Positions 1-64,000 of a stretch of DNA of 64,000 nt are shown in pieces. The translations under genes were made by a program, and so were the position numbers. The notes beneath the pieces were generated by a model, which was not told where the DNA came from, searched no databases, and was given only the letters and a program-made list of their open reading frames with translations. Each line of letters begins with the position of its first letter. Position 1 is the first letter of the stretch. Source of the DNA: Nitratidesulfovibrio termitidis HI1 (lineage in GTDB: Bacteria > Desulfobacterota > Desulfovibrionia > Desulfovibrionales > Desulfovibrionaceae); NCBI RefSeq assembly GCF_000504305.1, contig NZ_KI632512.1:2168250-2232249 (forward strand). Direction: 5' to 3'.

Positions 1-437
1 TGGATGACTGACAAATACATAAATCCACTCTTGACGGGGATATATGTAATGTCTGTCACGAGCTTTCTGCCAGGCTGCATGCTTGAAAAATCCCGCTTCA
101 GCAGGTTCGGAAAAAGACTGCTCCCCACCCTTCCAAAGAATTTCCGTTTCTTGCGAATGGTGGATTGAATGCCAAGTTTACGCATCAGTCGGTACGCGCG
201 CTTGTGATTCACAAGCAATCCTTCTCGCTTGAGCGCAACGGACATCCTGCGATATCCGTAATACGGACGAAGCGAGTGAATTGCGGTGATATGCATCTCG
301 ACAGTGTCGTTCTCACGCTGTTGAAAGAATGTGCTCTTCCACTTGTAAAATCCAGACCTGGATATTCCTGCATGCTTCAGAAGAACTGCGAGTGGGTAAC
401 GACTCCGCAGTTCGTCGACTATCAAGAAATTCCACCC
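1..437 (-). CDS. IS3-family transposase OrfB, N-terminal part
   Basis: The minus strand from about 437 to 1 stays open in the frame one base behind orfA and encodes an IS3-type OrfB N-terminus. Recognisable pieces are ISRSGFYKWK, YYGYRRMSV, VNHKRAYRLMRKLGI and, near the edge, KLVTDITYIP. The last contains the first catalytic Asp of the DDE integrase core. The frame continues past base 1, so the remaining catalytic residues cannot be checked. Translation is expected by -1 frameshifting from orfA at the run C-AAA-AAG (437-443), giving the OrfAB fusion transposase. No independent start codon was chosen. Confidence 0.75.
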
Positions 438-760
438 TTTTTGTGCGCTCCCCATTCGTGGCCGAACCGGGAGCGATACAACTTTTTTACGTATTCAAGC
501 TCCGCCTTGACGTATTTGAGCTCCTCTTCAGCGGAAGCAAACTTTGTACGCGGTCGACCGCAGCGCTCTCCTTGCCTGCCTCGGCCATCTTCAAGAGATT
601 CACCACGCTGGAATTTTGCAACCCAAGTGCGCAATGTCTTCTTGTCCTTCAATCCCAATTCATTGGTTAACTGCTGGTAGCCCTTATTGCCCTCAAGATA
701 GAGCTTGACCGCAGCCTCCTTAAATTCCTTGCTATACGTCATAAAGTTCCGCTGTGACAT
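422..760 (-). CDS. IS3-family transposase OrfA (helix-turn-helix)
   Basis: A 112-residue protein of the IS3/IS150-type OrfA class. Residues 8-60 (YSKEFKEAAVKLYLEG, then ELGLKDKKTLRTWV) form the terminal-repeat-binding helix-turn-helix. Residues 76-95 (ASAEEELKYVKAELEYVKKL) look like the leucine-zipper segment used for multimerisation. The stop at 422-424 lies 13 bases beyond the putative slippery run, and the -1 frame is open from there into orfB. This is the usual IS3 arrangement. The gene looks intact. Confidence 0.85.
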   Translation of the reverse strand: MSQRNFMTYSKEFKEAAVKLYLEGNKGYQQLTNELGLKDKKTLRTWVAKFQRGESLEDGRGRQGERCGRPRTKFASAEEELKYVKAELEYVKKLYRSRFGHEWGAHKKGGIS

Positions 761-901
761 AAAACACCCCCATCAGGTTACAACGTCATTCCCTAGTGGG
801 GCTTTTTTACGTTGTCCACCTAATGGGGGGCATACCAACGCCGCAGGGGCTTCCGTTTTGGGGCAGCCAATCTCCACGGCCTGCGGCACAAGGGAGCGCT
901 G

Positions 902-1909
902 ATGGATTCGGAAACCGGCAGACATTCCGTGACGGGGCACGGCACGACATACCGCCTGCCCTTCGCCTTCGATGTGGCCCCGGCATGTGCCGCCCGGAAG
1001 GAACGACTGACCCGCTGCCTGCGGCTGGAGTCGGTCTGCTTCGCTGCCTGGCCCGCGCAGGAGGAAGAATGGCGGGGCAACCTGCTGCTGCGCGCGGCTG
1101 GCGGCTATTCCATGCGCATCAACAGCGGCGTGCCGTTGCTGCCAACATGCCCGGACGTCATGTGGAACGAAGGCCACGTGCGCGAGGCCGAAGCCTGGTT
1201 CGCCGCGCGCGGTCTGCCCCCGCAGTTCCGGCTGCCGGAACCGCTGGAAGGGGGAGACGTAGCGGCGGATACCGCTGACGGAGAATCCGGGCGCGATGCG
1301 ACGGCGGCCCCCGGCTGCGGTGCGGGGTGCGGACTGGACCCCGTGCTTGCCGCCATGGGCTATACCGCCACCGATCCCACACTGGTGCAGGAACTGGATC
1401 TGGCCGGTTGGGCCGTGGGCGCGGAAACCGGCGCGCCTGATTCCGCAGTCCGCCCCGTGACTGTGCACACCGGGCCCACCGTACCCACCACGCCCTCACC
1501 ATCCCGCCAGTGCCTCATGGTGGACCACGCCGCATGGCTGACGGCGGAAGGCACGTTGCGTGGCCGCACGGGCAGCGCCACGGAGAATCCCGTCCTGCGC
1601 ACCCTGCTGGCCACTCTGGGTACGACCGGCCAGACTTGGCTGTTGTGCGCGGATGGTCAGCCCGCAGTATGCGGCCTTGGGGTGCGCACCGACCAGGATT
1701 ACGGCATCTTCGCCGTGGTGGCTCGTCCGGATTTGCGGCGACAAGGGCACGGACGCGCACTGGTCGCCGCCATGCTGACGGCGGCCCGGCGTGACGGTGC
1801 CTGCGTCGCATGGCTGCAAGTGGGGCAAGAAAATACCCCCGCCCGTGCGTTGTATGAGGGGCTGGGCTTCGCCACCAGCTACGGATACTGGTATCGCGTG
1901 CGGCGTTGA
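902..1909 (+). CDS. GNAT-family N-acetyltransferase
   Basis: A 335-residue protein whose C-terminal third is a GNAT fold. ARPDLRRQGHGRALVAAML holds the acetyl-CoA pyrophosphate loop (RRQGHG), and ENTPARALYEGLGF is the usual last helix and strand. The N-terminal 200 residues are less conserved and contain a segment (LRLESVCFAAWPA) common in two-domain GNATs. The substrate is not evident. The ATG at 902 is preceded by AGGGAG. The gene is alone between an IS3 end and malQ, and its native promoter may have been displaced by the insertion. Confidence 0.8.
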   Translation: MDSETGRHSVTGHGTTYRLPFAFDVAPACAARKERLTRCLRLESVCFAAWPAQEEEWRGNLLLRAAGGYSMRINSGVPLLPTCPDVMWNEGHVREAEAWFAARGLPPQFRLPEPLEGGDVAADTADGESGRDATAAPGCGAGCGLDPVLAAMGYTATDPTLVQELDLAGWAVGAETGAPDSAVRPVTVHTGPTVPTTPSPSRQCLMVDHAAWLTAEGTLRGRTGSATENPVLRTLLATLGTTGQTWLLCADGQPAVCGLGVRTDQDYGIFAVVARPDLRRQGHGRALVAAMLTAARRDGACVAWLQVGQENTPARALYEGLGFATSYGYWYRVRR

Positions 1910-2152
1910 GTCCTTTCGGGCGGGAACGGAGCAATAGTGCCAGGTCCGGGTCGATGTCATCCGTCTCAGCCCGGCCTTGTCCGAATCCGACCGCACCCCC
2001 GCATCTCGCCCCATTCCCCGGCACCCCGCCGTCTACGCGCATGGCGTGCAGTTCACGTTCATGCTAGCGTTGCAGTCGGGTTCATCCATCTCATCCCTCG
2101 GTAATGGCCCGGGCGCATCATTCCCCGCCGCACACGTTTCAAGGAGCACGCC

Positions 2153-3691
2153 ATGACCCGACCGGTCCGCGCCAGCGGCATCCTGCTGCACATCACCTCG
2201 CTGCCCTCGGCCTTCGGCATCGGCGACCTTGGTCCGGCGGCGCACGCCTTCGCGCGGTTGCTGGCCGGGGCCGGACAGACGGTGTGGCAGTTCCTGCCGC
2301 TTGCGCCCACCTCCACCTTCATCGGCAATTCGCCCTACTCCAGCCCCTCGGCCTTTGCGGGCAATACCCTGCTGATCAGCCCCGAACGGCTGGCCGAAGA
2401 AGGCTTTGTCTCGTGGGCCGACGTGGACGCCGGGGCCGAACAGTTTCGCGATGCGACACACGGATCGGGCGGTCCGCACGGCTCCGGCGACCCGGTCCGG
2501 TTCGAAGCCGTGGAGGCGCACCGCCGCGTCCTGCTGCGCGCCGCGTGGGAGCGCAACCGCCACCAACTGGCCATGGACACCGCCTATCTGCGCTTCTGCC
2601 GGGGCAACGCCCACTGGCTTGACGACTACGCCCGGTTCTCGGTGCTGAAGGAACGCTTCGGCGGGGCTTCCTGGACCACCTGGGACGAGCCCTTCGCCCG
2701 CCGCCACGCGGACGCGCTGGCCCTGCTGGACGCGCAGGAAGCCGCCGCACTGGATCACGTGCGCTTCTGCCAGTACCTGTTCTTCCGCCAATGGTATGAC
2801 CTGCGGGCCGCCTGCACCGACCTTGGCGTGCGGCTGGTGGGCGACGTGCCCATCTACGTCACCCACGACAGCGCCGACGTGTGGGCCAACCCCGGCTATT
2901 TCCGACTGGACAAGGATTTCGCCCCCACCCACGTGGCCGGGGTGCCGCCGGACTATTTCAGCGCCACGGGCCAGCGCTGGGGCAACCCGGTGTACGACTG
3001 GGACGCCCTGCGGCGCGACGGCTTTGCCTGGTGGGTGCGCCGCGTGGCGCACAACCTGCGCATGGCCGACATCGTGCGGCTGGACCACTTCCGGGGCTTT
3101 GCGGGGTACTGGGAGATTCCGGCGGCGGAAGAAACGGCCATCAATGGCCGCTGGGTGGATGCGCCGGGCATGGAGCTGTTCGGCACGCTGGCCCGGCGGT
3201 TCACGGCGCTGCCGCTCATTGCCGAGGACCTGGGCGTGATCACCGCCGACGTGCGCGAACTGAAGGCGACCTTCGGCCTGCCGGGCATGAAGGTGCTGCA
3301 GTTCGGCTTTGGCGGCGACCCCGCAGACAACCCCGATGTCCCCTTCCGGCACGATGTGCGCAGCGTGGTCTACACCGGCACCCACGACAACGCGCCCACG
3401 CGCGCGTGGTTCGAAGCGGCCCCGGCGCACGAGCGGGCCCGGGTGGAAGAATACGTGGGGCACGCCATTGCCCCGCACCAGGCCCCCGGCGTGCTGCTGC
3501 GGCTGGCCATGGGCAGCGTGGCGGAACTGGCCGTGGCCCCGGTGCAGGACGTGCTGAGCCTGGGGGCGGAGGCCCGCATGAACACCCCTTCCGTCGCGGC
3601 AGGCAACTGGGCCTGGCGGATGACGCCGGACCAGATGGACCCCGGACTGTACGCGGAACTGGCGCGGCTGACGCGCCTCTTCGGCAGGTAG
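2153..3691 (+). CDS. malQ: 4-alpha-glucanotransferase (GH77, amylomaltase)
   Basis: A 512-residue glycoside hydrolase family 77 enzyme that transfers alpha-1,4-glucan segments between maltodextrins in the cytoplasm. The N-terminus SGILLHITSLPSAFGIGDLG is diagnostic. The predicted nucleophile is Asp311 (RLDHFRGF), the acid/base Glu358 (LIAEDLG), and the third carboxylate Asp412 (GTHDN). The length fits the short bacterial amylomaltases. ATG 2153 follows AAGGAG with good spacing. No other glycogen gene is next to it. The stop overlaps a 12-bp triplication. Confidence 0.96.
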   Translation: MTRPVRASGILLHITSLPSAFGIGDLGPAAHAFARLLAGAGQTVWQFLPLAPTSTFIGNSPYSSPSAFAGNTLLISPERLAEEGFVSWADVDAGAEQFRDATHGSGGPHGSGDPVRFEAVEAHRRVLLRAAWERNRHQLAMDTAYLRFCRGNAHWLDDYARFSVLKERFGGASWTTWDEPFARRHADALALLDAQEAAALDHVRFCQYLFFRQWYDLRAACTDLGVRLVGDVPIYVTHDSADVWANPGYFRLDKDFAPTHVAGVPPDYFSATGQRWGNPVYDWDALRRDGFAWWVRRVAHNLRMADIVRLDHFRGFAGYWEIPAAEETAINGRWVDAPGMELFGTLARRFTALPLIAEDLGVITADVRELKATFGLPGMKVLQFGFGGDPADNPDVPFRHDVRSVVYTGTHDNAPTRAWFEAAPAHERARVEEYVGHAIAPHQAPGVLLRLAMGSVAELAVAPVQDVLSLGAEARMNTPSVAAGNWAWRMTPDQMDPGLYAELARLTRLFGR

Positions 3692-3718
3692 CACGGCAGG
3701 TAGTGCGGCAGGCAACAC
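3683..3718 (+). repeat. 12-bp tandem triplication at the malQ stop
   Basis: Three 12-bp units follow each other: GGCAGGTAGCAC, GGCAGGTAGTGC and GGCAGGCAACAC. The malQ TAG lies in the first unit. It is probably a replication-slippage product; I see no function. Confidence 0.6.
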
Positions 3719-4122
3719 GAAGGCGCACCGCGCTGCTGCCTGACGTCACGATGTGCACGGGTCCGGTCGCACGCCGCGCCCAGGCTGCGCTCAAGCCCGC
3801 GCGGGCCGGATGCCAGCCGGGCGCGAATCGTGCGCGAGTCGGACGCGAGTCCTGCGGCCCCTCACGCCAGCAGGCCGCATCCTTGCGCACACCGCAATTT
3901 CCGCACCGGCGCATGCCCCCGCACCAGTTGCGAACCGGGCCGCAAACCTGATACATGCCACACCGCGAGGAATCGTTCGGGCGGCATGCGCCGACCGGGA
4001 AGATTTCCGCACCGGCCGCCGCTTTTTCCGAAAGCCGGCGGCCCTCGCCCACACCTTCCGGCGGCCACCCAGGCCGTCGCCGCGCGGCGTCCGCCGCGCC
4101 TCTGCCAAGGAGCACACCACCT
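3692..4122. other. 431-bp intergenic region before glmS
   Basis: No convincing coding frame, tRNA or classical terminator was found between malQ and glmS. The sequence is GC-rich with short imperfect repeats. It should hold the glmS promoter and a long 5' leader, but I cannot point to clear -35/-10 boxes or to a glmS-ribozyme core. Confidence 0.4.
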
Positions 4123-5946
4123 ATGTGCGGCATCATCGGATACGCCGGTCATCGTCCCGCCGTTCCCCTCATCATAGAAGGCCTGCGCCGCCTCGAATAC
4201 CGGGGCTACGACTCGGCGGGGGTCGCCTTCGTCCAGAACCGCGAACTCATCACCGTGCGCGCCGAGGGCAAGCTTTCCGCCCTTGACGAAAAGCTGGCGT
4301 CCTGCCCCAACACCGTGGCCACCACGGGCATGGGCCACACCCGCTGGGCCACCCACGGCATTCCCGTGGAACGCAATGCCCACCCGCACAAGTCCAACGA
4401 CGGCGGCCTCGCCATCGTGCACAACGGCATCATCGAAAACTACGCGGAACTGAAGGCCGAACTTGCCGCCAAGGGCTACGTCTTCCACTCCGAAACCGAC
4501 ACCGAAGTGCTGGCCAACCTCATTTCCGAGGGCCGCAAGCACAACGCCACCATGCTCGACGCCTTTGCCTGGGCGCTGCGCCAGGCCCACGGGGCCTACG
4601 CCGTGGCCCTGACCACGCCCGAAGAGCCGGAAGTGCTCTACGCCGCGCGCCTGTCCGCCCCGCTGATCCTGGGCGTGGGCACCGGCGAGAACTTCGTGGC
4701 GTCGGACATCCCCGCCTTCCTGCCCTACACCCGCGACGTGGTGTTTCTGGAAGACGGCGAACTGGTGCGCATCGACGCCAACTCGTGGAAGGTCATGCGC
4801 ATCGCCGACCTTTCGCCGGTGGAAAAGGCCGTCAACCACATCCAGTGGGACATGCAGGCGGCCCAGAAGGGCGGCTACAAGCACTTCATGCTCAAGGAAA
4901 TCTTCGAGCAGCCCAAGGTCATCACCGACTGCCTTGCAGGCCGCGTGGACTGGAACCGCATGGAAGTGACCCTGCCGGAACTGGCCGCGCTGCCGGTGCC
5001 CAAGCGGCTGCACATCGTGGCCTGCGGCACCTCGTACCATGCGGGCATGTGGGGCAAGCACCTGCTGGAAAGCTGGGCGCGCGTGCCGGTGAACGTGGAA
5101 ATCGCCTCCGAGTTCCGCTACCGCGACATCATCCTGGACCCGGCGGACATGGTGCTGGTCATCAGCCAGTCGGGCGAAACGGCAGACACCCTTGCCGCCC
5201 TGCGCATAGCGCGCGAGCACGGGGTGAAGGTGGCGGGCCTGTGCAACGTGGTGGGTTCTTCCATCGCGCGCGAGGCGGATGCGGTCATCTACACCCAGGC
5301 CGGGCCGGAAATCAGCGTGGCCTCCACCAAGGCCATGTGCAGCCAGATGGTGCTGCTGACCCTGATGGCCCTGCACTGGGGCCGCAACACCGGCGCGCTG
5401 TCTGACAATGTGCGCACCAACGTGCTGCAAACCCTCAGGAAGCTGCCCGGCCAACTGGAAACCGTGCTGCCCGCCATGCGCGACGAGGCGCAGGTGCTGG
5501 CCCGCACCTATTCCAAGGCCAAGAGCTTCTTCTACCTGGGGCGCGGCCACTGCTTCCCGCTGGCCCTGGAAGGCGCGCTGAAGCTGAAGGAAATCTCGTA
5601 CATCCACGCAGAAGGTTACGCATCCGGCGAGATGAAGCATGGCCCCATCGCGCTCATCGACCCGGACTTCCCCACCTTTGCCCTGGCGCTCAACGACGAA
5701 CTGTTCCCCAAGGTGAAGTCCAACATCGAAGAAGTGCAGGCCCGGCGCGGCAAGATCATTGCCCTGACCAACCCCGGCGTGGAACTGCGGGTGGACCACC
5801 CCTGGTCCATCCCCGACGCCTGGGGCCCCATGGCCGCCTTTCTGGTGCTGCCCGCCCTGCAACTGTTCAGCTACGAGGCCGCCGATTACCTGGGCAAGGA
5901 CGTGGACCAGCCGCGCAACCTCGCCAAGAGCGTGACGGTGGAATAG
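4123..5946 (+). CDS. glmS: Glutamine--fructose-6-phosphate aminotransferase (isomerizing)
   Basis: A 607-residue GlmS that makes glucosamine-6-phosphate from fructose-6-phosphate and glutamine, the entry to peptidoglycan and LPS amino sugars. The start at 4123 is set by the family: after Met removal Cys2 (MCGIIGYAGH) is the catalytic N-terminal nucleophile of the glutaminase domain, and AAGGAG lies at 4107-4112. An upstream in-frame ATG at 3955 would bury that Cys and is rejected. Two SIS domains follow (CGTSYHAG, SQSGETADT, STKAMCSQ). The C-terminus LAKSVTVE is the classic GlmS ending. Confidence 0.98.
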   Translation: MCGIIGYAGHRPAVPLIIEGLRRLEYRGYDSAGVAFVQNRELITVRAEGKLSALDEKLASCPNTVATTGMGHTRWATHGIPVERNAHPHKSNDGGLAIVHNGIIENYAELKAELAAKGYVFHSETDTEVLANLISEGRKHNATMLDAFAWALRQAHGAYAVALTTPEEPEVLYAARLSAPLILGVGTGENFVASDIPAFLPYTRDVVFLEDGELVRIDANSWKVMRIADLSPVEKAVNHIQWDMQAAQKGGYKHFMLKEIFEQPKVITDCLAGRVDWNRMEVTLPELAALPVPKRLHIVACGTSYHAGMWGKHLLESWARVPVNVEIASEFRYRDIILDPADMVLVISQSGETADTLAALRIAREHGVKVAGLCNVVGSSIAREADAVIYTQAGPEISVASTKAMCSQMVLLTLMALHWGRNTGALSDNVRTNVLQTLRKLPGQLETVLPAMRDEAQVLARTYSKAKSFFYLGRGHCFPLALEGALKLKEISYIHAEGYASGEMKHGPIALIDPDFPTFALALNDELFPKVKSNIEEVQARRGKIIALTNPGVELRVDHPWSIPDAWGPMAAFLVLPALQLFSYEAADYLGKDVDQPRNLAKSVTVE

Positions 5947-6034
5947 CCGCGCGCCTCCCGCTCGCGAAACGCCGCGTCCCCGCTCCATGCCCGTGGAGTG
6001 GGGACGCATGCGTTTTCGGGCGCATGCCACGCGT

Positions 6035-6940
6035 TCACCCGGTACCGGACGGGACGTCCTGCCCGCCACCGTGCACCTCGCGCGCGATGTCCAGCCATGC
6101 CCGCGCCGCGTGCGACAGGTAGCCCCCGCGCCGCCAGACCAGCGCCATGCGCCACTGCATGTCCGGTTCGTCCAGCAGCACCCGCGCCGCCGTGGTGGTA
6201 TGGTCCGCCACCATCAGCCGGGGCAGCAGCGCCACGCCCAGCCCCGCCTCCACCAGCCCGATGATGAAGTCCATCTGACCGCTGCGCGCCGCCACCCTGG
6301 GACGAAAGCCGCTACGCTCGCACCCGTCCAGCACGATCTGGTTCAGCTGGAACGCCTCGTCGAACAGGATGAACGGCTCGCCAGCGATGTCGCGCAGCCG
6401 CAGGGCCTTTCGCCCCGCCATGCCATGCCCCGGCGGCAGCAGCACCATCAGCGGTTCCGCGCGCACGTGCTGCCACTCGAACTCCTCGGATATGGGCGCC
6501 AGCGACGCGGCAAGGTCCACCTCGCCCGCGTGCAGCAGTTCGCCCAGCCGCCTGCTGCCGTCCTCCACAAGCCCCACGTCCACACCGGGGTAGCGGCTGC
6601 GGAACAACGCAAACACCGGCGCGAACAGGACGCGGCTGCCGAACAGCGGCACGCCCAGCCGCAACGTTCCGCGCCGCAGCCCCCGCAGGTCGTCCAGTTC
6701 ACCCTGGATGTCCTCGGTGGCGGCCAGGATGCCCCGCGCCCTGCGGAACACCACCTCGCCCGCATCCGTGAGCTGGCTTCTGCTGCCCATGCGGTCCAGC
6801 AGCACCACGCCCAGTTCGCCCTCCAACTGGCGCACGGCCTTGCTCACGTTGGACTGGGTGGTGAACAGCGCCCTGGCCGCGGCGGAAAATCCCCCGTGGC
6901 GCACCACTTCCACAAAAGCTTGCAACGTTCTGAACTCCAT
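6035..6940 (-). CDS. LysR-family transcriptional regulator
   Basis: A 301-residue LysR protein. Residues 1-60 are the winged helix-turn-helix (FVEVVRHGGFSAAARALFTTQSNVSKAVRQLE), and the rest is the periplasmic-binding-protein-like effector domain. It is divergent from the CidA/LrgB pair with 105 bp between the start codons, the normal layout for a LysR regulator and its target. CidR is the known regulator of cidABC in Gram-positives and is also LysR type, so a CidR-like role is inferred, not shown. The effector is unknown. Confidence 0.9.
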   Translation of the reverse strand: MEFRTLQAFVEVVRHGGFSAAARALFTTQSNVSKAVRQLEGELGVVLLDRMGSRSQLTDAGEVVFRRARGILAATEDIQGELDDLRGLRRGTLRLGVPLFGSRVLFAPVFALFRSRYPGVDVGLVEDGSRRLGELLHAGEVDLAASLAPISEEFEWQHVRAEPLMVLLPPGHGMAGRKALRLRDIAGEPFILFDEAFQLNQIVLDGCERSGFRPRVAARSGQMDFIIGLVEAGLGVALLPRLMVADHTTTAARVLLDEPDMQWRMALVWRRGGYLSHAARAWLDIAREVHGGGQDVPSGTG

Positions 6941-7045
6941 GCTCTATTCCTATCAGAGATACCTTCCATGCTGTCAATTCATTTTACGACCAGATGTGCC
7001 GGGCATACGTAGATACCGACGCCAAGCAGCGCCAAGGAGCATCAC
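6941..7045. promoter_or_regulatory. Divergent LysR / cidA control region with TATC-N3-GATA dyad
   Basis: The 105-bp region between the LysR and cidA starts contains the perfect dyad TATCAGAGATA at 6951-6961, just upstream of the LysR start. It is a candidate regulator-binding site. Nearby AT-rich bases (CAATTCATTTTACG) may hold the cidA promoter. No box matches a consensus strongly. Confidence 0.4.
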
Positions 7046-7558
7046 ATGTCCGTTCGCAAGCTTTCCCTTTCCATGCGGCTGGCCGCCCGCCGCAGCCGAC
7101 TGATCCAGAGTCTGTTCCTCGCCGCCCTGTGGCTGGCGGGCGAGGCCGTGGTCCGATTCGCCCACCTGCCCGTGCCCGGCGGAGTGGTGGGGCTGCTGCT
7201 GGTATTGCTGCTGCTGGCCTCCGGCAAGGTGAACGCGGCGGATCTGCAACGCGGCGCCCGCTGGCTGATGGCCGAAATGCTGCTGTTCTTCGTGCCCGCC
7301 GTGCTGGCGGTGCTGGACCACCGCGAATTCCTGAGCCTGCTGGGGCTGAAGCTGCTGGCCGTGGTGCTGCTGGGCACGCTGACGGTCATGGGCGGCACGG
7401 CGCTGGTGGTGGATGCCTGCTGCCGGATGCACTTTCGTGGCGCCGCCCACGCCCTTGCCTGTCCGGGCCATTCCGGGCCGGTCCCTTCCGGTCCGGACCG
7501 TACAGCTCCGGGCCGTACCGGCATGGCGGCGTCCGGTTCGCGCCGTCATCCTTCGTGA
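7046..7558 (+). CDS. cidA: CidA/LrgA-family holin-like membrane protein
   Basis: A 170-residue protein. Residues 15-125 hold four hydrophobic segments of the CidA/LrgA family, including HLPVPGGVVGLLLVLLLLAS and MAEMLLFFVPAVLAVLD. These small membrane proteins act with LrgB/CidB proteins; they affect autolysis in staphylococci and export of small carboxylates in other bacteria. ATG 7046 follows AAGGAG. The last 45 residues are a Gly/Pro/Ser/Arg-rich tail not typical of the family, encoded by imperfect GC-rich repeats. lrgB follows after 8 bp. Confidence 0.87.
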   Translation: MSVRKLSLSMRLAARRSRLIQSLFLAALWLAGEAVVRFAHLPVPGGVVGLLLVLLLLASGKVNAADLQRGARWLMAEMLLFFVPAVLAVLDHREFLSLLGLKLLAVVLLGTLTVMGGTALVVDACCRMHFRGAAHALACPGHSGPVPSGPDRTAPGRTGMAASGSRRHPS

Positions 7559-7566
7559 GCAACGCC

Positions 7567-8310
7567 ATGAATCTTTACCCTGCCGCCCTGCCCCTGCTTT
7601 CCGGCCTGTTCTGGTCGGCGGCCACCATCGTCCTGTACCTTGCGGCCCGCTGGGTGCATGCCCGCATGGGCCGCTGGTGGACGTCACCCCTGTGCCTTGC
7701 GCCATTGCTGCTGCTGGCGCTGGCCCTGTCCCTGCGCGTTGGCTACAGCGACTACATCCGGGGCACCCACTGGCTGATGGTCATGCTGGGTCCCGTGACC
7801 GTGGCCTTCGCCCTGCCCATTTTCGAGCAGCGCGCGCTGATCCGCCGCCACTGGCCGATTCTGCTGGCCGGAGTGGCCACGGGCAGCAGCCTGGCCATGC
7901 TTTCTGCCTGGGGTCTGGCCACCCTGCTCGGCGTTTCTGGCGCCATGCGGCAAAGCCTGCTGCCGCGCTCCATCAGCACCCCCTTTGCCATGACCGTTTC
8001 GGGCAGCCTTGGCGGCGTGCCGGACCTGACGGCAGTGTTCGTGGTGCTGACGGGCGTGTTCGGCGCGGCCCTTGGCCAGCTGCTGCTGGCGCGGTTGCCG
8101 TTGCGTACCAGCCTTGCGCGCGGGGCGCTGCTGGGCATGGGCGCGCACGGCGCGGGCGTGGCGCAGGCCCGCCGGGTGGGTGACGAGGAAGGCGCCATCG
8201 CCAGCCTGGTGATGATTCTGGCGGGCCTGGTCAACGTGCTGGCCGCCCCGTTATTGGGCCTGTTGCTGCATCCGTCGCTGGGCCAATCGCTGAGTCAGTC
8301 GCTGCACTGA
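7567..8310 (+). CDS. lrgB: LrgB/CidB-family membrane protein
   Basis: A 247-residue polytopic membrane protein of the LrgB family. The signature region GSSLAMLSAWGLATLLG, then LPRSISTPFAMTVSGSLGG and MGAHGAGVAQARRVGDEEGA is highly conserved in the family. The ATG at 7567, 8 bp after cidA, gives the standard length. The frame extends upstream to 6994 but that part only overlaps cidA. With cidA it forms a holin/antiholin-like or metabolite-export pair, probably controlled by the divergent LysR. Confidence 0.93.
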   Translation: MNLYPAALPLLSGLFWSAATIVLYLAARWVHARMGRWWTSPLCLAPLLLLALALSLRVGYSDYIRGTHWLMVMLGPVTVAFALPIFEQRALIRRHWPILLAGVATGSSLAMLSAWGLATLLGVSGAMRQSLLPRSISTPFAMTVSGSLGGVPDLTAVFVVLTGVFGAALGQLLLARLPLRTSLARGALLGMGAHGAGVAQARRVGDEEGAIASLVMILAGLVNVLAAPLLGLLLHPSLGQSLSQSLH

Positions 8311-8378
8311 ATTTCGCGGGCCATTCCCGTACGGGAAGAAATGGGTGTGCACCCGCCCGGCATCTTCCCCTGAACGAA

Positions 8379-8415
8379 AAAGGCCCCCGTGCGGCGGGGG
8401 CCTTTCGTCGTTTTG
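8379..8415. terminator. Intrinsic terminator between lrgB and the convergent permease gene
   Basis: A perfect 11-bp stem (AAAGGCCCCCG, 8379-8389, with CGGGGGCCTTT, 8395-8405) closes a 5-base loop and is followed by TTTCGTCGTTTT. The A-run on the 5' side allows it to work for both convergent genes. Confidence 0.85.
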
Positions 8416-8465
8416 ACGGGCAAGAACGGGGACAGCCCAAGGGCTGTTTCTGAATTAGGATGGCT

Positions 8466-9965
8466 CTAGACCGGCCCGGCATCCTTGGGGGTAATCTCCG
8501 CCGCCACCTCGGCATACATGGTCAGGGCCACCATGGCGAAGGTGAGCAACAACGGCCCGTACAACAGCCCAAGAATGCCGAACATGTTCAGGCCGCCCAG
8601 AATGGCCAGGAACAGGTAGAGCATGGGAATGCCCGCGCCTTCCTTCATGAACCACGCGCGCAGCAGGCCGTCGGAACTGGAAACCAGCACCGCGCACCAC
8701 CCCAGCAGAAACACCGCCTGCCACGTCTCGCCCGAAAGGTACAGATAGGCCGTGGCTGGCGCCCAGATCAGCGCCGTGCCCACCACGGGAATCATGGCCG
8801 CGAAGGACATGGCGAAGCCCCAGAACAGCGCGGGCAGCCCCACCAGGGCAAAGCCCACCGCGCCAATGACACCCTGGAACACGGCCACCAGCACACCGCC
8901 CATGAACACCGAGCGGGCCACGCCGCGCAGGGCCGACAGCAGGCGGTCCTCCTGTGCGTGGGCCAACGGCGAGACGCGTTTGACGAAGGCCATCATCTGA
9001 CGCCCGTCGCGCAGCAGAAAATACAGGATGAACAGCATCAGCAGAAAGTGGCCGAACAGGTACACGGCATTGCCCACCCCGGCGGTAATGCCGTGCAACA
9101 CGGCCTCCCCGGCCTGGCGGGCCGCGCCCAGCAGGGTGCCGCGCAGGCTGGCCGGGTCGAAGTCGGCAATGCCCGAGGCGTCGATGCCGAAGCCGCCCAG
9201 AGTCTGGGTAACCCACACCGAAAGTTCATGCAGCCGGGCCAGCCCCAGTTCCACCGGCGCGGGCAGGGAAGCTGCCGCAGTGGTTGCGCCCGTTGCGGCA
9301 GCCCCGGCGGCGGTTTCGCCCGCGCCATTGCCGGACGCGGCGTAAAAGGCCATGGCCGCGCGGGCCAGGGCGCGGGCCTGGGGAATCAGTGCGGCCACGA
9401 ACACGGCCAGCGGCGCGGCCACGCCCAGCAGCAGGGTAAGGATGGTGGACGCCGCGGCAAGGTCGCGCTGGCGCACCCGACAGGCGATGCGCTCTTGCAG
9501 GGGGGCCGCCAGCGCAGCCACCACGATGGCCACGGCCAGCGTGTGGATGAACGGGCGGGCCAGCAGCCAGCCGATGCCCACGGCCACAACGGCCAGCAGC
9601 GCCAGCCAGACCCGCGTGGGCGCGGCGTGGCCGCCAACGGATGGCCCGGATTGCACGGACGCTCCGGATAACGTGGACGACGCGGACGGCGCAGGAACTG
9701 CCCCCGCTGCCGCAGATGCGCCAAAAGCCGCCCCCTCCGCCTGTCCAGCGGGGCCATCAGGCATGGATTCCGCGCGGGCAGAAGGGCACCCGGCGCAGGC
9801 CGAAGAGGCAAAGGGGTCAATGGAAACGGGGGGGCCGGGGTCACCCGCATCGCACATCTGGTCGGATGCGCCGGGACAGCCGCCACAGGGCGAAGCCAGC
9901 CGCGATGCGGCACGGCGCAACACGGGACGGGCGTTACGACGCGGGGAACGGACAGGAGTACTCAT
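8466..9965 (-). CDS. AI-2E-family transporter (PerM/TqsA-like permease)
   Basis: A membrane protein of the AI-2E exporter superfamily. The first hydrophobic pair lies around residues 125-170 (ALLAVVAVGIGWLLARPFIH, AIVVAALAAPLQERI), a soluble loop follows, and a C-terminal bundle includes VGFALVGLPALFWGFAMSFAAMIPVVGTALIWAP. The conserved P-x-x-G-x-x-x-x-W stretch is visible there. Family members export autoinducer-2 or act as Na+/H+ antiporters; the substrate here is unknown. The first 115 residues are a low-complexity Ala/Pro/Ser/Gly extension, so the true start may be further in. Confidence 0.85.
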   Translation of the reverse strand: MSTPVRSPRRNARPVLRRAASRLASPCGGCPGASDQMCDAGDPGPPVSIDPFASSACAGCPSARAESMPDGPAGQAEGAAFGASAAAGAVPAPSASSTLSGASVQSGPSVGGHAAPTRVWLALLAVVAVGIGWLLARPFIHTLAVAIVVAALAAPLQERIACRVRQRDLAAASTILTLLLGVAAPLAVFVAALIPQARALARAAMAFYAASGNGAGETAAGAAATGATTAAASLPAPVELGLARLHELSVWVTQTLGGFGIDASGIADFDPASLRGTLLGAARQAGEAVLHGITAGVGNAVYLFGHFLLMLFILYFLLRDGRQMMAFVKRVSPLAHAQEDRLLSALRGVARSVFMGGVLVAVFQGVIGAVGFALVGLPALFWGFAMSFAAMIPVVGTALIWAPATAYLYLSGETWQAVFLLGWCAVLVSSSDGLLRAWFMKEGAGIPMLYLFLAILGGLNMFGILGLLYGPLLLTFAMVALTMYAEVAAEITPKDAGPV

Positions 9966-10150
9966 GGCGCGGTGCTAGCACGCGGGCGGCGCCGAAGCAA
10001 CAGCGGCAACGCGACGTTGCTGCGTCTTCGGGCATGGTGGGCAAGACCGAAACGGGAAGGGGGACGACAGGGGGGCGGTCCGCATCGGACGGCATGCAAC
10101 GCCCCGACGGGGCCGGAACGCCGTCCGGCGTCAGCCCTGTCCCCAACCCT

Positions 10151-10840
10151 CTACAACTCAGCGCGCTCCAGCAGCTTCAACGGATGCACCACCACCACCT
10201 CGCGGCGGGTCACCCGTACCAGTCCCTCGTCCTGCATCTCGCGCAGAAAGTCGCTGACGGTCTGCTGGCACGAGCCGGTCATGGCGGCCATCTGCTCCTG
10301 GGTCAGGCGCACGGGAATCACGGCGGGCTCATGCCAGGCCGCCTCGTCGCCCAGCACCTCGTAGGCCATGTACACCAGCAACTTGGCCAGCCGGGTGCCC
10401 ACGTCGCAGGTCATCAGGTTGCCCACCTGCTCGCCGAGATAACGCACCCGCCCGCCCAGCGTGGCAATGACCCTGCGCGCCACACCAAAATTCTCCGCCA
10501 GAAACCCCTCGAACTCGTCCCGCCCCGCCTCGCGCAGCACGCACGGGGTAAGGGCCTGGGCATTGGCCTTGCGCGGCACCGAATCCAGCACCTCTGCCAG
10601 CCCGAACATCTCGCCCCGTCTGCGCAGAAAGAAGATGGGCTCCTTGCCCGACGGCGCAATGCGAAAGATGCGCACGATGCCCTGCTCCACGTAGAAGCAC
10701 GAATCGCCGGAGTCCTCCTCGAAGAACACCATGTCGTTCTTCGCAAAGTCCCTCCGGCGCGACAACGCCAGAAACGCCGCCCGCTCGTCCGGCAGGTCGG
10801 CGAAAAAGTCCTCGGTCCAGAGATGCCAGTTGCGTTCCAT
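10151..10840 (-). CDS. Crp/Fnr-family transcriptional regulator
   Basis: A protein of about 229 residues with an N-terminal cyclic-nucleotide-binding-like beta-barrel (FFEEDSGDSCFYVEQGIVRIFR) and a C-terminal Crp-type helix-turn-helix (LTQEQMAAMTGSCQQTVSDFLREM). It lacks the N-terminal Cys cluster of true Fnr. It resembles Desulfovibrio-type Crp/Fnr proteins such as HcpR only in general terms. I place the start at the ATG at 10840, preceded by AGGGGGG; a GTG at 10909 is the alternative. It is the last gene of the cluster with the Apr-like pair and permease, so it may control that cluster. Confidence 0.85.
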   Translation of the reverse strand: MERNWHLWTEDFFADLPDERAAFLALSRRRDFAKNDMVFFEEDSGDSCFYVEQGIVRIFRIAPSGKEPIFFLRRRGEMFGLAEVLDSVPRKANAQALTPCVLREAGRDEFEGFLAENFGVARRVIATLGGRVRYLGEQVGNLMTCDVGTRLAKLLVYMAYEVLGDEAAWHEPAVIPVRLTQEQMAAMTGSCQQTVSDFLREMQDEGLVRVTRREVVVVHPLKLLERAEL

Positions 10841-10945
10841 GAGCCCCCCTGGCGGAGAGCGTAGTACTCCTGTGGCGTATGGCAAGGGGGCAAAGGCGGT
10901 ATCGGACACCGGATGTCCGCGCCGCCTCCGCCCCCCGGAGTGTGA

Positions 10946-11302
10946 TTACGCGTCCTTGTCAGTAAGAATGGCCGGGGCCACGGCCAGACGGTTTCGGTAT
11001 TTGTAGGTGGTTTCCACACCGTGGATGTCCACGCACTTCCAGGTGATGTGCTCCTTGCCCATGATGGGCCGCAGGGACGCCTTGTGGTACCCCAACTGGT
11101 AGGGAATGCGCGTCTCGATGGCGGCGCGGGGACAGGCCTTGGTGCAGGACATGCAGTCCCAGCAGTCGCGCGTGCAGCGGCAGCGGGCCTTGCCCGTGGC
11201 TGCGTCCACCACCATCAGGTTGCCGGGGCAGGCTTCCTCGCAGCGCGATTCGGGCAGCCCTTCGCAGCCGTTGCATTTTTCGGTCAGTATTCTCGGCGGC
11301 AT
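10946..11302 (-). CDS. AprB-like ferredoxin subunit (two [4Fe-4S])
   Basis: A 118-residue protein that aligns with the N-terminal part of adenylylsulfate reductase beta subunit AprB. Cluster Cys are at 10, 13, 21 and 25 (CNGCEG...CEEACP) and at 47, 50, 53 and 57 (CWDCMSCTKACP). The Trp48 used for electron transfer in AprB is kept. Two extra Cys (41, 43) are present. AprB is normally about 150-165 residues and its long C-terminal tail wraps AprA; here that tail is missing. It lies 27 bp after the AprA-like gene, so the pair is expected to form a complex. Confidence 0.85.
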   Translation of the reverse strand: MPPRILTEKCNGCEGLPESRCEEACPGNLMVVDAATGKARCRCTRDCWDCMSCTKACPRAAIETRIPYQLGYHKASLRPIMGKEHITWKCVDIHGVETTYKYRNRLAVAPAILTDKDA

Positions 11303-11329
11303 GTATTCCTCCGTCCGGATGAAATGCGG

Positions 11330-13114
11330 TTAGGCCTTGAACCGGTCACCGGGGACCAGCTGTTCGTAGGGCCGGGTAAAGGCGGTTACCTCGCCGGTGG
11401 CCGGGTCGCGCCGGGTTTCCACGAAGCAGTCGAAGTTGGCGTCGTCGCGACCGGGGTAATCGCTGCGGGTCTGCCACCCGGCCCAGCGGGTTTCGCGGCG
11501 GGCCTTCAGGTGGTGCACCACGGCCTCGGCCACGTCCACGCGGTCCATGGTCTCGTTGGCCTGCATCAGATCGTGCAGGTCGGCGGCCTTCAGGTAGGCG
11601 AACTGCGATTGCAGCATCTTGATATGGCGCAGGGCGTAGTCCAGGCGCTCCTCGTTGGTGCGATAGAACTGCGAGCTGCCGCCCGCGTACTCGTCCATCA
11701 GGCGCTGGAGGCGTTCCTTCATCTCGGTGGGGGTCACGCCATCGTAGTCCTTGCCACGCAGCAGCGGCGCGAACACGCGGGCCTTTTCCGATTCCACCTG
11801 CGAGCCGACGGCGGATTCGTCGGGCGTTTCAAGGCCCGCCGCCATGTAGGCAATGGCGCCGCGCGCGGCCAGCTTGCCTTCCGCCGCGCAGCCGCCCACG
11901 AACTTGTTGGGGTTGCCGCCCGCCGTCTCGCCCGCCGCGAACAGGCCGGGCACGGTGGTCATGCGCTGCATGTCCACCCAGAAACCGCCCATGGTGTGGC
12001 CACCCATGATGTACGGGTCGGACCCGTAGATCTCGATGGGGTCCTTGGTCACGTCCTGCCCCCGGCTGGCCAGGAACAGCACGAACGACGGACGCTCGTT
12101 GAGGTAGTCGGTCATCATGGCCTGCACCAGTTCGGGGGCCATGTTGCGGGTGTCGCAGTAGCAGGGGCCGCGACCGGCCAGCCATTCCTCCATGGGAGCG
12201 TTGGCCCGGATGAAGCGCGGGGCCGCGTCGCCGCCAAGGTGGGCGTAGCGGCTCATGACCCGCTCGTCCTTGCAGTTGATGATGGGGGCCTTGTAACCCA
12301 CCGAAATGGTGTCCACGGGGCCGCAGAAGTCCTTGGTGCGGGTGGCCACCCAGCGCTGCTCCAGCGACGACAGCTCCGCGCCCTGGCGGAAGCCCATGGC
12401 ATAGCCGGACCCCACGCAGTAGGGGCACATCCAGATCTGCGCGCCGCTGTCGGTGGAATCGGCGGTGTACGACTTGTACAGGGTGCCCGCGCCGCCGGTG
12501 GAAACCACCACGGATTTGGCGCGGAACACGTAGAACGCGCCGTCACGCACGCCAAGGCCAGTGGCCCCCACGCAGCGGCCGCCGTCCATGAGCAGGCCGG
12601 TGCCCACCACGCGGTTGTACACTTCGGCCCCGGCCTCGATGGCCTTTTCGGCCATGATGGGCTTCAGCTGTTCGCCGTGGATGGAGATGTCCCACTTGCC
12701 GCGATAGCGGATCTTGCCGTTCTCGTCGCGCAGGATGGGCAGGCCCCAGCGCTCCAGGTCGTCGATGGCCTCGTTGAGCTCCTCGGCGTTGCTGAGGGCC
12801 AGGTCCTCACGCAGGGGACCGCCGCCAACCTGGGCGCGGCTCCAGCGCACCAGATCTTCGGGGGTCTTGCCTTCGGGAATGTAGGTGTTCAGGGCGTCCA
12901 TGCCTGCAGAACACGCGCCGGAACGCATGATCTCGGCCTTTTCCATGATCACCACGCGCAGCGACGGATCAAGCCGCTTGGCCTCGGTGGCCACGAAACA
13001 CCCGGCGTTGCCGCCGCCGATGATCAACAGGTCGCACTCCACCGTTTCCGTGCGCACCTCCGCAAGGCTGCGCGGCGCGATGTCCACGGCCCTGCTGGCC
13101 TTTCTGTTCGCCAT
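11330..13114 (-). CDS. AprA-like flavoprotein (adenylylsulfate reductase / fumarate reductase superfamily)
   Basis: A 594-residue FAD protein similar along its whole length to AprA. Residues 30-40 (IIGGGNAGCF) are the FAD dinucleotide motif. SGACSAGMDALNTYI, GPVDTISVGYKAP and GGHTMGGFWVDM match AprA blocks, and the C-terminal KARRETRWAGWQ...SDYP block is also AprA-like. The Arg and His near the isoalloxazine ring in AprA appear conserved (Arg259, His373). It is somewhat shorter than housekeeping AprA and has unusual CPYC at 230-233. ATG 13114 has GGGAG upstream. Its partner is the AprB-like protein. The substrate is unknown: APS, sulfite or another sulfur or carboxylate compound. Confidence 0.85.
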   Translation of the reverse strand: MANRKASRAVDIAPRSLAEVRTETVECDLLIIGGGNAGCFVATEAKRLDPSLRVVIMEKAEIMRSGACSAGMDALNTYIPEGKTPEDLVRWSRAQVGGGPLREDLALSNAEELNEAIDDLERWGLPILRDENGKIRYRGKWDISIHGEQLKPIMAEKAIEAGAEVYNRVVGTGLLMDGGRCVGATGLGVRDGAFYVFRAKSVVVSTGGAGTLYKSYTADSTDSGAQIWMCPYCVGSGYAMGFRQGAELSSLEQRWVATRTKDFCGPVDTISVGYKAPIINCKDERVMSRYAHLGGDAAPRFIRANAPMEEWLAGRGPCYCDTRNMAPELVQAMMTDYLNERPSFVLFLASRGQDVTKDPIEIYGSDPYIMGGHTMGGFWVDMQRMTTVPGLFAAGETAGGNPNKFVGGCAAEGKLAARGAIAYMAAGLETPDESAVGSQVESEKARVFAPLLRGKDYDGVTPTEMKERLQRLMDEYAGGSSQFYRTNEERLDYALRHIKMLQSQFAYLKAADLHDLMQANETMDRVDVAEAVVHHLKARRETRWAGWQTRSDYPGRDDANFDCFVETRRDPATGEVTAFTRPYEQLVPGDRFKA

Positions 13115-13264
13115 GTCGTTTCTCCCGACGTTGATTGGATACGTTACGGATGCGCCGCAGGGGCCACCGCATCGCCATGCTATTTTCCTGGACACCCCGT
13201 GCGGCCACCTGCGGCGCAGGGCTCATGAATTTTTTCTGGTTTGACGTTCTGCGCCACCGCCATC

Positions 13265-13393
13265 CTGCGGCGCAGGGATTTTGTTCGCTGGCAAGGCGAG
13301 CAAGCCTGCCATGAGGGTGCATACTTTTGTCGTATTCACCCGAAATGGCAGGCGCAGCTCAACGCCGCCAGCGCGCAAAAGACCAAGCCGCAG
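13265..13393 (-). repeat. Structured 3'-end repeat, copy R1
   Basis: First of five copies of a repeat family in this window. It begins one base after the permease stop. On the minus strand the outer arm CTGCGGCTTGGTCTTTTGCG pairs with its partner near 13265-13292. An inner stem CCTGCCAT / ATGGCAGG encloses the shared core GAATACGACAAAAGTATGCA. The arms differ from those of other copies but remain complementary within this one. It lies between the permease and AprA-like genes, so it is intercistronic rather than operon-terminal. Confidence 0.75.
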
Positions 13394-13394
13394 C

Positions 13395-14459
13395 CTAGGC
13401 GCTGCCAAGGCCCAGCTTAATCCCCATGTACTGCAACCCCACGAAGATCAGCAGGATGCCGAACAACAGGCGCAGGTAGCGGGTGTCCACCACGCAGCCC
13501 AGACGCCGCCCGAAGTTGGCCCCGCAGTAGCCGCCCATCATGGCGAACACGGCCAGTTGGTAGATGACGGTGTCGGCCACGCCGCGCACGATGAACTGCG
13601 AGCCGATGTTGGCCACCTTGACGAAGTTGCCGGTGCCCACGGCCACCATCATGGGCAGGCCGAAGGCCGCGTGCAGCATGGGGGTGAACAGGAAGCCGCC
13701 GCCCACGCCGATGATGCCGGTAAGCGCGGCGATGAAGAAGTTGCCGAAGGCCGGGTACAGGATGTTGGTGCGGTAGGACACGCCGTTCCATTCACCGCCC
13801 GCGTAGAGCAGGCCCTGCTTTTCGGTGGCCACGAAGCCCGCGCCCTTGCCCGCGCCGGGGCGGAAGGCGCGCCACAGCATCCAGAACGCCGCGCAGAAGA
13901 CCAGGATGGAGAAGTACATCTTCAGCTGTTCCGGCGACATGCCGAGCGAGATGTACGCGCCCGCGCCCGCGCCCAGAAAGCCGGTGGCCATCATGGGAAA
14001 GGCCACCTTCATGTTGGGGGTCTTCTTGGACAGGTGCACCATGGCGGCCATCAGGCCGATGACGGCGGAGGCAAGGCTGTTGGTGCCCAGGGCCACCTTG
14101 ACCGGCAGGCCCAGCCACAGGGTGTACAGGGGCACGGAGAACAGGCTGATGAACGCCCCCACCATGCCGCCAAGGAAACCGGCCACCATGCCCACGCCGA
14201 TGCCCAGCACCGGCACCACGTTGACGGTGCCCCAGGTGGGGTGGCTCCAGGCCACTGTCCACGAGGGGGCCACGGATTCCTTGACCAGCGCCAGCAGCAG
14301 CACGGCGGTCAGCGCCCACAGGGCCATGTTGGCGGGGGTGCGTTCGCCCAGCACCGCCCGGATGCCCGTGAGGAACGGGGAACAGGTGACGTCAACGTCC
14401 GCCGCTCCGTGTGCCGGGGCCGCTCCCGCCGCCGCCCCCGTCTTGTTCGTATCCGCCAT
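13395..14459 (-). CDS. TauE/SafE-family sulfite/organosulfonate-type exporter
   Basis: A 354-residue membrane protein of the TauE/SafE (DUF81) family. The two repeat signatures are GMVAGFLGGMVGAFISLFSVPLY and ALTGIIGVGGGFLFTPMLHAAFGLP, each followed by a GTNSLA or GTGNFVK segment. About eight hydrophobic segments are seen. The ATG at 14459 has GGGAGG upstream and is preferred to an in-frame start 123 bp earlier. Family members move sulfite, sulfonates or other small anions. Being first in a cluster with an APS-reductase-like enzyme makes a sulfur oxyanion a reasonable guess. Confidence 0.87.
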   Translation of the reverse strand: MADTNKTGAAAGAAPAHGAADVDVTCSPFLTGIRAVLGERTPANMALWALTAVLLLALVKESVAPSWTVAWSHPTWGTVNVVPVLGIGVGMVAGFLGGMVGAFISLFSVPLYTLWLGLPVKVALGTNSLASAVIGLMAAMVHLSKKTPNMKVAFPMMATGFLGAGAGAYISLGMSPEQLKMYFSILVFCAAFWMLWRAFRPGAGKGAGFVATEKQGLLYAGGEWNGVSYRTNILYPAFGNFFIAALTGIIGVGGGFLFTPMLHAAFGLPMMVAVGTGNFVKVANIGSQFIVRGVADTVIYQLAVFAMMGGYCGANFGRRLGCVVDTRYLRLLFGILLIFVGLQYMGIKLGLGSA

Positions 14460-14874
14460 TCCCGCCTCCCTTGCTGGTTGAAATGAGTGTGGTGAGTGTG
14501 CCCGCCTCGCCGGGGCATCCGGAACCGGACAGCCGGACGCGGGGCGTGCATCGTGAGCCACGGGAGTAGCGCGGTGGGGCAAAGGGTTCTATCGCGGGGA
14601 CGATAAACCGGGGAAACGTGACAAAATGGGGGGGAAGGAAGGCGGGGTGGCAAGAAACGCCAGCAAATAAACCCATGTGATTCCCTGGCGTTATGCTTGA
14701 TAAATAAAAAAGAGCAGACCACACGCATTCCGCGTCGCCTGCTGACAAGCCACGCGGGCCAAGGTATGAAAGAAGCATCCCCGTTCCTGCCGCACGATGC
14801 CCGCGCACTGCGAACCGGGCGCCACGAACAGGTCACCACGGACACGCGGCGCAACACGGGGAAGGGGGTGCGCC
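14460..14874. other. 415-bp divergent intergenic region
   Basis: This region separates the minus-strand permease cluster from the plus-strand Cys-rich gene. It holds an AT-rich patch at about 14690-14715 (GCTTGATAAATAAAAAAGAG) that could carry a promoter. Two half-sites resemble Crp/Fnr halves (GTGACA near 14617, TGTGAT near 14678). No full palindrome and no further gene was found. Confidence 0.35.
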
Positions 14875-15132
14875 GTGTTCGCCCTGCTGTTTCTGCACCG
14901 CGATTGCGTGGGCTGCGGCTATTGCTGCGCCAAATCCCAGTGCCCGCCGGGGCGGGAGGCCTACGGCGACCACCGCCGCTGCCCCGGCCTGTTCTGGGAT
15001 GGCGCGCGCTACCGCTGCCGACTGGTGATCACCGACGCGCAGGCCGCCGCCGTGTTGCAGGTGGGCGAAGGCTGCTGCCGCCCGCTGAACCGCTGGCGCA
15101 AGGATGTGCGGGAACGGGTGAAGCCGTTGTGA
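14875..15132 (+). CDS. Small Cys-rich protein (CxxCxxCC cluster)
   Basis: An 85-residue protein with nine Cys. DCVGCGYCCAKSQCP opens it, CPGLFW and YRCRL follow, and EGCCRPLN is near the end. The pattern resembles the metal- or Fe-S-binding cluster of YkgJ-like zinc/iron-chelating proteins in a minimal form. The GTG at 14875 is chosen because it follows GAAGGGGG and starts just before the conserved part; the frame also runs back to 14797. No function can be given. It is a single gene, divergent from the AprA-like cluster. Confidence 0.6.
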   Translation: MFALLFLHRDCVGCGYCCAKSQCPPGREAYGDHRRCPGLFWDGARYRCRLVITDAQAAAVLQVGEGCCRPLNRWRKDVRERVKPL

Positions 15133-15481
15133 CGGCGATGCGGCCCTGTCCGCCCTTACCTGTCCCGTCGGCCTATCCCGTCGGCCTATCCCGTCGGCCT
15201 GTCCGGTCCCGGCCTGCCAGCCTGACGGTTACAGGCATCCCCGCGCCGCCATGGTTACCGCCCCGCGCCACCCGTACCAGCCCGCACCCGCGCACACGGC
15301 TTTGCTTCGGGCGCGGCGTGACGTATACCCTTTGCGCAGGCGGCCCGGCCCGTGACCGCGCTAGGGGTTCCTGCCGGAATGACGGGACTGCGCCCCGTCC
15401 CGGTGCCGCCCCGCGCAGCCCTGTCGTACCGGCCCGTCCGGCGCGCCAACCCCTCACATCCAACCGCCAACCGGAACCAGC
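15133..15481. other. 349-bp region before polA with 13-bp tandem repeat
   Basis: No gene was seen. At 15159-15197 a 13-bp unit is repeated three times (CCTGTCCCGTCGG, then CCTATCCCGTCGG twice). The rest is GC-rich and should carry the polA promoter, but no clear boxes were recognised. Confidence 0.5.
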
Positions 15482-18100
15482 ATGTCGCTTACCCAACGCC
15501 TCGGCCTTCGCGGCGATCCCCTGTGGCTCATGGACGGCTCGGCCTTCATCTTCCGGGGCTTCTACGCCTATCAGAGCATGCAGCGTTCGGACGGGTTTCC
15601 CACCAACGCGCTGTTCATCGTCACCCGCATCCTGCTGCGCCTTCTGCGCGAGGAACGCCCCACCAATTTCTGCTTCGTGCTGGACGGCAAGGGACCGACC
15701 TTCCGACACGAGCTGTTCCCGCCGTACAAGATGCAGCGCGCCGTGACGCCGGAACCGCTGGTGCAGCAACTGGACCCCATCAAGCGCATGGTGAAGGCGC
15801 TGGGCCTTCCGCTGGTCGTCTCCGACGGATGCGAGGCCGACGACTGCATCGCCTCGCTGGCGGCGCGCCACCGCAGCGAGCGGCCCGTGGTCATCGTGGG
15901 CACGGACAAGGACCTCAAGCAGTGCCTGCACGACAACGTGGTGCTGTGGGACCCGGCGGCCAAGGAAGAAAAGCTGGTCACGCTGGCGGACTTCACGGCG
16001 GAAACGGGCCTTGCGCCCGCCCGCTGGCCCGACTTTCAGGCGGTCATCGGCGATTCGTCGGACAACATTCCCGGCATCCCCGGCGTGGGCCCCAAGACGG
16101 CGGAAAAGATATTCAAGGACTTCGGCTCGCTGGAAGAAATCCGCGACCGCGTGGGCGATCTGCCCGAAAAGCTGCGCGCCAAGTTCGAGCCGCACCTTGA
16201 AACCATGTTCCTGTACCGCCAGCTGACCACCCTGACCACCGACGCCTGCCCGGAAGTGACCCTGCCCGACCTGGCCGTGCGCCCGCTGGACCCGGCGGAG
16301 GCAGGGGCCATGCTGCGTGAATTCGAGCTGCGCCAACTGACCCGCGAACTATCCGGCATGATCGAGAACGGCAGCGTCACCTCCGCCCCGCGCTCCAGCG
16401 GTCAGGTGCAGGCCAGCCTGTTCGGCGACGAGGGCCGCCGGGCCGATCCGGTGAACACCTGCGCCGACCCCGGCAAGCTGCCCGACTGCGAAGGCGTGGC
16501 CGCCGCCGTGGTGCCGCTGTTCGACAACGGCGCCATCACCGCCTACGCCGTGGCCGCAGGGGATTGCGAAAGCCGCTACTCCGGCCCGGTGGAGGCCCTT
16601 GCCCGCCACCTTTCCAAGGCCGCCCAGGTGGCCGCGCCCGACGTGAAGCATCTCTTGCGCACCGACCCGGCGTGGGGCGGCGTGGACCCGGCCCGCTGGT
16701 TCGACCTGGGGCTTGCCGCCTACCTGCTGAACCCGGAAGAGCGCGACTACGGCTGGCCGCGTCTGGCCGCCCGCTGGGGCGACGAACTGGAGCGCTCGTC
16801 CGGCAATCCCGGCCTGCTGGCGCTGGAAATGGCGGGCGCGCTGTCGGGCCGTCTGGCCGGGGCGCAGCTGTCCCGCCTGATGCGCACGCTGGAAATGCCG
16901 CTGATCCCCGTGCTGGCCGACATGGAGGCCGCAGGCATCGCCGTGGATCTGGACGCCTTTGCCGCCTTCCTGCGCGAGGTGCAGGGCGAACTGGACCGCC
17001 TGACGCGCGACGTCTACAAGGCCGCCGGGGGCGAATTCAACATCCGCTCGTCGCAGCAGCTGGCCGAACTGCTGTTCGGCACGCTGGGTCTGCCCACGGG
17101 CGGCAAGACCAAGGGCGGCCAGACCTCCACCGCGCAGGACGTGCTGGAAAAGCTGTCCGGTCGCCATCCGGTGGTGGACGCCATCCTGGAATTCCGCAAG
17201 CTGGAGAAGCTGCGCTCCACCTATCTGGAACCGCTGCCCCGCCTCGTGGACGGTGCCGGGCGCATCCATACCACCTTCAACCAGCTGGCCACGGCCACCG
17301 GGCGGTTGTCGTCCAGCAACCCGAACCTCCAGAACATTCCCGTGCGGGGCGACCTGGGCCGCCGCATGCGCACCTGCTTCACCGCCGCGCCGAGCCTGCG
17401 GCTGGTGTCCGCCGACTATTCACAGGTGGAACTGCGCGTGCTGGCCCACATGTCTCAAGACCCCACGCTGCTGGCCGCCTTCCGCGAGGGGGCGGACATC
17501 CACAGCCGCACCGCCAGCCTGTTGTACGACGTGGCGCAGGATCAGGTTTCCACCGACCAGCGCCGCAACGCCAAGACCATCAACTTCGGGCTCATCTACG
17601 GCATGGGGCCGCAGAAGCTGGCGCAGGAACTGCGCATCCCGCTTACCGAGGCCAAGGCGTTCATCGAACGGTATTTCAGCAAGTTGCAGAAGCTGCGCGA
17701 ATTCTACGACGAGGCGGAAACCACCGCCCGCGAACTGGGCTACGTGACCACCATGGCGGGCCGCCGCCGCCTGCTGCCGGAAATCCATTCCGAAAACACC
17801 CAGCTGAAGTCGCAGGCGCGCCGTCAGGCCATCAACACCCTGATCCAGGGCAGCGCCGCCGACATCATCAAGCTGGCCATGCTGGCAGCCCACGCCGACC
17901 CGGAACTGCACGCGCTGAACGCCCGGCTCATCCTGCAGGTGCACGACGAACTGCTGCTGGAAGTGCCCGCCGACAACGCCCCCGCCGCTGGCGAGCGCCT
18001 TGCCGCGCTCATGTCCGGCGTGCGCCCCGGCGGGGTTGCACTGGATGTTCCGTTGGCAGTTGACTGGGGGCAAGGTGAGAATTGGGGCTTGGCTCACTAA
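15482..18100 (+). CDS. polA: DNA polymerase I
   Basis: An 872-residue family A polymerase for Okazaki fragment processing and repair. Residues 1-290 form the 5'-3' exonuclease (GCEADDCIASLA, GTDKDLKQ, GDSSDNIPGIPGVGPKTA). The C-terminal polymerase carries motif A DYSQVELRVLAHMS, motif B RRNAKTINFGLIYG and motif C VHDELLLEV. The middle domain, about residues 330-470, lacks the DxE and other acidic residues of the proofreading exonuclease, so that activity is probably absent, as in several other bacterial PolA proteins. ATG 15482 follows AACCGGAACCAGC, a weak ribosome site. A large hairpin repeat follows the stop. Confidence 0.97.
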   Translation: MSLTQRLGLRGDPLWLMDGSAFIFRGFYAYQSMQRSDGFPTNALFIVTRILLRLLREERPTNFCFVLDGKGPTFRHELFPPYKMQRAVTPEPLVQQLDPIKRMVKALGLPLVVSDGCEADDCIASLAARHRSERPVVIVGTDKDLKQCLHDNVVLWDPAAKEEKLVTLADFTAETGLAPARWPDFQAVIGDSSDNIPGIPGVGPKTAEKIFKDFGSLEEIRDRVGDLPEKLRAKFEPHLETMFLYRQLTTLTTDACPEVTLPDLAVRPLDPAEAGAMLREFELRQLTRELSGMIENGSVTSAPRSSGQVQASLFGDEGRRADPVNTCADPGKLPDCEGVAAAVVPLFDNGAITAYAVAAGDCESRYSGPVEALARHLSKAAQVAAPDVKHLLRTDPAWGGVDPARWFDLGLAAYLLNPEERDYGWPRLAARWGDELERSSGNPGLLALEMAGALSGRLAGAQLSRLMRTLEMPLIPVLADMEAAGIAVDLDAFAAFLREVQGELDRLTRDVYKAAGGEFNIRSSQQLAELLFGTLGLPTGGKTKGGQTSTAQDVLEKLSGRHPVVDAILEFRKLEKLRSTYLEPLPRLVDGAGRIHTTFNQLATATGRLSSSNPNLQNIPVRGDLGRRMRTCFTAAPSLRLVSADYSQVELRVLAHMSQDPTLLAAFREGADIHSRTASLLYDVAQDQVSTDQRRNAKTINFGLIYGMGPQKLAQELRIPLTEAKAFIERYFSKLQKLREFYDEAETTARELGYVTTMAGRRRLLPEIHSENTQLKSQARRQAINTLIQGSAADIIKLAMLAAHADPELHALNARLILQVHDELLLEVPADNAPAAGERLAALMSGVRPGGVALDVPLAVDWGQGENWGLAH

Positions 18101-18110
18101 GAAAATTCAC

Positions 18111-18160
18111 GCGGGGGAGGGAAAGGAAACTTTTGAAAAAGTTTCCTTTCCCTCCCCCGC
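18111..18160 (+). repeat. 22-bp perfect inverted repeat after polA (hairpin family B)
   Basis: GCGGGGGAGGGAAAGGAAAC (from 18111) and its exact complement ending at 18160 form a stem of at least 22 bp with a loop of about 6 bases, ten bases after the polA stop. The sequence after it (CCCCCTCCC...AAAACTTTTCATTTGGGGGCTGCC in pieces) matches the sequence after a second such hairpin at 20791. The two stems differ in sequence but both stay paired. It could terminate or protect the polA mRNA. Confidence 0.75.
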
Positions 18161-18255
18161 ACCCCCTCCCTATCCTTCAAAACTTTTCATTTGGGGGCTG
18201 CCACAGTAGGCTGGGCAAACCCAATTGAAACGTTTTTGGGAAAAGGGATGGGGTT

Positions 18256-18358
18256 CCGGGGGAAAGGGAAAACCCCTTCACGCTCTGCGGTCGCCATCCG
18301 TAAGGCTCGAAGACTCGCCCAACGGCTGCCGCAAAAGGGGGTTTTCCCCTTCCCCCGG
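18256..18358 (+). repeat. 103-bp hairpin element with CCATCCGTAAGGCTCG core
   Basis: The outer arms CCGGGGGAAAGGGAAAACCC (18256) and GGGTTTTCCCCTTCCCCCGG (ending 18358) are complementary with one or two bulges. They enclose an inner hairpin GCGGTCGCCATCCGTAAGGC / CCCAACGGCTGCCGC at 18287-18332. The same inner module occurs in the R2 and R3 repeats and at 59808. It sits in the leader of the methyltransferase gene. Confidence 0.7.
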
Positions 18359-18391
18359 TTCTTCTTGTTATTACAGCCAGTAAAGGACCGC

Positions 18392-19597
18392 ATGAAGACA
18401 CTGATCCTGAAACGCGGAGAAGAGCGCCGACTGCGCGTGGGGCACCTGTGGGTGTTCAGCAACGAAGTGGACGTGCAGCGCACGCCGCTCAAGGACTTTG
18501 CGCCGGGCGAGGCCGCCCTGGTCATGGACGACGGGGGCCGCTGCCTGGGCACGGCTTACGTGAACCCGGCATCGCTGATCTGCGCCCGGTTGGTGAGCCG
18601 CCGCGAGAACGACCCGCTGAACGCGGACCTGCTCAAAACGCGTATTGGCCGCGCGCTGGCCTTGCGGCAGGCGCTGTTCGACACGCCGCACTACCGGCTG
18701 TGCTTTGGCGAGGGCGACATGCTGCCCGGCCTTGTGGTGGACCGCTACGGCGACACGCTGGTGGCCCAGATCACCACGGCGGGCATGGACGCGCAGACCG
18801 ACGCGGTGGTTGCCGCGCTGGTGGAGGCCACCGGGGCCACCGGGGTGCTGCTGCGCAACGACACGGCCTCGCGCGAACTGGAAGGGCTGACCCGCGAGGT
18901 GCGTGTGGCCTACGGCTCCGTGCCCGACACGGTGGAAATTTCCGAGAACGGCTGCACCTTCACCGTGCCGCTCACCGCCGGGCAGAAGACCGGGTGGTTC
19001 TACGACCAGCGCGGCAACCGGGCCTTTGCCGCCCGCTTCGCCAAGGGGCAGGACGTGCTGGACGTGTTCTGCTACGTGGGCAGCTTTGGCGCCACGGCGG
19101 CGCGCGCGGGCGCGGCATCGGTCACGCTGGTGGATGCGTCCCTGCCTGCCGTCGAACTGGCGGTGGAAAACGTGAAGACCAATGGCCGCGCCTATGGGCC
19201 GGGCGGTGTGGACGACGCCGACGGCATCGAGGGCGACGCCTTCGAGGCCATGACGGAACTGCGGCGCGAGGGCCGCAAGTTCGGTCTGGTCTGCCTGGAC
19301 CCGCCCGCGTTCATCAAGCGCAGGAAGGACGCCAAGCAGGGCCTGACGGCCTACCAGCGGGCCAACGAACTGGCACTCGACCTGGTGGCCGATGGGGGTG
19401 TATTCGTCACCTGTTCCTGCTCGCAACACCTCGACAGGGAAGAATTGCGCCGCGTGCTTACCCATGCCGCGGCAAAACGGAAGATGCAGGCCCAGATCAT
19501 CGCACAGGGGCATCAGGGCGCGGACCACCCGGTACACCCGGCCATGGCCGAGACCGACTACCTGAAATCCTTCACCGCGCGGATATTCCGCGCCTGA
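18392..19597 (+). CDS. Class I SAM-dependent rRNA methyltransferase, RlmI-like
   Basis: A 401-residue protein with the RlmI/RlmK layout. An N-terminal PUA-like domain (RRLRVGHLWVFSNEV) is followed by a central EEHxx-like domain and a Rossmann methyltransferase domain. The SAM motif is VLDVFCYVGSFGATAARAGA, and the catalytic-region motif is LVCLDPPAFIKRRKD. QKTGWFYDQRGNR is characteristic of RlmI, which makes 5-methylcytosine in 23S rRNA. The ATG at 18392 follows AAAGGA and gives the family length; the upstream open frame crosses repeat DNA. The aminotransferase follows after 17 bp, so the two are probably co-transcribed. Confidence 0.88.
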   Translation: MKTLILKRGEERRLRVGHLWVFSNEVDVQRTPLKDFAPGEAALVMDDGGRCLGTAYVNPASLICARLVSRRENDPLNADLLKTRIGRALALRQALFDTPHYRLCFGEGDMLPGLVVDRYGDTLVAQITTAGMDAQTDAVVAALVEATGATGVLLRNDTASRELEGLTREVRVAYGSVPDTVEISENGCTFTVPLTAGQKTGWFYDQRGNRAFAARFAKGQDVLDVFCYVGSFGATAARAGAASVTLVDASLPAVELAVENVKTNGRAYGPGGVDDADGIEGDAFEAMTELRREGRKFGLVCLDPPAFIKRRKDAKQGLTAYQRANELALDLVADGGVFVTCSCSQHLDREELRRVLTHAAAKRKMQAQIIAQGHQGADHPVHPAMAETDYLKSFTARIFRA

Positions 19598-19614
19598 ACC
19601 GGAGACATTGCGGC

Positions 19615-20784
19615 ATGCTCGACAAGCCCCGCCTGCTCACTCCCGGCCCCACGCCCACGCCCGAACGGGTGCGGCTGGCCATGGCCCATGACATGATCCA
19701 CCACCGCAAGCCCGCCTTCAAGGCCATCATGGCGGCGGTGCAGCCCAAGCTGCGCGAACTGTTCGGCACGGCCCAGCCGGTGCTGCCCATGGCCTGTTCC
19801 GGCTCGGGCGTCATGACCGCCGCCGTGCACGGCCTGTTCAAGCCGGGCGAGAAGGTCATCGTGGTCGAAGGCGGCAAGTTCGGCCAGCGCTGGCGCGAAA
19901 TCGCCGCCGTGCGCGGCCTCTCCGTGGTGTCCGTGGTGGTGGACTGGGGCCGCCCGGTCACCCCGGCGGAAGTGGAAGCCGCCCTGAACGAACACCCGGA
20001 CGCTGCAGGCGTGCTGGTGCAGCTGTCGGAAACTTCCACCGGCACCCTGCACCCGGTGCGCGAGATCGCCAGGCTCACCGCCAACCGCGATACCCTGCTG
20101 GTGGCCGACGGCATCTCCGCCGTCAGCATCTCGCCCTGCCCCATGGACGAATGGGGCATCGACTGCCTGCTCACCGGCTCGCAAAAGGGGCTGATGCTGC
20201 CGCCGGGCCTTGCGCTCATCGCGCTGTCCGAACGGGCCTGGCGCAAGGCCGACACGGTGCCGCCCTCGTGCTTCTATTTCAACTTCCGGGGCGAGCTGGC
20301 CAACCAGGAAAAGCAGCAGACCCTGTTCACCACGCCGGTCAGTCTTATCATAGGGCTGAACGAAAGCCTGGACATGTTCCGCGAGGTGGGGCTGGAGACC
20401 GTGTACCGCAAGCAGTGGGCGCTGACGCAGATGGCCCGGCGCGGGGTAACGGCCATGGGCCTTGAGCCGCTGGTGAAGGAAGGCTACACATGGGGCCTGA
20501 CCAGCGTGCTGCTGCCCGAAGGCGTACCCGCCACCGGCGTGCTGCGCGTGGCGGCGGAACGCTTTGGCGTCATCATGGCCGCCGGGCAGGACCACCTGAA
20601 GGAACGCATCATCCGCATCGGCCACATGGGCTGGCTGGACTGGGCCGACCTGGCAGCCGGACTGCATGCGCTGGCCGAGGGCTTCCGGGCCTGCGGCGGG
20701 TACATCGGCGCGCGCGACGTGCTGGAACAGGCCCTGGCCGCGTACCAGGCCGGGCTGGCCGTTGCACCGGGAACGGAGATTTAG
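19615..20784 (+). CDS. Class V aminotransferase (serine/alanine--glyoxylate or aspartate type)
   Basis: A 389-residue PLP enzyme of the class V alanine-glyoxylate / serine-pyruvate group. LLTPGPTPTPERV is the typical N-terminus, HHRKPAF binds substrate in relatives, and the PLP lysine is Lys191 in LLTGSQKGLMLPPG. Relatives transaminate serine, alanine or aspartate, and some archaeal and delta-proteobacterial members act in serine synthesis. The exact substrate cannot be read from sequence. The ATG at 19615 has CCGGAGA upstream. A repeat hairpin begins 7 bp after the stop. Confidence 0.9.
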   Translation: MLDKPRLLTPGPTPTPERVRLAMAHDMIHHRKPAFKAIMAAVQPKLRELFGTAQPVLPMACSGSGVMTAAVHGLFKPGEKVIVVEGGKFGQRWREIAAVRGLSVVSVVVDWGRPVTPAEVEAALNEHPDAAGVLVQLSETSTGTLHPVREIARLTANRDTLLVADGISAVSISPCPMDEWGIDCLLTGSQKGLMLPPGLALIALSERAWRKADTVPPSCFYFNFRGELANQEKQQTLFTTPVSLIIGLNESLDMFREVGLETVYRKQWALTQMARRGVTAMGLEPLVKEGYTWGLTSVLLPEGVPATGVLRVAAERFGVIMAAGQDHLKERIIRIGHMGWLDWADLAAGLHALAEGFRACGGYIGARDVLEQALAAYQAGLAVAPGTEI

Positions 20785-20790
20785 GAAATA

Positions 20791-20827
20791 CGGGGAGGGG
20801 ACCCTTTGAAAAGGGTCTCCCTCCCCG
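20791..20827 (+). repeat. Hairpin family B, second copy
   Basis: CGGGGAGGGGACCCTTT and AAGGGTCTCCCTCCCCG form a stem of about 17 bp with one bulged base, starting 7 bp after the aminotransferase stop. The downstream flank (AACCCCTCCCCCCCAAACTT, then GTTGGGGCTGCC) matches the flank of the 18111 hairpin, although the stem sequences differ. It is a likely 3'-end structure. Confidence 0.7.
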
Positions 20828-20880
20828 AACCCCTCCCCCCCAAACTTTTTGATAGTTGGGGCTGCCGTCATCTTTTGACT

Positions 20881-20916
20881 GGGGTGCAGGGGGCGTGCCC
20901 CCTGCCCGCCGGAGGC
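20881..20916 (+). repeat. 36-bp hairpin repeat (family C), copy 1
   Basis: GGGGTGCAGGGGGCGTGCCC, followed by CCTGCCCGCCGGAGGC, is repeated at 55266-55301 with a single base change, and both copies are followed by an A-run and CC. The internal GCAGGGGGC/GCCCCCTGC forms a short hairpin. Here it lies upstream of the DUF1844 gene. Confidence 0.75.
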
Positions 20917-20957
20917 ACCAAAAAAACCTGCTGGCTCCCAAACGCGAGGATGTGACC

Positions 20958-21293
20958 ATGACCGACAACGAACGCACCGGCTGCGGCTGCGCGGCTGGCG
21001 GAGCCAGGGATGGCGCGCAGGATGGCGCTTCCCATGGTGCGGCGCAGATGCCGCAGGTGACCTTTTCCACCTTCATCCTGTCGCTGGCCTCGTCGGCGCT
21101 GGTGCAACTGGGCGAAGTGCCCGACCCCGACACCGGGCGCACCAGCGAGAACCTGCTGATGGCCAAGCACACCATCGACGTGCTGACCATGCTGCAGGAA
21201 AAGACGCGCGGTTGCGCCGACGCGGACGAGGCGCGCCTGCTGGAAGGCGTGCTGTACGAACTGCGCATGAAGTACGTGGTGCACAGGAAGTAG
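20958..21293 (+). CDS. DUF1844 domain protein
   Basis: A 111-residue protein with the DUF1844 block in residues 38-105: VTFSTFILSLASSALVQLGEVPDP, then NLLMAKHTIDVLTMLQEKT and LLEGVLYELRMKYV. The function of the family is unknown; it is common in delta-proteobacteria. The N-terminus is a short Gly/Ala/Cys-rich tail (CGCAAGG). The ATG at 20958 is chosen because the upstream frame runs through repeat DNA. argC follows 49 bp later and may be co-transcribed. Confidence 0.85.
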   Translation: MTDNERTGCGCAAGGARDGAQDGASHGAAQMPQVTFSTFILSLASSALVQLGEVPDPDTGRTSENLLMAKHTIDVLTMLQEKTRGCADADEARLLEGVLYELRMKYVVHRK

Positions 21294-21342
21294 CCGCCAG
21301 TTCCAACAGACCAAACAGATCAAACAGCGCAAGGACCACGGC

Positions 21343-22395
21343 ATGACCATCATCCGCGCCGGCCTCGTGGGCGTTACCGGCTACACGGGCATGGAGCTTA
21401 CCCGCCTGCTGGCGGGCCATCCGAACATGCGCCTTGTGCGCGCCACCTCGCGCACAGAGGCGGGCCGCCCCCTGTCCGACATCTATCCCTTTCTGCGCGG
21501 GCTGCCCGGCGGCGACGTGGTCATGACCGTGCCCGACCCGGACGACCTGGCCGCCAACTGCGACGTGGCCTTTCTGGCCGTGCCCCACGGGGCGGCCATG
21601 GAAATGGGCGCAACGCTACGTGAACGCGGCCTGCGCGTGGTGGACCTTTCGGCAGATTTCCGCCTGCGCGACCCCGACGTGTACGAGGCCTGGTACAAGG
21701 TGCCCCACACCCGCCGGGCAGAACTGCCCCAGGCGGTGTACGGTCTGCCGGAACTGTACGGCGAGGCGGTGAAAAAGGCGGGCCTGGTGGCCAACCCCGG
21801 CTGCTACCCCACCGCCACCATCCTCGGCTTGTACGCGGCGCTGAAACACGGGCTGGTGGAAACCGACGGCATCGTGGTGGACGCCAAGTCCGGCGCCACC
21901 GGCGCGGGCCGCAAGGCTGCCGTGGGCACGCTGTTCTGCGAGGTGTCCGACACCTTCCGGGCGTACAACATCGGCAAGCATCGCCACACCCCTGAGATAG
22001 AGCAGGAACTGTCGGCCATCGCGGGCACCTCCATGGTGGTGTCGTTCAACCCGCACCTGCTGCCCATCAACCGGGGCATTCTGGCCACCATCTACGCCAA
22101 GCTGGCGAAGCCCGTCAGCCCGCAGGACGTGCAGGCGGCCTTCGAGCAGACCTGGCAGGGGTCGCGCTGGGTGCGCGTGCTGCCCGCCGGGCAGCTGCCG
22201 GAAACCCGCCACGTGCGCGGCACCATGTTCTGCGATGTGGGCGTGGTGGCGGACCAGCGCACGGGCCGCCTGGTCATTCTTTCGGCCATCGACAACCTGT
22301 GCCGGGGTGCGTCCGGTCAGGCCCTGGCCAACGCCAACCTGATGTTCGGCCTGCCCGTGGAAACCGGGCTGATGCTGGCCCCGCTGATGCCGTAA
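21343..22395 (+). CDS. argC: N-acetyl-gamma-glutamyl-phosphate reductase
   Basis: A 350-residue enzyme for the third step of arginine synthesis: NADPH reduction of N-acetylglutamyl phosphate to the semialdehyde. The N-terminal NADP motif is [17 protein letters not shown]. The catalytic Cys154 lies in [15 protein letters not shown], and [10 protein letters not shown] and the [11 protein letters not shown] block follow. The C-terminal [12 protein letters not shown] is also diagnostic. No other arg gene is adjacent. An intrinsic terminator lies 30 bp after the stop. Confidence 0.98.
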
Positions 22396-22423
22396 CGCAC
22401 GGCGCGACAACCATCGTTCATGC

Positions 22424-22453
22424 AAGGGGGCGCTCCGCCAGGAGCGCCCCTTC
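22424..22453 (+). terminator. Intrinsic-type hairpin after argC
   Basis: AAGGGGGCGCTCC and GGAGCGCCCCTT form a 12-bp GC-rich stem with a GCCA loop. Outer bases ATGCA / TGCAT extend the pairing. The U-tract is poor (TTCTG), so it may act as a weak terminator or as a processing site. Confidence 0.7.
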
Positions 22454-22553
22454 TGCATGCGCATCCCAACGCCGTGTACAACACAGCCTGCGCGTTATTA
22501 TCATGTGCCGCCCCTGCTGCCTGATGCATTCTCGGATAAAGGGAGTACTGCTT

Positions 22554-24545
22554 ATGAGCATCAGGCTGCGCATACTGCTCGCCGTTCTCGGACAATCGCT
22601 GCTGGCCGTGGCCCTTTGCATCGCGGTGATCATCATCTCCGAAAGCCAGACCACGGACGGCCTTGTGGTGAACCTGGCCGGGCGGCAGCGCATGCTGAGC
22701 CAGAAGATGACCAAGGAAACCCTGGCGCTGCTCCACGGCGGTCCGGCGTCGTTGCGTCAGGCCATTGCGGGTGAAGTGCGCGCGTTCGACACCACGCTTT
22801 CGGCCTTCATCGACGGCGGTCAGGCGCCGCTCTCCCTGAAGGCCGACGGCCCCACGGGCAAGGTGCCACCGCCAAGCGCCACGGTGCGCAACCAGTTGCT
22901 GACCGCACGCGGCGAATGGCTGCGTCTGCGCGGCCTGGTGGAGGCCGCCCTGTCCGAGGCGGCCACAGCCACGCCGGAGACCGCCCCCGCCCTGCTCGCC
23001 GCCAGCGATGCCGTGCTGGATGCCATGAACAAGGCCGTTACCCTGATGCAGCGCGAATCCGAAGACAAGGTGACCGCGCTGCTGGTCAGTCAGGTTACCG
23101 GACTGTGCCTCGCCCTTGTCCTTGCCTCGGTGGCCGTATGGGTGCTGCACCGGCAGGTCATCCGGCCGCTGCACGACATCCGCGATTTTGCGCGCGAGCA
23201 GGCGCAAGGCGCCCGGTGCGTGGACCTTGCGGGCAACTTCCACAGTGAAATGCGCGAGGTGGCCGACGCCCTGTGCGCCATGACCGCCAACCTCACCAAG
23301 GCACTGGGCTTTGCCGAAGGCATTCTGCTCAGCATAGAGACGCCCTATCTCGTGGTCGACACGGAGGAACGTGTCATCCGGTGCAACGCGGCCCTGCTCC
23401 AGTTGCTCGAGCACAATGGTGACCCCGAACGATTCCAGGGCATGGGCGTTTCGGAATTCTTCTACGGCGAACCCGGTCGCCATACCGTTGTGGGGCAGGT
23501 GCTGCGCGAGGGCAACTCGGTGCTGCAGGAGGTAGACCTGCACGCCCGGCGCGGCAGCGTGCGCAAGGTCAACGTTGCCTCCGCGCAATTGCGCAACACC
23601 CTCGACGGAACCCTTATCGGGGCCATCTGTCTGTATTCCGACGTGTCCGACCTGCGCCGGGCAGAGGCGGAAGCCCTGGCCCGTACCGAACGGCTGGCCC
23701 AGGCCGCACGCGAGGCCGACGGCATCTCCCGCCAGGTGGTGGATGGTTCCGAAGAACTGTCCGAACGGGTGCGCGACGCGGCCATGGGCGCGCAAACCCA
23801 GCGTGACCGGGTGGACGAGACGGCTTCCGTCATGCAGGACGTCAACGCCACCGCCGTGGACGCCACCCGGCTGGCCGGGCGTGCCGCCGACGCGGCGGAG
23901 CGCGCCGTGGACGAGGCCCGGGCTGGTTCCGACAAGGTGCGCCGCATGCGCGAGGCCATGCGCGGCGTGGTGGAGCGGTCGGAGGAATTGCGCGGCGGCA
24001 TGCGCGAACTGGGCGGGCAGGCGGAATCCATCGGACGGGTCATGGGCGTCATCGCCGACATCGCCGACCAGACCAACCTGCTGGCGCTGAACGCCGCCAT
24101 CGAGGCCGCACGCGCCGGTGACGCCGGGCGCGGCTTTGCCGTTGTGGCCGACGAGGTGCGCAAGCTGGCCGAAAAGACCATGCAGGCCACCAGCGAGGTG
24201 CATGCGGCCATCACCGCCATCCAGCACGGGGTGCGCGAAAGCATGAACCGGGTGGACGCATCGGGCGGGGCCATCGACGAAACGGCGCAACTGGCCGGAG
24301 AATCCAGCGAGGCGCTGGATCGCATCGTGAACCTGGTGGGGGCCACCACCGACGAGGTGGGCTCCATTGCCGACCGGGCGGGCTTGCAGGCAGACCAGGC
24401 GGCGCGGGCGGCCATGGCCATCGACGTCATCCGCGAGGTGGCGGAAGGCATGGCCGAGGGCATGCACGAGGCGGCCAGCGCCGTGGACGGACTGCGCCAG
24501 CAGGCCGACCGGTTGCAGGCGCTCATCGTGCAGATAACCGCCTGA
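22554..24545 (+). CDS. Methyl-accepting chemotaxis protein with PilJ-type sensor, HAMP and PAS
   Basis: A 663-residue inner-membrane chemoreceptor. TM1 is at residues 5-27. The periplasmic region begins with the PilJ-type motif [20 protein letters not shown]2 is near 185-200 and is followed by HAMP ([16 protein letters not shown]). A PAS-like domain lies at about 260-370 ([17 protein letters not shown]). The signalling hairpin tip is [43 protein letters not shown]. The ATG at 22554 has AAAGGGAG. The ligand is unknown; PilJ-type sensors in this group often respond to small anions such as nitrate. It is a solitary gene. Confidence 0.93.
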
Positions 24546-24665
24546 GCCTGTCCACCGGCACCCGTGCTTCGGCCCATCCGCAGGAACCCGCTCAAGGGAG
24601 CCCGCTCGCAAGCCCCCGCAGCACCATGCACGAAGCCGTCAACACGCAGGACGCAACAAACGAAA

Positions 24666-24693
24666 CCGGGGCGCTCCGAACGGAGCGCCCCGG
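24666..24693 (+). terminator. Hairpin terminator after the chemoreceptor gene
   Basis: CCGGGGCGCTCCG and CGGAGCGCCCCGG form a perfect 13-bp stem with an AA loop. GCGTTGTT follows, a weak U-tract. A 9-bp unit CACAACATT is repeated three times just after it (about 24702-24726). Confidence 0.7.
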
Positions 24694-24801
24694 CGTTGTT
24701 CACAACATTCACAACATTCACAACATGGCGTGCACCAGCAAAAACGAAATCAACGGAACAGTGACAGCAAATTCCAAGGTATCGCAGCGGCGGCCCGTGC
24801 G

Positions 24802-26010
24802 TCAGGAAACGCCCAGCACCTGGCCGGGGTCTATGCCCGAGTCGCGCGGGTCCAGGCAGGCCACCACCTTCACGGCGGTCTGGCCGGAAAGGTCCAGCCT
24901 GCGGTGCTGGGCCGGGCGGCCCTTGGGGTCGCGCACCACGATCACTTCCGGCAACAGCGGTTCGCGCGCGTTGGCCTTGCTGACCACGCCGCGCTGCCCG
25001 GTGTTCAGTTCCACCACGCTGCCCACGGGGTAGATGCCGAGACACCGGATGAACCGTTCCACGAAGCCGGGGTGAAAATCCTGCCCGCGCATGCCGTACA
25101 TCAGGCCCAGCGCCTTGTGCGGCAGCATGGCGGCCTTGTACACCCGGCGGCTGGTAAGGGCGTCGTACACGTCCACCACGGCCAGGATGCGGGCGATGAT
25201 GCTGATTTCCTCGCCCTTGAGGCCACGCGGGTAGCCGAGGCCGTTGTACTTTTCGTGGTGCTCCAGCATGCCTGCCAGCACCTCGTCGTAGACCATGGGA
25301 TTGTCGCGCACCTGCTCCCACCCCAGTTCGGGATGGCGCTTCATGACGCTGAATTCGTCCGGCGTCAGCCGGCGCGGGCTGTTCAGGATGGTATCGGGCA
25401 CGCGGGCCTTGCCGAGGTCGTGGAACAGCCCGGCCAGGCCCACCCGGCTCAGGGTGATGTCGCCAAAGCCCAGGTGCCGCCCGAACACCACGGCCAGCAC
25501 GGCCACGTTGATGCAGTGGGTGTAGGTGTATTCATCCACAGAGCGCAGCTTGGAAAGGCCCAGCAGCGCATTGGCATTGCGGGTGACGCTGGTGAGGATG
25601 CCTTCGACCATGGGCTGGGCGGCCTGCACGTCCACGAAGCCGTCCTTGCGCATGACGTCCATGGCCTTGCGCGCGAAGCCCACGGAATCGTCGTACAGCG
25701 CGCGGGCCTGGGGCATTTCTTCCGCCAGGGGCACGGTGGGCGCCAGCGGGTCCTCGTCGCCGAGATCGCGCGCCAGTTCGGCGGAAATGGCTTCTTCGTC
25801 GCTCAGGCCGTCGGTGCCGTCGCCCCCCAGCGAACGGCGCGTATCCACGAAGACTTCCATGAAGCCTTCGCGCTGGATGCGCAGCACGTCGCCCTCGGAG
25901 CCGACGACCCCCACCTGGCTGTACAGGTATGGATTCTCGAGCCAGGACAGGCCCATGTCCACCACGTACATGCCGGGTTTGAGATCCCGCGTGGAGATCT
26001 TCTTGAGCAC
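24802..26010 (-). CDS. HD-GYP domain phosphodiesterase
   Basis: A 402-residue cytoplasmic protein. The N-terminal DUF3391-like region (KKISTRDLKPGMYVVDMGLSW) is followed by an HD-GYP domain: THCINVAVLAV, GLFHDLGKARVPD (the HD pair), HPELGWEQV, LEHHEKYNGLGYPRGLKGEEI (the GYP motif) and VVDVYDALTSRRVY. Such proteins hydrolyse cyclic di-GMP, and the metal-binding residues are present. I place the start at the GTG at 26010, which follows GGAGGAGG; an ATG at 26061 is the alternative. It is divergent from the EAL-HDOD gene, so the two may form a signalling locus. Confidence 0.9.
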   Translation of the reverse strand: MLKKISTRDLKPGMYVVDMGLSWLENPYLYSQVGVVGSEGDVLRIQREGFMEVFVDTRRSLGGDGTDGLSDEEAISAELARDLGDEDPLAPTVPLAEEMPQARALYDDSVGFARKAMDVMRKDGFVDVQAAQPMVEGILTSVTRNANALLGLSKLRSVDEYTYTHCINVAVLAVVFGRHLGFGDITLSRVGLAGLFHDLGKARVPDTILNSPRRLTPDEFSVMKRHPELGWEQVRDNPMVYDEVLAGMLEHHEKYNGLGYPRGLKGEEISIIARILAVVDVYDALTSRRVYKAAMLPHKALGLMYGMRGQDFHPGFVERFIRCLGIYPVGSVVELNTGQRGVVSKANAREPLLPEVIVVRDPKGRPAQHRRLDLSGQTAVKVVACLDPRDSGIDPGQVLGVS

Positions 26011-26262
26011 CGGTGCCTCCTCCCCTCCCCTTGCTGCCGCCGGTGCGGCGACCCCTTGCATCTACGTATCTTCGCTGCAAAAAACAACTACTCACATGGC
26101 GTTGCGGCATCGAAGGACCGCACGAATGAAGGGCCACCGCGACATCCTTCGATGCAATGCAGGTTCACCCCCATGTGGCGTTACTCCCTTCCTGCGGTTC
26201 TGGGGGTATCACCGCCTTGCCCAGGACCGTCGCACCTGCCATACTGGAATACTCACTCCAGA
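26011..26262. other. Divergent upstream region between HD-GYP and EAL-HDOD genes
   Basis: This holds the likely promoters of both divergent genes. An AT-rich patch at about 26080-26100 (AAAAAACAACTACTCACATG) lies on the HD-GYP side. Two 9-bp stretches CCTTCGATGC/GCATCGAAGG-like at 26110 and 26150 form a loose inverted repeat. No gene was seen. Confidence 0.35.
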
Positions 26263-26410
26263 CCACCGGACGGGCCGCCGATGCGCCACCGTCCATAGCC
26301 CACCGGACGGGTCGCCAATGCGGCGCCGTCCATAGCTCACAGGACGGGCCGCCAATGCGGCGCCGTTCATAGATCACCGGACGGGTCGCCAATGCGGCGC
26401 CGTCCTGGCT
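26263..26410 (+). repeat. Four 37-bp tandem repeats upstream of the EAL-HDOD gene
   Basis: Four contiguous 37-bp units start at 26263, 26300, 26337 and 26374. The consensus opens CACCGGACGGGTCGCCAATG and continues CGGCGCCGTCCATAGC. Each unit has an internal dyad (GGACGG / CCGTCC, CGCC / GGCG), so each could fold into a hairpin or bind a dimeric protein. The array ends 30 bp before the ATG at 26441, so it is probably in the 5' leader or promoter. There are no spacers, so it is not a CRISPR array. Confidence 0.85.
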
Positions 26411-26440
26411 CAACGCGCACGCGGGGCGGAGCCCGCACCC

Positions 26441-27679
26441 ATGCAGGCCCAGAACCCCTCGCAGCAGCCCACCATCTTCATCGCCCGGCAGCCCATCTTC
26501 GATGCCGCTGGCGCGCTGTGGGGGCACGAACTGCTGTTTCGCGACAGCCCCAGCGGCCCCGCGCGCATCGACGATCCGGACGCGGCCACCGCCTCGGTCA
26601 TTGCCGACGGCTACGCCATCGCCAGCGAGACCATCCCCGGCGTCACCCCCTTCCTGATCAACTTTCCCGAGGGGTTGCTGCTGTCCGGCGCGGCGGAAGT
26701 GCTGCCGCCGGACCGGTGCATCCCCGAAATCCTCGAAACGGTGCAGCCCACGCCCGAACTGGTGGAGGCACTGCATGCCCTGAAGCGGGCGGGCTACCGG
26801 CTGGCCGTGGACGACTTCGTGGGGCAGGATCAGGCCCTGCCGCTGCTGGGGCTGGCGGACATCATCAAGGTGGACGTGCTGGGCGTGCCCCCGGCGGAAC
26901 TGCCCGCGCTCACGGCCACCATGCGCAAGCGCCATCACGCCGTGCTGCTGGCGGAAAAGGTGGAAAACGCGGCCATGTTCGGCCAGTGCCGCATGTTGGG
27001 GTACACCCTGTTCCAGGGCTACCACTTCGCCAGACCGGTCATCGTGCCGGGGCGCACCCTGTCATCCGCCCAGACCTCGCGCCTGCACCTGATGCAGTCG
27101 CTGACCGGAGAGGCGGACCCGCACAAGCTGGTACGCGCCGTGACCGTGGACCCCGGCCTGACCTACCGCCTGCTGCGGTACATCAATTCCGCGTGGTTCG
27201 CCCTGTTGAAGGAAGTGACCTCCATCCAGCACGCGGCATCGTTGCTGGGCTTCGAGACGCTGCGCAAGTGGCTGCTGGTGATCACCCTGGCCGACACGGC
27301 GGGCAGCGCCGCTCCGGCAGAGGCCATGCGGCTGGCCGTGACCCGCGCGCGCTTTCTGGAACTGCTGTGCGGCCTCACGCGCACCTGCTCCCATGCGCCG
27401 GAATCCATGTTCCTTCTGGGGCTGCTGTCGCAACTGGATGCGCTGCTGGGCATTCCCATGTCCGTCCTGCTGGCCCACCTGCCACTGGATGCGGACTTTC
27501 GCGCCGCCCTTTCCGGCGAGCCTTCGCCCATGCACGACGAACTGCACCTGGCCGTGCTGCTGGAGCGCGGCGCCTGGGATGAGGCCCTGCCGCTGATGGC
27601 CAGGCTGGGCTTTTCACCCGTGGACGTGGCCCGCAGCAGTGTGGATGCCCAGGTGTGGGCCAGCCGGATTTTGAGCTAG
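26441..27679 (+). CDS. EAL-HDOD signalling protein (YuxH-like, degenerate EAL)
   Basis: A 412-residue protein. Residues 10-205 are an EAL-like domain (FIARQPIFDAAGALWGHELLFRD, YRLAVDDFVGQDQALPLL, ADIIKVDV, LLAEKVEN, FQGYHFARP). The catalytic motif is HELLFR instead of EALLR, and the loop-6 DDFGTG is changed to DDFVGQ, so cyclic di-GMP hydrolysis is unlikely. Residues 215-400 are an HDOD domain (TYRLLRYINSAWF, IQHAASLLGFETLRKWL). Such proteins usually act as regulatory scaffolds. The 37-bp array precedes it, and HD-GYP is divergent. Confidence 0.9.
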   Translation: MQAQNPSQQPTIFIARQPIFDAAGALWGHELLFRDSPSGPARIDDPDAATASVIADGYAIASETIPGVTPFLINFPEGLLLSGAAEVLPPDRCIPEILETVQPTPELVEALHALKRAGYRLAVDDFVGQDQALPLLGLADIIKVDVLGVPPAELPALTATMRKRHHAVLLAEKVENAAMFGQCRMLGYTLFQGYHFARPVIVPGRTLSSAQTSRLHLMQSLTGEADPHKLVRAVTVDPGLTYRLLRYINSAWFALLKEVTSIQHAASLLGFETLRKWLLVITLADTAGSAAPAEAMRLAVTRARFLELLCGLTRTCSHAPESMFLLGLLSQLDALLGIPMSVLLAHLPLDADFRAALSGEPSPMHDELHLAVLLERGAWDEALPLMARLGFSPVDVARSSVDAQVWASRILS

Positions 27680-27742
27680 CGGAAAACGGCACCAGGCCGG
27701 TTCGTGGCACGCACGGGCGCGCAGGAAAGCAAGAGAAGCAAA

Positions 27743-27767
27743 AAGGGCACACCACCGGTGTGCCCTT
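27743..27767 (+). terminator. Intrinsic-type hairpin after the EAL-HDOD gene
   Basis: AAGGGCACACC and GGTGTGCCCTT form a perfect 11-bp stem with a three-base loop, preceded by an A-run. The downstream T-tract is short on the plus strand but good on the minus strand, so it may serve both directions. Confidence 0.75.
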
Positions 27768-27818
27768 GTGCATTCAATACCTTTGCAAGACGGTGCGTTG
27801 GCCCCAGCCGCTCCAAAA

Positions 27819-28136
27819 GGGCCTGTTTACCCTATGAGGATTTTTGTCCTCTGCCAAGGAAGAACGGTTTTTTATGGAGGGAGTATGCGTCAGCCGTTAT
27901 GCGAGCTTGTGAGCATTACGGATGGCGACCGCAGCGCGCTCTTATCGTATTCGACCGGAATAAAAAATCATTCTGACCGCTCTGCGCTCGATGCCCGTAT
28001 CGCTGCTGTCCCCATCCGTACGGCTCGAATACTCGCCTACGGCTGGGGCAAAGCTCGCAGGCTCGCTTAACGGGCACGCTCCGCGCCCTTCGGGTCGGTC
28101 AGGCAGAGGGCAAAAAGACCATAGGGTAACAGGCCC
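27819..28136 (-). repeat. Structured 3'-end repeat, copy R2 (long form)
   Basis: A 318-bp element reaching the stop codon of the phenylacetate-CoA ligase gene. Its terminal arms are complementary over about 35 bases: the left end reads GGGCCTGTTTACCCTATG and the right end CATAGGGTAACAGGCCC, both continuing into a shared CTCTGCC / GGCAGAG. An inner AT-only stem (TTTTTTAT / ATAAAAAA) and the core TCGAATACGATAAGAG are as in R5. Relative to R1, R4 and R5 it contains extra hairpin modules of the CCATCCGTAA...CTCG type. Confidence 0.8.
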
Positions 28137-29431
28137 TACCCGTCGGCCATACGCATGTCGGTCACCCGCCTGGACTTGCCGAACGAACGCGGCAGCACGC
28201 CGGGGTCCACCACCTGCACGGCCACGCGGGCCATCAGCTTCTTGTGCAGGCGGTCGCCCACTTCGCGCGTGAGGCCCGCGTCGCTGTCCGCCGTAGCCCC
28301 TTCCTGTCGTTCCACCTGCAGCAACATGGCGTCCCGGCCATCGGTGCGGCTGAGCTGGATGTGGTACTCGGACCCCAGCACCGGAAACTCGTGCAGCACG
28401 TCGGCAATCTGGCCGGGGTAGATGTTCACCCCGCGGAAGATGATCATGTCGTCCGAGCGGCCCAGGATGTGGTCATGCCGGGGGATGCACCGCCCGCACG
28501 AACACTGGCCGGGCAGCATGCGGGTCAGGTCGCGGGTGCGGTAGCGGACCAGCGGCGAGGCTTCCTTGCGCAGCGAGGTGACCACCATCTCGCCCACCTC
28601 TCCGGGGGCCACCGGTTGCAGGGTGGCCGGGTCCAGAACCTCGATGATGAACAGGTCGGCCCAGTAGTGCAGGCCCTCGCGCGCGTCGCATTCCAGCCCG
28701 GTGCCGGGGCCGTACATTTCGGTCATGCCCGCGATGTCGTAGCTGCCCGTCAGGCCCAGCTTCTGCTCGAAGGCGGCGCGCATGCGCGGGCTGTGCGTTT
28801 CTGCGCCAAAGATCACCTTGCGCAGCTTCACCTTGTCCAGCAGTCCGTTGCGCTCCACTTCCTCGGCCATCAGCAGGGCCATGGAGGCCGTGGACCCCAG
28901 GCAGGTCACGCCCATGTCCACCAGCAACTGCAACTGCATCTCCAGGTTGCCCGGCCCCACCGGCACGGTGAGCGCGCCGAACTTCTCGGACCCCAGCTGG
29001 AACCCGGCCCCCGCCGTCCACAGGCCGTAGCCCACGGCGATCTGCACGCGGTCTTCGCGGGTCAGGCCCGCCAGTTCGTAGCAGCGGGCCATTTGCAGGG
29101 CAAAGGTATCCACGTCGTTCTGGGTGTAGGCCAGGATCTTGCGCTTGCCCGTGGTGCCCGACGAGGCATGGATGCGCACCACGTCGCTTTCCGGCACGGA
29201 CAGCAGCGGCAGGGGGTACCCCTCGCGCAGGTCTTCCACGCTGGCGGTGGGCAGGCGCACGATGTCGTCCAGGGTGCGGATGTCGTCGGGGTGCACGCCC
29301 GCCGCGTCGAACTTGGCCTTGTAGGCCGGGCTGTTGGCGTAGGCGTGGCGCACGGTCCAGCGCAGGCCCTCGGTCTGCACGCGATGCAGGGTTTCGGGGT
29401 CGAGGTGGGGCAGAAAGCGTTGCTGCGACAT
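28136..29431 (-). CDS. paaK: Phenylacetate--CoA ligase-family AMP-dependent enzyme
   Basis: A 431-residue acyl-adenylate enzyme of the PaaK type. The P-loop-like motif is RIHASSGTTGKRKILAYT. FGAETHSPRMR, YDIAGMTEMYGPG and YRTRDLTRMLPGQCSCGR (with GRSDDMIIFRGVNIYP) are the other conserved blocks. It forms aryl- or acyl-CoA from acid, ATP and CoA; in sulfate reducers such enzymes may serve the use or excretion of aryl acids or acyl groups from amino acids. The ATG at 29431 follows CAGGAG, and the longer frame to 29629 is rejected. The R2 repeat touches the stop codon. Confidence 0.9.
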   Translation of the reverse strand: MSQQRFLPHLDPETLHRVQTEGLRWTVRHAYANSPAYKAKFDAAGVHPDDIRTLDDIVRLPTASVEDLREGYPLPLLSVPESDVVRIHASSGTTGKRKILAYTQNDVDTFALQMARCYELAGLTREDRVQIAVGYGLWTAGAGFQLGSEKFGALTVPVGPGNLEMQLQLLVDMGVTCLGSTASMALLMAEEVERNGLLDKVKLRKVIFGAETHSPRMRAAFEQKLGLTGSYDIAGMTEMYGPGTGLECDAREGLHYWADLFIIEVLDPATLQPVAPGEVGEMVVTSLRKEASPLVRYRTRDLTRMLPGQCSCGRCIPRHDHILGRSDDMIIFRGVNIYPGQIADVLHEFPVLGSEYHIQLSRTDGRDAMLLQVERQEGATADSDAGLTREVGDRLHKKLMARVAVQVVDPGVLPRSFGKSRRVTDMRMADG

Positions 29432-29810
29432 GGAAGCGGACTCCTGGGACAGCGGAATATGTAAGTGCGGCATGAAAGCGGGACTCGATCGAATGGGGCC
29501 GGGCAGCGCGGCGGGCCAGCCCCGGAGCGGGCACCAAACGGGCGCGCGGCTTGTGCGGCGGCGCAAAAGCCTGTATCTGAGGCCCACGCGACGCACCGGC
29601 CAGCCCCCCTTGCGCGGGGGCATCGGCAACCCACCGGAAAGCAGCCGGTGCTTTGCCGCAAGCTGCGCCCCGACGGGGAATTACCGGACATGGCGGGCAC
29701 GGCGGCCTGTGCACATCATCAGCACGGATGGTGGTCACAGCCGGTTGCCACGGCCAGTCGTCACGGCCAGTCAGTTTGGCACCGGAAGGCTGATCGCGCG
29801 GCGCCCGCAT
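29432..29810. other. Divergent intergenic region paaK / purD
   Basis: No gene with good coding signals was found. A 13-bp direct repeat (GTCACGGCCAGTC) occurs around 29757-29775. The region should carry the promoter for the minus-strand ligase gene. Confidence 0.35.
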
Positions 29811-29822
29811 ATTGTATACAAT
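29811..29822. promoter_or_regulatory. ATTGTATACAAT palindrome upstream of purD
   Basis: A perfect 12-bp palindrome in an otherwise GC-rich region, 105 bp before the purD start. TTGTATACAA has the shape of a GntR-family operator and also contains TATACA, a possible -10. It may be a regulator site for purD or the divergent ligase gene. Confidence 0.45.
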
Positions 29823-29927
29823 CCGGGGCGCCCCAGAGAGCTACCACGAATCCTCGCGGGGGAAAACCCCGGCCAGCAGCCGCGCGGCCCCCGCATCATC
29901 ACCCCTTGCCGCATCAGGAGGCCCACC

Positions 29928-31205
29928 GTGCGGATACTCATCGTCGGATCCGGCGGGCGTGAACACGCCCTGGCCTGGAAGCTGCGCCAGAGCCCCCTCG
30001 TCAAGGACATCTTCATCGCGCCCGGCAACGGCGGCACCGCCCTTGAAGGCACCAACGTGCCCATTTCCGATGGCGACCTGCCCGCGCTGGTGCGCTTTGC
30101 GCTGGACGAAAAGATCGACCTCGTGGTGCCCGGCCCGGAACTGCCGCTGGTGCTGGGCATCAAGGACGCCATGGTCACGGCGGGCGTGCCCTGCTTCGGC
30201 CCCGACGCCTACGGCGCGCAACTGGAAGGCAGCAAGGCCTTCGCCAAGGAAATCATGCGCGCGGCGGGCGTGCCCACCGCCGCCTTTGGCGTGTTCGACG
30301 ATGCCGATGCGGCCCGCGCCTACATCCGCCAGAACGGCGCGCCCGTGGTGGTCAAGGCCGACGGCCTTGCCGCGGGCAAGGGCGTGGTGGTGGCCCGCAC
30401 CGTGGACGAGGCGCTGCAAGCCGTGGACGACATGATGGTCAAGCGCGCCTTTGGCGACGCCGGCGCCCGCGTGGTGGTGGAAAGCGCGCTGGCGGGCGAG
30501 GAAGCTTCCTTCCTGTGCCTGTGCGACGGCGAAACGGTCATCCCCCTGCCCTCGGCGCAGGACCACAAGGCCGTGTTCGACAACGACCAAGGCCCCAACA
30601 CCGGCGGCATGGGCGCCTACAGCCCCGCCCCGGTGCTGCCCGAATCGCGCTACGGGGAAATGATCGACCTCGTGATCCGCCCCGTGCTGCGCGAACTGAT
30701 CAAGCGCGGCCACCCCTTCACCGGGGTGCTGTACGCGGGCCTGATGATGACCGCCGATGGCCCCATGGTGCTGGAATTCAACACCCGCTTCGGCGACCCG
30801 GAATGCCAGCCGCTGCTGATGCGCCTGGACGGCGACCTTGCCGCCATCATGGTGGCGGGCGCGCAGGGCCGCCTGCACGAAACCACCCTGCCCCTGAAGC
30901 GCGAAACCGCGCTGGGCGTGGTCATGGCGGCCAAGGGCTACCCCGGCAGCTACGCCAAGGGCATGACCATTTCCGGCATCGGCGATGCCGAGGCGCTGGG
31001 CCCGGTCAAGGTGTTTCAGGCGGGCACCGAGCAGCGCGACGGCGCTTCCGTGTCGCGCGGCGGGCGCGTGCTGTGCGTCACCGCCCTTGGCGACACCCTG
31101 GCCGACGCACAGGCGCTGGCGTACAAGGCCGTGGCAAAGGTGTGCATGGACAACGCCCACTACCGCAGCGACATCGGCGCCAAGGGCCTGAAGCGCGGGG
31201 GCTAG
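29928..31205 (+). CDS. purD: Phosphoribosylamine--glycine ligase
   Basis: A 425-residue ATP-grasp enzyme for the second step of purine synthesis: phosphoribosylamine plus glycine plus ATP gives GAR. The N-terminus MRILIVGSGGREHALAWKL is diagnostic. The ATP-grasp core has PVVVKADGLAAGKGVVVA, QDHKAVFDNDQGPNTGGMGAYSPAP and EFNTRFGDPECQ. The GTG at 29928 follows CAGGAGG with good spacing and fits the family start; the open frame upstream is ignored. purE follows after 236 bp. Confidence 0.98.
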   Translation: MRILIVGSGGREHALAWKLRQSPLVKDIFIAPGNGGTALEGTNVPISDGDLPALVRFALDEKIDLVVPGPELPLVLGIKDAMVTAGVPCFGPDAYGAQLEGSKAFAKEIMRAAGVPTAAFGVFDDADAARAYIRQNGAPVVVKADGLAAGKGVVVARTVDEALQAVDDMMVKRAFGDAGARVVVESALAGEEASFLCLCDGETVIPLPSAQDHKAVFDNDQGPNTGGMGAYSPAPVLPESRYGEMIDLVIRPVLRELIKRGHPFTGVLYAGLMMTADGPMVLEFNTRFGDPECQPLLMRLDGDLAAIMVAGAQGRLHETTLPLKRETALGVVMAAKGYPGSYAKGMTISGIGDAEALGPVKVFQAGTEQRDGASVSRGGRVLCVTALGDTLADAQALAYKAVAKVCMDNAHYRSDIGAKGLKRGG

Positions 31206-31441
31206 CCCCGCACATGGGGAAAGGCGGCGGCGACAGGCTGCCGCTTGGCCCTTGCCGAGCGAACACGGTCCCGCCGGGCCCCAATCAATCCGGCCTGCAC
31301 CGCACATGACGTTTCCGGCACCGCCCGCGCTTCCGCTACGCCGTCCGGCGATTGCCTGCCCGGTCTGAACCGGCGCACAGCGACACACGGCGGCACGCAA
31401 CGCGGGCTTACCGAACTCTTATCGACAACAGGAGACCCGTC

Positions 31442-31942
31442 ATGACCAAAGTTGCCGTTTTCATGGGCTCCGCCTCGGACGAGGACACCGTACGCCCGTG
31501 CACCGAAGTGCTCGACAGCCTGGGCATTTCCTACCTGTTCACCGTCAGCTCCGCCCACCGCACCCCGGAACGCACGGAACGGCTGGTGACCGAACTGGAA
31601 GCCGAAGGCTGCCAGGTGTTCATCTGCGCGGCGGGCATGGCCGCCCACCTGGCCGGGGCCGTGGCCGCGCGCACCCAGAAGCCGGTCATCGGCATTCCCG
31701 TGGCGGCGTCCGCCCTTGGCGGCATGGACGCCCTGCTGGCCACGGTGCAGATGCCCCCCGGCTTTCCGGTGGCCACGGTGGCGCTGGACAAGGCAGGCGC
31801 GCGCAACGCCGCCTGGCTGGCCGCGCAAATCCTGGCCCTGGCTGACCCGGCTCTGTCGCAACGCCTTGCCGCCGCCCGCGCCAAAATGAAGGCCGACGCG
31901 GAAAAGGCCGGGGAAGAACTGGAAGCCCGGTACCGGAAGTAG
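31442..31942 (+). CDS. purE: N5-carboxyaminoimidazole ribonucleotide mutase
   Basis: A 166-residue class I PurE, which moves the carboxylate of N5-CAIR to give [21 protein letters not shown] and [10 protein letters not shown] hold the substrate phosphate-binding and catalytic His residues. [27 protein letters not shown] and [21 protein letters not shown] are also conserved. The ATG at 31442 follows ACAGGAG. A strong bidirectional terminator starts 14 bp after the stop. Together with purD it forms a small purine locus. Confidence 0.97.
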
Positions 31943-31956
31943 GCGATATCCATTTG

Positions 31957-32001
31957 AATGAGAAAAGCGACAGGCTCGCACAACCTGTCGCTTTTCTCAT
32001 T
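31957..32001. terminator. Bidirectional intrinsic terminator, 18-bp stem
   Basis: AATGAGAAAAGCGACAGG (31957-31974) pairs perfectly with CCTGTCGCTTTTCTCATT (31984-32001) around a 9-base loop. T-rich arms on both sides suit both purE and the convergent lipoprotein gene, whose stop codon overlaps the distal end. Confidence 0.88.
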
Positions 32002-32671
32002 ATTCCGGCATAATTCTGATGGCTTTTTTTGCTTTTTCCTCAAAATCTCGCACCGCCTTTTTCCCGGCATCATCGAGATACTCATATTTTGCCCCAAACA
32101 ACTCCTTCAAGCGACTCCTCGGCATCTGCTCCAAGTATTCTATGATTACCCGTTCTTTCCCAGACACACGCTTTCCGCACGTAAATGATACATAATACCC
32201 TGTCCTCCCTGTGACACCATACTTTTCAAAGAGCTCACTATACTCCTTACCCTTCACGATCTCACGCCTATAAATAAAGCATGAGAATCCCCCAACTTTG
32301 TCGTCGATATATGATGATTTTACCAGATACTCTCCTGCAATATCTGAAGTGATCGGAAGGTATTCCAAGCCGCTCAAAAGCATGCTTCCAAATTCAAAGA
32401 CTACAATATCACCACTATACCCATCTTTGTTTTTGCCAACAAAAAAATGGCGTTCCGCGCTTTGAGCCCCTGACTGCACCTTGTCATCGTCGGCATGAAC
32501 ATTCCTGCGGGTTGTAAGCGCCCCCATGTATACCATTTTATCATCCAGAACTACTCGCATCCTTGGTGACGCAGTCGACACAAACTCATTTCCGTGGCCA
32601 CCTCTTTCTTTGGATGCACACCCTGATAACGCCAGCGCAACAAGCATGATGAAAAAAACTGAACGAAACAT
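32000..32671 (-). CDS. Putative lipoprotein, AT-rich gene, unknown function
   Basis: A 223-residue protein with a lipoprotein signal: [18 protein letters not shown], lipobox LSGC with Cys18 as the lipidated residue. The mature part is mixed alpha/beta without a domain I recognise; C-terminal residues 180-223 are Lys/Glu-rich helix ([13 protein letters not shown]). The base composition is much lower in GC than all neighbours and codon use differs, which suggests recent acquisition. The ATG at 32671 has GAGGGGAAGC upstream. It is convergent with purE and shares its terminator. Confidence 0.75.
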
Positions 32672-32976
32672 GCTTCCCCTCCGTTTTTAGCCCCCCCACA
32701 TAATTATTTCTTAATAGACAGGCGAACTACAAGCAATCATTCCCCCCCCGACACAACGACGACCGCGCTCCATCGGGACGCGGCCGTCATGTGTTTGGTC
32801 CGTTTTCGGAAAGGAAGCGTTCCCTTGCCGCGGGGCAACCGGGAGGGGTTGCGAACCCGTCAAAACCTCTGGTGGCCGACACCCTTGTGTCCGGCCTGCT
32901 CGTATCCGTTGCTCTCGTGTCCGGTCCTTCTGCGCACGGGGGGTCCGTACCTGTCCTTCCGCGCCTCGGCTTACCC
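32672..32976. other. 305-bp intergenic region
   Basis: The part next to the lipoprotein gene is AT-rich (ATAATTATTTCTTAATAGAC near 32700) and probably holds its promoter. At about 32754-32792 a hairpin GACGACCGCG.. / ..CGCGGCCGTC may end transcription from one side. The remainder is GC-rich with no gene. Confidence 0.4.
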
Positions 32977-33300
32977 TCAGGCGTTGCCCATGGGCTCCCC
33001 GTCACGCAGCAGGTCGCGGTGCACGATTTCGCTGATGCGGATGACCTTCAGGCGGTACTCGTCTTCTTCCGGGCGGCAGTGCGCGCAGCCGTCGGTGACG
33101 ATCATGCAGTGCTCGTCAATGTCGGCGGCGTTCACGCCCACGCCATGCAGTACAACGGTTGCGCGGCCATGTTCCCACATCACCGGCCTGCCGCAACGGG
33201 CGCATTCCACAAACATCAGTTCAGGGTCATAGCCTTTCGGCTGCGATGGCACGTGGGGCTGCCGCTCAACAACGCGATCAATGCGGTCAATCTGGCGCAT
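32977..33300 (-). CDS. Small zinc-ribbon-like hypothetical protein
   Basis: A 107-residue protein with two Cys pairs, CARCGRPV (about residues 33-40) and CAHCRPEEDEYR (about 72-83), spaced like a zinc ribbon, plus a Cys at 65. The end (RISEIVHRDLLRDGEPMGNA) is helical. I do not recognise the family. The ATG at 33300 has a strong GGAGG ribosome site. It is monocistronic by position, with fetAB about 180 bp upstream on the same strand. Confidence 0.65.
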   Translation of the reverse strand: MRQIDRIDRVVERQPHVPSQPKGYDPELMFVECARCGRPVMWEHGRATVVLHGVGVNAADIDEHCMIVTDGCAHCRPEEDEYRLKVIRISEIVHRDLLRDGEPMGNA

Positions 33301-33482
33301 GGCGTTCCTCCCTGGCTTGTGCCCGGCTCGTGCCGAACCTTTTGATGGTCGCGGAATCGTTGGTCGTTCATCCTCCCGATTGTTCCCGTGAAGCGATCCA
33401 TGGCGGGCGTCCGGCGTCGTGGCGACTGTCCGTAACCGTCGCCGTCGCCGTCACCTGACGGGCCGTCCGCCTTTTCCACGGG

Positions 33483-34280
33483 CTATGCCTTCAACAGTAA
33501 GTTATGCGCGCGCCCGAAGCAACGCCTTCGCACCAGGTGCAGCACGATAAATGTGGCCAGCGCCGTGGATGCAACGATCATCAGCATGACCACTATCTGG
33601 TAGCGCACGGCGTCCGCCGGGTCTGCCCCGGCCATTATCTGGCCGGTCATCATGCCGGGTATGGACACCAGCCCCACGCCCATCATGGAATTGACGGACG
33701 GAATCATGCCCGCGCGCAACGCTTCGCGAAATATGTCGGCGCTGGCCTCGTCCCTGTCCGCGCCAAGGCACAGGCGCATTTCCACCTCTGCCCGGTGGGC
33801 GCGCAGGTCGGAGAACAGCCGGTCCAGCGCCACGGCCAGCGCGTTCATGGAATTGCCCGCCACCATGCCCCCGATGGGGATGAAGTACTGAGGCTCCCAC
33901 CACGGCTTGGCCCCGATTATCAGCCCCGTGACCACGAAGGTGACCAGAAAGAAGGTCACCTGCACCGCCAGCAGGGTGGGCATGAAGTAGTCCACGCTTT
34001 TCTCGCGCACCCGCCCCTTGACGATGCGCGCCGCGAACCAGGTCATGACCATGTACATGCCCACCACCAGCAACGCCGATTGCAGGCCGAACAAGATGCG
34101 CAGCAGGTAGCCCATGGCGAACAGCTGGGCAAAGGTGCGCAGCGTGCCGATGGCCAGGTCGCGCTCCAGCTTCAGGTGGTGCACCAGCGACAGCCCGCCC
34201 GCCAGCAGCACGAACACCACGGCCACGGCCAGTTGCCACGGCCCGATCTGGATGTAGGCCATGCCCAGCGGATCGTTCAT
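33483..34280 (-). CDS. fetB: FetB-like ABC transporter permease (UPF0014)
   Basis: A 265-residue membrane protein of the UPF0014 / FetB family with about seven hydrophobic segments. Signature parts are RTFAQLFAMGYLLRILF, YFIPIGGMVAGNSMNALAVALDRL, RAEVEMRLCLGADRDEA and MIPSVNSMMGVGLVSIPGMMTGQIMAGADP. In E. coli FetAB is reported as an iron exporter that raises peroxide resistance. Its start overlaps the fetA stop by four bases (ATGA), so the two are translationally coupled. Confidence 0.93.
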   Translation of the reverse strand: MNDPLGMAYIQIGPWQLAVAVVFVLLAGGLSLVHHLKLERDLAIGTLRTFAQLFAMGYLLRILFGLQSALLVVGMYMVMTWFAARIVKGRVREKSVDYFMPTLLAVQVTFFLVTFVVTGLIIGAKPWWEPQYFIPIGGMVAGNSMNALAVALDRLFSDLRAHRAEVEMRLCLGADRDEASADIFREALRAGMIPSVNSMMGVGLVSIPGMMTGQIMAGADPADAVRYQIVVMLMIVASTALATFIVLHLVRRRCFGRAHNLLLKA

Positions 34281-35125
34281 GCGGCACCCCCGGCGGCCAT
34301 TGCGGCGGCATCCGCGTCACCGGGATGACCTACCGCTATTTCGCGCACCCCGCAGTCCTGCACGCGCACGTCGCGCCAGGGGCGGCGCACCGGGCGGTAG
34401 GCCCCGTGGGTAACCATGAGCACGGTCACCCCGTCCTCGTTCAGTTCCTCGGTCAGGGCTTCCACCACCGCACTGCTTTCCGGGTCCAGCGCGCTGGTGG
34501 GTTCGTCCATCAGCAGGGCGGCAGGGCGCAGCAGCATCGTGCGAATGATGCACACCCGCTGGCGCTGCCCCACGCTGAGCGCGGAGGCTGTGGCGTCCAG
34601 CCCCACCCCGGCCAGCCGGAAACGGGCCAGCCACCCGGCCAGTTCCGCGTCGTCCGGCGGGGTCAATTCCTTGTTGGCCGCAAAGGTGAACGGCAGCAAC
34701 AGGTTGTCGCGCACCGTGCCTGCGCCCACCGTGGGGGTCTGCTGCACGAAGCCCAAAGTGCGGCGCAGTTCCGCCGGTGGAATGTCCGCCACCGGTCGGC
34801 CCCCACATCGGACCTGTCCGGCGTCGGCTTCTTCCAGCCGCACGGCAAGCCGCAGCAGGGTGGATTTGCCCGCGCCCGACGGCCCGGTAAGCATCACGAA
34901 ATCGCCGGGGTGCACCGCAAGATTCACGTGGGCAAGGCCGGGGTGACCCTGCTGGGCGGTGGGAGCGGCGGGAACGGCGACGGGCACGACCGCTGACGGC
35001 CCGCCGGACGGCTTGGGTTGCGCGGACGGCGAAGCGGTTCCCGCGCCCGGCCTGGCCGCACCATTCCCCGCAATGCCGGACGCATACGCGAACGACATGT
35101 CATCGAACTGAAGAAGTGGCTGCAT
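34277..35125 (-). CDS. fetA: FetA-like ABC transporter ATP-binding protein
   Basis: A 282-residue ATPase partner of the UPF0014 permease. Walker A is GPSGAGKST (about residue 80), the Q-loop lies in FVQQTPTV, the signature is LSVGQRQRV, Walker B is [12 protein letters not shown], and the switch His is in MVTHG. Between strand 1 and Walker A there is an Ala/Pro-rich insertion of about 40 residues (about 20-60) not usual in FetA. The start at 35125 is 229 bp from the divergent mutL. Confidence 0.9.
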
Positions 35126-35354
35126 GCCCCCAATCTACCGCCGGGTGCGCCGGGGTGTCATCAACTATCATCCGGGCAAATGCGGGGCATGGCACCGCGC
35201 GGGCTGTCGTCAATGCGCACAGGGACAAAGGCGGGCACAGGCAGGACGAGCACGGGCCGGAACTACTAGCGAGGACAGCCCCCACCCGTCCCCTGCCGCG
35301 CAGGCATCCCCGCCGCCGCTTTACCTTGCCCGCCCGAGTGGCTACAGAGGAACC

Positions 35355-37532
35355 ATGCACACGCACGACCACGACACCGCCCCCTCCCCCGTTTCCGACA
35401 ACGCAACGCACACCCCCTCCGCGCCCGGTGCGCGCCGCCGCATCCAGGTGCTGCCCGCCGACCTGCGCAACCAGATTGCCGCGGGCGAGGTGGTGGAACG
35501 CCCGGCCAGCGTGGTCAAGGAACTGGTGGAAAACAGCCTGGACGCTGGAGCCACCACCGTGGAGGTGACCCTGGACAACGGCGGGCAGTCGCTGATCATG
35601 GTGCGCGACGACGGCACCGGCATCCCGGCGGAAGAACTGGAACTGGCCGTCACCCGCCACGCCACCAGCAAGGTGGCGAACCTCGCCGAACTGGCCCGTA
35701 TCGGCAGCTTCGGCTTCCGGGGCGAGGCGCTGCCCTCCATCGCCTCGGTGTCGCGGTTCCGCATGACCTCCGCCCCGGTGACTGCCGACGGGGGGGACGG
35801 TACCCCCGGAGAGGCCACCTATATCGAAGTGGCGCACGGCCATGTGGTGTCCGCAGGCCCGGCTGCGCTGCACCGGGGCACCATCGTCGAGGTGCGCGAT
35901 CTGTTCGCCAACGTGCCCGCCCGCCTGAAATTCCTGAAAACCCAATCCACCGAACTGAAGCGCGCCCAGGAACTCTTTGCACGGCTGGCCCTGACCCGGC
36001 CCGACGTGGCCTTTACCCTGACCGCAGGCGGACGCGAGGTGCTGCGCTTTCCCGCCGGGCAGACCCTGGCCCGGCGGCTGGCCGTGTTGTGGCCCCCGGC
36101 GGTGGTGGACACCCTGCACCCCTTCGACCGCATGACCGACGGCATCCGGGTGCACGGCCTGACGGCGGACCCGCGCGGCGCGCAGCCCCGACCCGACCGC
36201 ATGCTGCTGTACGTCAATGGCCGCGCCGTCAACGACCGGCTGCTGCTGAAAGCCGTGCGCGAGGCATACAAGGGCCGCCTGCTGGCCCGCGAATACCCCC
36301 AACTGGCGCTGTTTCTGGACATCGACCCGGAAGAGGTGGACGTGAATGTGCACCCGGCCAAGAACGAGGTGCGCTTTCGCGACGAGCGCGCCGTGTTCGT
36401 GGCCGTGCTGCGCGCGCTGGGCGAATCGCTGGACCGCATGCCCGCCATGGGCGCGGGCGATGAATCTGCCAGAGATTACGGCCAGTTCGGGCAATCGTCG
36501 CAGCACCACCCCGTTCTCCCGAATGTTTCCGACCCGGACGCCCCCCGGCGCGAGGCGCGCCCCCTGGGCTTCTGGGGGCAGGCCGACGCTCGCGACGTGA
36601 TCATCGACAAGCGCCAGCGCGAAGACGATCCCTACGCCCCCATGGCTGGCGACAGCACGCATGAGGGCCACGCCGCCCCCGCTCCGCTCGATCCGTTCGG
36701 GCCGTCCGTCTCCGGGACTGTGACGGGTACTGCCCCCGCAGAACCTGCGAATTCCGCGGACCCGCGCATCGACTTCCGCCCCGGCCTGCCCGGCGTGCGG
36801 CGCGACGGCCCGGCACCCGCCTTGCTGGTGGCCGAGGAAGCGGGCCTTGCCGCCTCGCCCGGCCTGCTTGCCGATGGCTCCCGCCCGTTCACCGACCCGG
36901 ACGCCTCCGCCGCGCCGCAATCCCCGCCGGATTTCACGCCGCCGCGCATCATTCCGGAGGACACCCGCGAGGGCGGCGTGCGCATCGGCGAGTACACCTA
37001 CCTCGGCCAGATCGCGGACACCTATCTGGTGCTGCGCCGAGGCCGCGACACCCTGCTGCTGGTGGACCAGCATGCCGCCCACGAATGCGTGCTGCACGAA
37101 CGCATCCGGCGGCGCGGCACGGCGGGCGGCGGCCAGTTTCTGGCCCTGCCCGTGGAACTGCCCCTGCACCCGGCAGAGGCGGAACGGCTGCACGAACTGC
37201 GGCCCGACCTGGAGGCCCTGGGCTTTGCGCTGGAAACCACCGGCGCCACGGTACGCGCCCGCGCCGTGCCCGCCCTGCTGGACCGGTCCGAAGCCGCCGC
37301 CTTCCTGCGCGAGGCCGTGGCCGGGCGCACCAACAGCCTGGATGCGCTGTGGGCCATGATGGCCTGCAAGGGCGCCATCAAGGCCGGGCAGCGCCTGACC
37401 TCCGACGAGGCCGCCGGGCTGGTGGCCCAGTGGCTGGCCACGCCGGGGCGCGATTTCTGCCCGCATGGCCGTCCGGCTGTGCTCACCTTCACCCCCGGCG
37501 AGATGGAGCGGATGTTCAAACGCCGGACGTAG
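35355..37532 (+). CDS. mutL: DNA mismatch repair protein MutL
   Basis: A 725-residue MutL. The GHKL ATPase N-terminus has [44 protein letters not shown] and RHATSKV...[18 protein letters not shown] long variable linker spans about 365-530. The C-terminal domain keeps the endonuclease motif [12 protein letters not shown] and the zinc-site pieces [10 protein letters not shown] and CPHGRPAVL, so this should be a nicking MutL of the type found in bacteria without MutH. The ATG at 35355 has AGAGGA. No mutS is adjacent. Confidence 0.96.
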
Positions 37533-37769
37533 AGGCTGCGCGTTCCTTCCGCCCCTCCCCCGCCGCGCCCGCCCTTTCCCCCAATTCCACTCAGCCCCTT
37601 TACCCGGCGCCACCGCCGGGGTACTCTGTACAGGATCCCGCCGTGCAGACGCTGGCGCCTTGCCGTTCCGGCCCTGCGCGCGCCCTGAGCCCTTTGCCGC
37701 CGGACACCGCCCGTGTCCGCAACGCCTGCCCGCGCGCCCCTGCCGCGCGGCCGCAAGGAGCCCGGCCCC

Positions 37770-39293
37770 ATGTGTCCACAGCCCCCGCAGCCGCCCCGCT
37801 CCCCCCTGTCTCCCCAGTCGCCGCCGCTCCCCCCGCATGGGCACCCCGCCCGCGTGCTGTCGGTGGAGGACGACCCGGTCATCCGCCAGTCCATCGCCGC
37901 ATGGCTTGCCGATGAAGGCTATGACGTCGTCGAGGCAGAGGACGGTATCGCGGCGCTGCGCGCGGTGCGCGAGCTCCGGCCCGACGTGGTGCTGCTGGAC
38001 CTGGGCATTCCCGGCATTTCCGGCGATGCGGTGCTGGAGCGCATCGCCCAGGAATCGCCCGAGATGCCGGTTGTGGTGGTCTCGGGCCGGGCCGAGATAG
38101 GCGACGCCATCAACGCCTTCAAGCTGGGCGCGTGGGACTATATCACCAAGCCCATCCTGAACATGAACATGCTGGTGCTCACGGTGCGCAACTGCCTGGA
38201 ACGCCGCCGCCTGCGCGAACGGCTGTCGGCCATGGAATCGCGTTACTCCGGACTGGTGCAGGGCCTGCCGGTGGTGGTCTTCAGCCTGGACGACGCGCTG
38301 GAACTCACCTTCGTCAACGAGGCCTGCCGCCCCGTGCTGGGCTGGTCACCGGACGATGCCCTGCTGGAACCCGGCTGGTTCATGGACAACGTGTTCCCCG
38401 AAGACCGCGAACGGGTCCGCGCCGCGTTTTCCGGCGCGTTTTCCGCCAGCACGCCGTTTTCTCTGGAATTTCGCATGATCAACCCGCGCGGGGTACCCCT
38501 GTTCGTGCAGGCGCGCTCCACCGCCGTTGCCTCGCCCGACCTTGCGCGCGGCATGCCCGGTCGCATAGAGGGCGTACTGATCGACCTTTCACGCCGGGTG
38601 TTTCTGGAGCGGCTGCTGGTGCAACGTGAAAAGCTGAACACTCTGGGCGCGCTGGTGGACGAGATTGCTCATGAATTCCGCAACCCGGTCTTTGCGCTGG
38701 CGGGCTTTGCCCGCACCCTGCAACGCAAGTTTCCCGACGCCCACGAGGCGGAAGTGGTGCTTCAAGAGGCCACCCGGCTGGAAGCGCTGATCAACCGGGT
38801 GCAGCAGTACCTGGCCCCCGTGGACATCGTGCCCCGCCCGTGCAGCCTGGCCGCCGTGCTGGACTTTGCGGCGGACCTGCTGCACGCCCCCCTGCTGCGC
38901 AAGGGCGTGGAACTGCGCGTGGAGGCCGAGACGAACCTGCCGCCCATCCAGTCGGACCCGGACCTGCTGGCCCAGATCATCGTGGGCATGGCGGGCCTGG
39001 CCGTGGAGCACGGCGCACCCGGCAGCGAAACCGTACTGCGCTGCCGCGACCTGGGCCGGGGCCAGCTGGTGGAGGTGCACATGCGCACCGAATCGCCCCT
39101 GCCCCACGACGCGGAACTTGCGCTGATGCCCTTCGGCGGCCAACAGGGACCGCAGCCGCTGGCCGTCAGCTACAAGCTGGCCCGCGACCTCAGTTGCCTG
39201 CTGCACGTCCGGCGCGAACCCGATGGCCTGCTGCTGATGCTGGCCGTGCCCGTGAACCCCGACGACGTGGCCGAACTGCTGGCCGAAGAGTAA
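37770..39293 (+). CDS. Receiver-PAS-histidine-kinase-like protein with degenerate ATPase
   Basis: A 507-residue soluble protein. After a Pro-rich start, residues 27-145 are a receiver domain (acidic pair D34/D35, phospho-acceptor D77, S105, K127). A PAS domain (LVQGLPVVVFSLDDALELTFVNEACRPVLG) spans about 160-275. A HisKA helix carries His301 (VDEIAHEFRNPVFALAGFA). The C-terminal HATPase-like part lacks a recognisable N-box Asn (QIIVGMAGLAVEHG) and clear G boxes, so autokinase activity is doubtful. The ATG at 37770 follows AAGGAG. It lies just upstream of the hydrogenase operon; any link is unproven. Confidence 0.82.
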   Translation: MCPQPPQPPRSPLSPQSPPLPPHGHPARVLSVEDDPVIRQSIAAWLADEGYDVVEAEDGIAALRAVRELRPDVVLLDLGIPGISGDAVLERIAQESPEMPVVVVSGRAEIGDAINAFKLGAWDYITKPILNMNMLVLTVRNCLERRRLRERLSAMESRYSGLVQGLPVVVFSLDDALELTFVNEACRPVLGWSPDDALLEPGWFMDNVFPEDRERVRAAFSGAFSASTPFSLEFRMINPRGVPLFVQARSTAVASPDLARGMPGRIEGVLIDLSRRVFLERLLVQREKLNTLGALVDEIAHEFRNPVFALAGFARTLQRKFPDAHEAEVVLQEATRLEALINRVQQYLAPVDIVPRPCSLAAVLDFAADLLHAPLLRKGVELRVEAETNLPPIQSDPDLLAQIIVGMAGLAVEHGAPGSETVLRCRDLGRGQLVEVHMRTESPLPHDAELALMPFGGQQGPQPLAVSYKLARDLSCLLHVRREPDGLLLMLAVPVNPDDVAELLAEE

Positions 39294-39343
39294 GGCCGCT
39301 GTCGCCCGCCCCCATTACGCCCCATCCCCACACCGTGCGCTCC

Positions 39344-39373
39344 AAGGCCCGGCCCCATCAGGTGCCGGGCCTT
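39344..39373 (+). terminator. Intrinsic-type hairpin after the receiver-kinase gene
   Basis: AAGGCCCGGC (39344-39353) and GCCGGGCCTT (39364-39373) form a perfect 10-bp stem with a 10-base loop. The U-tract is weak. Confidence 0.65.
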
Positions 39374-39521
39374 CACTTCAGTCCAGCCTTCACTTCCGGC
39401 GGCCCTGCCACATCCGGTAACACGTTATCCTATTTTGTATCCCATCATGATTATCATTCGCCACCATAGGCATCGCCAATACGTTCAAGCATCCACAACC
39501 CCCATCAGGGAGGCGAACCCG

Positions 39522-39926
39522 ATGCACCGTATCCGATGTCTTGCGGCGGCATTCCTCCTGCTCCTGCTGCCCACGGCGCTGCTGGCGTACGAGGTGCCCA
39601 AGGAGATCATCATCAAACGGCCCGACAAGAACCAGCCCATGGCCGCATGGGTGGTTCCGGTCACCTTTCCGCACGGCAAGCACGCCGTGCTGAATTCCTG
39701 CGATTCGTGCCATCACGAAGAGTCGGACAGGACCCTCGGCCAGTTCCTGCCCTGCACCCAGTGCCACAACAAGCCCACGGTCACGGACACCTCGTCGTTC
39801 TACATGGCTTGGCACAACGACAGCACCCACAGTTGCCTGGGCTGCCACCGCAAGATGCGCGAGGCCGGAAAGATGCCGCCCCTCTCGTGCACCCGTGGCT
39901 GCCACAAGAAGACGGAGGCCCAATGA
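39522..39926 (+). CDS. Cytochrome c3-type tetraheme cytochrome of the hydrogenase operon
   Basis: A 134-residue periplasmic multiheme cytochrome. Residues 1-22 are a Sec signal peptide ([12 protein letters not shown]). Heme sites are C60-D-S-C-H64, C78-T-Q-C-H82, C105-L-G-C-H109 and C123-T-R-G-C-H128. The last has a CX3CH spacing instead of CX2CH or CX4CH. Extra His (51, 54, 65, 98, 103) can be distal ligands. It should take electrons from the [NiFe] hydrogenase encoded next. The ATG at 39522 has AGGGAGG. The upstream AT-rich stretch (TTATCCTATTTTGTATCC, 39424) may be the promoter. The hynB start overlaps its stop by four bases. Confidence 0.92.
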
Positions 39927-40891
39927 ACGCTCTCGCCCAATTCGTGGCGCGCCGTGCAGAGGCCGAGGAACGCGGCGTCTCACGGCGCGACTTTCTGAAA
40001 TTCTGCGGCATGGTGGCCGTGGCCATGGGGCTGGATGTCTCCATGGGCGCGCAGATCGCCCGCGCGCTGGAAGGCAAGAAGAAGCCTTCGGTCGTGTACA
40101 TGCACGGCGCGGAATGCACCGGCTGCACCGAAGCACTGTTGCGTCTTGTTGATCCGTACTTCGACGTGCTGATCATGGAAGTGGTCTCGCTGGACTACTG
40201 CGAGACAGTCATGGCCGCCGCCGGGCACGCCGCCCACGCCGCGTTGCAAAAGGCCATGAAGAATCCGGACGGCTATTTCTGCGTCATCGAAGGGGCCATC
40301 CCCACCCGCGACGGCGGGCTGTACGGCCAGGTGGGCGGGCAGACCATGCTTTCGCTGTTCACCGAGGTGGCGGGCAAGGCCAAGGGCGTCATCGCCATAG
40401 GCAGTTGCGCCAGCTACGGGGGCATCCAGGCCGCAGCGCCCAACCCGTCGAAAGCCATCGGGGTGGGGGCGGCGCTGAAGCCGCTGGGCATCGCGCCCAT
40501 CAACCTGCCCGGATGCCCGCCCAACCCCGTGAACTTCGTGGGCACGGTGGTGCACCTGCTGACCAAGGGCCTGCCCGAGCTCGACACCTCGGGCCGCCCC
40601 AAGCTGTTCTACGGCAAGACCGTGCACGACATGTGCGAACGGCGGCCCCACTTCGACAAGGGCGAATTCGCCCTGTCGTTCTCGTCGCAGCAGGCGCGCG
40701 ACGGCTGGTGCCTGCACAAGCTGGGGTGCCGTGGCCCGTGGACGTACAACAACTGTCCAACCGCGCTGTTCAACCAGACCACCTGGCCGGTGCGCTCGGG
40801 CGCGCCCTGCATAGGATGCAGCGAACCCGGATTCTGGGACCAGCTTGCCCCCTTCAACCGCGACGTGCGCGAAAAGGGCGATGACGCCTGA
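39923..40891 (+). CDS. hynB: Periplasmic [NiFe] hydrogenase small subunit
   Basis: A 322-residue small subunit carrying three Fe-S clusters that pass electrons from the active site to cytochrome c3. The Tat signal is [17 protein letters not shown] (RR at 21-22), so the folded heterodimer is exported through it. Cys65 and Cys68 ([10 protein letters not shown]) begin the proximal cluster site, with GSCASYGG and LPGCPPNP completing it. [17 protein letters not shown] and [13 protein letters not shown] belong to the distal and medial clusters. It matches HynB of the second hydrogenase isozyme (cytochrome c3-hynB-hynA order) of Desulfovibrio as I remember it. Confidence 0.96.
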
Positions 40892-40902
40892 GGAGGCATT
40901 TC

Positions 40903-42552
40903 ATGGCTGACAAAGCCTATACCGGCCGCATCGTGGTGGACCCGGTCACCCGCATCGAGGGACACCTGAAGATCGACGTCTCGGTCAAGAACGGGGTGGT
41001 GGACAACGCATGGTCCAGCACCCAGCTGTTCCGGGGCCTGGAAATCATCGTCAAGGGCCGCCCGCCGGAAGACGTGCACAACTACGTGCAGCGCGCCTGC
41101 GGCGTGTGCACCACCACCCACTCGCTGACCAGCATCCGCGCCGTGGAAAACGCCATGGGCTTCAAGGCCCCCCCGGCGGCGGAACTGGTGCGCCACCTGA
41201 TTCTGGCCACGCTCATCGTGCACGACCATCTGGTGCACTTCTACCACCTGCATTCGCTGGACTTCTGCGACGTGGCCAACGCCCTGAAGGCCGACCCCGT
41301 GGCCGCGGCCAAGCTGGCGTCCCAGGTTTCCGGACGCGATGTCGCCCCCGGCGACCTGTTCGTGGTGCACGGCAGGCTGAAGAAATTCGTGGAGGCCGGG
41401 CAACTGGGCTGGCTGGACAACGCCTACTTCCTGGGCGGGCACCCGGCCTACCGCCTGTCGCCGGAAGAAAACCTGGTGCTGGCCGCCAACTACATCGAAG
41501 CGTTGCGCGTGCAGATGAAGATCGCCAGGGCCATGGCCATCTTCGCGGGCAAAAACCCCCATTCGCAGACCATGCGCGTGGGCGGGGTGACCTGCTACGA
41601 GGCCCTGCGGCCCGAACGGCTGGCGGAATTCCGCGCCCTGTACGAGGAATGCCGCACCTTCATCAACCACAACTACCTGGGCGACCTGACCATTCTGGGC
41701 CGCCGCTACCCCGAGGTAGCCGCGTACGGGCGCACCACCAACTACATGGACTTCTCCGACTTCCACGACCCGGAAACCGGCAAGGACCCGTTCTTCCGGG
41801 GCGGGGTGCTGTGGGGGCACGCCATCGGCAAGGCAGAGGACCTGGACCCCGCGCAGATTCAGGAACACCTGTCGCGCGGCTGGTACAAGCCGGGGCCGCC
41901 CGCCCATCCCTATGACGGCGTGACCGACCCGGACTACACCGGCTACGATCCCGACGGCCACTATTCGTGGTCCAAGGCCCCGCGCTACAAGGGCGAGGCC
42001 GTGGAAACCGGGGCGCTGGCCCGCCGCCTTATCGCCTATTCGCGCGGGGAAAAGGAAACCGTCACCCGGCTGGACGCCTGGCTTGCCGCCTGCAAGCTGA
42101 AGCAGGAAAACCTGTTCTCCACCATGGGCCGCACGGCGGCGCGCATGGTGGAAAGCGTCATCCTGATGAACCGCGTGCAGGGCTGGCTGAACGACCTGGA
42201 AGACCGCGCCAAGGCCGGACCCGTGGAAATCTACAAGGAATGGAAGATGCCCGACGAGGCCAAGGGCGTGGGCTTCTGCGCGGTGACGCGCGGGGGGCTT
42301 TCGCACTGGATACGCATAGAAAAGGGCAAGACCGCCAACTACCAGATGGTGGTGCCCAGCACCTGGAACCTTGGCCCGCGCTGCGACAAGGGCAAGCCGT
42401 CCGCAGTGGAGCAATCGCTGATGGGCAACCCGGTGCTGGACCCCGACCGCCCGGTGGAACTGCTGCGCACGGTGCACTCGTTCGACCCGTGCATTGCCTG
42501 TTCCGTGCACGTGCTGCACGCGGGGGGCAAGCGGTCGTTCCGCATCCTGTAG
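40903..42552 (+). CDS. hynA: Periplasmic [NiFe] hydrogenase large subunit
   Basis: A 549-residue large subunit with the Ni-Fe active site. The N-terminal pair is C66/C69 in QRACGVCTTTH, and the C-terminal pair is C530/C533 in DPCIACSVH. The peptide after His536 (VLHAGGKRSFRIL) is the extension removed by the maturation protease after Ni insertion; no such protease gene is near. The ATG at 40903 has TGAGGAGG. With the cytochrome and hynB it forms a three-gene operon for H2 uptake or cycling, closed by a strong terminator. Confidence 0.97.
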   Translation: MADKAYTGRIVVDPVTRIEGHLKIDVSVKNGVVDNAWSSTQLFRGLEIIVKGRPPEDVHNYVQRACGVCTTTHSLTSIRAVENAMGFKAPPAAELVRHLILATLIVHDHLVHFYHLHSLDFCDVANALKADPVAAAKLASQVSGRDVAPGDLFVVHGRLKKFVEAGQLGWLDNAYFLGGHPAYRLSPEENLVLAANYIEALRVQMKIARAMAIFAGKNPHSQTMRVGGVTCYEALRPERLAEFRALYEECRTFINHNYLGDLTILGRRYPEVAAYGRTTNYMDFSDFHDPETGKDPFFRGGVLWGHAIGKAEDLDPAQIQEHLSRGWYKPGPPAHPYDGVTDPDYTGYDPDGHYSWSKAPRYKGEAVETGALARRLIAYSRGEKETVTRLDAWLAACKLKQENLFSTMGRTAARMVESVILMNRVQGWLNDLEDRAKAGPVEIYKEWKMPDEAKGVGFCAVTRGGLSHWIRIEKGKTANYQMVVPSTWNLGPRCDKGKPSAVEQSLMGNPVLDPDRPVELLRTVHSFDPCIACSVHVLHAGGKRSFRIL

Positions 42553-42659
42553 CGGCTGGGACAACCGGAACGACCGGGACAGGGGCGGCAGCGGACGGCC
42601 CGACAATTACGCGGGCAGGCCGGCAGCGCGCCGCCTGAAAAGAACACGACAAACGCACA

Positions 42660-42696
42660 ACGGGGCGGACCGCGCATGGCGCGCGGTCCGCCCCGT
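42660..42696. terminator. Strong bidirectional terminator hynA / hldD
   Basis: ACGGGGCGGACCGCGC (42660-42675) and GCGCGGTCCGCCCCGT (42681-42696) form a perfect 16-bp stem with loop ATGGC. A T-run (CTTCTTTTTT) follows on the plus strand. It separates convergent hynA and hldD. Confidence 0.85.
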
Positions 42697-42733
42697 TTCG
42701 CTGTCTTCTTTTTTGGGGGGAGCTGTCCGGCCC

Positions 42734-43717
42734 TTACGCTTCCGGGCTCAGGTACGGATCGTCGGTGGCCAGGTAGCCGCGCACGTAGTCGTCCACGCCC
42801 TCTTCCAGCGACCGGAAGGGCACGTCGCACCCGGCCCGGCGCAGCTTGTCCATGCTGGCCTGGGTGTAATTCTGGTACTTGCCCGCAAGGTGCGCGGGCA
42901 TGTCCATGTATTCGATGACCGGCTGGCGGTCCATGGACGCGAACACGGCGCGGGCCAGGTCGTTCCAGGTGCGCGAGGCGCCGGTGCCCACGTTGAACAC
43001 GCCGCCCACCTCGGGGTGCTGCAACAGCCACCACATCACGTCCACGCAGTCCTTCACGTACACGAAATCGCGCATCTGGCCGCCGTCGGCGTAGTCCGGG
43101 TGGTTGGAACGGAACAGGGTGATGCGGCCCGCGTTGTTCACGTTGTGGAACGACTTGCAGATGACGCTGCGCATGTCGTCCTTGTGGTATTCGTTGGGGC
43201 CGTACACGTTGAAGAACTTCAGGCTGGCGATGGAATCCAGCAGGCCTTCGCGCCGCGCCCACAGGTCGAACAGCTGCTTGGAGTAGCCGTACATGTTCAG
43301 GGGCTTCAGGCGGGGCATCAGTTCGTCGTCGTCGGAAAAGCCCAGCGCGCCATCGCCGTAGGTGGCGGCGCTGCTGGCGTTGACGAAGCGCGCGCCGGTC
43401 TGCATGGCCAGCGTGCACAGCATGCGGCTGTAGCGAAAGTTGTTTTCCATCAGGAAGTCGGCGTCGCGTTCCGTGGTGGACGAGCACGCCCCCATGTGCA
43501 CGATGGCGTCCACTTCCCACGGCAGGTCGCCGTGCAGGACCATGTCCATGAACCCGTCGCGGTGGATGTAGTCCGCGTAGCGCAGGTTGACGAGGTTCTT
43601 CCACTTTTCCGTGGTGGCCAGGTTGTCCACGATGATGATGTCGTCGATGCCCATGCGGTTCAGCTTCCAGACCATGGCGCTGCCGATGAACCCTGCGCCG
43701 CCGGTGACGATGTACAT
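42734..43717 (-). CDS. hldD: ADP-L-glycero-D-manno-heptose-6-epimerase
   Basis: A 327-residue short-chain epimerase that makes ADP-L-glycero-D-manno-heptose for the LPS core. The Rossmann motif is MYIVTGGAGFIGSAMVWKLN. HMGACSSTTERDAD, NASSAATYGDG and the catalytic YGYSK (MYGYSKQLFD) are present, then FNVYGPNEYHKDDMRSV and RDFVYVKDCVDV. All are typical of HldD/RfaD. The start at 43717 is chosen for its AAAGGAG and the conserved N-terminus; the frame upstream is longer. Confidence 0.96.
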   Translation of the reverse strand: MYIVTGGAGFIGSAMVWKLNRMGIDDIIIVDNLATTEKWKNLVNLRYADYIHRDGFMDMVLHGDLPWEVDAIVHMGACSSTTERDADFLMENNFRYSRMLCTLAMQTGARFVNASSAATYGDGALGFSDDDELMPRLKPLNMYGYSKQLFDLWARREGLLDSIASLKFFNVYGPNEYHKDDMRSVICKSFHNVNNAGRITLFRSNHPDYADGGQMRDFVYVKDCVDVMWWLLQHPEVGGVFNVGTGASRTWNDLARAVFASMDRQPVIEYMDMPAHLAGKYQNYTQASMDKLRRAGCDVPFRSLEEGVDDYVRGYLATDDPYLSPEA

Positions 43718-43858
43718 TTCAGGCTCCTTTGCGAAGGCTGCCCGGCAGATGCGCCGGGCGTGCGGCATGATGCCGCGATGCGGGCCGCAGGGCAAGGGGG
43801 CGACGGGAGGATGGTCGCACTACCGGCACCAGCGTGCCTTGTAACCATGGAGGCGGGT

Positions 43859-44794
43859 TTAGACGGGTAGCACCACCAGTTCCGGGCCGTTGGCCGTCAT
43901 GCGCACGGCCACGCCGTACATGACCGCCGTGGCCGCAAGGGTACGCCCCAGCAGGAAGTCCAGTTCTTCCATGGCCACCCCGGCCCGCTCGCGCACGATG
44001 GACCGGAAGGCGAAATCGAAGCGCACGGCTTCCAGAAACGCGTCCACGGCGTGAGCGACCTCGTCCGGCGCCGCCGTATCGTCCGCCCCTTCGGGCAGGG
44101 GCATCGGGTGCGCCATGCCGGGGTTGCGGGCGCGCAACTGGTCCGCCGCGCGCCGCAGGGTCGCACCCACGGGGGCCAGCACAGCGTAGCCGCAGCGTTC
44201 CTCGTACGCGGCCAGAATGTCTGCCCACGGCACGCCGGGGTCGGCGCAGCCTGCGAGAACCTGACCCTTGGAATCGGCCTGGCTTGCCGAATCCGCCCGG
44301 CTTGCCGAATCCGCCTGACCTGTCGAATCTGCCTGTCGGGCCCTTCCGGTGCGTTCCTCCACACCTTCCGCCCATGCCGTCAGCACGTCCAGCCGGGTCA
44401 CCCGGTCCACGGCGTGCAGGGTCTGGATGGCCCAGGTATCGCGGCACAGCAGGGCGCGACACTCGGCGGGACGGTGCGCGTAGACGCCGCAACGGCTGTC
44501 GGCCTGATTCAGGAACAGGCAGGACCAGTCGCCGTCCCGCGCTGCCATGCGCGGGCGCAGCTTCACCAGTTCGCGCTCCAGCGGGCGCAGGTCGCCGCTC
44601 AACTCACGGGCCAGTTCACCCGCGCGCAGCGTAAGGCAATGTTCCGGAGCCAGATGCCCGGCCCGGAACAGGGCAAGGTCTTCCGTGTGCAGGGCAGGGC
44701 CGCCTTTGCGGCAGCAAGTGCCGCAGCCCCGGCAGTCCACGTTGGCGGCGTCATCCTGCGGGGCCAGGGCGGGCATGTCGTGTTCGTTGTGCAT
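43859..44794 (-). CDS. YkgJ-family cysteine-cluster protein
   Basis: A 311-residue protein with the YkgJ/CxxCxxCC zinc/iron-chelating domain: CRGCGTCCRKGGPALH near the N-terminus, then CLFLNQADSRCGVYAHRPAECRALLCRDTW. The rest is helical and of unknown role. A tandem run of degenerate 6-residue units (QADSTG, QADSAS, RADSAS, QADSKG) lies at about 155-178, encoded by 18-bp repeats at 44270-44337, and looks like slippage. The start is uncertain: the ATG at 44794 is used, and a TTG at 44830 is possible. Confidence 0.8.
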   Translation of the reverse strand: MHNEHDMPALAPQDDAANVDCRGCGTCCRKGGPALHTEDLALFRAGHLAPEHCLTLRAGELARELSGDLRPLERELVKLRPRMAARDGDWSCLFLNQADSRCGVYAHRPAECRALLCRDTWAIQTLHAVDRVTRLDVLTAWAEGVEERTGRARQADSTGQADSASRADSASQADSKGQVLAGCADPGVPWADILAAYEERCGYAVLAPVGATLRRAADQLRARNPGMAHPMPLPEGADDTAAPDEVAHAVDAFLEAVRFDFAFRSIVRERAGVAMEELDFLLGRTLAATAVMYGVAVRMTANGPELVVLPV

Positions 44795-44982
44795 CCGGAT
44801 TCCGTGAGGGATGAAAAGCGTTGGGAGCAAGCCAGTTGTGCGCGGTCAAGTCGAGCGCAGCGTTCGGGAAGCTGCGCACGGGCGGCGGAATGAAGGCCGG
44901 AGAGCTGGCGAGGTGGGAGCCGCCTGCGCGGCGTCGGGTTGGCAACGCCAAGGTCGTGGCCCCGTGCAGCCCATGCCCGAAT

Positions 44983-46890
44983 TCACGCCGGAACGTCGCC
45001 GCGCACACCCCGGACTGCCCGGACCACACGCACATGAAAACGGCAGGTGTCGTCCTGCCAGCCCACGAAGCCCATGGACGCGCTGACGAACCACCCCGCC
45101 GTGAACGCCTTGCGGTCCGCCGTCCACAGCGGGTCGGGGGTCGGGTCCAGCACGGGGGGCACGCAGTGCCCACCCCCTTCCGGCGGCGGGGCCAGCAGGG
45201 TGCAGACCTCGTCCACGGTGGGCAGCCGCCAGTCGTCGAACCCGGCGAAGCGCGCCGCGTTCAGACCGGTCACGTGGGCGCAGGCCTCGGCCAGGGTCAG
45301 CCCCCATTCGCTGCCACCGCGCTGCCACAGCAGCCCCGTAGCCGGTTGGTACGCCACCAGCGCGGCAAGATCAATCGGGCTGGCGGGGAGATTGGCGGGG
45401 GCGGGGGAAACAAGAAGGCCAGCCGCGCCGCGCTCGGCGGGGGAACCGGCAGGAGCGGCGCCAGCGGCAGCCTCCGCCGCCACGGGTTCCCGCACGGGAA
45501 GACCCGGCAGCAGTCCACAAGTTGGGCCGCCGGTGCGACCTGCACCCGATTGAGGAGGTGACGGCGCGAACACCCCGGTGGGCCGCCACAGTTCGTCCAG
45601 CCCGAACAGGGCGCGGGCGTTGCGGGGCATGACCTTTACCGGAGTGGACCTGACGGGGGCGGACCTGACGGCAGCAATCTGGCCGGGCACGATGGAGTTC
45701 ACCGCCGCGTTGCCGCCCGTAGCCGAAGGATTGGCATCCTCCGTGTCCCCCGACCCATCGGGGGCGACATCTGCTCCGTGGTCCGCATTGCCCGGCACGC
45801 CAGCATCATTGGTCAAGCCAGCATCGCCCGGCGCGCCGTCCATGTCCGGCAGCAGGCACACCGCATCCACGCGCTGACGCCATGCGGCCACCAGCGCATC
45901 CAGTTCCGCCGCCATGGTCCGGGCGTCCGCAAAGCGCTGTGCCGGGTCGCGGGCCATGGCCCGCGCGAAAAAGTCGTCCCACGCCGTGTCCATATCCGCG
46001 TGGCGCTTGCTGGCGCGGGGGATGCGCCCGCCAAAGGCCTCGTCCGTGGGCAGCACGCCGGTCAGCATGCGGAACAGCATCACCCCCACGGCAAACAGGT
46101 CGGCCCGGCCATCCGCCGCGTCCGGGTCGCGCTCCTGCTCCGGTGCGGCGTAGTACGGCGAACCCACCTTTACCCCGCGCGGCAGGGGCTGCATTTCTCC
46201 GCGCAACCGCGAGAGGCCGAAGTCGATGAGCTTCACGTCGTCTTCAGCGGTGACCATGATGTTGAAGGGCTTCACGTCGCGGTGGATCACCCCGGCGTGA
46301 TGCATGCGGGCCAGCGCGTCCAGGGTCTGCGTGGCGTAGCGGCAGGCGCGCGGCAGCGGCAGGCGGCGGGTGGGGGCCTCTACCCGGTAGCTTTCGCCGA
46401 TCAGCAGCCCCAGGTTCAGGCAGTAGTATTCCATGACGAAGAACGGCAGATCGCCGAAGCGGGCCACGCGGTCGGCGCGGTCGCGCTCCGGGTCGCAGTC
46501 CTCCGGGGCGGCGGAGGTCGTGTCTCGCGTATCTCCCGCGACCTCCACACCCCCAGCGTCCTCCGCAATCGGTGTCCCCGCGCCCTCGCCCCATGCATCG
46601 GGCGGCGGGCAGAAATCGTCGCCGGAGGGCAGGCGCAACGTGCCCGCCGGGGCCACATCCACATCCCACACCGCCGCCACGTGAGGGTGGTCCAGCGCGG
46701 CCATTACCTGCGCCTCGTGCAGGAAGCGGCGGCGCAGGTCGTCCATATCGGAAAGGTCGGCCAGCGTGTCGGCGGGGCGCAACAGCTTCAGCGCGGCGAT
46801 GCGCCCGGTGACCGGCTGGCGCACCTTGTACACCGCGCCCATGCCGCCCCGGCCCAGCAGGCCGCAGACCGTGTAACGACCTATGCGCAT
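44983..46890 (-). CDS. Ser/Thr protein kinase with C-terminal DUF1566-like domain
   Basis: A 635-residue cytoplasmic Hanks-type kinase. The Gly loop is GRGGMGAVYK with Lys35; the catalytic loop is HRDVKPFN (Asp205, Lys207, Asn210); DFGLS has Asp223, and APEQ follows. About 65 residues are inserted between 85 and 145. A low-complexity linker (380-520) leads to a C-terminal DUF1566/Lcl-type block (GLLWQRGG, FAGFDDWRLPTVDEVCTLL, HVRVVRAV). No membrane segment is seen. The ATG at 46890 follows AAGGA. Substrates are unknown. The R3 repeat lies upstream. Confidence 0.88.
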   Translation of the reverse strand: MRIGRYTVCGLLGRGGMGAVYKVRQPVTGRIAALKLLRPADTLADLSDMDDLRRRFLHEAQVMAALDHPHVAAVWDVDVAPAGTLRLPSGDDFCPPPDAWGEGAGTPIAEDAGGVEVAGDTRDTTSAAPEDCDPERDRADRVARFGDLPFFVMEYYCLNLGLLIGESYRVEAPTRRLPLPRACRYATQTLDALARMHHAGVIHRDVKPFNIMVTAEDDVKLIDFGLSRLRGEMQPLPRGVKVGSPYYAAPEQERDPDAADGRADLFAVGVMLFRMLTGVLPTDEAFGGRIPRASKRHADMDTAWDDFFARAMARDPAQRFADARTMAAELDALVAAWRQRVDAVCLLPDMDGAPGDAGLTNDAGVPGNADHGADVAPDGSGDTEDANPSATGGNAAVNSIVPGQIAAVRSAPVRSTPVKVMPRNARALFGLDELWRPTGVFAPSPPQSGAGRTGGPTCGLLPGLPVREPVAAEAAAGAAPAGSPAERGAAGLLVSPAPANLPASPIDLAALVAYQPATGLLWQRGGSEWGLTLAEACAHVTGLNAARFAGFDDWRLPTVDEVCTLLAPPPEGGGHCVPPVLDPTPDPLWTADRKAFTAGWFVSASMGFVGWQDDTCRFHVRVVRAVRGVRGDVPA

Positions 46891-46997
46891 GGGGAAAATC
46901 CTTGCAGCGGGATGCGCGCGGCGCACGGGGGGTGAGCCATGACAAAGGATGGCGGGGAGGATGTCATGCCACGACGGACGTGCGGGCCGGGCACCTC

Positions 46998-47299
46998 GTC
47001 AAAATTAGGATTTTCGTCCGTTGGCAAGGAAAACGAGTCTGTCATGAGGGAGTGCCTCAGCCGTTTTGCGAGTCTTCGAGCATTACGGATGAGGACCGCA
47101 ACGCATACTCTTATCGTATTCGACCGAGCCTTAGCCGTTAGGGAAGCGCAGCGAACCTTACGGATAAGGACAGCAACGCCATGGCAGACGAAGTTTGACC
47201 GCGTTGCGCACGATGCCCGTAAGGTTCGCAAGCTCACCTAACGGGCACGCTTCGCGCCCTTCGGGTCGGTCAGCCAACGGGCGAAAGGACAATTTTGAC
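46998..47299 (-). repeat. Structured 3'-end repeat, copy R3 (long form)
   Basis: A 302-bp element ending 7 bases short of the phosphoesterase stop codon. The end arms GTCAAAATTAGGATTTTCGT and GGGCGAAAGGACAATTTTGA are complementary. The inner stem GTCTGCCATG / CATGACAGAC and the core TCGAATACGATAAGAGTA match the family. It carries at least three nested hairpin modules of the ATCCGTAA...CTCG type and shares a stretch GCGCCCTTCGGGTCGGTCAG with R2. Confidence 0.8.
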
Positions 47300-47306
47300 G
47301 CAATCG

Positions 47307-48035
47307 CTACAGCAGACGGAGCACATACCGCTCATTCACCCCCGCCTCGCGGAAGCGCCGGGCGGCGTCCTGCACGTCGTAGGGGACAAAGCGCACCGTC
47401 AGGCGGCGCTGGGCGGGTTCCCACAACAGGTACTTGGCGCGGTTGTCGCCGTCGCGCGGCTGGCCCACGCTGCCCGCGTTGACCAGATAGCGCCCCCCGG
47501 CGGGCAGCACGCGCGCGCCTTCTGTCAGCGGCTCGCGGGCCACCACGCCGTCGGCGTCGCGCCGGACCAGTTCAAGGTCATGGGTGTGCCCCACGAAGCA
47601 GATGGGCTCCGGAAACCGGTCGAACACCGACGCCAGCCGCTTGCCATGAAATTCGTACAGATAGGTGAAGGGCGAATCGGGCGGCATGCCGTGCACGAAG
47701 CGGCAGCCATCGCGCACCAGCACGCGGGGCATGGCGCGGGCCAGTTCCACCTCGTCGTCGTCCAGCCAGTCCATGGTCATGCGCACGGCATCGCGCGACT
47801 GGCTGTTGAACTCGCGCAGCCAGCGGGCGTCGGCCACGGCCATCTCGTGGTTGCCCGCCACCGAAGGGATGTGCCGACTGGCCACAAGGCGCAGCACCGG
47901 GCCGGGGTCTGGCCCGTAGCCCACGTTGTCGCCAAGGGACACGGCGCAGGTTGCCCCCTGCGCGTCCATGTCGGCCAGTACCGCCTTGAACGCGCCAAGG
48001 TTGCCGTGAATGTCGGAAATGACCGCCAGCTTCAT
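47307..48035 (-). CDS. Metallophosphoesterase (YfcE/MJ0936-like)
   Basis: A 242-residue calcineurin-like phosphoesterase with all metal motifs: ISDIHGNLGAF, SLGDNVGYGPDP, AGNHEMAV, CFVGHTHDLEL. The NAGSVGQPRDGDNRAKY block is typical of the subfamily. Such proteins hydrolyse phosphodiesters in vitro; the natural substrate is unknown. It lies between a lipoprotein gene (upstream on the same strand) and the R3 repeat. Confidence 0.9.
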   Translation of the reverse strand: MKLAVISDIHGNLGAFKAVLADMDAQGATCAVSLGDNVGYGPDPGPVLRLVASRHIPSVAGNHEMAVADARWLREFNSQSRDAVRMTMDWLDDDEVELARAMPRVLVRDGCRFVHGMPPDSPFTYLYEFHGKRLASVFDRFPEPICFVGHTHDLELVRRDADGVVAREPLTEGARVLPAGGRYLVNAGSVGQPRDGDNRAKYLLWEPAQRRLTVRFVPYDVQDAARRFREAGVNERYVLRLL

Positions 48036-48105
48036 GGCTTACGGATAGCAGGCGTGGGGATGGTTGGGAAGGGTGGGAGAGGATGCGCAGCCGGGGAACG
48101 CGAAA

Positions 48106-48134
48106 GCCCCGGCGGGTGGAGAACCCGCCGGGGC
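48106..48134 (-). terminator. Hairpin after the TPR lipoprotein gene
   Basis: GCCCCGGCGGGT (48106-48117) and ACCCGCCGGGGC (48123-48134) pair perfectly over 12 bp. On the minus strand TTTCGCG follows, a short U-tract. Confidence 0.7.
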
Positions 48135-48150
48135 CGAGAGACTGCATTGC

Positions 48151-48750
48151 CTACGGCAGATACGGCTTCGGCGTCACCGGCAGCATGGTGTCGGAAAAGG
48201 CGTCGCGCTCGTAAGACGGCGAGTAGCCGGGCGACAGAGGCCGCCAATTGTAGCGGGCATCGGCGCGGGCTTCGCGCCCGTTGGCCGTGGCGGCCTCTGC
48301 AACATAGCCGCTGGCGGCCTGCGGGCCGAGGGCCAGTTCGCCGGACATCAGTTGCTGCACGCGGGGCCGGATGGCCCGCACGACCTCGAAGCGGCTGGCG
48401 GTCCATTCCGCCCACGCGGTGCGGGCGGCGGCTTCATCGCGGGCGGCAATGGCGGCAATGCCCGCCCAGAACCGGGCGTATTCGGCGGCGCGGCGGTTGG
48501 TCCACAAGGGCTTCAGGACGTCCTGCGCGGCCTGGTAGTCTCCGGCACGATACAGCGCATAGCCGCGCCGCACGCCCGCCTGCCAGTCGTCGGGATTTTC
48601 GCGCTGGGCGGCGGCGTAGGTTTCCGCAGCCTGACGGAACTGCCCTTCTTCCATCTGCGACGAGGCGCGCATGCTGGTAGTGGCGCAGCCCGTAACGGCA
48701 AACGCCGCCAACACGGCGGCGAGGGTAAGCGTGCGAAGGTTGGTGTTCAT
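48151..48750 (-). CDS. TPR-containing lipoprotein
   Basis: A 199-residue protein with a lipoprotein signal (TLTLAAVLAAFAVTGCATTS, lipid Cys near 22). Residues 32-110 look like tetratricopeptide helices (EEGQFRQAAETYAAAQRENPDDWQ, YALYRAGDYQAAQDVLKPLW). It probably sits in the cell envelope as an assembly or scaffold protein. The C-terminal part is Tyr/Pro-rich and unrecognised. The ATG at 48750 has CAGGAG. The phosphoesterase gene follows on the same strand. Confidence 0.85.
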   Translation of the reverse strand: MNTNLRTLTLAAVLAAFAVTGCATTSMRASSQMEEGQFRQAAETYAAAQRENPDDWQAGVRRGYALYRAGDYQAAQDVLKPLWTNRRAAEYARFWAGIAAIAARDEAAARTAWAEWTASRFEVVRAIRPRVQQLMSGELALGPQAASGYVAEAATANGREARADARYNWRPLSPGYSPSYERDAFSDTMLPVTPKPYLP

Positions 48751-49023
48751 GGTGTTCTCCTGCCTGCCGGGGTGCATGACGGCCTCGGTACGGGCAGCAC
48801 CATCATAAGCACGGCCCGGCGGCGCGCAAGGTGTACGTGCGCCCTATCCCGCCATTATCACAAACATTTGCATTGGCTGTGCCATGTGCGCATACAGAGG
48901 CAGGGTAGTAGATCGGGTGGTCGTGTCGTGCAGCCCTGATCCCGGCCAGCCCGCCCCGCCATCCTGCCCTTTTCCTTGCGCCCAGTCCGAACGCACGGAC
49001 AGGCCAGACAGGAAGCAAAAACC
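48751..49023. other. Intergenic region upstream of the TPR lipoprotein gene
   Basis: On the minus strand GTTTGTGATAATGG (about 48855-48868) offers a -10-like GATAAT with an upstream TTTGTG; this is the best promoter candidate for the lipoprotein gene. No gene was found in this stretch. Confidence 0.35.
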
Positions 49024-49050
49024 CCCCCGGAAGCTCACCGCTTCCGGGGG
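49024..49050 (-). terminator. Intrinsic terminator after icd
   Basis: On the minus strand GCCCCCGGAAGC, GGTGA and GCTTCCGGGGG form an 11-bp stem and 5-base loop followed by GGTTTTTGC. It lies about 45 bp after the icd stop. Confidence 0.88.
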
Positions 49051-49096
49051 CGTCATCATTCGCCAATCTGCCGTATCTACGCAACTCTTCCCAATC

Positions 49097-50245
49097 TTAC
49101 AGGGCCTTTTCCACCATCTCGCCAAAGGCCACGGTGCCCACGGTGGTGGCGCTGGCCATCTGCGAGGCCAGGTCCACGGTGACGGTGCGGTTGCCTATGG
49201 TGGTGTTGATGGCGTTGTAGATGCGGGTGGCCGCATCGTTCCAGCCCATGTGTTCCAGCATCAGCGCGCCGCACAGGATGAGGCTGCCGGGGTTGGCCTT
49301 GTCCTGCCCGGCAATGGTGGGCGCCGTGCCGTGGGTGGCTTCGAAGAAGGCCAGCGAGTCGGACATGTTCACGCCCGGCGCAAGGCCAAGGCCGCCCACC
49401 TGCGCGGCCAGCGCGTCGGACAGGTAGTCGCCGTTCAGGTTGGGGGTGGCGATCACGCTGTACTGGTCGGGGCGGATCAGCACTTCCTGGAACATGGCGT
49501 CGGCAATGCGGTCCTTCACCACCACCTTGCCCGCCGCGCCCCCGGCGTCGGCTTCCAGCACGGCGGCGTCGGCGAACTCGTCGCGCACCACTTCATAGCC
49601 CCATTCGCGAAAGCCGCCTTCCGTGAACTTCATGATGTTGCCCTTGTGCACCAGCGTAAGGCTGGACCGCTTCTGGGCCACGGCAAAGTCCATGGCGCGG
49701 CGCACCAGCCGCTTGGAGCCGCGCGCGGTCATGGGCTTGATGCCCACGGCGCTTTCCGGGTCCACGTTGGCGCCCAGTTCGTTGCGCAGAAAGTCGATGA
49801 GCCGCTTGGCTTCCGGCGTGCCCGCCTTGTATTCGATGCCCGCGTACACGTCCTCGGTGTTTTCGCGGAACACCACCATGTCCACCAGGTCCGGCCGCTT
49901 CACGGGCGACATGATGCCCTCGAAGTAGCGGATGGGCCGGATGCAGGCGTACAGATCCAGCGTCTGGCGCAGGGTGACGTTAAGGCTGCGGAAGCCCTTG
50001 CCCACCGGGGTGCCCAGCGGCCCCTTGATGGCCAGTTCCGCGCCGCGCAGGGCCTGCATGGTGGCCTCGGGCAGGTATTCGCCAGTGGCGGCGTAGGCCT
50101 TTTCACCGGCCAGCAGTTCCTTCCATTCGATGGAGCGCGCGTCGCCGTAGGTTTTCGCCACCGCCGCATCGATGACGGGACGGGCGGCCTTCCATACGTC
50201 GGGGCCGATGCCGTCGCCTTCAATCCAGTAGACCGTCTTCCGCAT
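49097..50245 (-). CDS. icd: Isocitrate dehydrogenase
   Basis: A 382-residue decarboxylating isocitrate dehydrogenase, cytoplasmic, giving 2-oxoglutarate for biosynthesis. Family motifs are YWIEGDGIGPDVWKA, the substrate loop RSLNVTLRQTLDLYACIRPIRYFEG, FRENTEDVYAGIEY, LVHKGNIMKFTEGGFREWGYE and NLNGDYLSDALAAQVGGLG, with cofactor-site EATHGTAPTIAGQDKANPGSLIL. It is somewhat shorter than E. coli Icd. Cofactor preference is probably NADP but was not proved from sequence. The ATG at 50245 has AAAGGAG. A terminator closes the gene. Confidence 0.96.
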   Translation of the reverse strand: MRKTVYWIEGDGIGPDVWKAARPVIDAAVAKTYGDARSIEWKELLAGEKAYAATGEYLPEATMQALRGAELAIKGPLGTPVGKGFRSLNVTLRQTLDLYACIRPIRYFEGIMSPVKRPDLVDMVVFRENTEDVYAGIEYKAGTPEAKRLIDFLRNELGANVDPESAVGIKPMTARGSKRLVRRAMDFAVAQKRSSLTLVHKGNIMKFTEGGFREWGYEVVRDEFADAAVLEADAGGAAGKVVVKDRIADAMFQEVLIRPDQYSVIATPNLNGDYLSDALAAQVGGLGLAPGVNMSDSLAFFEATHGTAPTIAGQDKANPGSLILCGALMLEHMGWNDAATRIYNAINTTIGNRTVTVDLASQMASATTVGTVAFGEMVEKAL

Positions 50246-50314
50246 GGAGGCGCTCCTTTGCGCAGACCCCGCCGGGGCGGGGCCGTACTGTCGTGCTGAT
50301 GTCGTGCTGCCGAA

Positions 50315-50341
50315 AAGCAGCCGGGCGGCGTGCCGCCCGGC
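50315..50341 (-). terminator. Hairpin upstream of icd
   Basis: CCGGGCGGC and GCCGCCCGG form a 9-bp stem at 50321-50340. On the minus strand GCTGCTTTTCGG follows, so it can stop transcripts that pass the trp terminator. The rest of the 286-bp gap up to trpA contains the icd promoter region and no gene. Confidence 0.6.
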
Positions 50342-50414
50342 CTTGTATCACGTGCTTCCGGTGGGATCCGGTGTACCCTTGGGGGTCAGTTCCGGTAGCC
50401 GGTTTGGCGGATTT

Positions 50415-50457
50415 TGTCAAAACGGGACCGTCCCCCGCGCAGGGCTGAACGGTCCCG
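50415..50457 (-). terminator. Terminator of the aromatic/trp operon
   Basis: On the minus strand CGGGACCGT and ACGGTCCCG (50449-50457 and 50423-50431) enclose a 17-base loop and are followed by GTTTTGAC. It lies 75 bp after the trpA stop. Confidence 0.8.
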
Positions 50458-50531
50458 AAGGTTTGCGAATGCTGTTGCGCCGCATGGGGGCGCCGGGCAG
50501 GGTGCTACCCCGCCCAGCCCACCCAACCCCG

Positions 50532-51344
50532 CTACTTCCACGCGGCCAGAAACGATTCGGCGCTGTTGCCCGCGTCGATGTGGCGCAACAGGGCAGAGCC
50601 GAACACCACCGCATCGGGCCGGTCGGGGAAGCCTTCCAGCTGCTTCGGTTCCTTGATGCCGAAGCCCAGCGCCAGCGGCAGGCGAAAGGCCTTGCGCGCG
50701 CGGGCCAGCGTCTGCGGCACCTCCGGCGGCAGGCCCTCGCGCACGCCGGTGATGCCCAGCACCGACACCACGTACACGTAGCCGGAGGCCACGGCGGCGT
50801 ATTCGGCCATGCGTTCCTCGCTGGTGTTGGGGCCGACAAGGGCGATGAGGTCTATGCCCCGCGCGGCCAGCAGCGCGCGCATCTCCGCGTCTTCCTCCAA
50901 CGGCAGGTCGGGCACGATGAAGCCCGCCACCCCCGCCGCCGCCGCGTCCGCCGCCAGGTTTTCCAACCCGTATTGCAGGAACGGGTTGTAGTAGCCCATC
51001 AGCACCAGCTCGGCGTCGTAGCGGCCCGCGCGGGCCTTCAGGCCGTCCAGTATCCAGCGCAGGGTCACGCCGTTTTCCAGCGCGCGCAGCGATGCCGCCT
51101 CCACCACCGGGCCGTCGGCCACCGGGTCGGAGAACGGCACGCCGATCTCGATGACATCCGCGCCGCCGCGATCAAGGCCGTCCATTTCGTCCCAGAAGCG
51201 GTCCAGCGTGGGAAAGCCCGCCGTCAGAAAGGGCACCAGCGCGGGCCGCCCCGCCGCGTTGGCGGCAGCCACGCGGGCTTCCAGCCGCGACACCGGGGCA
51301 TCGGGCAGCATGTCGTTCATGTCGGTATGAATGGCCGCGCTCAT
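50532..51344 (-). CDS. trpA: Tryptophan synthase alpha chain
   Basis: A 270-residue alpha subunit that cleaves indole-3-glycerol phosphate to indole. It shows [46 protein letters not shown] with the catalytic Glu in [36 protein letters not shown] with the catalytic Asp, and [13 protein letters not shown] follow. The ATG overlaps the trpB stop by four bases (ATGA). It is the last gene of the operon. Confidence 0.97.
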
Positions 51345-52525
51345 GCCAGCTCTCCTTCGCGGAACAGCACTTCCCGCACGATTTCCATGTCCTTGTCGCC
51401 CCGGCCCGAAAGGTTGACCACCACGTGTCCCCCGGCAGGCAGCTTGTCCCGGTTGTTCAGCACCCACGCCAGCGCGTGCGACGATTCCAGCGCGGGGATG
51501 ATGCCCTCGCGCCGGGTCAGGGCCTGGAAGGCCCCCAGCGCCTGACTGTCGGTGGCCATGCCGTAGGTCACCCGGCCAATGGCCCCCAGATACGCGTGCT
51601 CCGGCCCCACGCCTGGGTAGTCCAGCCCGGCGGACACGGAGTGCGACGGCTCGATCTGACCGTCCGCGTCCTGCAGCAGCATGGTCATCTGGCCGTGCAG
51701 CACGCCGGGGCGGCCCAGGTTGATGGGCGCGGAATTGTAGCAGCCCGGCTCGCCGGTGCCTGCCGCCTCTACCCCCACGATGCGCACCGAGGCGTCATCC
51801 ACGAACGGATGGAACATGCCGATGGCGTTGGAGCCGCCGCCCACGCAGGCCACCACCATGTCGGGCAGCTGGCCCGTGCGCTCCAGCATCTGGGCGCGGG
51901 TTTCGCGCCCGATGACGCATTGCAGGTCGCGCACCAGCGTGGGGAAGGGGTGCGGCCCCGCCGCCGTGCCGAAGCAGTAGTGCGTGGAATCCTGCTGGGC
52001 AATCCAGTAGCGCAGGGCCTCGTTGATGGCGTCCTTCAGGGTCTTGGTGCCGCTCTGCACGGGCACCACCTTGGCCCCCAGCAGCTTCATGCGCATGACG
52101 TTGGGGGCCTGACGCACCACGTCCGTCGCGCCCATGTAGATCACGCATTCCATGCCCAGACGCGCCGCCGCCGCCGCCGTGGCCACGCCGTGCTGGCCCG
52201 CGCCCGTTTCCGCCACCAGCGCGGTCTTGCCCATGTACTTGGCCAGCAGCGCCTGCCCAAGCGTGTTGTTGACCTTGTGCGCGCCGGTGTGCAGCAGGTC
52301 TTCGCGCTTCAGCCACAGGTTCACGCCCAGTTCCGCCGACAGCGTGGGGCAGGCCGTGAGCGGGGTTTCGCGCCCGGCAAAGTTGCGCAAAAGGTCGTCC
52401 AGTTCCGCCCGGAACTTGTCCGAGGGCAGGATGTCGCGCATGGCGGCTTCCAGTTCCCGCAGCGGCGGCATGAGCAACTCGGGCACGAACTGCCCGCCGA
52501 ACTCGCCGAAATAGCCTTTTTTCAT
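51341..52525 (-). CDS. trpB: Tryptophan synthase beta chain
   Basis: A 394-residue PLP enzyme that joins indole and serine to give tryptophan. It starts with [19 protein letters not shown]. The PLP lysine is in [18 protein letters not shown], the allosteric/catalytic Glu lies in [14 protein letters not shown], and the phosphate-binding loop is [23 protein letters not shown] and the C-terminal LSGRGDKD are standard TrpB1-type sequence. The ATG at 52525 has AAAGGA. The start lies 40 bp after the trpF stop, and trpA overlaps its end. Confidence 0.98.
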
Positions 52526-52564
52526 GGTGGTATCCTTTGGCGCGGGAGCGCCAGTTGGTATCGA

Positions 52565-53233
52565 CTATGCCGTGCGCAGCACCGCAAGGGCGGCGGCCAC
52601 GCGGGTTGCATCCTTCTGGCCGGGGGCGCTTTCCACCCCCGAATTGAGATCGACGCCGATCAGCATGGCGGGGTCATGGCCGCCGCAGGCGGCAACGGCG
52701 CTGGCCGCGTTGTCCGGGGTCAGACCGCCCGCCAGCAGCCACGGCGCGCCGGGAGCCAGACCGCGCAAGGCGGCCCAGTCCATGGTGGCCCCGTGACCGC
52801 CGCCGCTGGTGCCCGCATCCAGCAGAAAGCAGCGCACATGCGGGGCAAGCCCGGCGAGTTCTGCTTCCAGCGCGGTGCGGTCCGCATGCCGTTGCGGCCA
52901 TGCCACGCGAACGACCCGTTCACGCCCCACCCGGTCGCAGAAGGCGGCATCCTGCCCGCCGTGCAACTGGGCGAAGTCCAGCCGGACCGCGTCCATGATG
53001 GCCAGCACCTCGTCGGCGGACTGTTTCACGAACACCCCCACCCGCGCCATGCCATGGCTGCGCAGCCCGGCAGCCACGGCGGGCGTTACCGCGCGCGGGC
53101 TGGCCGGGTGGAAGATGAACCCGCACAGGTCCACCCCGGCCTCCGCGCAGGCGTCCGCATCCTGCTGCCGGGTCAGGCCGCAGACCTTCACCAGCAGGCG
53201 GTTGGGACTATCGAACAGGGCGGCTGGTGTCAT
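52565..53233 (-). CDS. trpF: Phosphoribosylanthranilate isomerase
   Basis: A 222-residue TIM-barrel isomerase, third step from anthranilate. VKVCGLTRQQDADACAEAGVDLCGFIFHPASPR holds the general-base Cys. The region VGVFVKQSADEV, LDFAQLHGGQD, the general-acid Asp in FLLDAGTSGGGHG, LAGGLTPDNA and GVDLNSGVE is typical. The ATG at 53233 overlaps the trpC stop (ATGA), so the start is set by that coupling; a start at 53257 is rejected. Confidence 0.96.
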   Translation of the reverse strand: MTPAALFDSPNRLLVKVCGLTRQQDADACAEAGVDLCGFIFHPASPRAVTPAVAAGLRSHGMARVGVFVKQSADEVLAIMDAVRLDFAQLHGGQDAAFCDRVGRERVVRVAWPQRHADRTALEAELAGLAPHVRCFLLDAGTSGGGHGATMDWAALRGLAPGAPWLLAGGLTPDNAASAVAACGGHDPAMLIGVDLNSGVESAPGQKDATRVAAALAVLRTA

Positions 53234-54207
53234 CGGGCACCTTCGTTTTCGCAGCAATCCGGCACGACAGGTTTTTCGTTCTCCGGCAAGGAAGGCGAGC
53301 CCGACGCGCAGGGAGCGTACTCCGACCGTACGTGACCGGAGCAGGCGGCGCAGCCTGACGACGCCGGAGGACGAAAGGACGGAGTGCCCTCGCGTCCGAG
53401 GAGACGCATCAGCGAACCTTCAAGGTCGCCCCCATCCATCAGCGCGGTGCCCACCAATGCCGCGTCATACCCGGCATCGGCGGCTTCCGCCAGGTGGCGG
53501 TATTCGGCGATGCCGCTGGCCGCTATCCAGACCTCGTCGGGTTCGCTCAGCGGCCCCAGACGCAGGCAGGCGGTGCGGTCCACGGCCAGGGTTTCCAGAT
53601 CGCGGTTGTTCACCTGGATGATCCGCGCGCCGGATTCGCGCGCCAGCGCAAGATCCGCCTCGTCGAATATCTCCACCACGGCATGCATCCCGTACGCTTC
53701 GGCCTGTTCGCGCAGGTCGCGCAGGGTGCGCGCATCTGGAGTCAGCCGCACGATGAGCAGCAGGGCCGACGCCGGGGTGGCCGCCGTGGCTTCCACCTGC
53801 AACGGGTCCATGATGAAGTCCTTGCGCAGCAGGGGTACAGTCGGAGCGACTGCCGCCATGCGTTCCAGATAGGCCAGGTCACCGCCGAAGTACTGTTCCT
53901 CGGTCAGCACCGAGATGGCCGTGGCCCCTGCGGAAGTATAGGCCGTGGCTGCGTCCTCCGGCGACACGCCCGTCTCGATGACCCCGCGCGAGGGCGAGGC
54001 GCGTTTGTACTCGGCGATGACCGACACCGGCGCACCCCGGTACCCCGTGCGATCCTGCAACGCCCGCAGGAAGTCCGGGCGCGGGGTGCCGCCGGAACCT
54101 GTCCCGACCGTTCCTGCAAGCAGCGGCGCGGGCAGCCCGCCGACAGCGGCCAGCTTGCGCAGCCGGTCCAGTTCCGGCTGCTTGGCTATGCGAAAGCGAT
54201 CAAGCAT
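53230..54207 (-). CDS. trpC: Indole-3-glycerol-phosphate synthase with repeat-encoded tail
   Basis: A 325-residue protein. Residues 1-272 are a complete TrpC: VIAEYKRASPSRGVI, AISVLTEEQYFGGDLAYLERM, VPLLRKDFIMDPLQVEA, IIQVNNRDLETLAVD, IAASGIAEY and ALVGTALMDGGDLEGSLMRLLG. It closes the indole ring from CdRP. Residues from about 274 to 316 (including GCAACSGHVRSEYAPCASG) are a translation of repeat copy R4 and are not part of the fold. The start overlaps the trpD stop by eight bases, and the stop overlaps trpF. Confidence 0.95.
   Translation of the reverse strand: MLDRFRIAKQPELDRLRKLAAVGGLPAPLLAGTVGTGSGGTPRPDFLRALQDRTGYRGAPVSVIAEYKRASPSRGVIETGVSPEDAATAYTSAGATAISVLTEEQYFGGDLAYLERMAAVAPTVPLLRKDFIMDPLQVEATAATPASALLLIVRLTPDARTLRDLREQAEAYGMHAVVEIFDEADLALARESGARIIQVNNRDLETLAVDRTACLRLGPLSEPDEVWIAASGIAEYRHLAEAADAGYDAALVGTALMDGGDLEGSLMRLLGREGTPSFRPPASSGCAACSGHVRSEYAPCASGSPSLPENEKPVVPDCCENEGAR
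53261..53388 (-). repeat. Structured 3'-end repeat, copy R4 (inside trpC)
   Basis: The element follows the family layout: end arms TTTCGTTCTCCGGC / GCCGGAGGACGAAA, the core GTACGGTCGGAGTACGCTCC, and the CTCGCCTTCCTTGCCGGAG end common to R5. Its inner stem is the weakest of the five. It lies in frame at the 3' end of trpC and is read through as a tail of about 43 residues. Confidence 0.8.
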
Positions 54208-55216
54208 GCAGCACCTTCCCCCCTGCCCCGGCTGCCAGCGCCAGCCGCGCTGCGGCCATGGCGTCGGGCAGGGCCAGACCCGGCTCCAGCAGGTGCAGGG
54301 CCATGCCCACGTTCAGCACCAGCATGTCGCGCATGGGGGCGGGACCGCCGCCGGACAGCAGTTCGCGCAGCACGCGCACGGCGGTGTCGCGGTCGGGCAC
54401 GGCCAGTTCTTCGGGGGTGCAGGGCGCGATGCCGTAGTCCGCCGGGTCCACGCTGATTTCCGTGAGCGAGCCGTGGCCTTCGCCGTCGCCCTCCAGCAGC
54501 ATGATGTGCGCGGGGCCCATGGGCGTCAGTTCATCATAGCCGCCCGCGCCATGCACCACCGCCGCCCGGCGCACGCCGGTCAGCAGCAGGGTCCGGGCCA
54601 TCAGCGGCAGCAGTTCGGCGCGGGCCACGCCCAGCAGCATGTGGCTGGGACGGGCCGGGTTGAGCAGCGGCCCCAGCAGGTTGAACAGGGTGCGCACGCC
54701 CAGTTCGCGCCGGATGGGCATGACGTTGCGGAACGTTGGGTGGAAGCGCGGCGCGAACAGGAAGGCGAAGTTGCGCTGTGCCACCAGCGCGCGCACGTCG
54801 TCCGGGTCCAGTTCCAGCGGCAGGCCCAGGCCCTCCACCGCGTCCGCCGCCCCGCACGAGGACGACACCGCGCGGTTGCCGTGCTTGACCACCCGATGGC
54901 CCATGCCCGCCAGGGTCAGCGCCGTGGCCGTGGAGCAGTTGAAGGACGAGCGGCCATCGCCGCCGGTGCCCACGATGTCGATGGTGGGGCCGTCAATGCC
55001 GGTCACCCGCACGGCGCGGGCCAGCGCGGCGCGCACCGCCTCGGTGAGTTCCTGCGGGGTCTCGCCCTTCATGCGCAGCCCCATCAGGAACGAACCCGCC
55101 TGCGCGCAGGTCATCTCGCCGTCCATCAGGCGCGAGAACCCGGCCTCGGCCAGCTCCGGCGCAAGATCAACGCCCGTGGCCAGTGTTTCCAGTATGGTGG
55201 AAGTTGCAGTCTGCAT
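54200..55216 (-). CDS. trpD: Anthranilate phosphoribosyltransferase
   Basis: A 338-residue enzyme that moves phosphoribosyl from PRPP to anthranilate. The PRPP-binding loop is DIVGTGGDGRSSFNCSTATALTLAG, and KHGNRAVSSSCGAADAVEGLG, FAPRFHPTFRNVMPIRRELGVRTLFNLLGPLLNPA and GYDELTPMGP are all diagnostic. It is a stand-alone enzyme, not fused to TrpG. The ATG at 55216 has AAGGAGA. A 114-bp gap with hairpin repeat C separates it from trpG. Confidence 0.97.
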   Translation of the reverse strand: MQTATSTILETLATGVDLAPELAEAGFSRLMDGEMTCAQAGSFLMGLRMKGETPQELTEAVRAALARAVRVTGIDGPTIDIVGTGGDGRSSFNCSTATALTLAGMGHRVVKHGNRAVSSSCGAADAVEGLGLPLELDPDDVRALVAQRNFAFLFAPRFHPTFRNVMPIRRELGVRTLFNLLGPLLNPARPSHMLLGVARAELLPLMARTLLLTGVRRAAVVHGAGGYDELTPMGPAHIMLLEGDGEGHGSLTEISVDPADYGIAPCTPEELAVPDRDTAVRVLRELLSGGGPAPMRDMLVLNVGMALHLLEPGLALPDAMAAARLALAAGAGGKVLHA

Positions 55217-55265
55217 TTGCTGTCTCCTTCAGGAGTTCTTTATGGGACGGGCAGCCTACCTAAAG

Positions 55266-55301
55266 GGGGTGCAGGGGGCCTGCCCCCTGCCCGCCGGAGG
55301 C
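55266..55301 (+). repeat. 36-bp hairpin repeat (family C), copy 2
   Basis: It differs by one base from the copy at 20881-20916 and has the same following A-run. It lies in the trpG-trpD gap, in the opposite orientation to these genes. In the mRNA it would form GCAGGGGGC / GCCCCCTGC just downstream of the trpG stop. Confidence 0.75.
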
Positions 55302-55330
55302 GAACAAAAAACCTCTCCGCTGCCCCGCTC

Positions 55331-55909
55331 CTACTTCCCCGCCACCTGGGCGGGAAAGTTGGCGAGCATGCGCACGCCGTCGGGGGTCAGCACGGATTCG
55401 GGGTGGAACTGCACGCCCACCCAGGGCCGGTCGGTGTAGCGCAGGGCCATCACCTCGCCCTCGGGGGCGCGGGCGGTGACGGCCAGCAGGTCGGGGCGTT
55501 CCTCGGCATGCACGATGAGCGAGTGGTAGCGGCCCACCTGCATGGGGCTGGGCACGCCGTGGAACAGACCCTGCCCGTCGTGGGTAATGTCCGAGGTCTT
55601 GCCGTGCATGATGCGCGGGCCCACATCCACGGTGGCCCCGGCGAACAGGCCCAGCACCTGATGGCCCAGGCACACGCCCAGCACGGGCACGGTGTGCGGC
55701 AGACGCGACAGGAAATCGAGGCAGAAGCCCGCGTTGCGCGGGTGGCTGGGGCCTGGCGAGATGCACACCATCGAAAGCTTCGGGTCTTCGGCCATGGCGG
55801 GCACGGCGGGATCGTCGTTGCGGACCACCACCGGCTTCAGCCCAAGGCCGTAGAACGCCTGCACCAGATTGAAGGTGAACGAGTCGTAGTTATCGATTAA
55901 CAGGAACAT
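55331..55909 (-). CDS. trpG: Anthranilate synthase component II (glutamine amidotransferase)
   Basis: A 192-residue class I glutaminase giving ammonia to TrpE. It starts MFLLIDNYDSFTFNLVQAFYGLG. The catalytic Cys is in VLGVCLGHQVLGLFAGA; the His and Glu of the triad are in GVQFHPESVLTPDG. ISPGPSHPRNAG and GRYHSLIV are also conserved. The ATG at 55909 has GGAGGGG and overlaps the end of trpE by 20 bases, which fits coupled translation of the two subunits. Confidence 0.97.
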   Translation of the reverse strand: MFLLIDNYDSFTFNLVQAFYGLGLKPVVVRNDDPAVPAMAEDPKLSMVCISPGPSHPRNAGFCLDFLSRLPHTVPVLGVCLGHQVLGLFAGATVDVGPRIMHGKTSDITHDGQGLFHGVPSPMQVGRYHSLIVHAEERPDLLAVTARAPEGEVMALRYTDRPWVGVQFHPESVLTPDGVRMLANFPAQVAGK

Positions 55910-57464
55910 ATTCCCCTCCGGTGACGGCGGCGCGGATGACGGCGGTCTTGTTGTTGCATTCCTTCCATTCCATTTCGGGCACGGAATCGAACACGATGCC
56001 TGCGCCGGCCTGCCAGTGCACCTGCCCGTCGCGCACCCACAGCGAGCGGATGGTGATGCCGGTGTCCAGGTTCACGCTGCCCCGGTCCAGCCCCAGCCAG
56101 CCGATGGCGCCCGCGTAGGGGCCGCGCGCCAGGCCTTCCGCCTCGGAGATGATTTCCATGGCCCGCACCTTGGGCGCGCCGCTGACGGTGCCCGCCGGGA
56201 AGGTGGCGGCCAGCACGTCCAGCGCGTCGCGGCCCGGTTCGATCTGCGCGGTGACGCGCGAGGTCAGGTGCATGACGTGCGAGAACTTTTCCACGTCCAT
56301 GAACCGCTCCACCTGCACGGTGCCCGGCGCGGCAATGCGGCCAAGGTCGTTGCGGCCAAGGTCCACCAGCATGACGTGCTCGGCGCGTTCCTTGGGGTCT
56401 TCCAGCAGTTCCTGGGCCAAGGCGGCGTCGTGGGCGTCGTCCGTGCCGCGCGGGCGGGTGCCCGCGATGGGGCTGACCTGCAACTTGTCCGCCCGGCAGC
56501 GCACCATGACCTCCGGCGACGACCCCAGCAGCGAAACGCCGGGCAGGCGCATGAAGAACATGTACGGCGACGGGTTGATGCGGCGCAGACGGCGGTACAG
56601 CGTGAACGGGTCGCCGCTGAACGATGCCTGGAAACGGGTGGACAGCACCACCTGAATGGCCTCGCCCTCGCGGATCATGTCCTTCACCCGGGCCACGGCG
56701 CGGGTGTACACGGCCTGTTCCGGCACGTTGACCACGGGGCCGACTTCCGGCGGTTCCGGCGTGCGGTCCACCTGGCTGCGGTCCACCCTGGCGCCGGGCA
56801 GGTCGGTGAGCGAAAGCTGGCACAGCCGGTTGTACAGGTGGTCGAACACCACCACGGTGCCGGGCAGGGCCAGGCAGGCTTCCGCCGACGACGGCGGCAG
56901 CACCTTGGCCAGCTTGGGTTCGAACAGCCCGGACACGCCGTAGCCGAAATAGCCGTACAGGGCGCGGGTGATGGGGGGCTGGTCGGCAAAGGCACCGTCC
57001 GGTTCGATGCGCAGGGCGCGCATCACCGCGCGGGTGCCCTCGATGAAGCCCATGCCGTCGAACCGGCGCAGCGGGGCAAGGCGCGGGTCGCGCACGGCTA
57101 CTTCCAGCTTGCCGTCGCGGCAGCCAAGACGCAGCAGGAAGTTGAAGGCGATGACGCTGTACCGGCCCCAACGGCCGTCCACTTCGGCACTTTCCAGCAG
57201 AATGCCCTGCCCGGACCCCACCATGCCCAGGAACACGCTGATGGGGGTGTCCACATCGGCCTCCAGCCAGCGACCGGTCTGGCGCAGCACGATCTCGCCG
57301 CCTTCGGGCAGCGGGGGAATGTCGTCCCCGGAACCGTTGGTGACGCAAGCGCAGCCGTTGGCCTGGGTCTGCGTGACTTCCGGCGTCTGGGGGGCCTGTG
57401 CCGTTTCGGGGGCTTCCGCCTGATCGGGCATTTCAGCCTGTGCGGGCATTTCGGGCATTTCCAT
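55890..57464 (-). CDS. trpE: Anthranilate synthase component I
   Basis: A 524-residue chorismate-utilising enzyme. The C-terminal catalytic part shows IREGEAIQVVLSTRF, LRRINPSPYMFFMRLPG, SPEVMVRC, SPIAGTRPRG, DPKERAEHVMLVDLGRNDLGRIA, FPAGTVSGAPKVRAMEII and YAGAIGW. The first 45 residues are a Gln/Ala/Glu-rich extension. The Trp feedback site near the N-terminus usually has an LLES element, and LLESAEVDGRWGRYSVI is present, so feedback inhibition by Trp is expected. The ATG at 57464 has AAGGAGA. It is preceded by an intrinsic terminator that appears to be a Trp attenuator. Confidence 0.97.
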   Translation of the reverse strand: MEMPEMPAQAEMPDQAEAPETAQAPQTPEVTQTQANGCACVTNGSGDDIPPLPEGGEIVLRQTGRWLEADVDTPISVFLGMVGSGQGILLESAEVDGRWGRYSVIAFNFLLRLGCRDGKLEVAVRDPRLAPLRRFDGMGFIEGTRAVMRALRIEPDGAFADQPPITRALYGYFGYGVSGLFEPKLAKVLPPSSAEACLALPGTVVVFDHLYNRLCQLSLTDLPGARVDRSQVDRTPEPPEVGPVVNVPEQAVYTRAVARVKDMIREGEAIQVVLSTRFQASFSGDPFTLYRRLRRINPSPYMFFMRLPGVSLLGSSPEVMVRCRADKLQVSPIAGTRPRGTDDAHDAALAQELLEDPKERAEHVMLVDLGRNDLGRIAAPGTVQVERFMDVEKFSHVMHLTSRVTAQIEPGRDALDVLAATFPAGTVSGAPKVRAMEIISEAEGLARGPYAGAIGWLGLDRGSVNLDTGITIRSLWVRDGQVHWQAGAGIVFDSVPEMEWKECNNKTAVIRAAVTGGEYVPVNR

Positions 57465-57512
57465 CTGGATTCTCCTTCAAGTTCGGCGTGCCGTGAGTGG
57501 TGCGTTGAAAAC

Positions 57513-57544
57513 AAAAAGCCGCGCTCCCGGGGAGGGAGCGCGGC
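57513..57544 (-). terminator. Intrinsic terminator between tyrA and trpE (attenuator)
   Basis: On the minus strand GCCGCGCTCCC, loop TCCCC and GGGAGCGCGGC form a perfect 11-bp stem, followed at once by TTTTTGTTTTC. It stands inside the operon, 40 bases after the tyrA stop and about 50 bases before trpE, so it must be conditional for trpE to be expressed from upstream. Confidence 0.88.
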
Positions 57545-57632
57545 CTACTATTGCCTTGTCCGTTACTCTACTACTCGCGTGCAGCTATGACGGACGCACT
57601 CCTCCCCTTTCGGTGTGCGAACGCCACCACCA
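57529..57632 (-). promoter_or_regulatory. Trp attenuator with leader codons inside the end of tyrA
   Basis: Three consecutive TGG codons (57624-57632, tyrA ...AQWWWRSH...) precede the segment GGGGAGGAGTGCG (57595-57607). That segment can pair, with one bulged C and one G-U, with GCGCTCCCTCCCC (57529-57541), which is the 5' arm and loop of the terminator. The tyrA stop is at 57585-57587. A ribosome stalled on Trp codons would leave the segment free to form the antiterminator; one that reaches the stop would cover it and let the terminator form. This is inferred from geometry and pairing only. Confidence 0.75.
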
Positions 57633-58376
57633 CTGGGCGCGATCAACCAGCACGTCCACATCGCCGGCGGCGGCGAAGTTGAGGAACGACAGGTAGCTGC
57701 GGACAGCGGTCTGGCTGTGGGGATTGGCTTCGAACATGCCTTCGAAGAGGGATGCATCTTCCGTGAGCATCTTGCGCGCCGCGTCGAGGCGGCGGCGGAA
57801 CGAGGGGGTGATGAAGGGGGTAAGCTCGTCGCGGTGGGCCAGCGTGGCAAGGTAGGCAACGCTGGTGATGAAGTTCAGGCCCTGGATGCAGGCGGCGGCC
57901 TCGTCGTGCTCGTCCGCAGTGGTGCGGAAGGGCACGCAGCCCATGTCGGCGAACACGCGCTCGATAAGCGCCACATCCGCCTCGTGCGCACCTTCGCCGG
58001 GGGTCACGGCCACGCGCAGGTTCTCGGCAGGGGCACCCGCCGGGGGTACCGGGCCGAACAGCGGGTGGGTGCCCACCACGGGGCCCGCATAGTGGTGCTC
58101 CATGACCTGCATGGGGCGCACCTTGACGGAAGTGATGTCCGCCAGCACCTGCATGCCGTTCAGCAGCGGGGCCACCTGACGCAGCACCTCGTCCATGGTT
58201 TCCACGGGCACGCACAGCAGCACGGCGGCGGCACCGTCCACGGCATGACGCAAGGCATCCTGCGTCAGCGGACGGTCCACGCCCCCCACCGCGTATCCTG
58301 CGGCGGAGAGCCTGTCGGCGAACAGGCGGCCCATGCGGCCCCCCGCGCCGACCAGCGCGATTTTCACTGCGTTCAT
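57585..58376 (-). CDS. tyrA: Prephenate dehydrogenase
   Basis: A 263-residue NAD(P)-dependent enzyme for tyrosine synthesis. The N-terminal Rossmann motif is IALVGAGGRMGRLFADRL. LADITSVKVRPMQ, VVGTHPLFGP and the helical C-terminal domain (DEHDEAAACIQGLNFITSVAYLATL) are typical of monofunctional TyrA. The ATG at 58376 overlaps the aroA stop (ATGA). The last 15 residues, WWWRSHTERGGVRPS, look like a Trp leader peptide end and are followed by the trpE attenuator, so this tail may have a regulatory job. Confidence 0.95.
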   Translation of the reverse strand: MNAVKIALVGAGGRMGRLFADRLSAAGYAVGGVDRPLTQDALRHAVDGAAAVLLCVPVETMDEVLRQVAPLLNGMQVLADITSVKVRPMQVMEHHYAGPVVGTHPLFGPVPPAGAPAENLRVAVTPGEGAHEADVALIERVFADMGCVPFRTTADEHDEAAACIQGLNFITSVAYLATLAHRDELTPFITPSFRRRLDAARKMLTEDASLFEGMFEANPHSQTAVRSYLSFLNFAAAGDVDVLVDRAQWWWRSHTERGGVRPS

Positions 58377-59737
58377 GCGCGTACCTTTTCCCACTCGTTC
58401 CAGAAATGCGGGAACGACTTTGCCACGCAGGCAGGGTCGTCCAAAGCCACCTGTACCCCGGCAAACCCCAGAAGCGCAAGACTCATGGCCATGCGATGGT
58501 CGCCGTATGACAAAAATGGCATCACTTTTTCGTCATTACCCGAGGCTGGCGCCGGTGCGGGACCGCCGCTGCGCAGCGAACCGTACACGACGAGGCCGTC
58601 GTCCAGTTCTTCCACCCGCACCCCGGCCTTGCGCAGTTCCGCCGCCGGGGCGGACAACCGGTCGCATTCCTTGATGCGCAGGTGCGCCACGTTGCGGATG
58701 GTGGTCACGCCCTGGGCAAAGGCCGCCGTGGCCGCCACCGTGGGCACCAGGTCCGGGCAGTGGCCCATGTCCACTTCCACGCCGGTCAGGCTGGAAGGGG
58801 CCACCACCACGCCGTTGTCGGCCCGCTCGAAGCGAGCGCCCATGCGGCCCAAGATGTCCAGCATGGCCCGGTCGCCCTGCAACGAATCCACCCGCAAGCC
58901 TGCCACGCGCACCGGGCGCGGACCCACGGCCCCCGCAGCCAGGAAGTACGAGGCGTTGGACCAGTCGCCCTCCACCCGGTAATTGCCCGCGCGGTACACC
59001 CCCGGCGACACCACGAAACGCACCAGACCGGGCCGGACTTCGCGCAGGGTGCGCCAGTCGTCGGCCTGCCACTTGCCGCGCGGGGTTTCGCGCGTTTCCA
59101 CGCGAAAGCCGATGCCAAAGTCTTCCAGGGCTTGCAGGGTCAGGGCCACGTACGGCCACGACACCACCTTGTCGCCGGAAACCTCTATGGTCAGCCCGCT
59201 GGTAAGCGGCGCGGCCAGCAGCAGCCCCGACAGATACTGGCTGGATTCGCCAAGGCCGATGGCGGCCGAACCGCCGGACATGCCGTCGGAATCGATGAGC
59301 AGGGGCGGGCAGCCTTCGCGACCTTCGTAGGTCACGCGCACCCCGCGGTCGCGCAGCACGTCCACCAGTTCGCCGATGGGCCGTTCGTGCATGCGCGGCG
59401 CGCCGTGGATGCGGAACATCCCCTTGCCCGCCGCCAGCACCGCCGTCAGCAGGCGGCAGGTGGTGCCCGATTCGTGCACGTCGCACGATACCGGCGCGTC
59501 GAACCCGCCCGCAGGCGTGCCCGCCACGCCGGACACCGCGAACCTGCCGTCGCCCTGGCGCTCGATGCGCGCGCCCGCCGCACGCAGGATGTCTGCCGTG
59601 CGCTCGATGTCGCGGCTTTCCAGCACGTGCTCCACCACCGAATCACCCGCGGCCAGCGCCGCCCCGATCAGCATGCGGTGCGACACCGACTTGGACGGCG
59701 GTGCCGCCACGGTCACGGTTTCCCGTTTGGTTTCCAT
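58373..59737 (-). CDS. aroA: 3-phosphoshikimate 1-carboxyvinyltransferase (EPSP synthase)
   Basis: A 454-residue two-domain enzyme adding PEP to shikimate-3-phosphate. PPSKSVSHRMLIGAALA is the N-terminal substrate motif; HESGTTCRLLTAVLAAGKGMFRIHGAPRMHERPI, SSQYLSGLLLAAPL, DLVPTVAATAAFAQGVTTIRN and LRIKECDRLSA (with the DHRMAMSLALLGF end) are conserved. The usual LxGNAGTxxR is HESGTTCR here, a divergent form. The ATG at 59737 has AAAGGA. It is downstream of a 275-bp repeat-rich gap after pheA. Confidence 0.95.
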   Translation of the reverse strand: METKRETVTVAAPPSKSVSHRMLIGAALAAGDSVVEHVLESRDIERTADILRAAGARIERQGDGRFAVSGVAGTPAGGFDAPVSCDVHESGTTCRLLTAVLAAGKGMFRIHGAPRMHERPIGELVDVLRDRGVRVTYEGREGCPPLLIDSDGMSGGSAAIGLGESSQYLSGLLLAAPLTSGLTIEVSGDKVVSWPYVALTLQALEDFGIGFRVETRETPRGKWQADDWRTLREVRPGLVRFVVSPGVYRAGNYRVEGDWSNASYFLAAGAVGPRPVRVAGLRVDSLQGDRAMLDILGRMGARFERADNGVVVAPSSLTGVEVDMGHCPDLVPTVAATAAFAQGVTTIRNVAHLRIKECDRLSAPAAELRKAGVRVEELDDGLVVYGSLRSGGPAPAPASGNDEKVMPFLSYGDHRMAMSLALLGFAGVQVALDDPACVAKSFPHFWNEWEKVRA

Positions 59738-59768
59738 GGAAATTCCTTTGGATATCTTTCGGGAGAGT

Positions 59769-59998
59769 TACCGGGGAGGGGCTACCACCCCGGCCCCCAG
59801 CTTTGCTGTCGCCATCCGTAAGGCTCGCGCTGCGCGCTCGCCTGACGGCTGCCGCTCCCCCCAAACTTCTTCTTTGGGGCCAGTTGCCTGTTTCCTCATA
59901 CCCCGTTGAGACGCGCGTAGCGTGGCTCGACGGCAAACGGGGTCAAGGGGACGCGGTCCCCTTGCGGGGCGCGGGGCGGAGCCCCGCTTTCCCAAAGC
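59769..59998 (-). repeat. Hairpin-repeat cluster in the pheA-aroA gap
   Basis: The 275-bp gap is made of hairpins. At 59929-59998 two GC-rich ones follow each other (CAAGGGGACGCGGTCCCCTTG, written in 20-base limits as CAAGGGGACG / CGGTCCCCTTG, then GCGGGGC / GCCCCGC). At 59808-59857 lies the inner module GTCGCCATCCGTAAGGCTCG / GCCTGACGGC seen also at 18287 and in R2. At 59773 CGGGGAGGGGC opens another. No gene is present. They may stabilise or tune the intercistronic mRNA. Confidence 0.65.
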
Positions 59999-60012
59999 AC
60001 GACAAGGCGAAA

Positions 60013-61218
60013 TCAATCACCGCTCATGTCCAGCTGCGGCCCCGCCGGATAACTCCCGAGGATGCGCAACGTATGACACAGCCTGCGCAGCTCGTGCACC
60101 ACCCGGCCATAGTCCTCGTTGCCAAGGTCGCATTCCACATCCACGAAGAATACGTACTTCCACTTTTCGCCACGCAGGGGCCGCGACTCCAGCTTCTTCA
60201 TGTTGATGCCTTCGCGGGCCAGCAAATTCAGCACCTCTGCCAGTGCGCCGGGCCTGTCCGGCACCGAGAACAGCATGGAGGTCTTGTCCGTGCCCGGCTG
60301 CCCCGCCGGGGCGGGACCGATGACCACGAAGCGCGTCCAGTTGTCCGGCTGGTCCTCTATGCCGCGCGCCAGGATGTTCAGCCCCAGCAGCGATGCCAGA
60401 CTGCGGTGCCCGATGGCCGCCGCGCCCTTCTCGCCCACCACCCGGCGCGCCGCCGAGGCGGTGGAATCCGCCGGAATGATCCGCGCGCCCGGCAGGGCCT
60501 GACGCAGCCAGCCGCCGCATTGGGCCAGCGGCTGCGGGTGCGAGTACACCGTGGTCACGTCGGCCAGACTTGTCTCCGTGGTCAGCAGGCAGTGGCTGAT
60601 GCGGCAGAACAGCTCGGACTGGATGAATACCTCGTGCGACAGGAACAGGTCCAGACTCTGGCCCACGGTGCCGTGCAGCGAATTTTCCAGCGGCACCACG
60701 CCAAGCTCGCACTGCCGGTCGTGCACGGCGCGGAATACCCCGTCCAGATCCTTCTGCGGCATGTATTCCACGGCCTTGCCCAGAAATTCAACCCCTGCGA
60801 AGTACGAAAAGGTGCCCTCGGGGCCGAGGTAGGCCACCTTCTGCGGCCGTTGCAGGCTGCGCGAGGAGGACAGAATCTCGCGCCAGATGGAGCGCAGGTG
60901 CTCGTTGGGCAGCGGCCCGCCGTTGGCAGACATGAGATTTTCCAGCACCTCGCGCTCGCGGAAGGGCTTGAACACGATGCCCGCGTCGTCGGCCTTGATG
61001 CGCCCCACTTCCAGACTCAGCGAGGCGCGGCGGTTCAGCAGGTCCAGCAGGTCGGAATCCAGCCCGTCGATCTCGTGGCGTATCTGCCCGAGGCGCCCGG
61101 CCAGGGCGGCTTCCGGGTCGGCAGACGGCGAGGTTGCGCCGTGGTCCGTGCCTTCGAGGGTATTGGCGGCAGCGTCATCCCCTCGCCAATTGGGGTCCTT
61201 GTCGTCGGTGAGGCTCAT
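60013..61218 (-). CDS. pheA: Bifunctional chorismate mutase / prephenate dehydratase
   Basis: A 401-residue P-protein. Residues about 42-125 are an AroQ-type chorismate mutase (LGQIRHEIDGLDSDLLDLLNRRASLSLEVGRIK). Residues 127-305 are prephenate dehydratase (VAYLGPEGTFSYFA, GVVPLENSLHGTVGQSLDLF, ADSTASAARRV with the usual Thr-Arg-Phe motif as NWTRFVVIG). The C-terminal ACT domain (KTSMLFSVPDRPGALAEVLNLLAREGINMKKLESRPLRG) keeps GALAE and ESRP, so allosteric control by Phe is expected. The ATG at 61218 has GGAGGA. It follows the dehydroquinate synthase gene after 34 bp. Confidence 0.97.
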   Translation of the reverse strand: MSLTDDKDPNWRGDDAAANTLEGTDHGATSPSADPEAALAGRLGQIRHEIDGLDSDLLDLLNRRASLSLEVGRIKADDAGIVFKPFREREVLENLMSANGGPLPNEHLRSIWREILSSSRSLQRPQKVAYLGPEGTFSYFAGVEFLGKAVEYMPQKDLDGVFRAVHDRQCELGVVPLENSLHGTVGQSLDLFLSHEVFIQSELFCRISHCLLTTETSLADVTTVYSHPQPLAQCGGWLRQALPGARIIPADSTASAARRVVGEKGAAAIGHRSLASLLGLNILARGIEDQPDNWTRFVVIGPAPAGQPGTDKTSMLFSVPDRPGALAEVLNLLAREGINMKKLESRPLRGEKWKYVFFVDVECDLGNEDYGRVVHELRRLCHTLRILGSYPAGPQLDMSGD

Positions 61219-61252
61219 GGCCGCGTCCTCCGGCGTTGTGTCGTGGTGCGCA

Positions 61253-62224
61253 TCAGCATTCCTTGATGTCCTCCTTGATGCGCATGCCGAAGTGGCGGCC
61301 CGCGCAATCGGTGCGGCACAGGATCTGGTCGCCTTCCTTCAGGCTCACCACGCTCACCGGGGCGCCGTCGGGGCGGGTCAGGCGGATGGTTTCCGCATTC
61401 TGCAGGAACACCGCGCCCTCCACGTCGCCCACCCGGGCGCGCACCAGCAGCATGGGCCGCGCCTCCACCTTCAGCCTGCCCACGGTGGCCACGGTGGTGG
61501 AACCGTCGGCACTGACGATGAGCACCTCGTCGCCCGCACGCAGTTCCTCAAGATAGGTGGTCCTGTCGCCGGGCATCTGGGCGTAGGCGTGCACGGCCCC
61601 GGCATTGATGCGGAACGGACGTGCGGCCACGTATTCGTTGTGCTCCGTCTCGGCATGCACCAGAAAGGTGAACGCGCTGGAATTGCCCACCAGCATGCCC
61701 TGCCCCCGGCGCAACATGGACATGGTGTCCACGCATACCCGGTGGCCAAGGCCCACGTTCTCCACCGCCGTGACCACGGCGGTAGCCAGGTCCACGCAGC
61801 CCTGCGACAGCTTGAGGTCGGCCACGATGGACTTCAACTCGCCAGCGCCTTCGGGCAGCACCACCACGCTGGCCACGCCGCGCTCCAGGATGCCCGCCGC
61901 AAGGCGCGCCTCGGCAAGGTCGGCCACTTCCACGGCCACGTCGTCGGACTGAGCCAACAGATTCTCCACCGGAATGATCTCCCACCCGCGCGCCAGCACC
62001 ACGGTTTCGCCCCGCGCCAGACGCGCGGCGGCGTCCTCTTCGTCGGCCTTGGCCGACAACGCGATGATCGCCACATCCTCGTCGGCCAGCACCCGGCACC
62101 GGGCCAGCGCCGCCACAGAATCCACCTGCGCGCGCGGCACGATGATGCCGTCCACGCCCGATTCCAGCGCCAGGGTCACCAGGCCCTTGTCGAAAGGCAC
62201 GCTCTTGAAAAGAATGGTCCGCAT
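61253..62224 (-). CDS. 3-dehydroquinate synthase II (archaeal type)
   Basis: A 323-residue member of the DHQS II family, unrelated to AroB. It uses NAD+ to convert 2-amino-3,7-dideoxy-D-threo-hept-6-ulosonate to 3-dehydroquinate. Family blocks include RGWEIIPVENLLAQ, VCVDTMSMLRRGQGMLVGNSSAFTFLVHAE, YVAARPFRINAGAVHAY and LQNAETIRL with GRHFGMRIKE at the end. The ATG at 62224 has GAGGGG. It is paired with the ADH synthase gene upstream, so this organism makes dehydroquinate from aspartate semialdehyde and a deoxy-ketofructose phosphate rather than by DAHP synthase. Confidence 0.95.
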   Translation of the reverse strand: MRTILFKSVPFDKGLVTLALESGVDGIIVPRAQVDSVAALARCRVLADEDVAIIALSAKADEEDAAARLARGETVVLARGWEIIPVENLLAQSDDVAVEVADLAEARLAAGILERGVASVVVLPEGAGELKSIVADLKLSQGCVDLATAVVTAVENVGLGHRVCVDTMSMLRRGQGMLVGNSSAFTFLVHAETEHNEYVAARPFRINAGAVHAYAQMPGDRTTYLEELRAGDEVLIVSADGSTTVATVGRLKVEARPMLLVRARVGDVEGAVFLQNAETIRLTRPDGAPVSVVSLKEGDQILCRTDCAGRHFGMRIKEDIKEC

Positions 62225-62340
62225 CGGCCCCTCACATTTTTGTCATGGCGGCGAACCGCTCTTTGAATCCACCCGAACACTACGCGGGAGGAACAAGAAC
62301 ATTCCACCTCATTCGGCGGGACATTCCGTGCCTCTTCGGG

Positions 62341-62481
62341 CGTGTCGGGATTCAGGCAATTTCGTTCTCCGGCAAGGAAGGCGAGTCGTCCATGAAGGGA
62401 GTGTACTCTTATCGTACTCGACCGGAATGGACGACGAAGCCTGACGACGCCGGAGGGCGAAAGTGCCTGAATCCCGATACG
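62341..62481 (-). repeat. Structured 3'-end repeat, copy R5 (type copy)
   Basis: It begins 5 bases after the stop of the first operon gene. The end arms CGTATCGGGATTCAGGCACT and its partner GGCAATTT..-type strand at 62341 pair over about 33 bases including TTTCG.CCTCCGGC. The inner stem GTCGTCCAT / ATGGACGAC encloses TCGAGTACGATAAGAGTACA. Sequence and position agree with R1-R4. It lies inside the aromatic operon between the first two genes. Confidence 0.85.
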
Positions 62482-62486
62482 CCCGC

Positions 62487-63284
62487 CTACTCGCCGACGA
62501 GGGCGATGGCCTGCTCCACATCCCAATCCTCGTGCACCAGGCCGCGCAGGGCCTTGACGAGGGCGGGGGTACGTTCGTGCTGAAAGATGTTGCGGCCCAC
62601 GGAAAGACCGGCTGCGCCAGCGCGCACCGCGTCGTGGACCATCTGCAGGAACGAGCGGGTGGAATCCAGCTTGGGACCGCCCGCGATGACCACGGGCACG
62701 CAACAGGAGGCCACAACGTGGGCGAAGCTGTCCATGTCGCCGGTGTAGGCCACCTTGACCACGTCGGCGCCCAGTTCCACGCCCACGCGGGCGGCGTGCG
62801 CCACCACTTCCGGGTCGAACTCGTTCTTGATGCGGGGGCCGCGGGCGTACATCATGGCCAGCAGCGGCATGCCCCAGTCGTTGGCCACGGTGGCCATGCG
62901 GCCAAGGTCGGCCAGCATGTCGCGTTCGGTTTCGTCGCCCAGGTTCACGTGCACGGACACGCCGTCGGCGCCGTGCTTCAGGGCGTCTTCAACGGTGGCG
63001 ACCAGGGTCTTGGCATTGGGGCGGGGGGAAAGGGAGGTGGATGCGGAAAGGTGTACGATCAGGCCCACGTCACGGCCGCCCTCGCGATGGCCGCAGCGCA
63101 CCAGGCCCTTGTGCATGAGCACCGCGTCCGCGCCGCCTTCGGCAACCTGGTTCACGGTTTCGCGCATGTCCACAAGGCCGTAGATGGGCCCCACGCTTAC
63201 CCCGTGATCCAGCGGCACGATGACGGCACGCCCGGTTTTTCGATTGAAAATGCGCTCCATCCTGATTCTTTTGCCGATTTGCAT
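62487..63284 (-). CDS. 2-amino-3,7-dideoxy-D-threo-hept-6-ulosonate synthase
   Basis: A 265-residue class I aldolase of the FbaB/AroA' family. It condenses aspartate semialdehyde with 6-deoxy-5-ketofructose 1-phosphate, the first step of the archaeal-type aromatic route. [59 protein letters not shown], the Schiff-base Lys in [12 protein letters not shown] and [16 protein letters not shown] and [11 protein letters not shown] are visible. The ATG at 63284 has AGGGGAA. It is the first enzyme gene of the operon, 229 bases after the leader attenuator. Confidence 0.93.
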
Positions 63285-63511
63285 CGTATGTTCCCCTGTT
63301 CTTTCGGAAAGGTTTCGGCGCAACTGGCCGTGATCGTGTTTCCTTGCCTTGCGCCCGGACCATCGGGTCGCGGGCGCCGGGGGGCATTCCCCCCGCGTAC
63401 CGGGTACTGCTGATGCGGCAGCGTCAGGCGTCGGACGTGGGGCTGGCCTGCGGCCTGCCCGGTCCTCCGGGTCACACGTTTCCGGGGTGCGCCGCGCGTA
63501 ACGCACCGCCG

Positions 63512-63555
63512 GAAAAAACAGAAAGGGGCCGCCGGCTTTTCGCCCGCGGCCCCTT
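63512..63555 (-). terminator. Leader attenuator terminator of the aromatic operon
   Basis: On the minus strand AAGGGGCCGCGGGC, loop GAAAA and GCCGGCGGCCCCTT form a 13-bp stem with one G-G mismatch, followed by TCTGTTTTTT. It lies 34 bases after the leader-peptide stop and 229 bases before the first enzyme gene. Confidence 0.88.
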
Positions 63556-63588
63556 GAGTCTTCGTGTGTTTACACCTTCGTCAGATGC

Positions 63589-63693
63589 TTACGCACGCTC
63601 CATGCGGCCACGGGCTTCTCCATAGCTAAAAAAGTACCAAAAATAATAGTTGGTACGATAGGCAGTGGTGAAGGTGGCGGAGGTGGAAAGCAT
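63589..63693 (-). CDS. Aromatic leader peptide (attenuation)
   Basis: A 34-codon frame from ATG 63693 to TAA 63589. It starts MLSTSATFTTAYRT; residues 15-24 read NYYFWYFFSY, eight aromatic residues in ten, and GEARGRMERA ends it. In all there are five Tyr, four Phe and one Trp codon. AGGA lies 10 bases before the start. Codons for GEARGR include GCCCGTGGCCGC (63604-63615), which can pair with the terminator 5' arm (63542-63553, 11 of 12 positions with one G-U). This is the classical design of a ribosome-mediated attenuator responding to aromatic aminoacyl-tRNAs. Confidence 0.85.
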   Translation of the reverse strand: MLSTSATFTTAYRTNYYFWYFFSYGEARGRMERA

Positions 63694-63736
63694 TGTCGTG
63701 ATGTCCTGACGTTATCCGTTTTCAGGTGTTTCGGGA

Positions 63737-63766
63737 TACCTACGCCCGCCTTGCAAGGGCTGTCAA
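63737..63766 (-). promoter_or_regulatory. Candidate promoter of the aromatic operon
   Basis: On the minus strand a consensus -35 TTGACA (63761-63766) is followed after 18 bases by TAGGTA (63737-63742), a weak -10. The spacer contains the perfect palindrome CCTTGCAAGG (63749-63758), which could be an operator. The leader peptide starts about 45 bases downstream. Confidence 0.5.
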
Positions 63767-64000
63767 GCGGAATGTTCGGCAAGACCCCATCTTTTTCACC
63801 GGGGCGGGGCGCATTAGATTTACGTTTTTGTTTCCTTGAACACTCATGCTGTGTTCATTTTTGTCATTATATGCCCCCTCGATTATCTCCACACCCTTGC
63901 CCGGCACCTGCGGAGTCTTGAAATTCGCCGGGTTGCCACCATTGGCCCCCCTTTTGCTATCTCACCAGCACGGACGGCATGCGCCGCCCGCGTCGCCCCC
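63767..64000. other. Upstream flank of the aromatic operon
   Basis: This stretch has lower GC around 63810-63880 (TTTACGTTTTTGTTTCCTTG) and no convincing gene. A minus-strand open frame across it lacks an ATG and runs into the promoter. The window ends here. Confidence 0.3.

Follow-up and report, generated by a model that had tools for sequence, protein, structure and literature searches.

The window analyzed here, a stretch of 64,000 nucleotides from Nitratidesulfovibrio termitidis HI1, carries a 12-gene operon on its minus strand with tyrA, encoding a TyrA of 269 residues, in the middle. Upstream of tyrA, Pfam searches identified genes for EPSP synthase, a CM_2/PDT/ACT protein, DHQS II and a DeoC aldolase, and the trp genes follow downstream. 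The features of the locus are summarized in Table 1.

Table 1. Genes and RNA elements at the aromatic amino acid locus of the window
Feature	Coordinates	Strand	Remarks
tyrA (prephenate dehydrogenase)	57585..58394	-	ORF, Pfam PDH_N; would serve the inner attenuator as its leader ORF
Three Trp codons, W255-W257 of TyrA	57624..57632	-	TGG TGG TGG; proposed sensor
R2, antiterminator 5' strand within the tyrA coding sequence	57595..57607	-	GGGGAGGAGTGCG; encodes the GGVR tail
tyrA stop codon	57585..57587	-	TAG; a ribosome there would mask most of R2
R3, shared strand	57529..57542	-	partner of R2 (antiterminator) or of the 3' arm R4 (terminator)
Intrinsic terminator ahead of trpE	57508..57546	-	stem-loop 57546-57516 and T tract
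trpE	55890..57464	-	Pfam Anth_synt_I_N and Chorismate_bind; first gene past the putative inner gate
trpG, D, C, F, B, A	50532..55909	-	remaining trp operon; trpG by Pfam GATase, the others named from ORF order and sequence reading
Front leader ORF	63589..63693	-	MLSTSATFTTAYRTNYYFWYFFSYGEARGRMERA; Tyr/Phe/Trp-rich (YYFWYFFSY); putative outer gate
Front terminator	63513..63555	-	GGGGCCGCGGGCGAAAAGCCGGCGGCCCC and T tract

Read along the minus strand, the Trp codons of tyrA are followed after 16 nt by R2, then by the tyrA stop, the last base of which lies 10 nt beyond R2, and finally by the terminator and trpE. An earlier note on this DNA had proposed that tyrA ends with three consecutive Trp codons followed by a 13-nt segment able to pair with a perfect intrinsic terminator just ahead of trpE; codons, segment, stop and terminator were all found where it had placed them. 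The proposed complementarity is also present, but the partner of R2 is one base longer than described (57542-57529) and the duplex comprises ~13 bp with one bulged C. Its predicted energy is -28.7 kcal/mol, a value equalled by none of 100 dinucleotide shuffles of the spacer, and the whole tyrA-trpE junction folds with a z score of -3.7. The terminator has 13 pairs, 10 of them G-C, and ranked first among the 10 sites found in a terminator scan of 16 kb. Shuffled sequences gave 10.6 sites, so it is the strength of this terminator that stands out and not its existence. Searches with Rfam covariance models, including the T-box and other cis-regulatory families, gave no match at the junction up to E = 5.

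In order to follow the layout among relatives, we located tyrA both within the family (260 of 288 genomes) and in five other families of the order (27 of 30). A total of 152 loci were read from family genomes and named records (some genomes being reached twice), 96 of them with trpE downstream, together with 27 more; removal of identical junctions left 109 distinct linked tyrA-trpE junctions. A search for a hairpin plus T tract matched 81 of these, and three matches (L096, L110, and L117) were dropped by eye as spurious, being weak or misplaced. The remaining 78 junctions, in which a strong terminator has its stem starting 17-49 nt past the tyrA stop, cover 25 genera and six families, with at least one junction in each of the five other families. 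At L203 (family f6) and L204 (family f5), the attenuator is preceded by WWWW at the tyrA end. Among the 31 linked junctions lacking a gate, a count from which L005 was subtracted as identical to L004, 18 have a trpE start that overlaps the tyrA end, coincides with it or follows it by no more than ~45 nt, and the other 13 belong to genera g7, g22, g27, g34, g35, and g36. The 18 loci with such a trpE start (L080, L084, L093, L119, and L063-L065 among them) carry AWW in 11 cases and WWW in five. Five further loci, L073 and L075 (g35), L096 and L101 (g36), and L106 (g27), keep WWW and have no T-tract terminator by the criteria used; visible GC-rich inverted repeats might have another mode of action there, such as an effect on the translation of trpE. 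A scan of 348 genomes with a WWW...GGG...CCC pattern proved too loose, the reversed control pattern matching about equally often, and was left unused.

The spacing of these elements is narrow on one side and wide on the other. Across the 78 junctions, R2 starts 16.6 ± 1.9 nt (range 14-22) past the last Trp codon, its start being placed at the first run of G close to the duplex, a choice that tidies the spacing a little, whereas the tyrA stop follows the last Trp codon by anything from 6 to 42 nt (25 ± 9.0 nt). Depending on the genus, R2 consequently either falls within the tyrA frame or starts at the stop codon or past it. The leading edge of a ribosome usually reaches 11 nt past its A-site codon. 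With this assumed footprint, the first ten paired bases of R2 would be wholly free in 74 of the 78 junctions when the last Trp codon occupies the A site, and the R2 core would be at least half masked in 75 when the stop codon does. This predicted freeing and masking of R2 is the geometry of ribosome-mediated attenuation, and the claim that the geometry of classical trp attenuation can be had with no separate leader peptide agrees with the recurrence of spacing, terminator and R2 in 78 of 109 junctions.

Over the 78 junctions the R2:R3 pairing averages -22.7 kcal/mol and is matched by at most five of 100 dinucleotide shuffles in 72 of them. When R2 segments were permuted among the 25 genera, the genus mean rose from -23.25 kcal/mol for own R2/R3 pairs to -18.22 (SD 0.50), and none of 20,000 permutations reached a value as low as the own-pair mean; the genus codes of L049 and L056 were assigned for this purpose by sequence likeness to L183 and L074. 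A genus's own R2 was better than the foreign mean in 23 of the 25 genera, the exceptions being g33 and g58, and 18% of foreign R2s over all loci paired better than the own R2. A MAFFT alignment across genera with differing spacing (A1) shifted six rows of g33 and brought R2 and R3 out of register. Covariation was therefore counted on two other alignments, A2 (g1, g23, and four loci of g12, g13, and g37) and A3 (free of the six g33 rows and including one g26 row). In A3 we observed 20 doubly changed cells in four of the 10 pairs, with 98.5% paired, each of which was reached in none of 500 shuffles, and in A2 11 doubly changed cells (0 of 500 shuffles). The pair-type count was not above shuffles in either alignment, nor was the number of A2 pairs with both sides changed, a value that 97 of 500 shuffles reached. 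A comparison of g24 (GGGACGCGGC/GCCGCGTCCC) with g37 (GGGGTGCGGC/GCCGCACCCC) shows two adjacent pairs changed on both sides, and in Halodesulfovibrio (g23) the tail coding for GGVR has become GEVH with the terminator changing along with it. One column has R2:R3 intact in all 20 sequences, six of which have lost the pair within the terminator; R2:R3 thus seems to be kept for itself. As a control, 45 tyrA genes lacking trpE behind them were inspected; 11 have a terminator, and R2 pairing was found in none of the 11. Antiterminator covariation in relatives had been named beforehand as a check, and the compensatory changes in the alignments, together with the own-pair preference in the genus permutations, bear it out.

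WWW was present in 76 of the 78 attenuator junctions (LWW and WWF in the other two), as expected if relatives that keep the terminator also keep the codons, compared with 10 of the 31 linked junctions lacking an attenuator. However, the earlier reading of the run as regulatory codons does not hold in a pure form. WWW was also found in 35 of 55 tyrA genes without trpE behind them, and in 42 TyrA sequences, with or without attenuator, W256 is invariant and W257 nearly so, so that part of the Trp run must be ascribed to protein constraint. Many of the unlinked WWW-containing tyrA genes come from Desulfovibrio (g17) and its neighbours, which are derived from the enzyme-tail state in the TrpE tree described below. 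The variable position is W255, and it varies chiefly where the attenuator is absent (AWW, GWW, RWW, LWW, and SWW). In an AlphaFold model of TyrA (mean pLDDT 91.5), W255-W257 lie in the last helix, residues 246-262, and residues 264-269, encoded by R2 and what follows, have pLDDT below 50. These observations fit a dual use in which at least one Trp belongs to the enzyme, and W255 and the low-confidence tail belong mainly to the RNA.

Based on these results, transcription at the tyrA-trpE junction is very probably attenuated in a ribosome-mediated manner, with the end of tyrA itself serving as the leader. From the sequence parts, their conservation, spacing and covariation we infer a switch that would operate by stalling and termination in response to tryptophan. 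When Trp-tRNA is scarce, the ribosome nearest to the polymerase would stall within the run of Trp codons, shortly before R2; the free R2 would pair with R3, block the terminator and let the polymerase enter trpEGDCFBA. When tryptophan is ample, the ribosome would reach the tyrA stop and cover R2, R3 would pair with R4, and transcription would end before trpE, leaving the upstream aroA, pheA and tyrA unaffected by the inner gate. The two alternatives were folded, as the earlier note had suggested. The window antiterminator is available first, with -39.0 kcal/mol before R4 is made, and its state of -40.2 compares with -34.9 when R2 is masked and the terminator forms. Once the whole RNA is out, however, the predicted minimum for a free R2, -44.7, still holds the terminator. 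The switch would thus have to be kinetic, the antiterminator winning by forming first. In a published model, attenuation can be hyper-sensitive only if translation and transcription are strictly synchronised (PMC1183508), and a trailing ribosome coupled to the polymerase through tyrA would supply such synchrony. A search for a 1:2 pause hairpin of special stability found none (mean z 0.10, n = 71); R1 pairs with R2 by at least 4 bp in the predicted minimum of 59 of 71 junctions, in segments no more stable than shuffles. One survey describes TrpR regulons in eight gammaproteobacterial lineages (PMC5343134), a scope that leaves room for RNA-level control here.

A second attenuator is predicted at the front of the supraoperon, where a leader ORF rich in Tyr, Phe and Trp codons precedes a terminator (R2:R3 pairing of -27.5 kcal/mol). 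This leader is conserved in all eight genomes of the window's genus. Ten further stretches (L250-L258 and the g47 trp leader) were picked by match to the front DNA, and nine of them, from distant genera, contain leader ORFs that are likewise rich in aromatic residues, with runs such as YFFWYFYF and FYFWYFYF; of the 39 genomes searched, 19 gave no DNA match. Table 7 of Jensen et al. (2005; PMC1173090) marks a single attenuator, predicted by Merino, in the same kind of supraoperon in D. vulgaris, ahead of the whole aromatic gene set. That attenuator is probably the front leader and not the tyrA-trpE junction. We infer two nested gates, in which the front leader would control the whole supraoperon and the inner gate the trp genes alone.

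In genomes where tyrA and trpE are separated, the attenuator has a leader of its own. A search for trpE covered 30 genomes, in almost all of which tyrA is unlinked, and gave a match in 25; the 24 full trpE loci comprised one linked control (L153) and 23 unlinked loci. All 23 of the latter have a short ORF with clustered Trp codons before trpE (19 WWW, three WW, and one WRW), with R2 13-17 nt past the codons and then a terminator, although R2:R3 is weak in L169 (-12.3) and L176 (-14.0). At L165 (g17), a GC-rich inverted repeat lies between the stand-alone attenuator and trpE. These leaders of Desulfovibrio and its relatives share clustered Trp codons, R2, spacing and terminator with the linked junctions and mostly end in a WWWR...G(D)VR kind of tail, as the enzyme does, but are short ORFs right before trpE, detached from tyrA, and form a derived clade in the tree described next. 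The tail of the L154 leader (MLNAFSLTFSAYR-WWWRVVDVKGGVRPA) matches that of the window TyrA (AQ-WWWRSHTERGGVRPS) at 37 of 56 aligned bases, a likeness that by itself could also come from shared function. In a quick TrpE tree of 76 rows, the 15 stand-alone rows formed one clade (SH-aLRT 93). Since this tree joined two long branches, the long L169, L176, and L203, as well as the short piece L183, were left out of a more careful tree of 72 rows, which was rooted by choice on families f2, f3, f5, and f6. Here the 13 stand-alone loci included, of the 23, form one clade (100/100). Its sister group is the genus of the window (100/99), and Halodesulfovibrio follows; the latter two both have the enzyme-tail form, as do all 12 outgroup rows from the other families. 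Given this placement, the enzyme-tail form looks ancestral in the order, and the stand-alone leader peptide was apparently derived from it once the trp operon had moved away. Outside this tree, a genome of another family (G305, g47) has two tandem WWW leader ORFs before an unlinked trpE, each with a terminator-like hairpin (L259, G305:C17:387050-387700), and a tyrA tail of HWW; here the trp operon has apparently parted from tyrA a second time, independently, and attenuation would be doubled.

Three other explanations of the junction were considered. Terminators after genes are common, and the one described here might be an ordinary end-of-transcript signal for tyrA, followed by a separate trpE promoter, with WWW and R2 present by coincidence. 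The distance from terminator to predicted trpE start, which exceeds 100 nt in 22 of the 78 junctions, would allow this, but it is 45 nt or less from the stem end in 33, which leaves little room for a promoter, and a weak scan showed no sigma-70-like site there in the window. Coincidence is also hard to reconcile with the R2 pairing and its covariation, or with the lack of R2 behind all 11 terminators of unlinked tyrA genes, and we regard this explanation as very improbable. A polarity effect of the rph-pyrE type, in which a ribosome translating to the end of tyrA prevents the terminator and Trp codons play no part, would suit the position of the gate, as rph-pyrE likewise has an intercistronic terminator behind the 3' end of a gene for an enzyme. 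It would predict neither R2, nor a fixed distance from Trp codons to R2, nor WWW, all of which were found. In addition, the stems start beyond the assumed ribosome edge, so that a ribosome at the tyrA stop would not block the terminator, and such an effect is accordingly most unlikely here.

The invariance of W256 and near-invariance of W257, their place in a confidently predicted helix and the retention of WWW in many unlinked tyrA genes would all be accounted for if the run were kept for TyrA structure only, and the junction regulated by a ligand or protein binding the RNA. Yet W255 is mostly the residue that varies when the attenuator is absent, the distance of R2 is set from the Trp codons and not from the stop, the 23 stand-alone leaders all keep clustered Trp codons at the same spacing, and the junction matched no Rfam family. 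A purely structural role for the run thus seems scarcely tenable, and attenuation by a ribosome sensing the Trp codons of tyrA is the explanation we favour.

Compared with known systems, the junction resembles the E. coli trpL attenuator, in which, according to PMC1183508, cognate Trp codons stand in a translated frame, a II:III antiterminator competes with a III:IV terminator, and fast passage of the ribosome over the codons leads to termination. In the tyrA-trpE junctions, too, consecutive cognate codons lie in a translated frame ahead of the gate, an intrinsic terminator precedes the structural genes, and covariation supports a mutually exclusive antiterminator. They would work by a mechanism like that of a ribosome-mediated attenuator and depart from the classical type in lacking a dedicated short leader ORF, the frame here being tyrA with its PDH_N domain. 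The sensor of trpL is a 14-residue peptide at the operon start; here it would be a 269-residue enzyme in mid-operon, the ribosome would have to have followed the polymerase through all of tyrA, and there is no clear pause hairpin.

The closest precedent is rph-pyrE of E. coli. A 1984 paper on its mechanism reportedly describes, as its title has it, UTP-modulated attenuation, and we know of no regulatory codons in that system. There, ribosomes translate the 3' end of rph, the upstream gene encoding the enzyme RNase PH, as far as an attenuator in front of the next gene (PMC2784333). It differs from the tyrA-trpE gate in codon sensing and in the direction of the effect, as an rph stop nearer to or past the loop relieves termination and the tyrA stop would cause it; judged by geometry, a ribosome at the end of tyrA is not placed to prevent the terminator. 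The view that an enzyme's own C-terminus had not been described as a leader therefore holds for amino acid codons as far as searched, but not for the use of an upstream enzyme gene's 3' end, which rph-pyrE already shows. Among titles and abstract openings of the open-licence literature, we found no enzyme C-terminus carrying attenuator codons and no Desulfovibrio tyrA-trpE gate.

In textbook attenuation the sensing frame is a disposable mini-peptide, and here, apparently in many sulfate-reducing bacteria, a full enzyme gene in mid-operon would take that part. Since such a sensor works only if the ribosome follows closely, the junction offers a natural test of how closely ribosomes trail the polymerase over an 800-nt gene. 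Attenuators of this class can escape surveys if their sensing frame has been annotated as a gene; a published survey (PMC2965389) covered intergenic regions and short ORFs of less than 200 nt. The two-gate design would let the supraoperon answer all aromatic amino acids at the front and Trp alone inside. It is likely that the C-terminal codons of an enzyme have served as the amino acid sensor of an attenuator since the base of this entire bacterial order, that the tail beyond the last helix has been maintained for pairing in the RNA and not for the function of the protein, and that this tail was then detached as a leader peptide in the Desulfovibrio lineage. This is a candidate route for the origin of leader peptides, and, if true, leader peptides can be born from enzymes.
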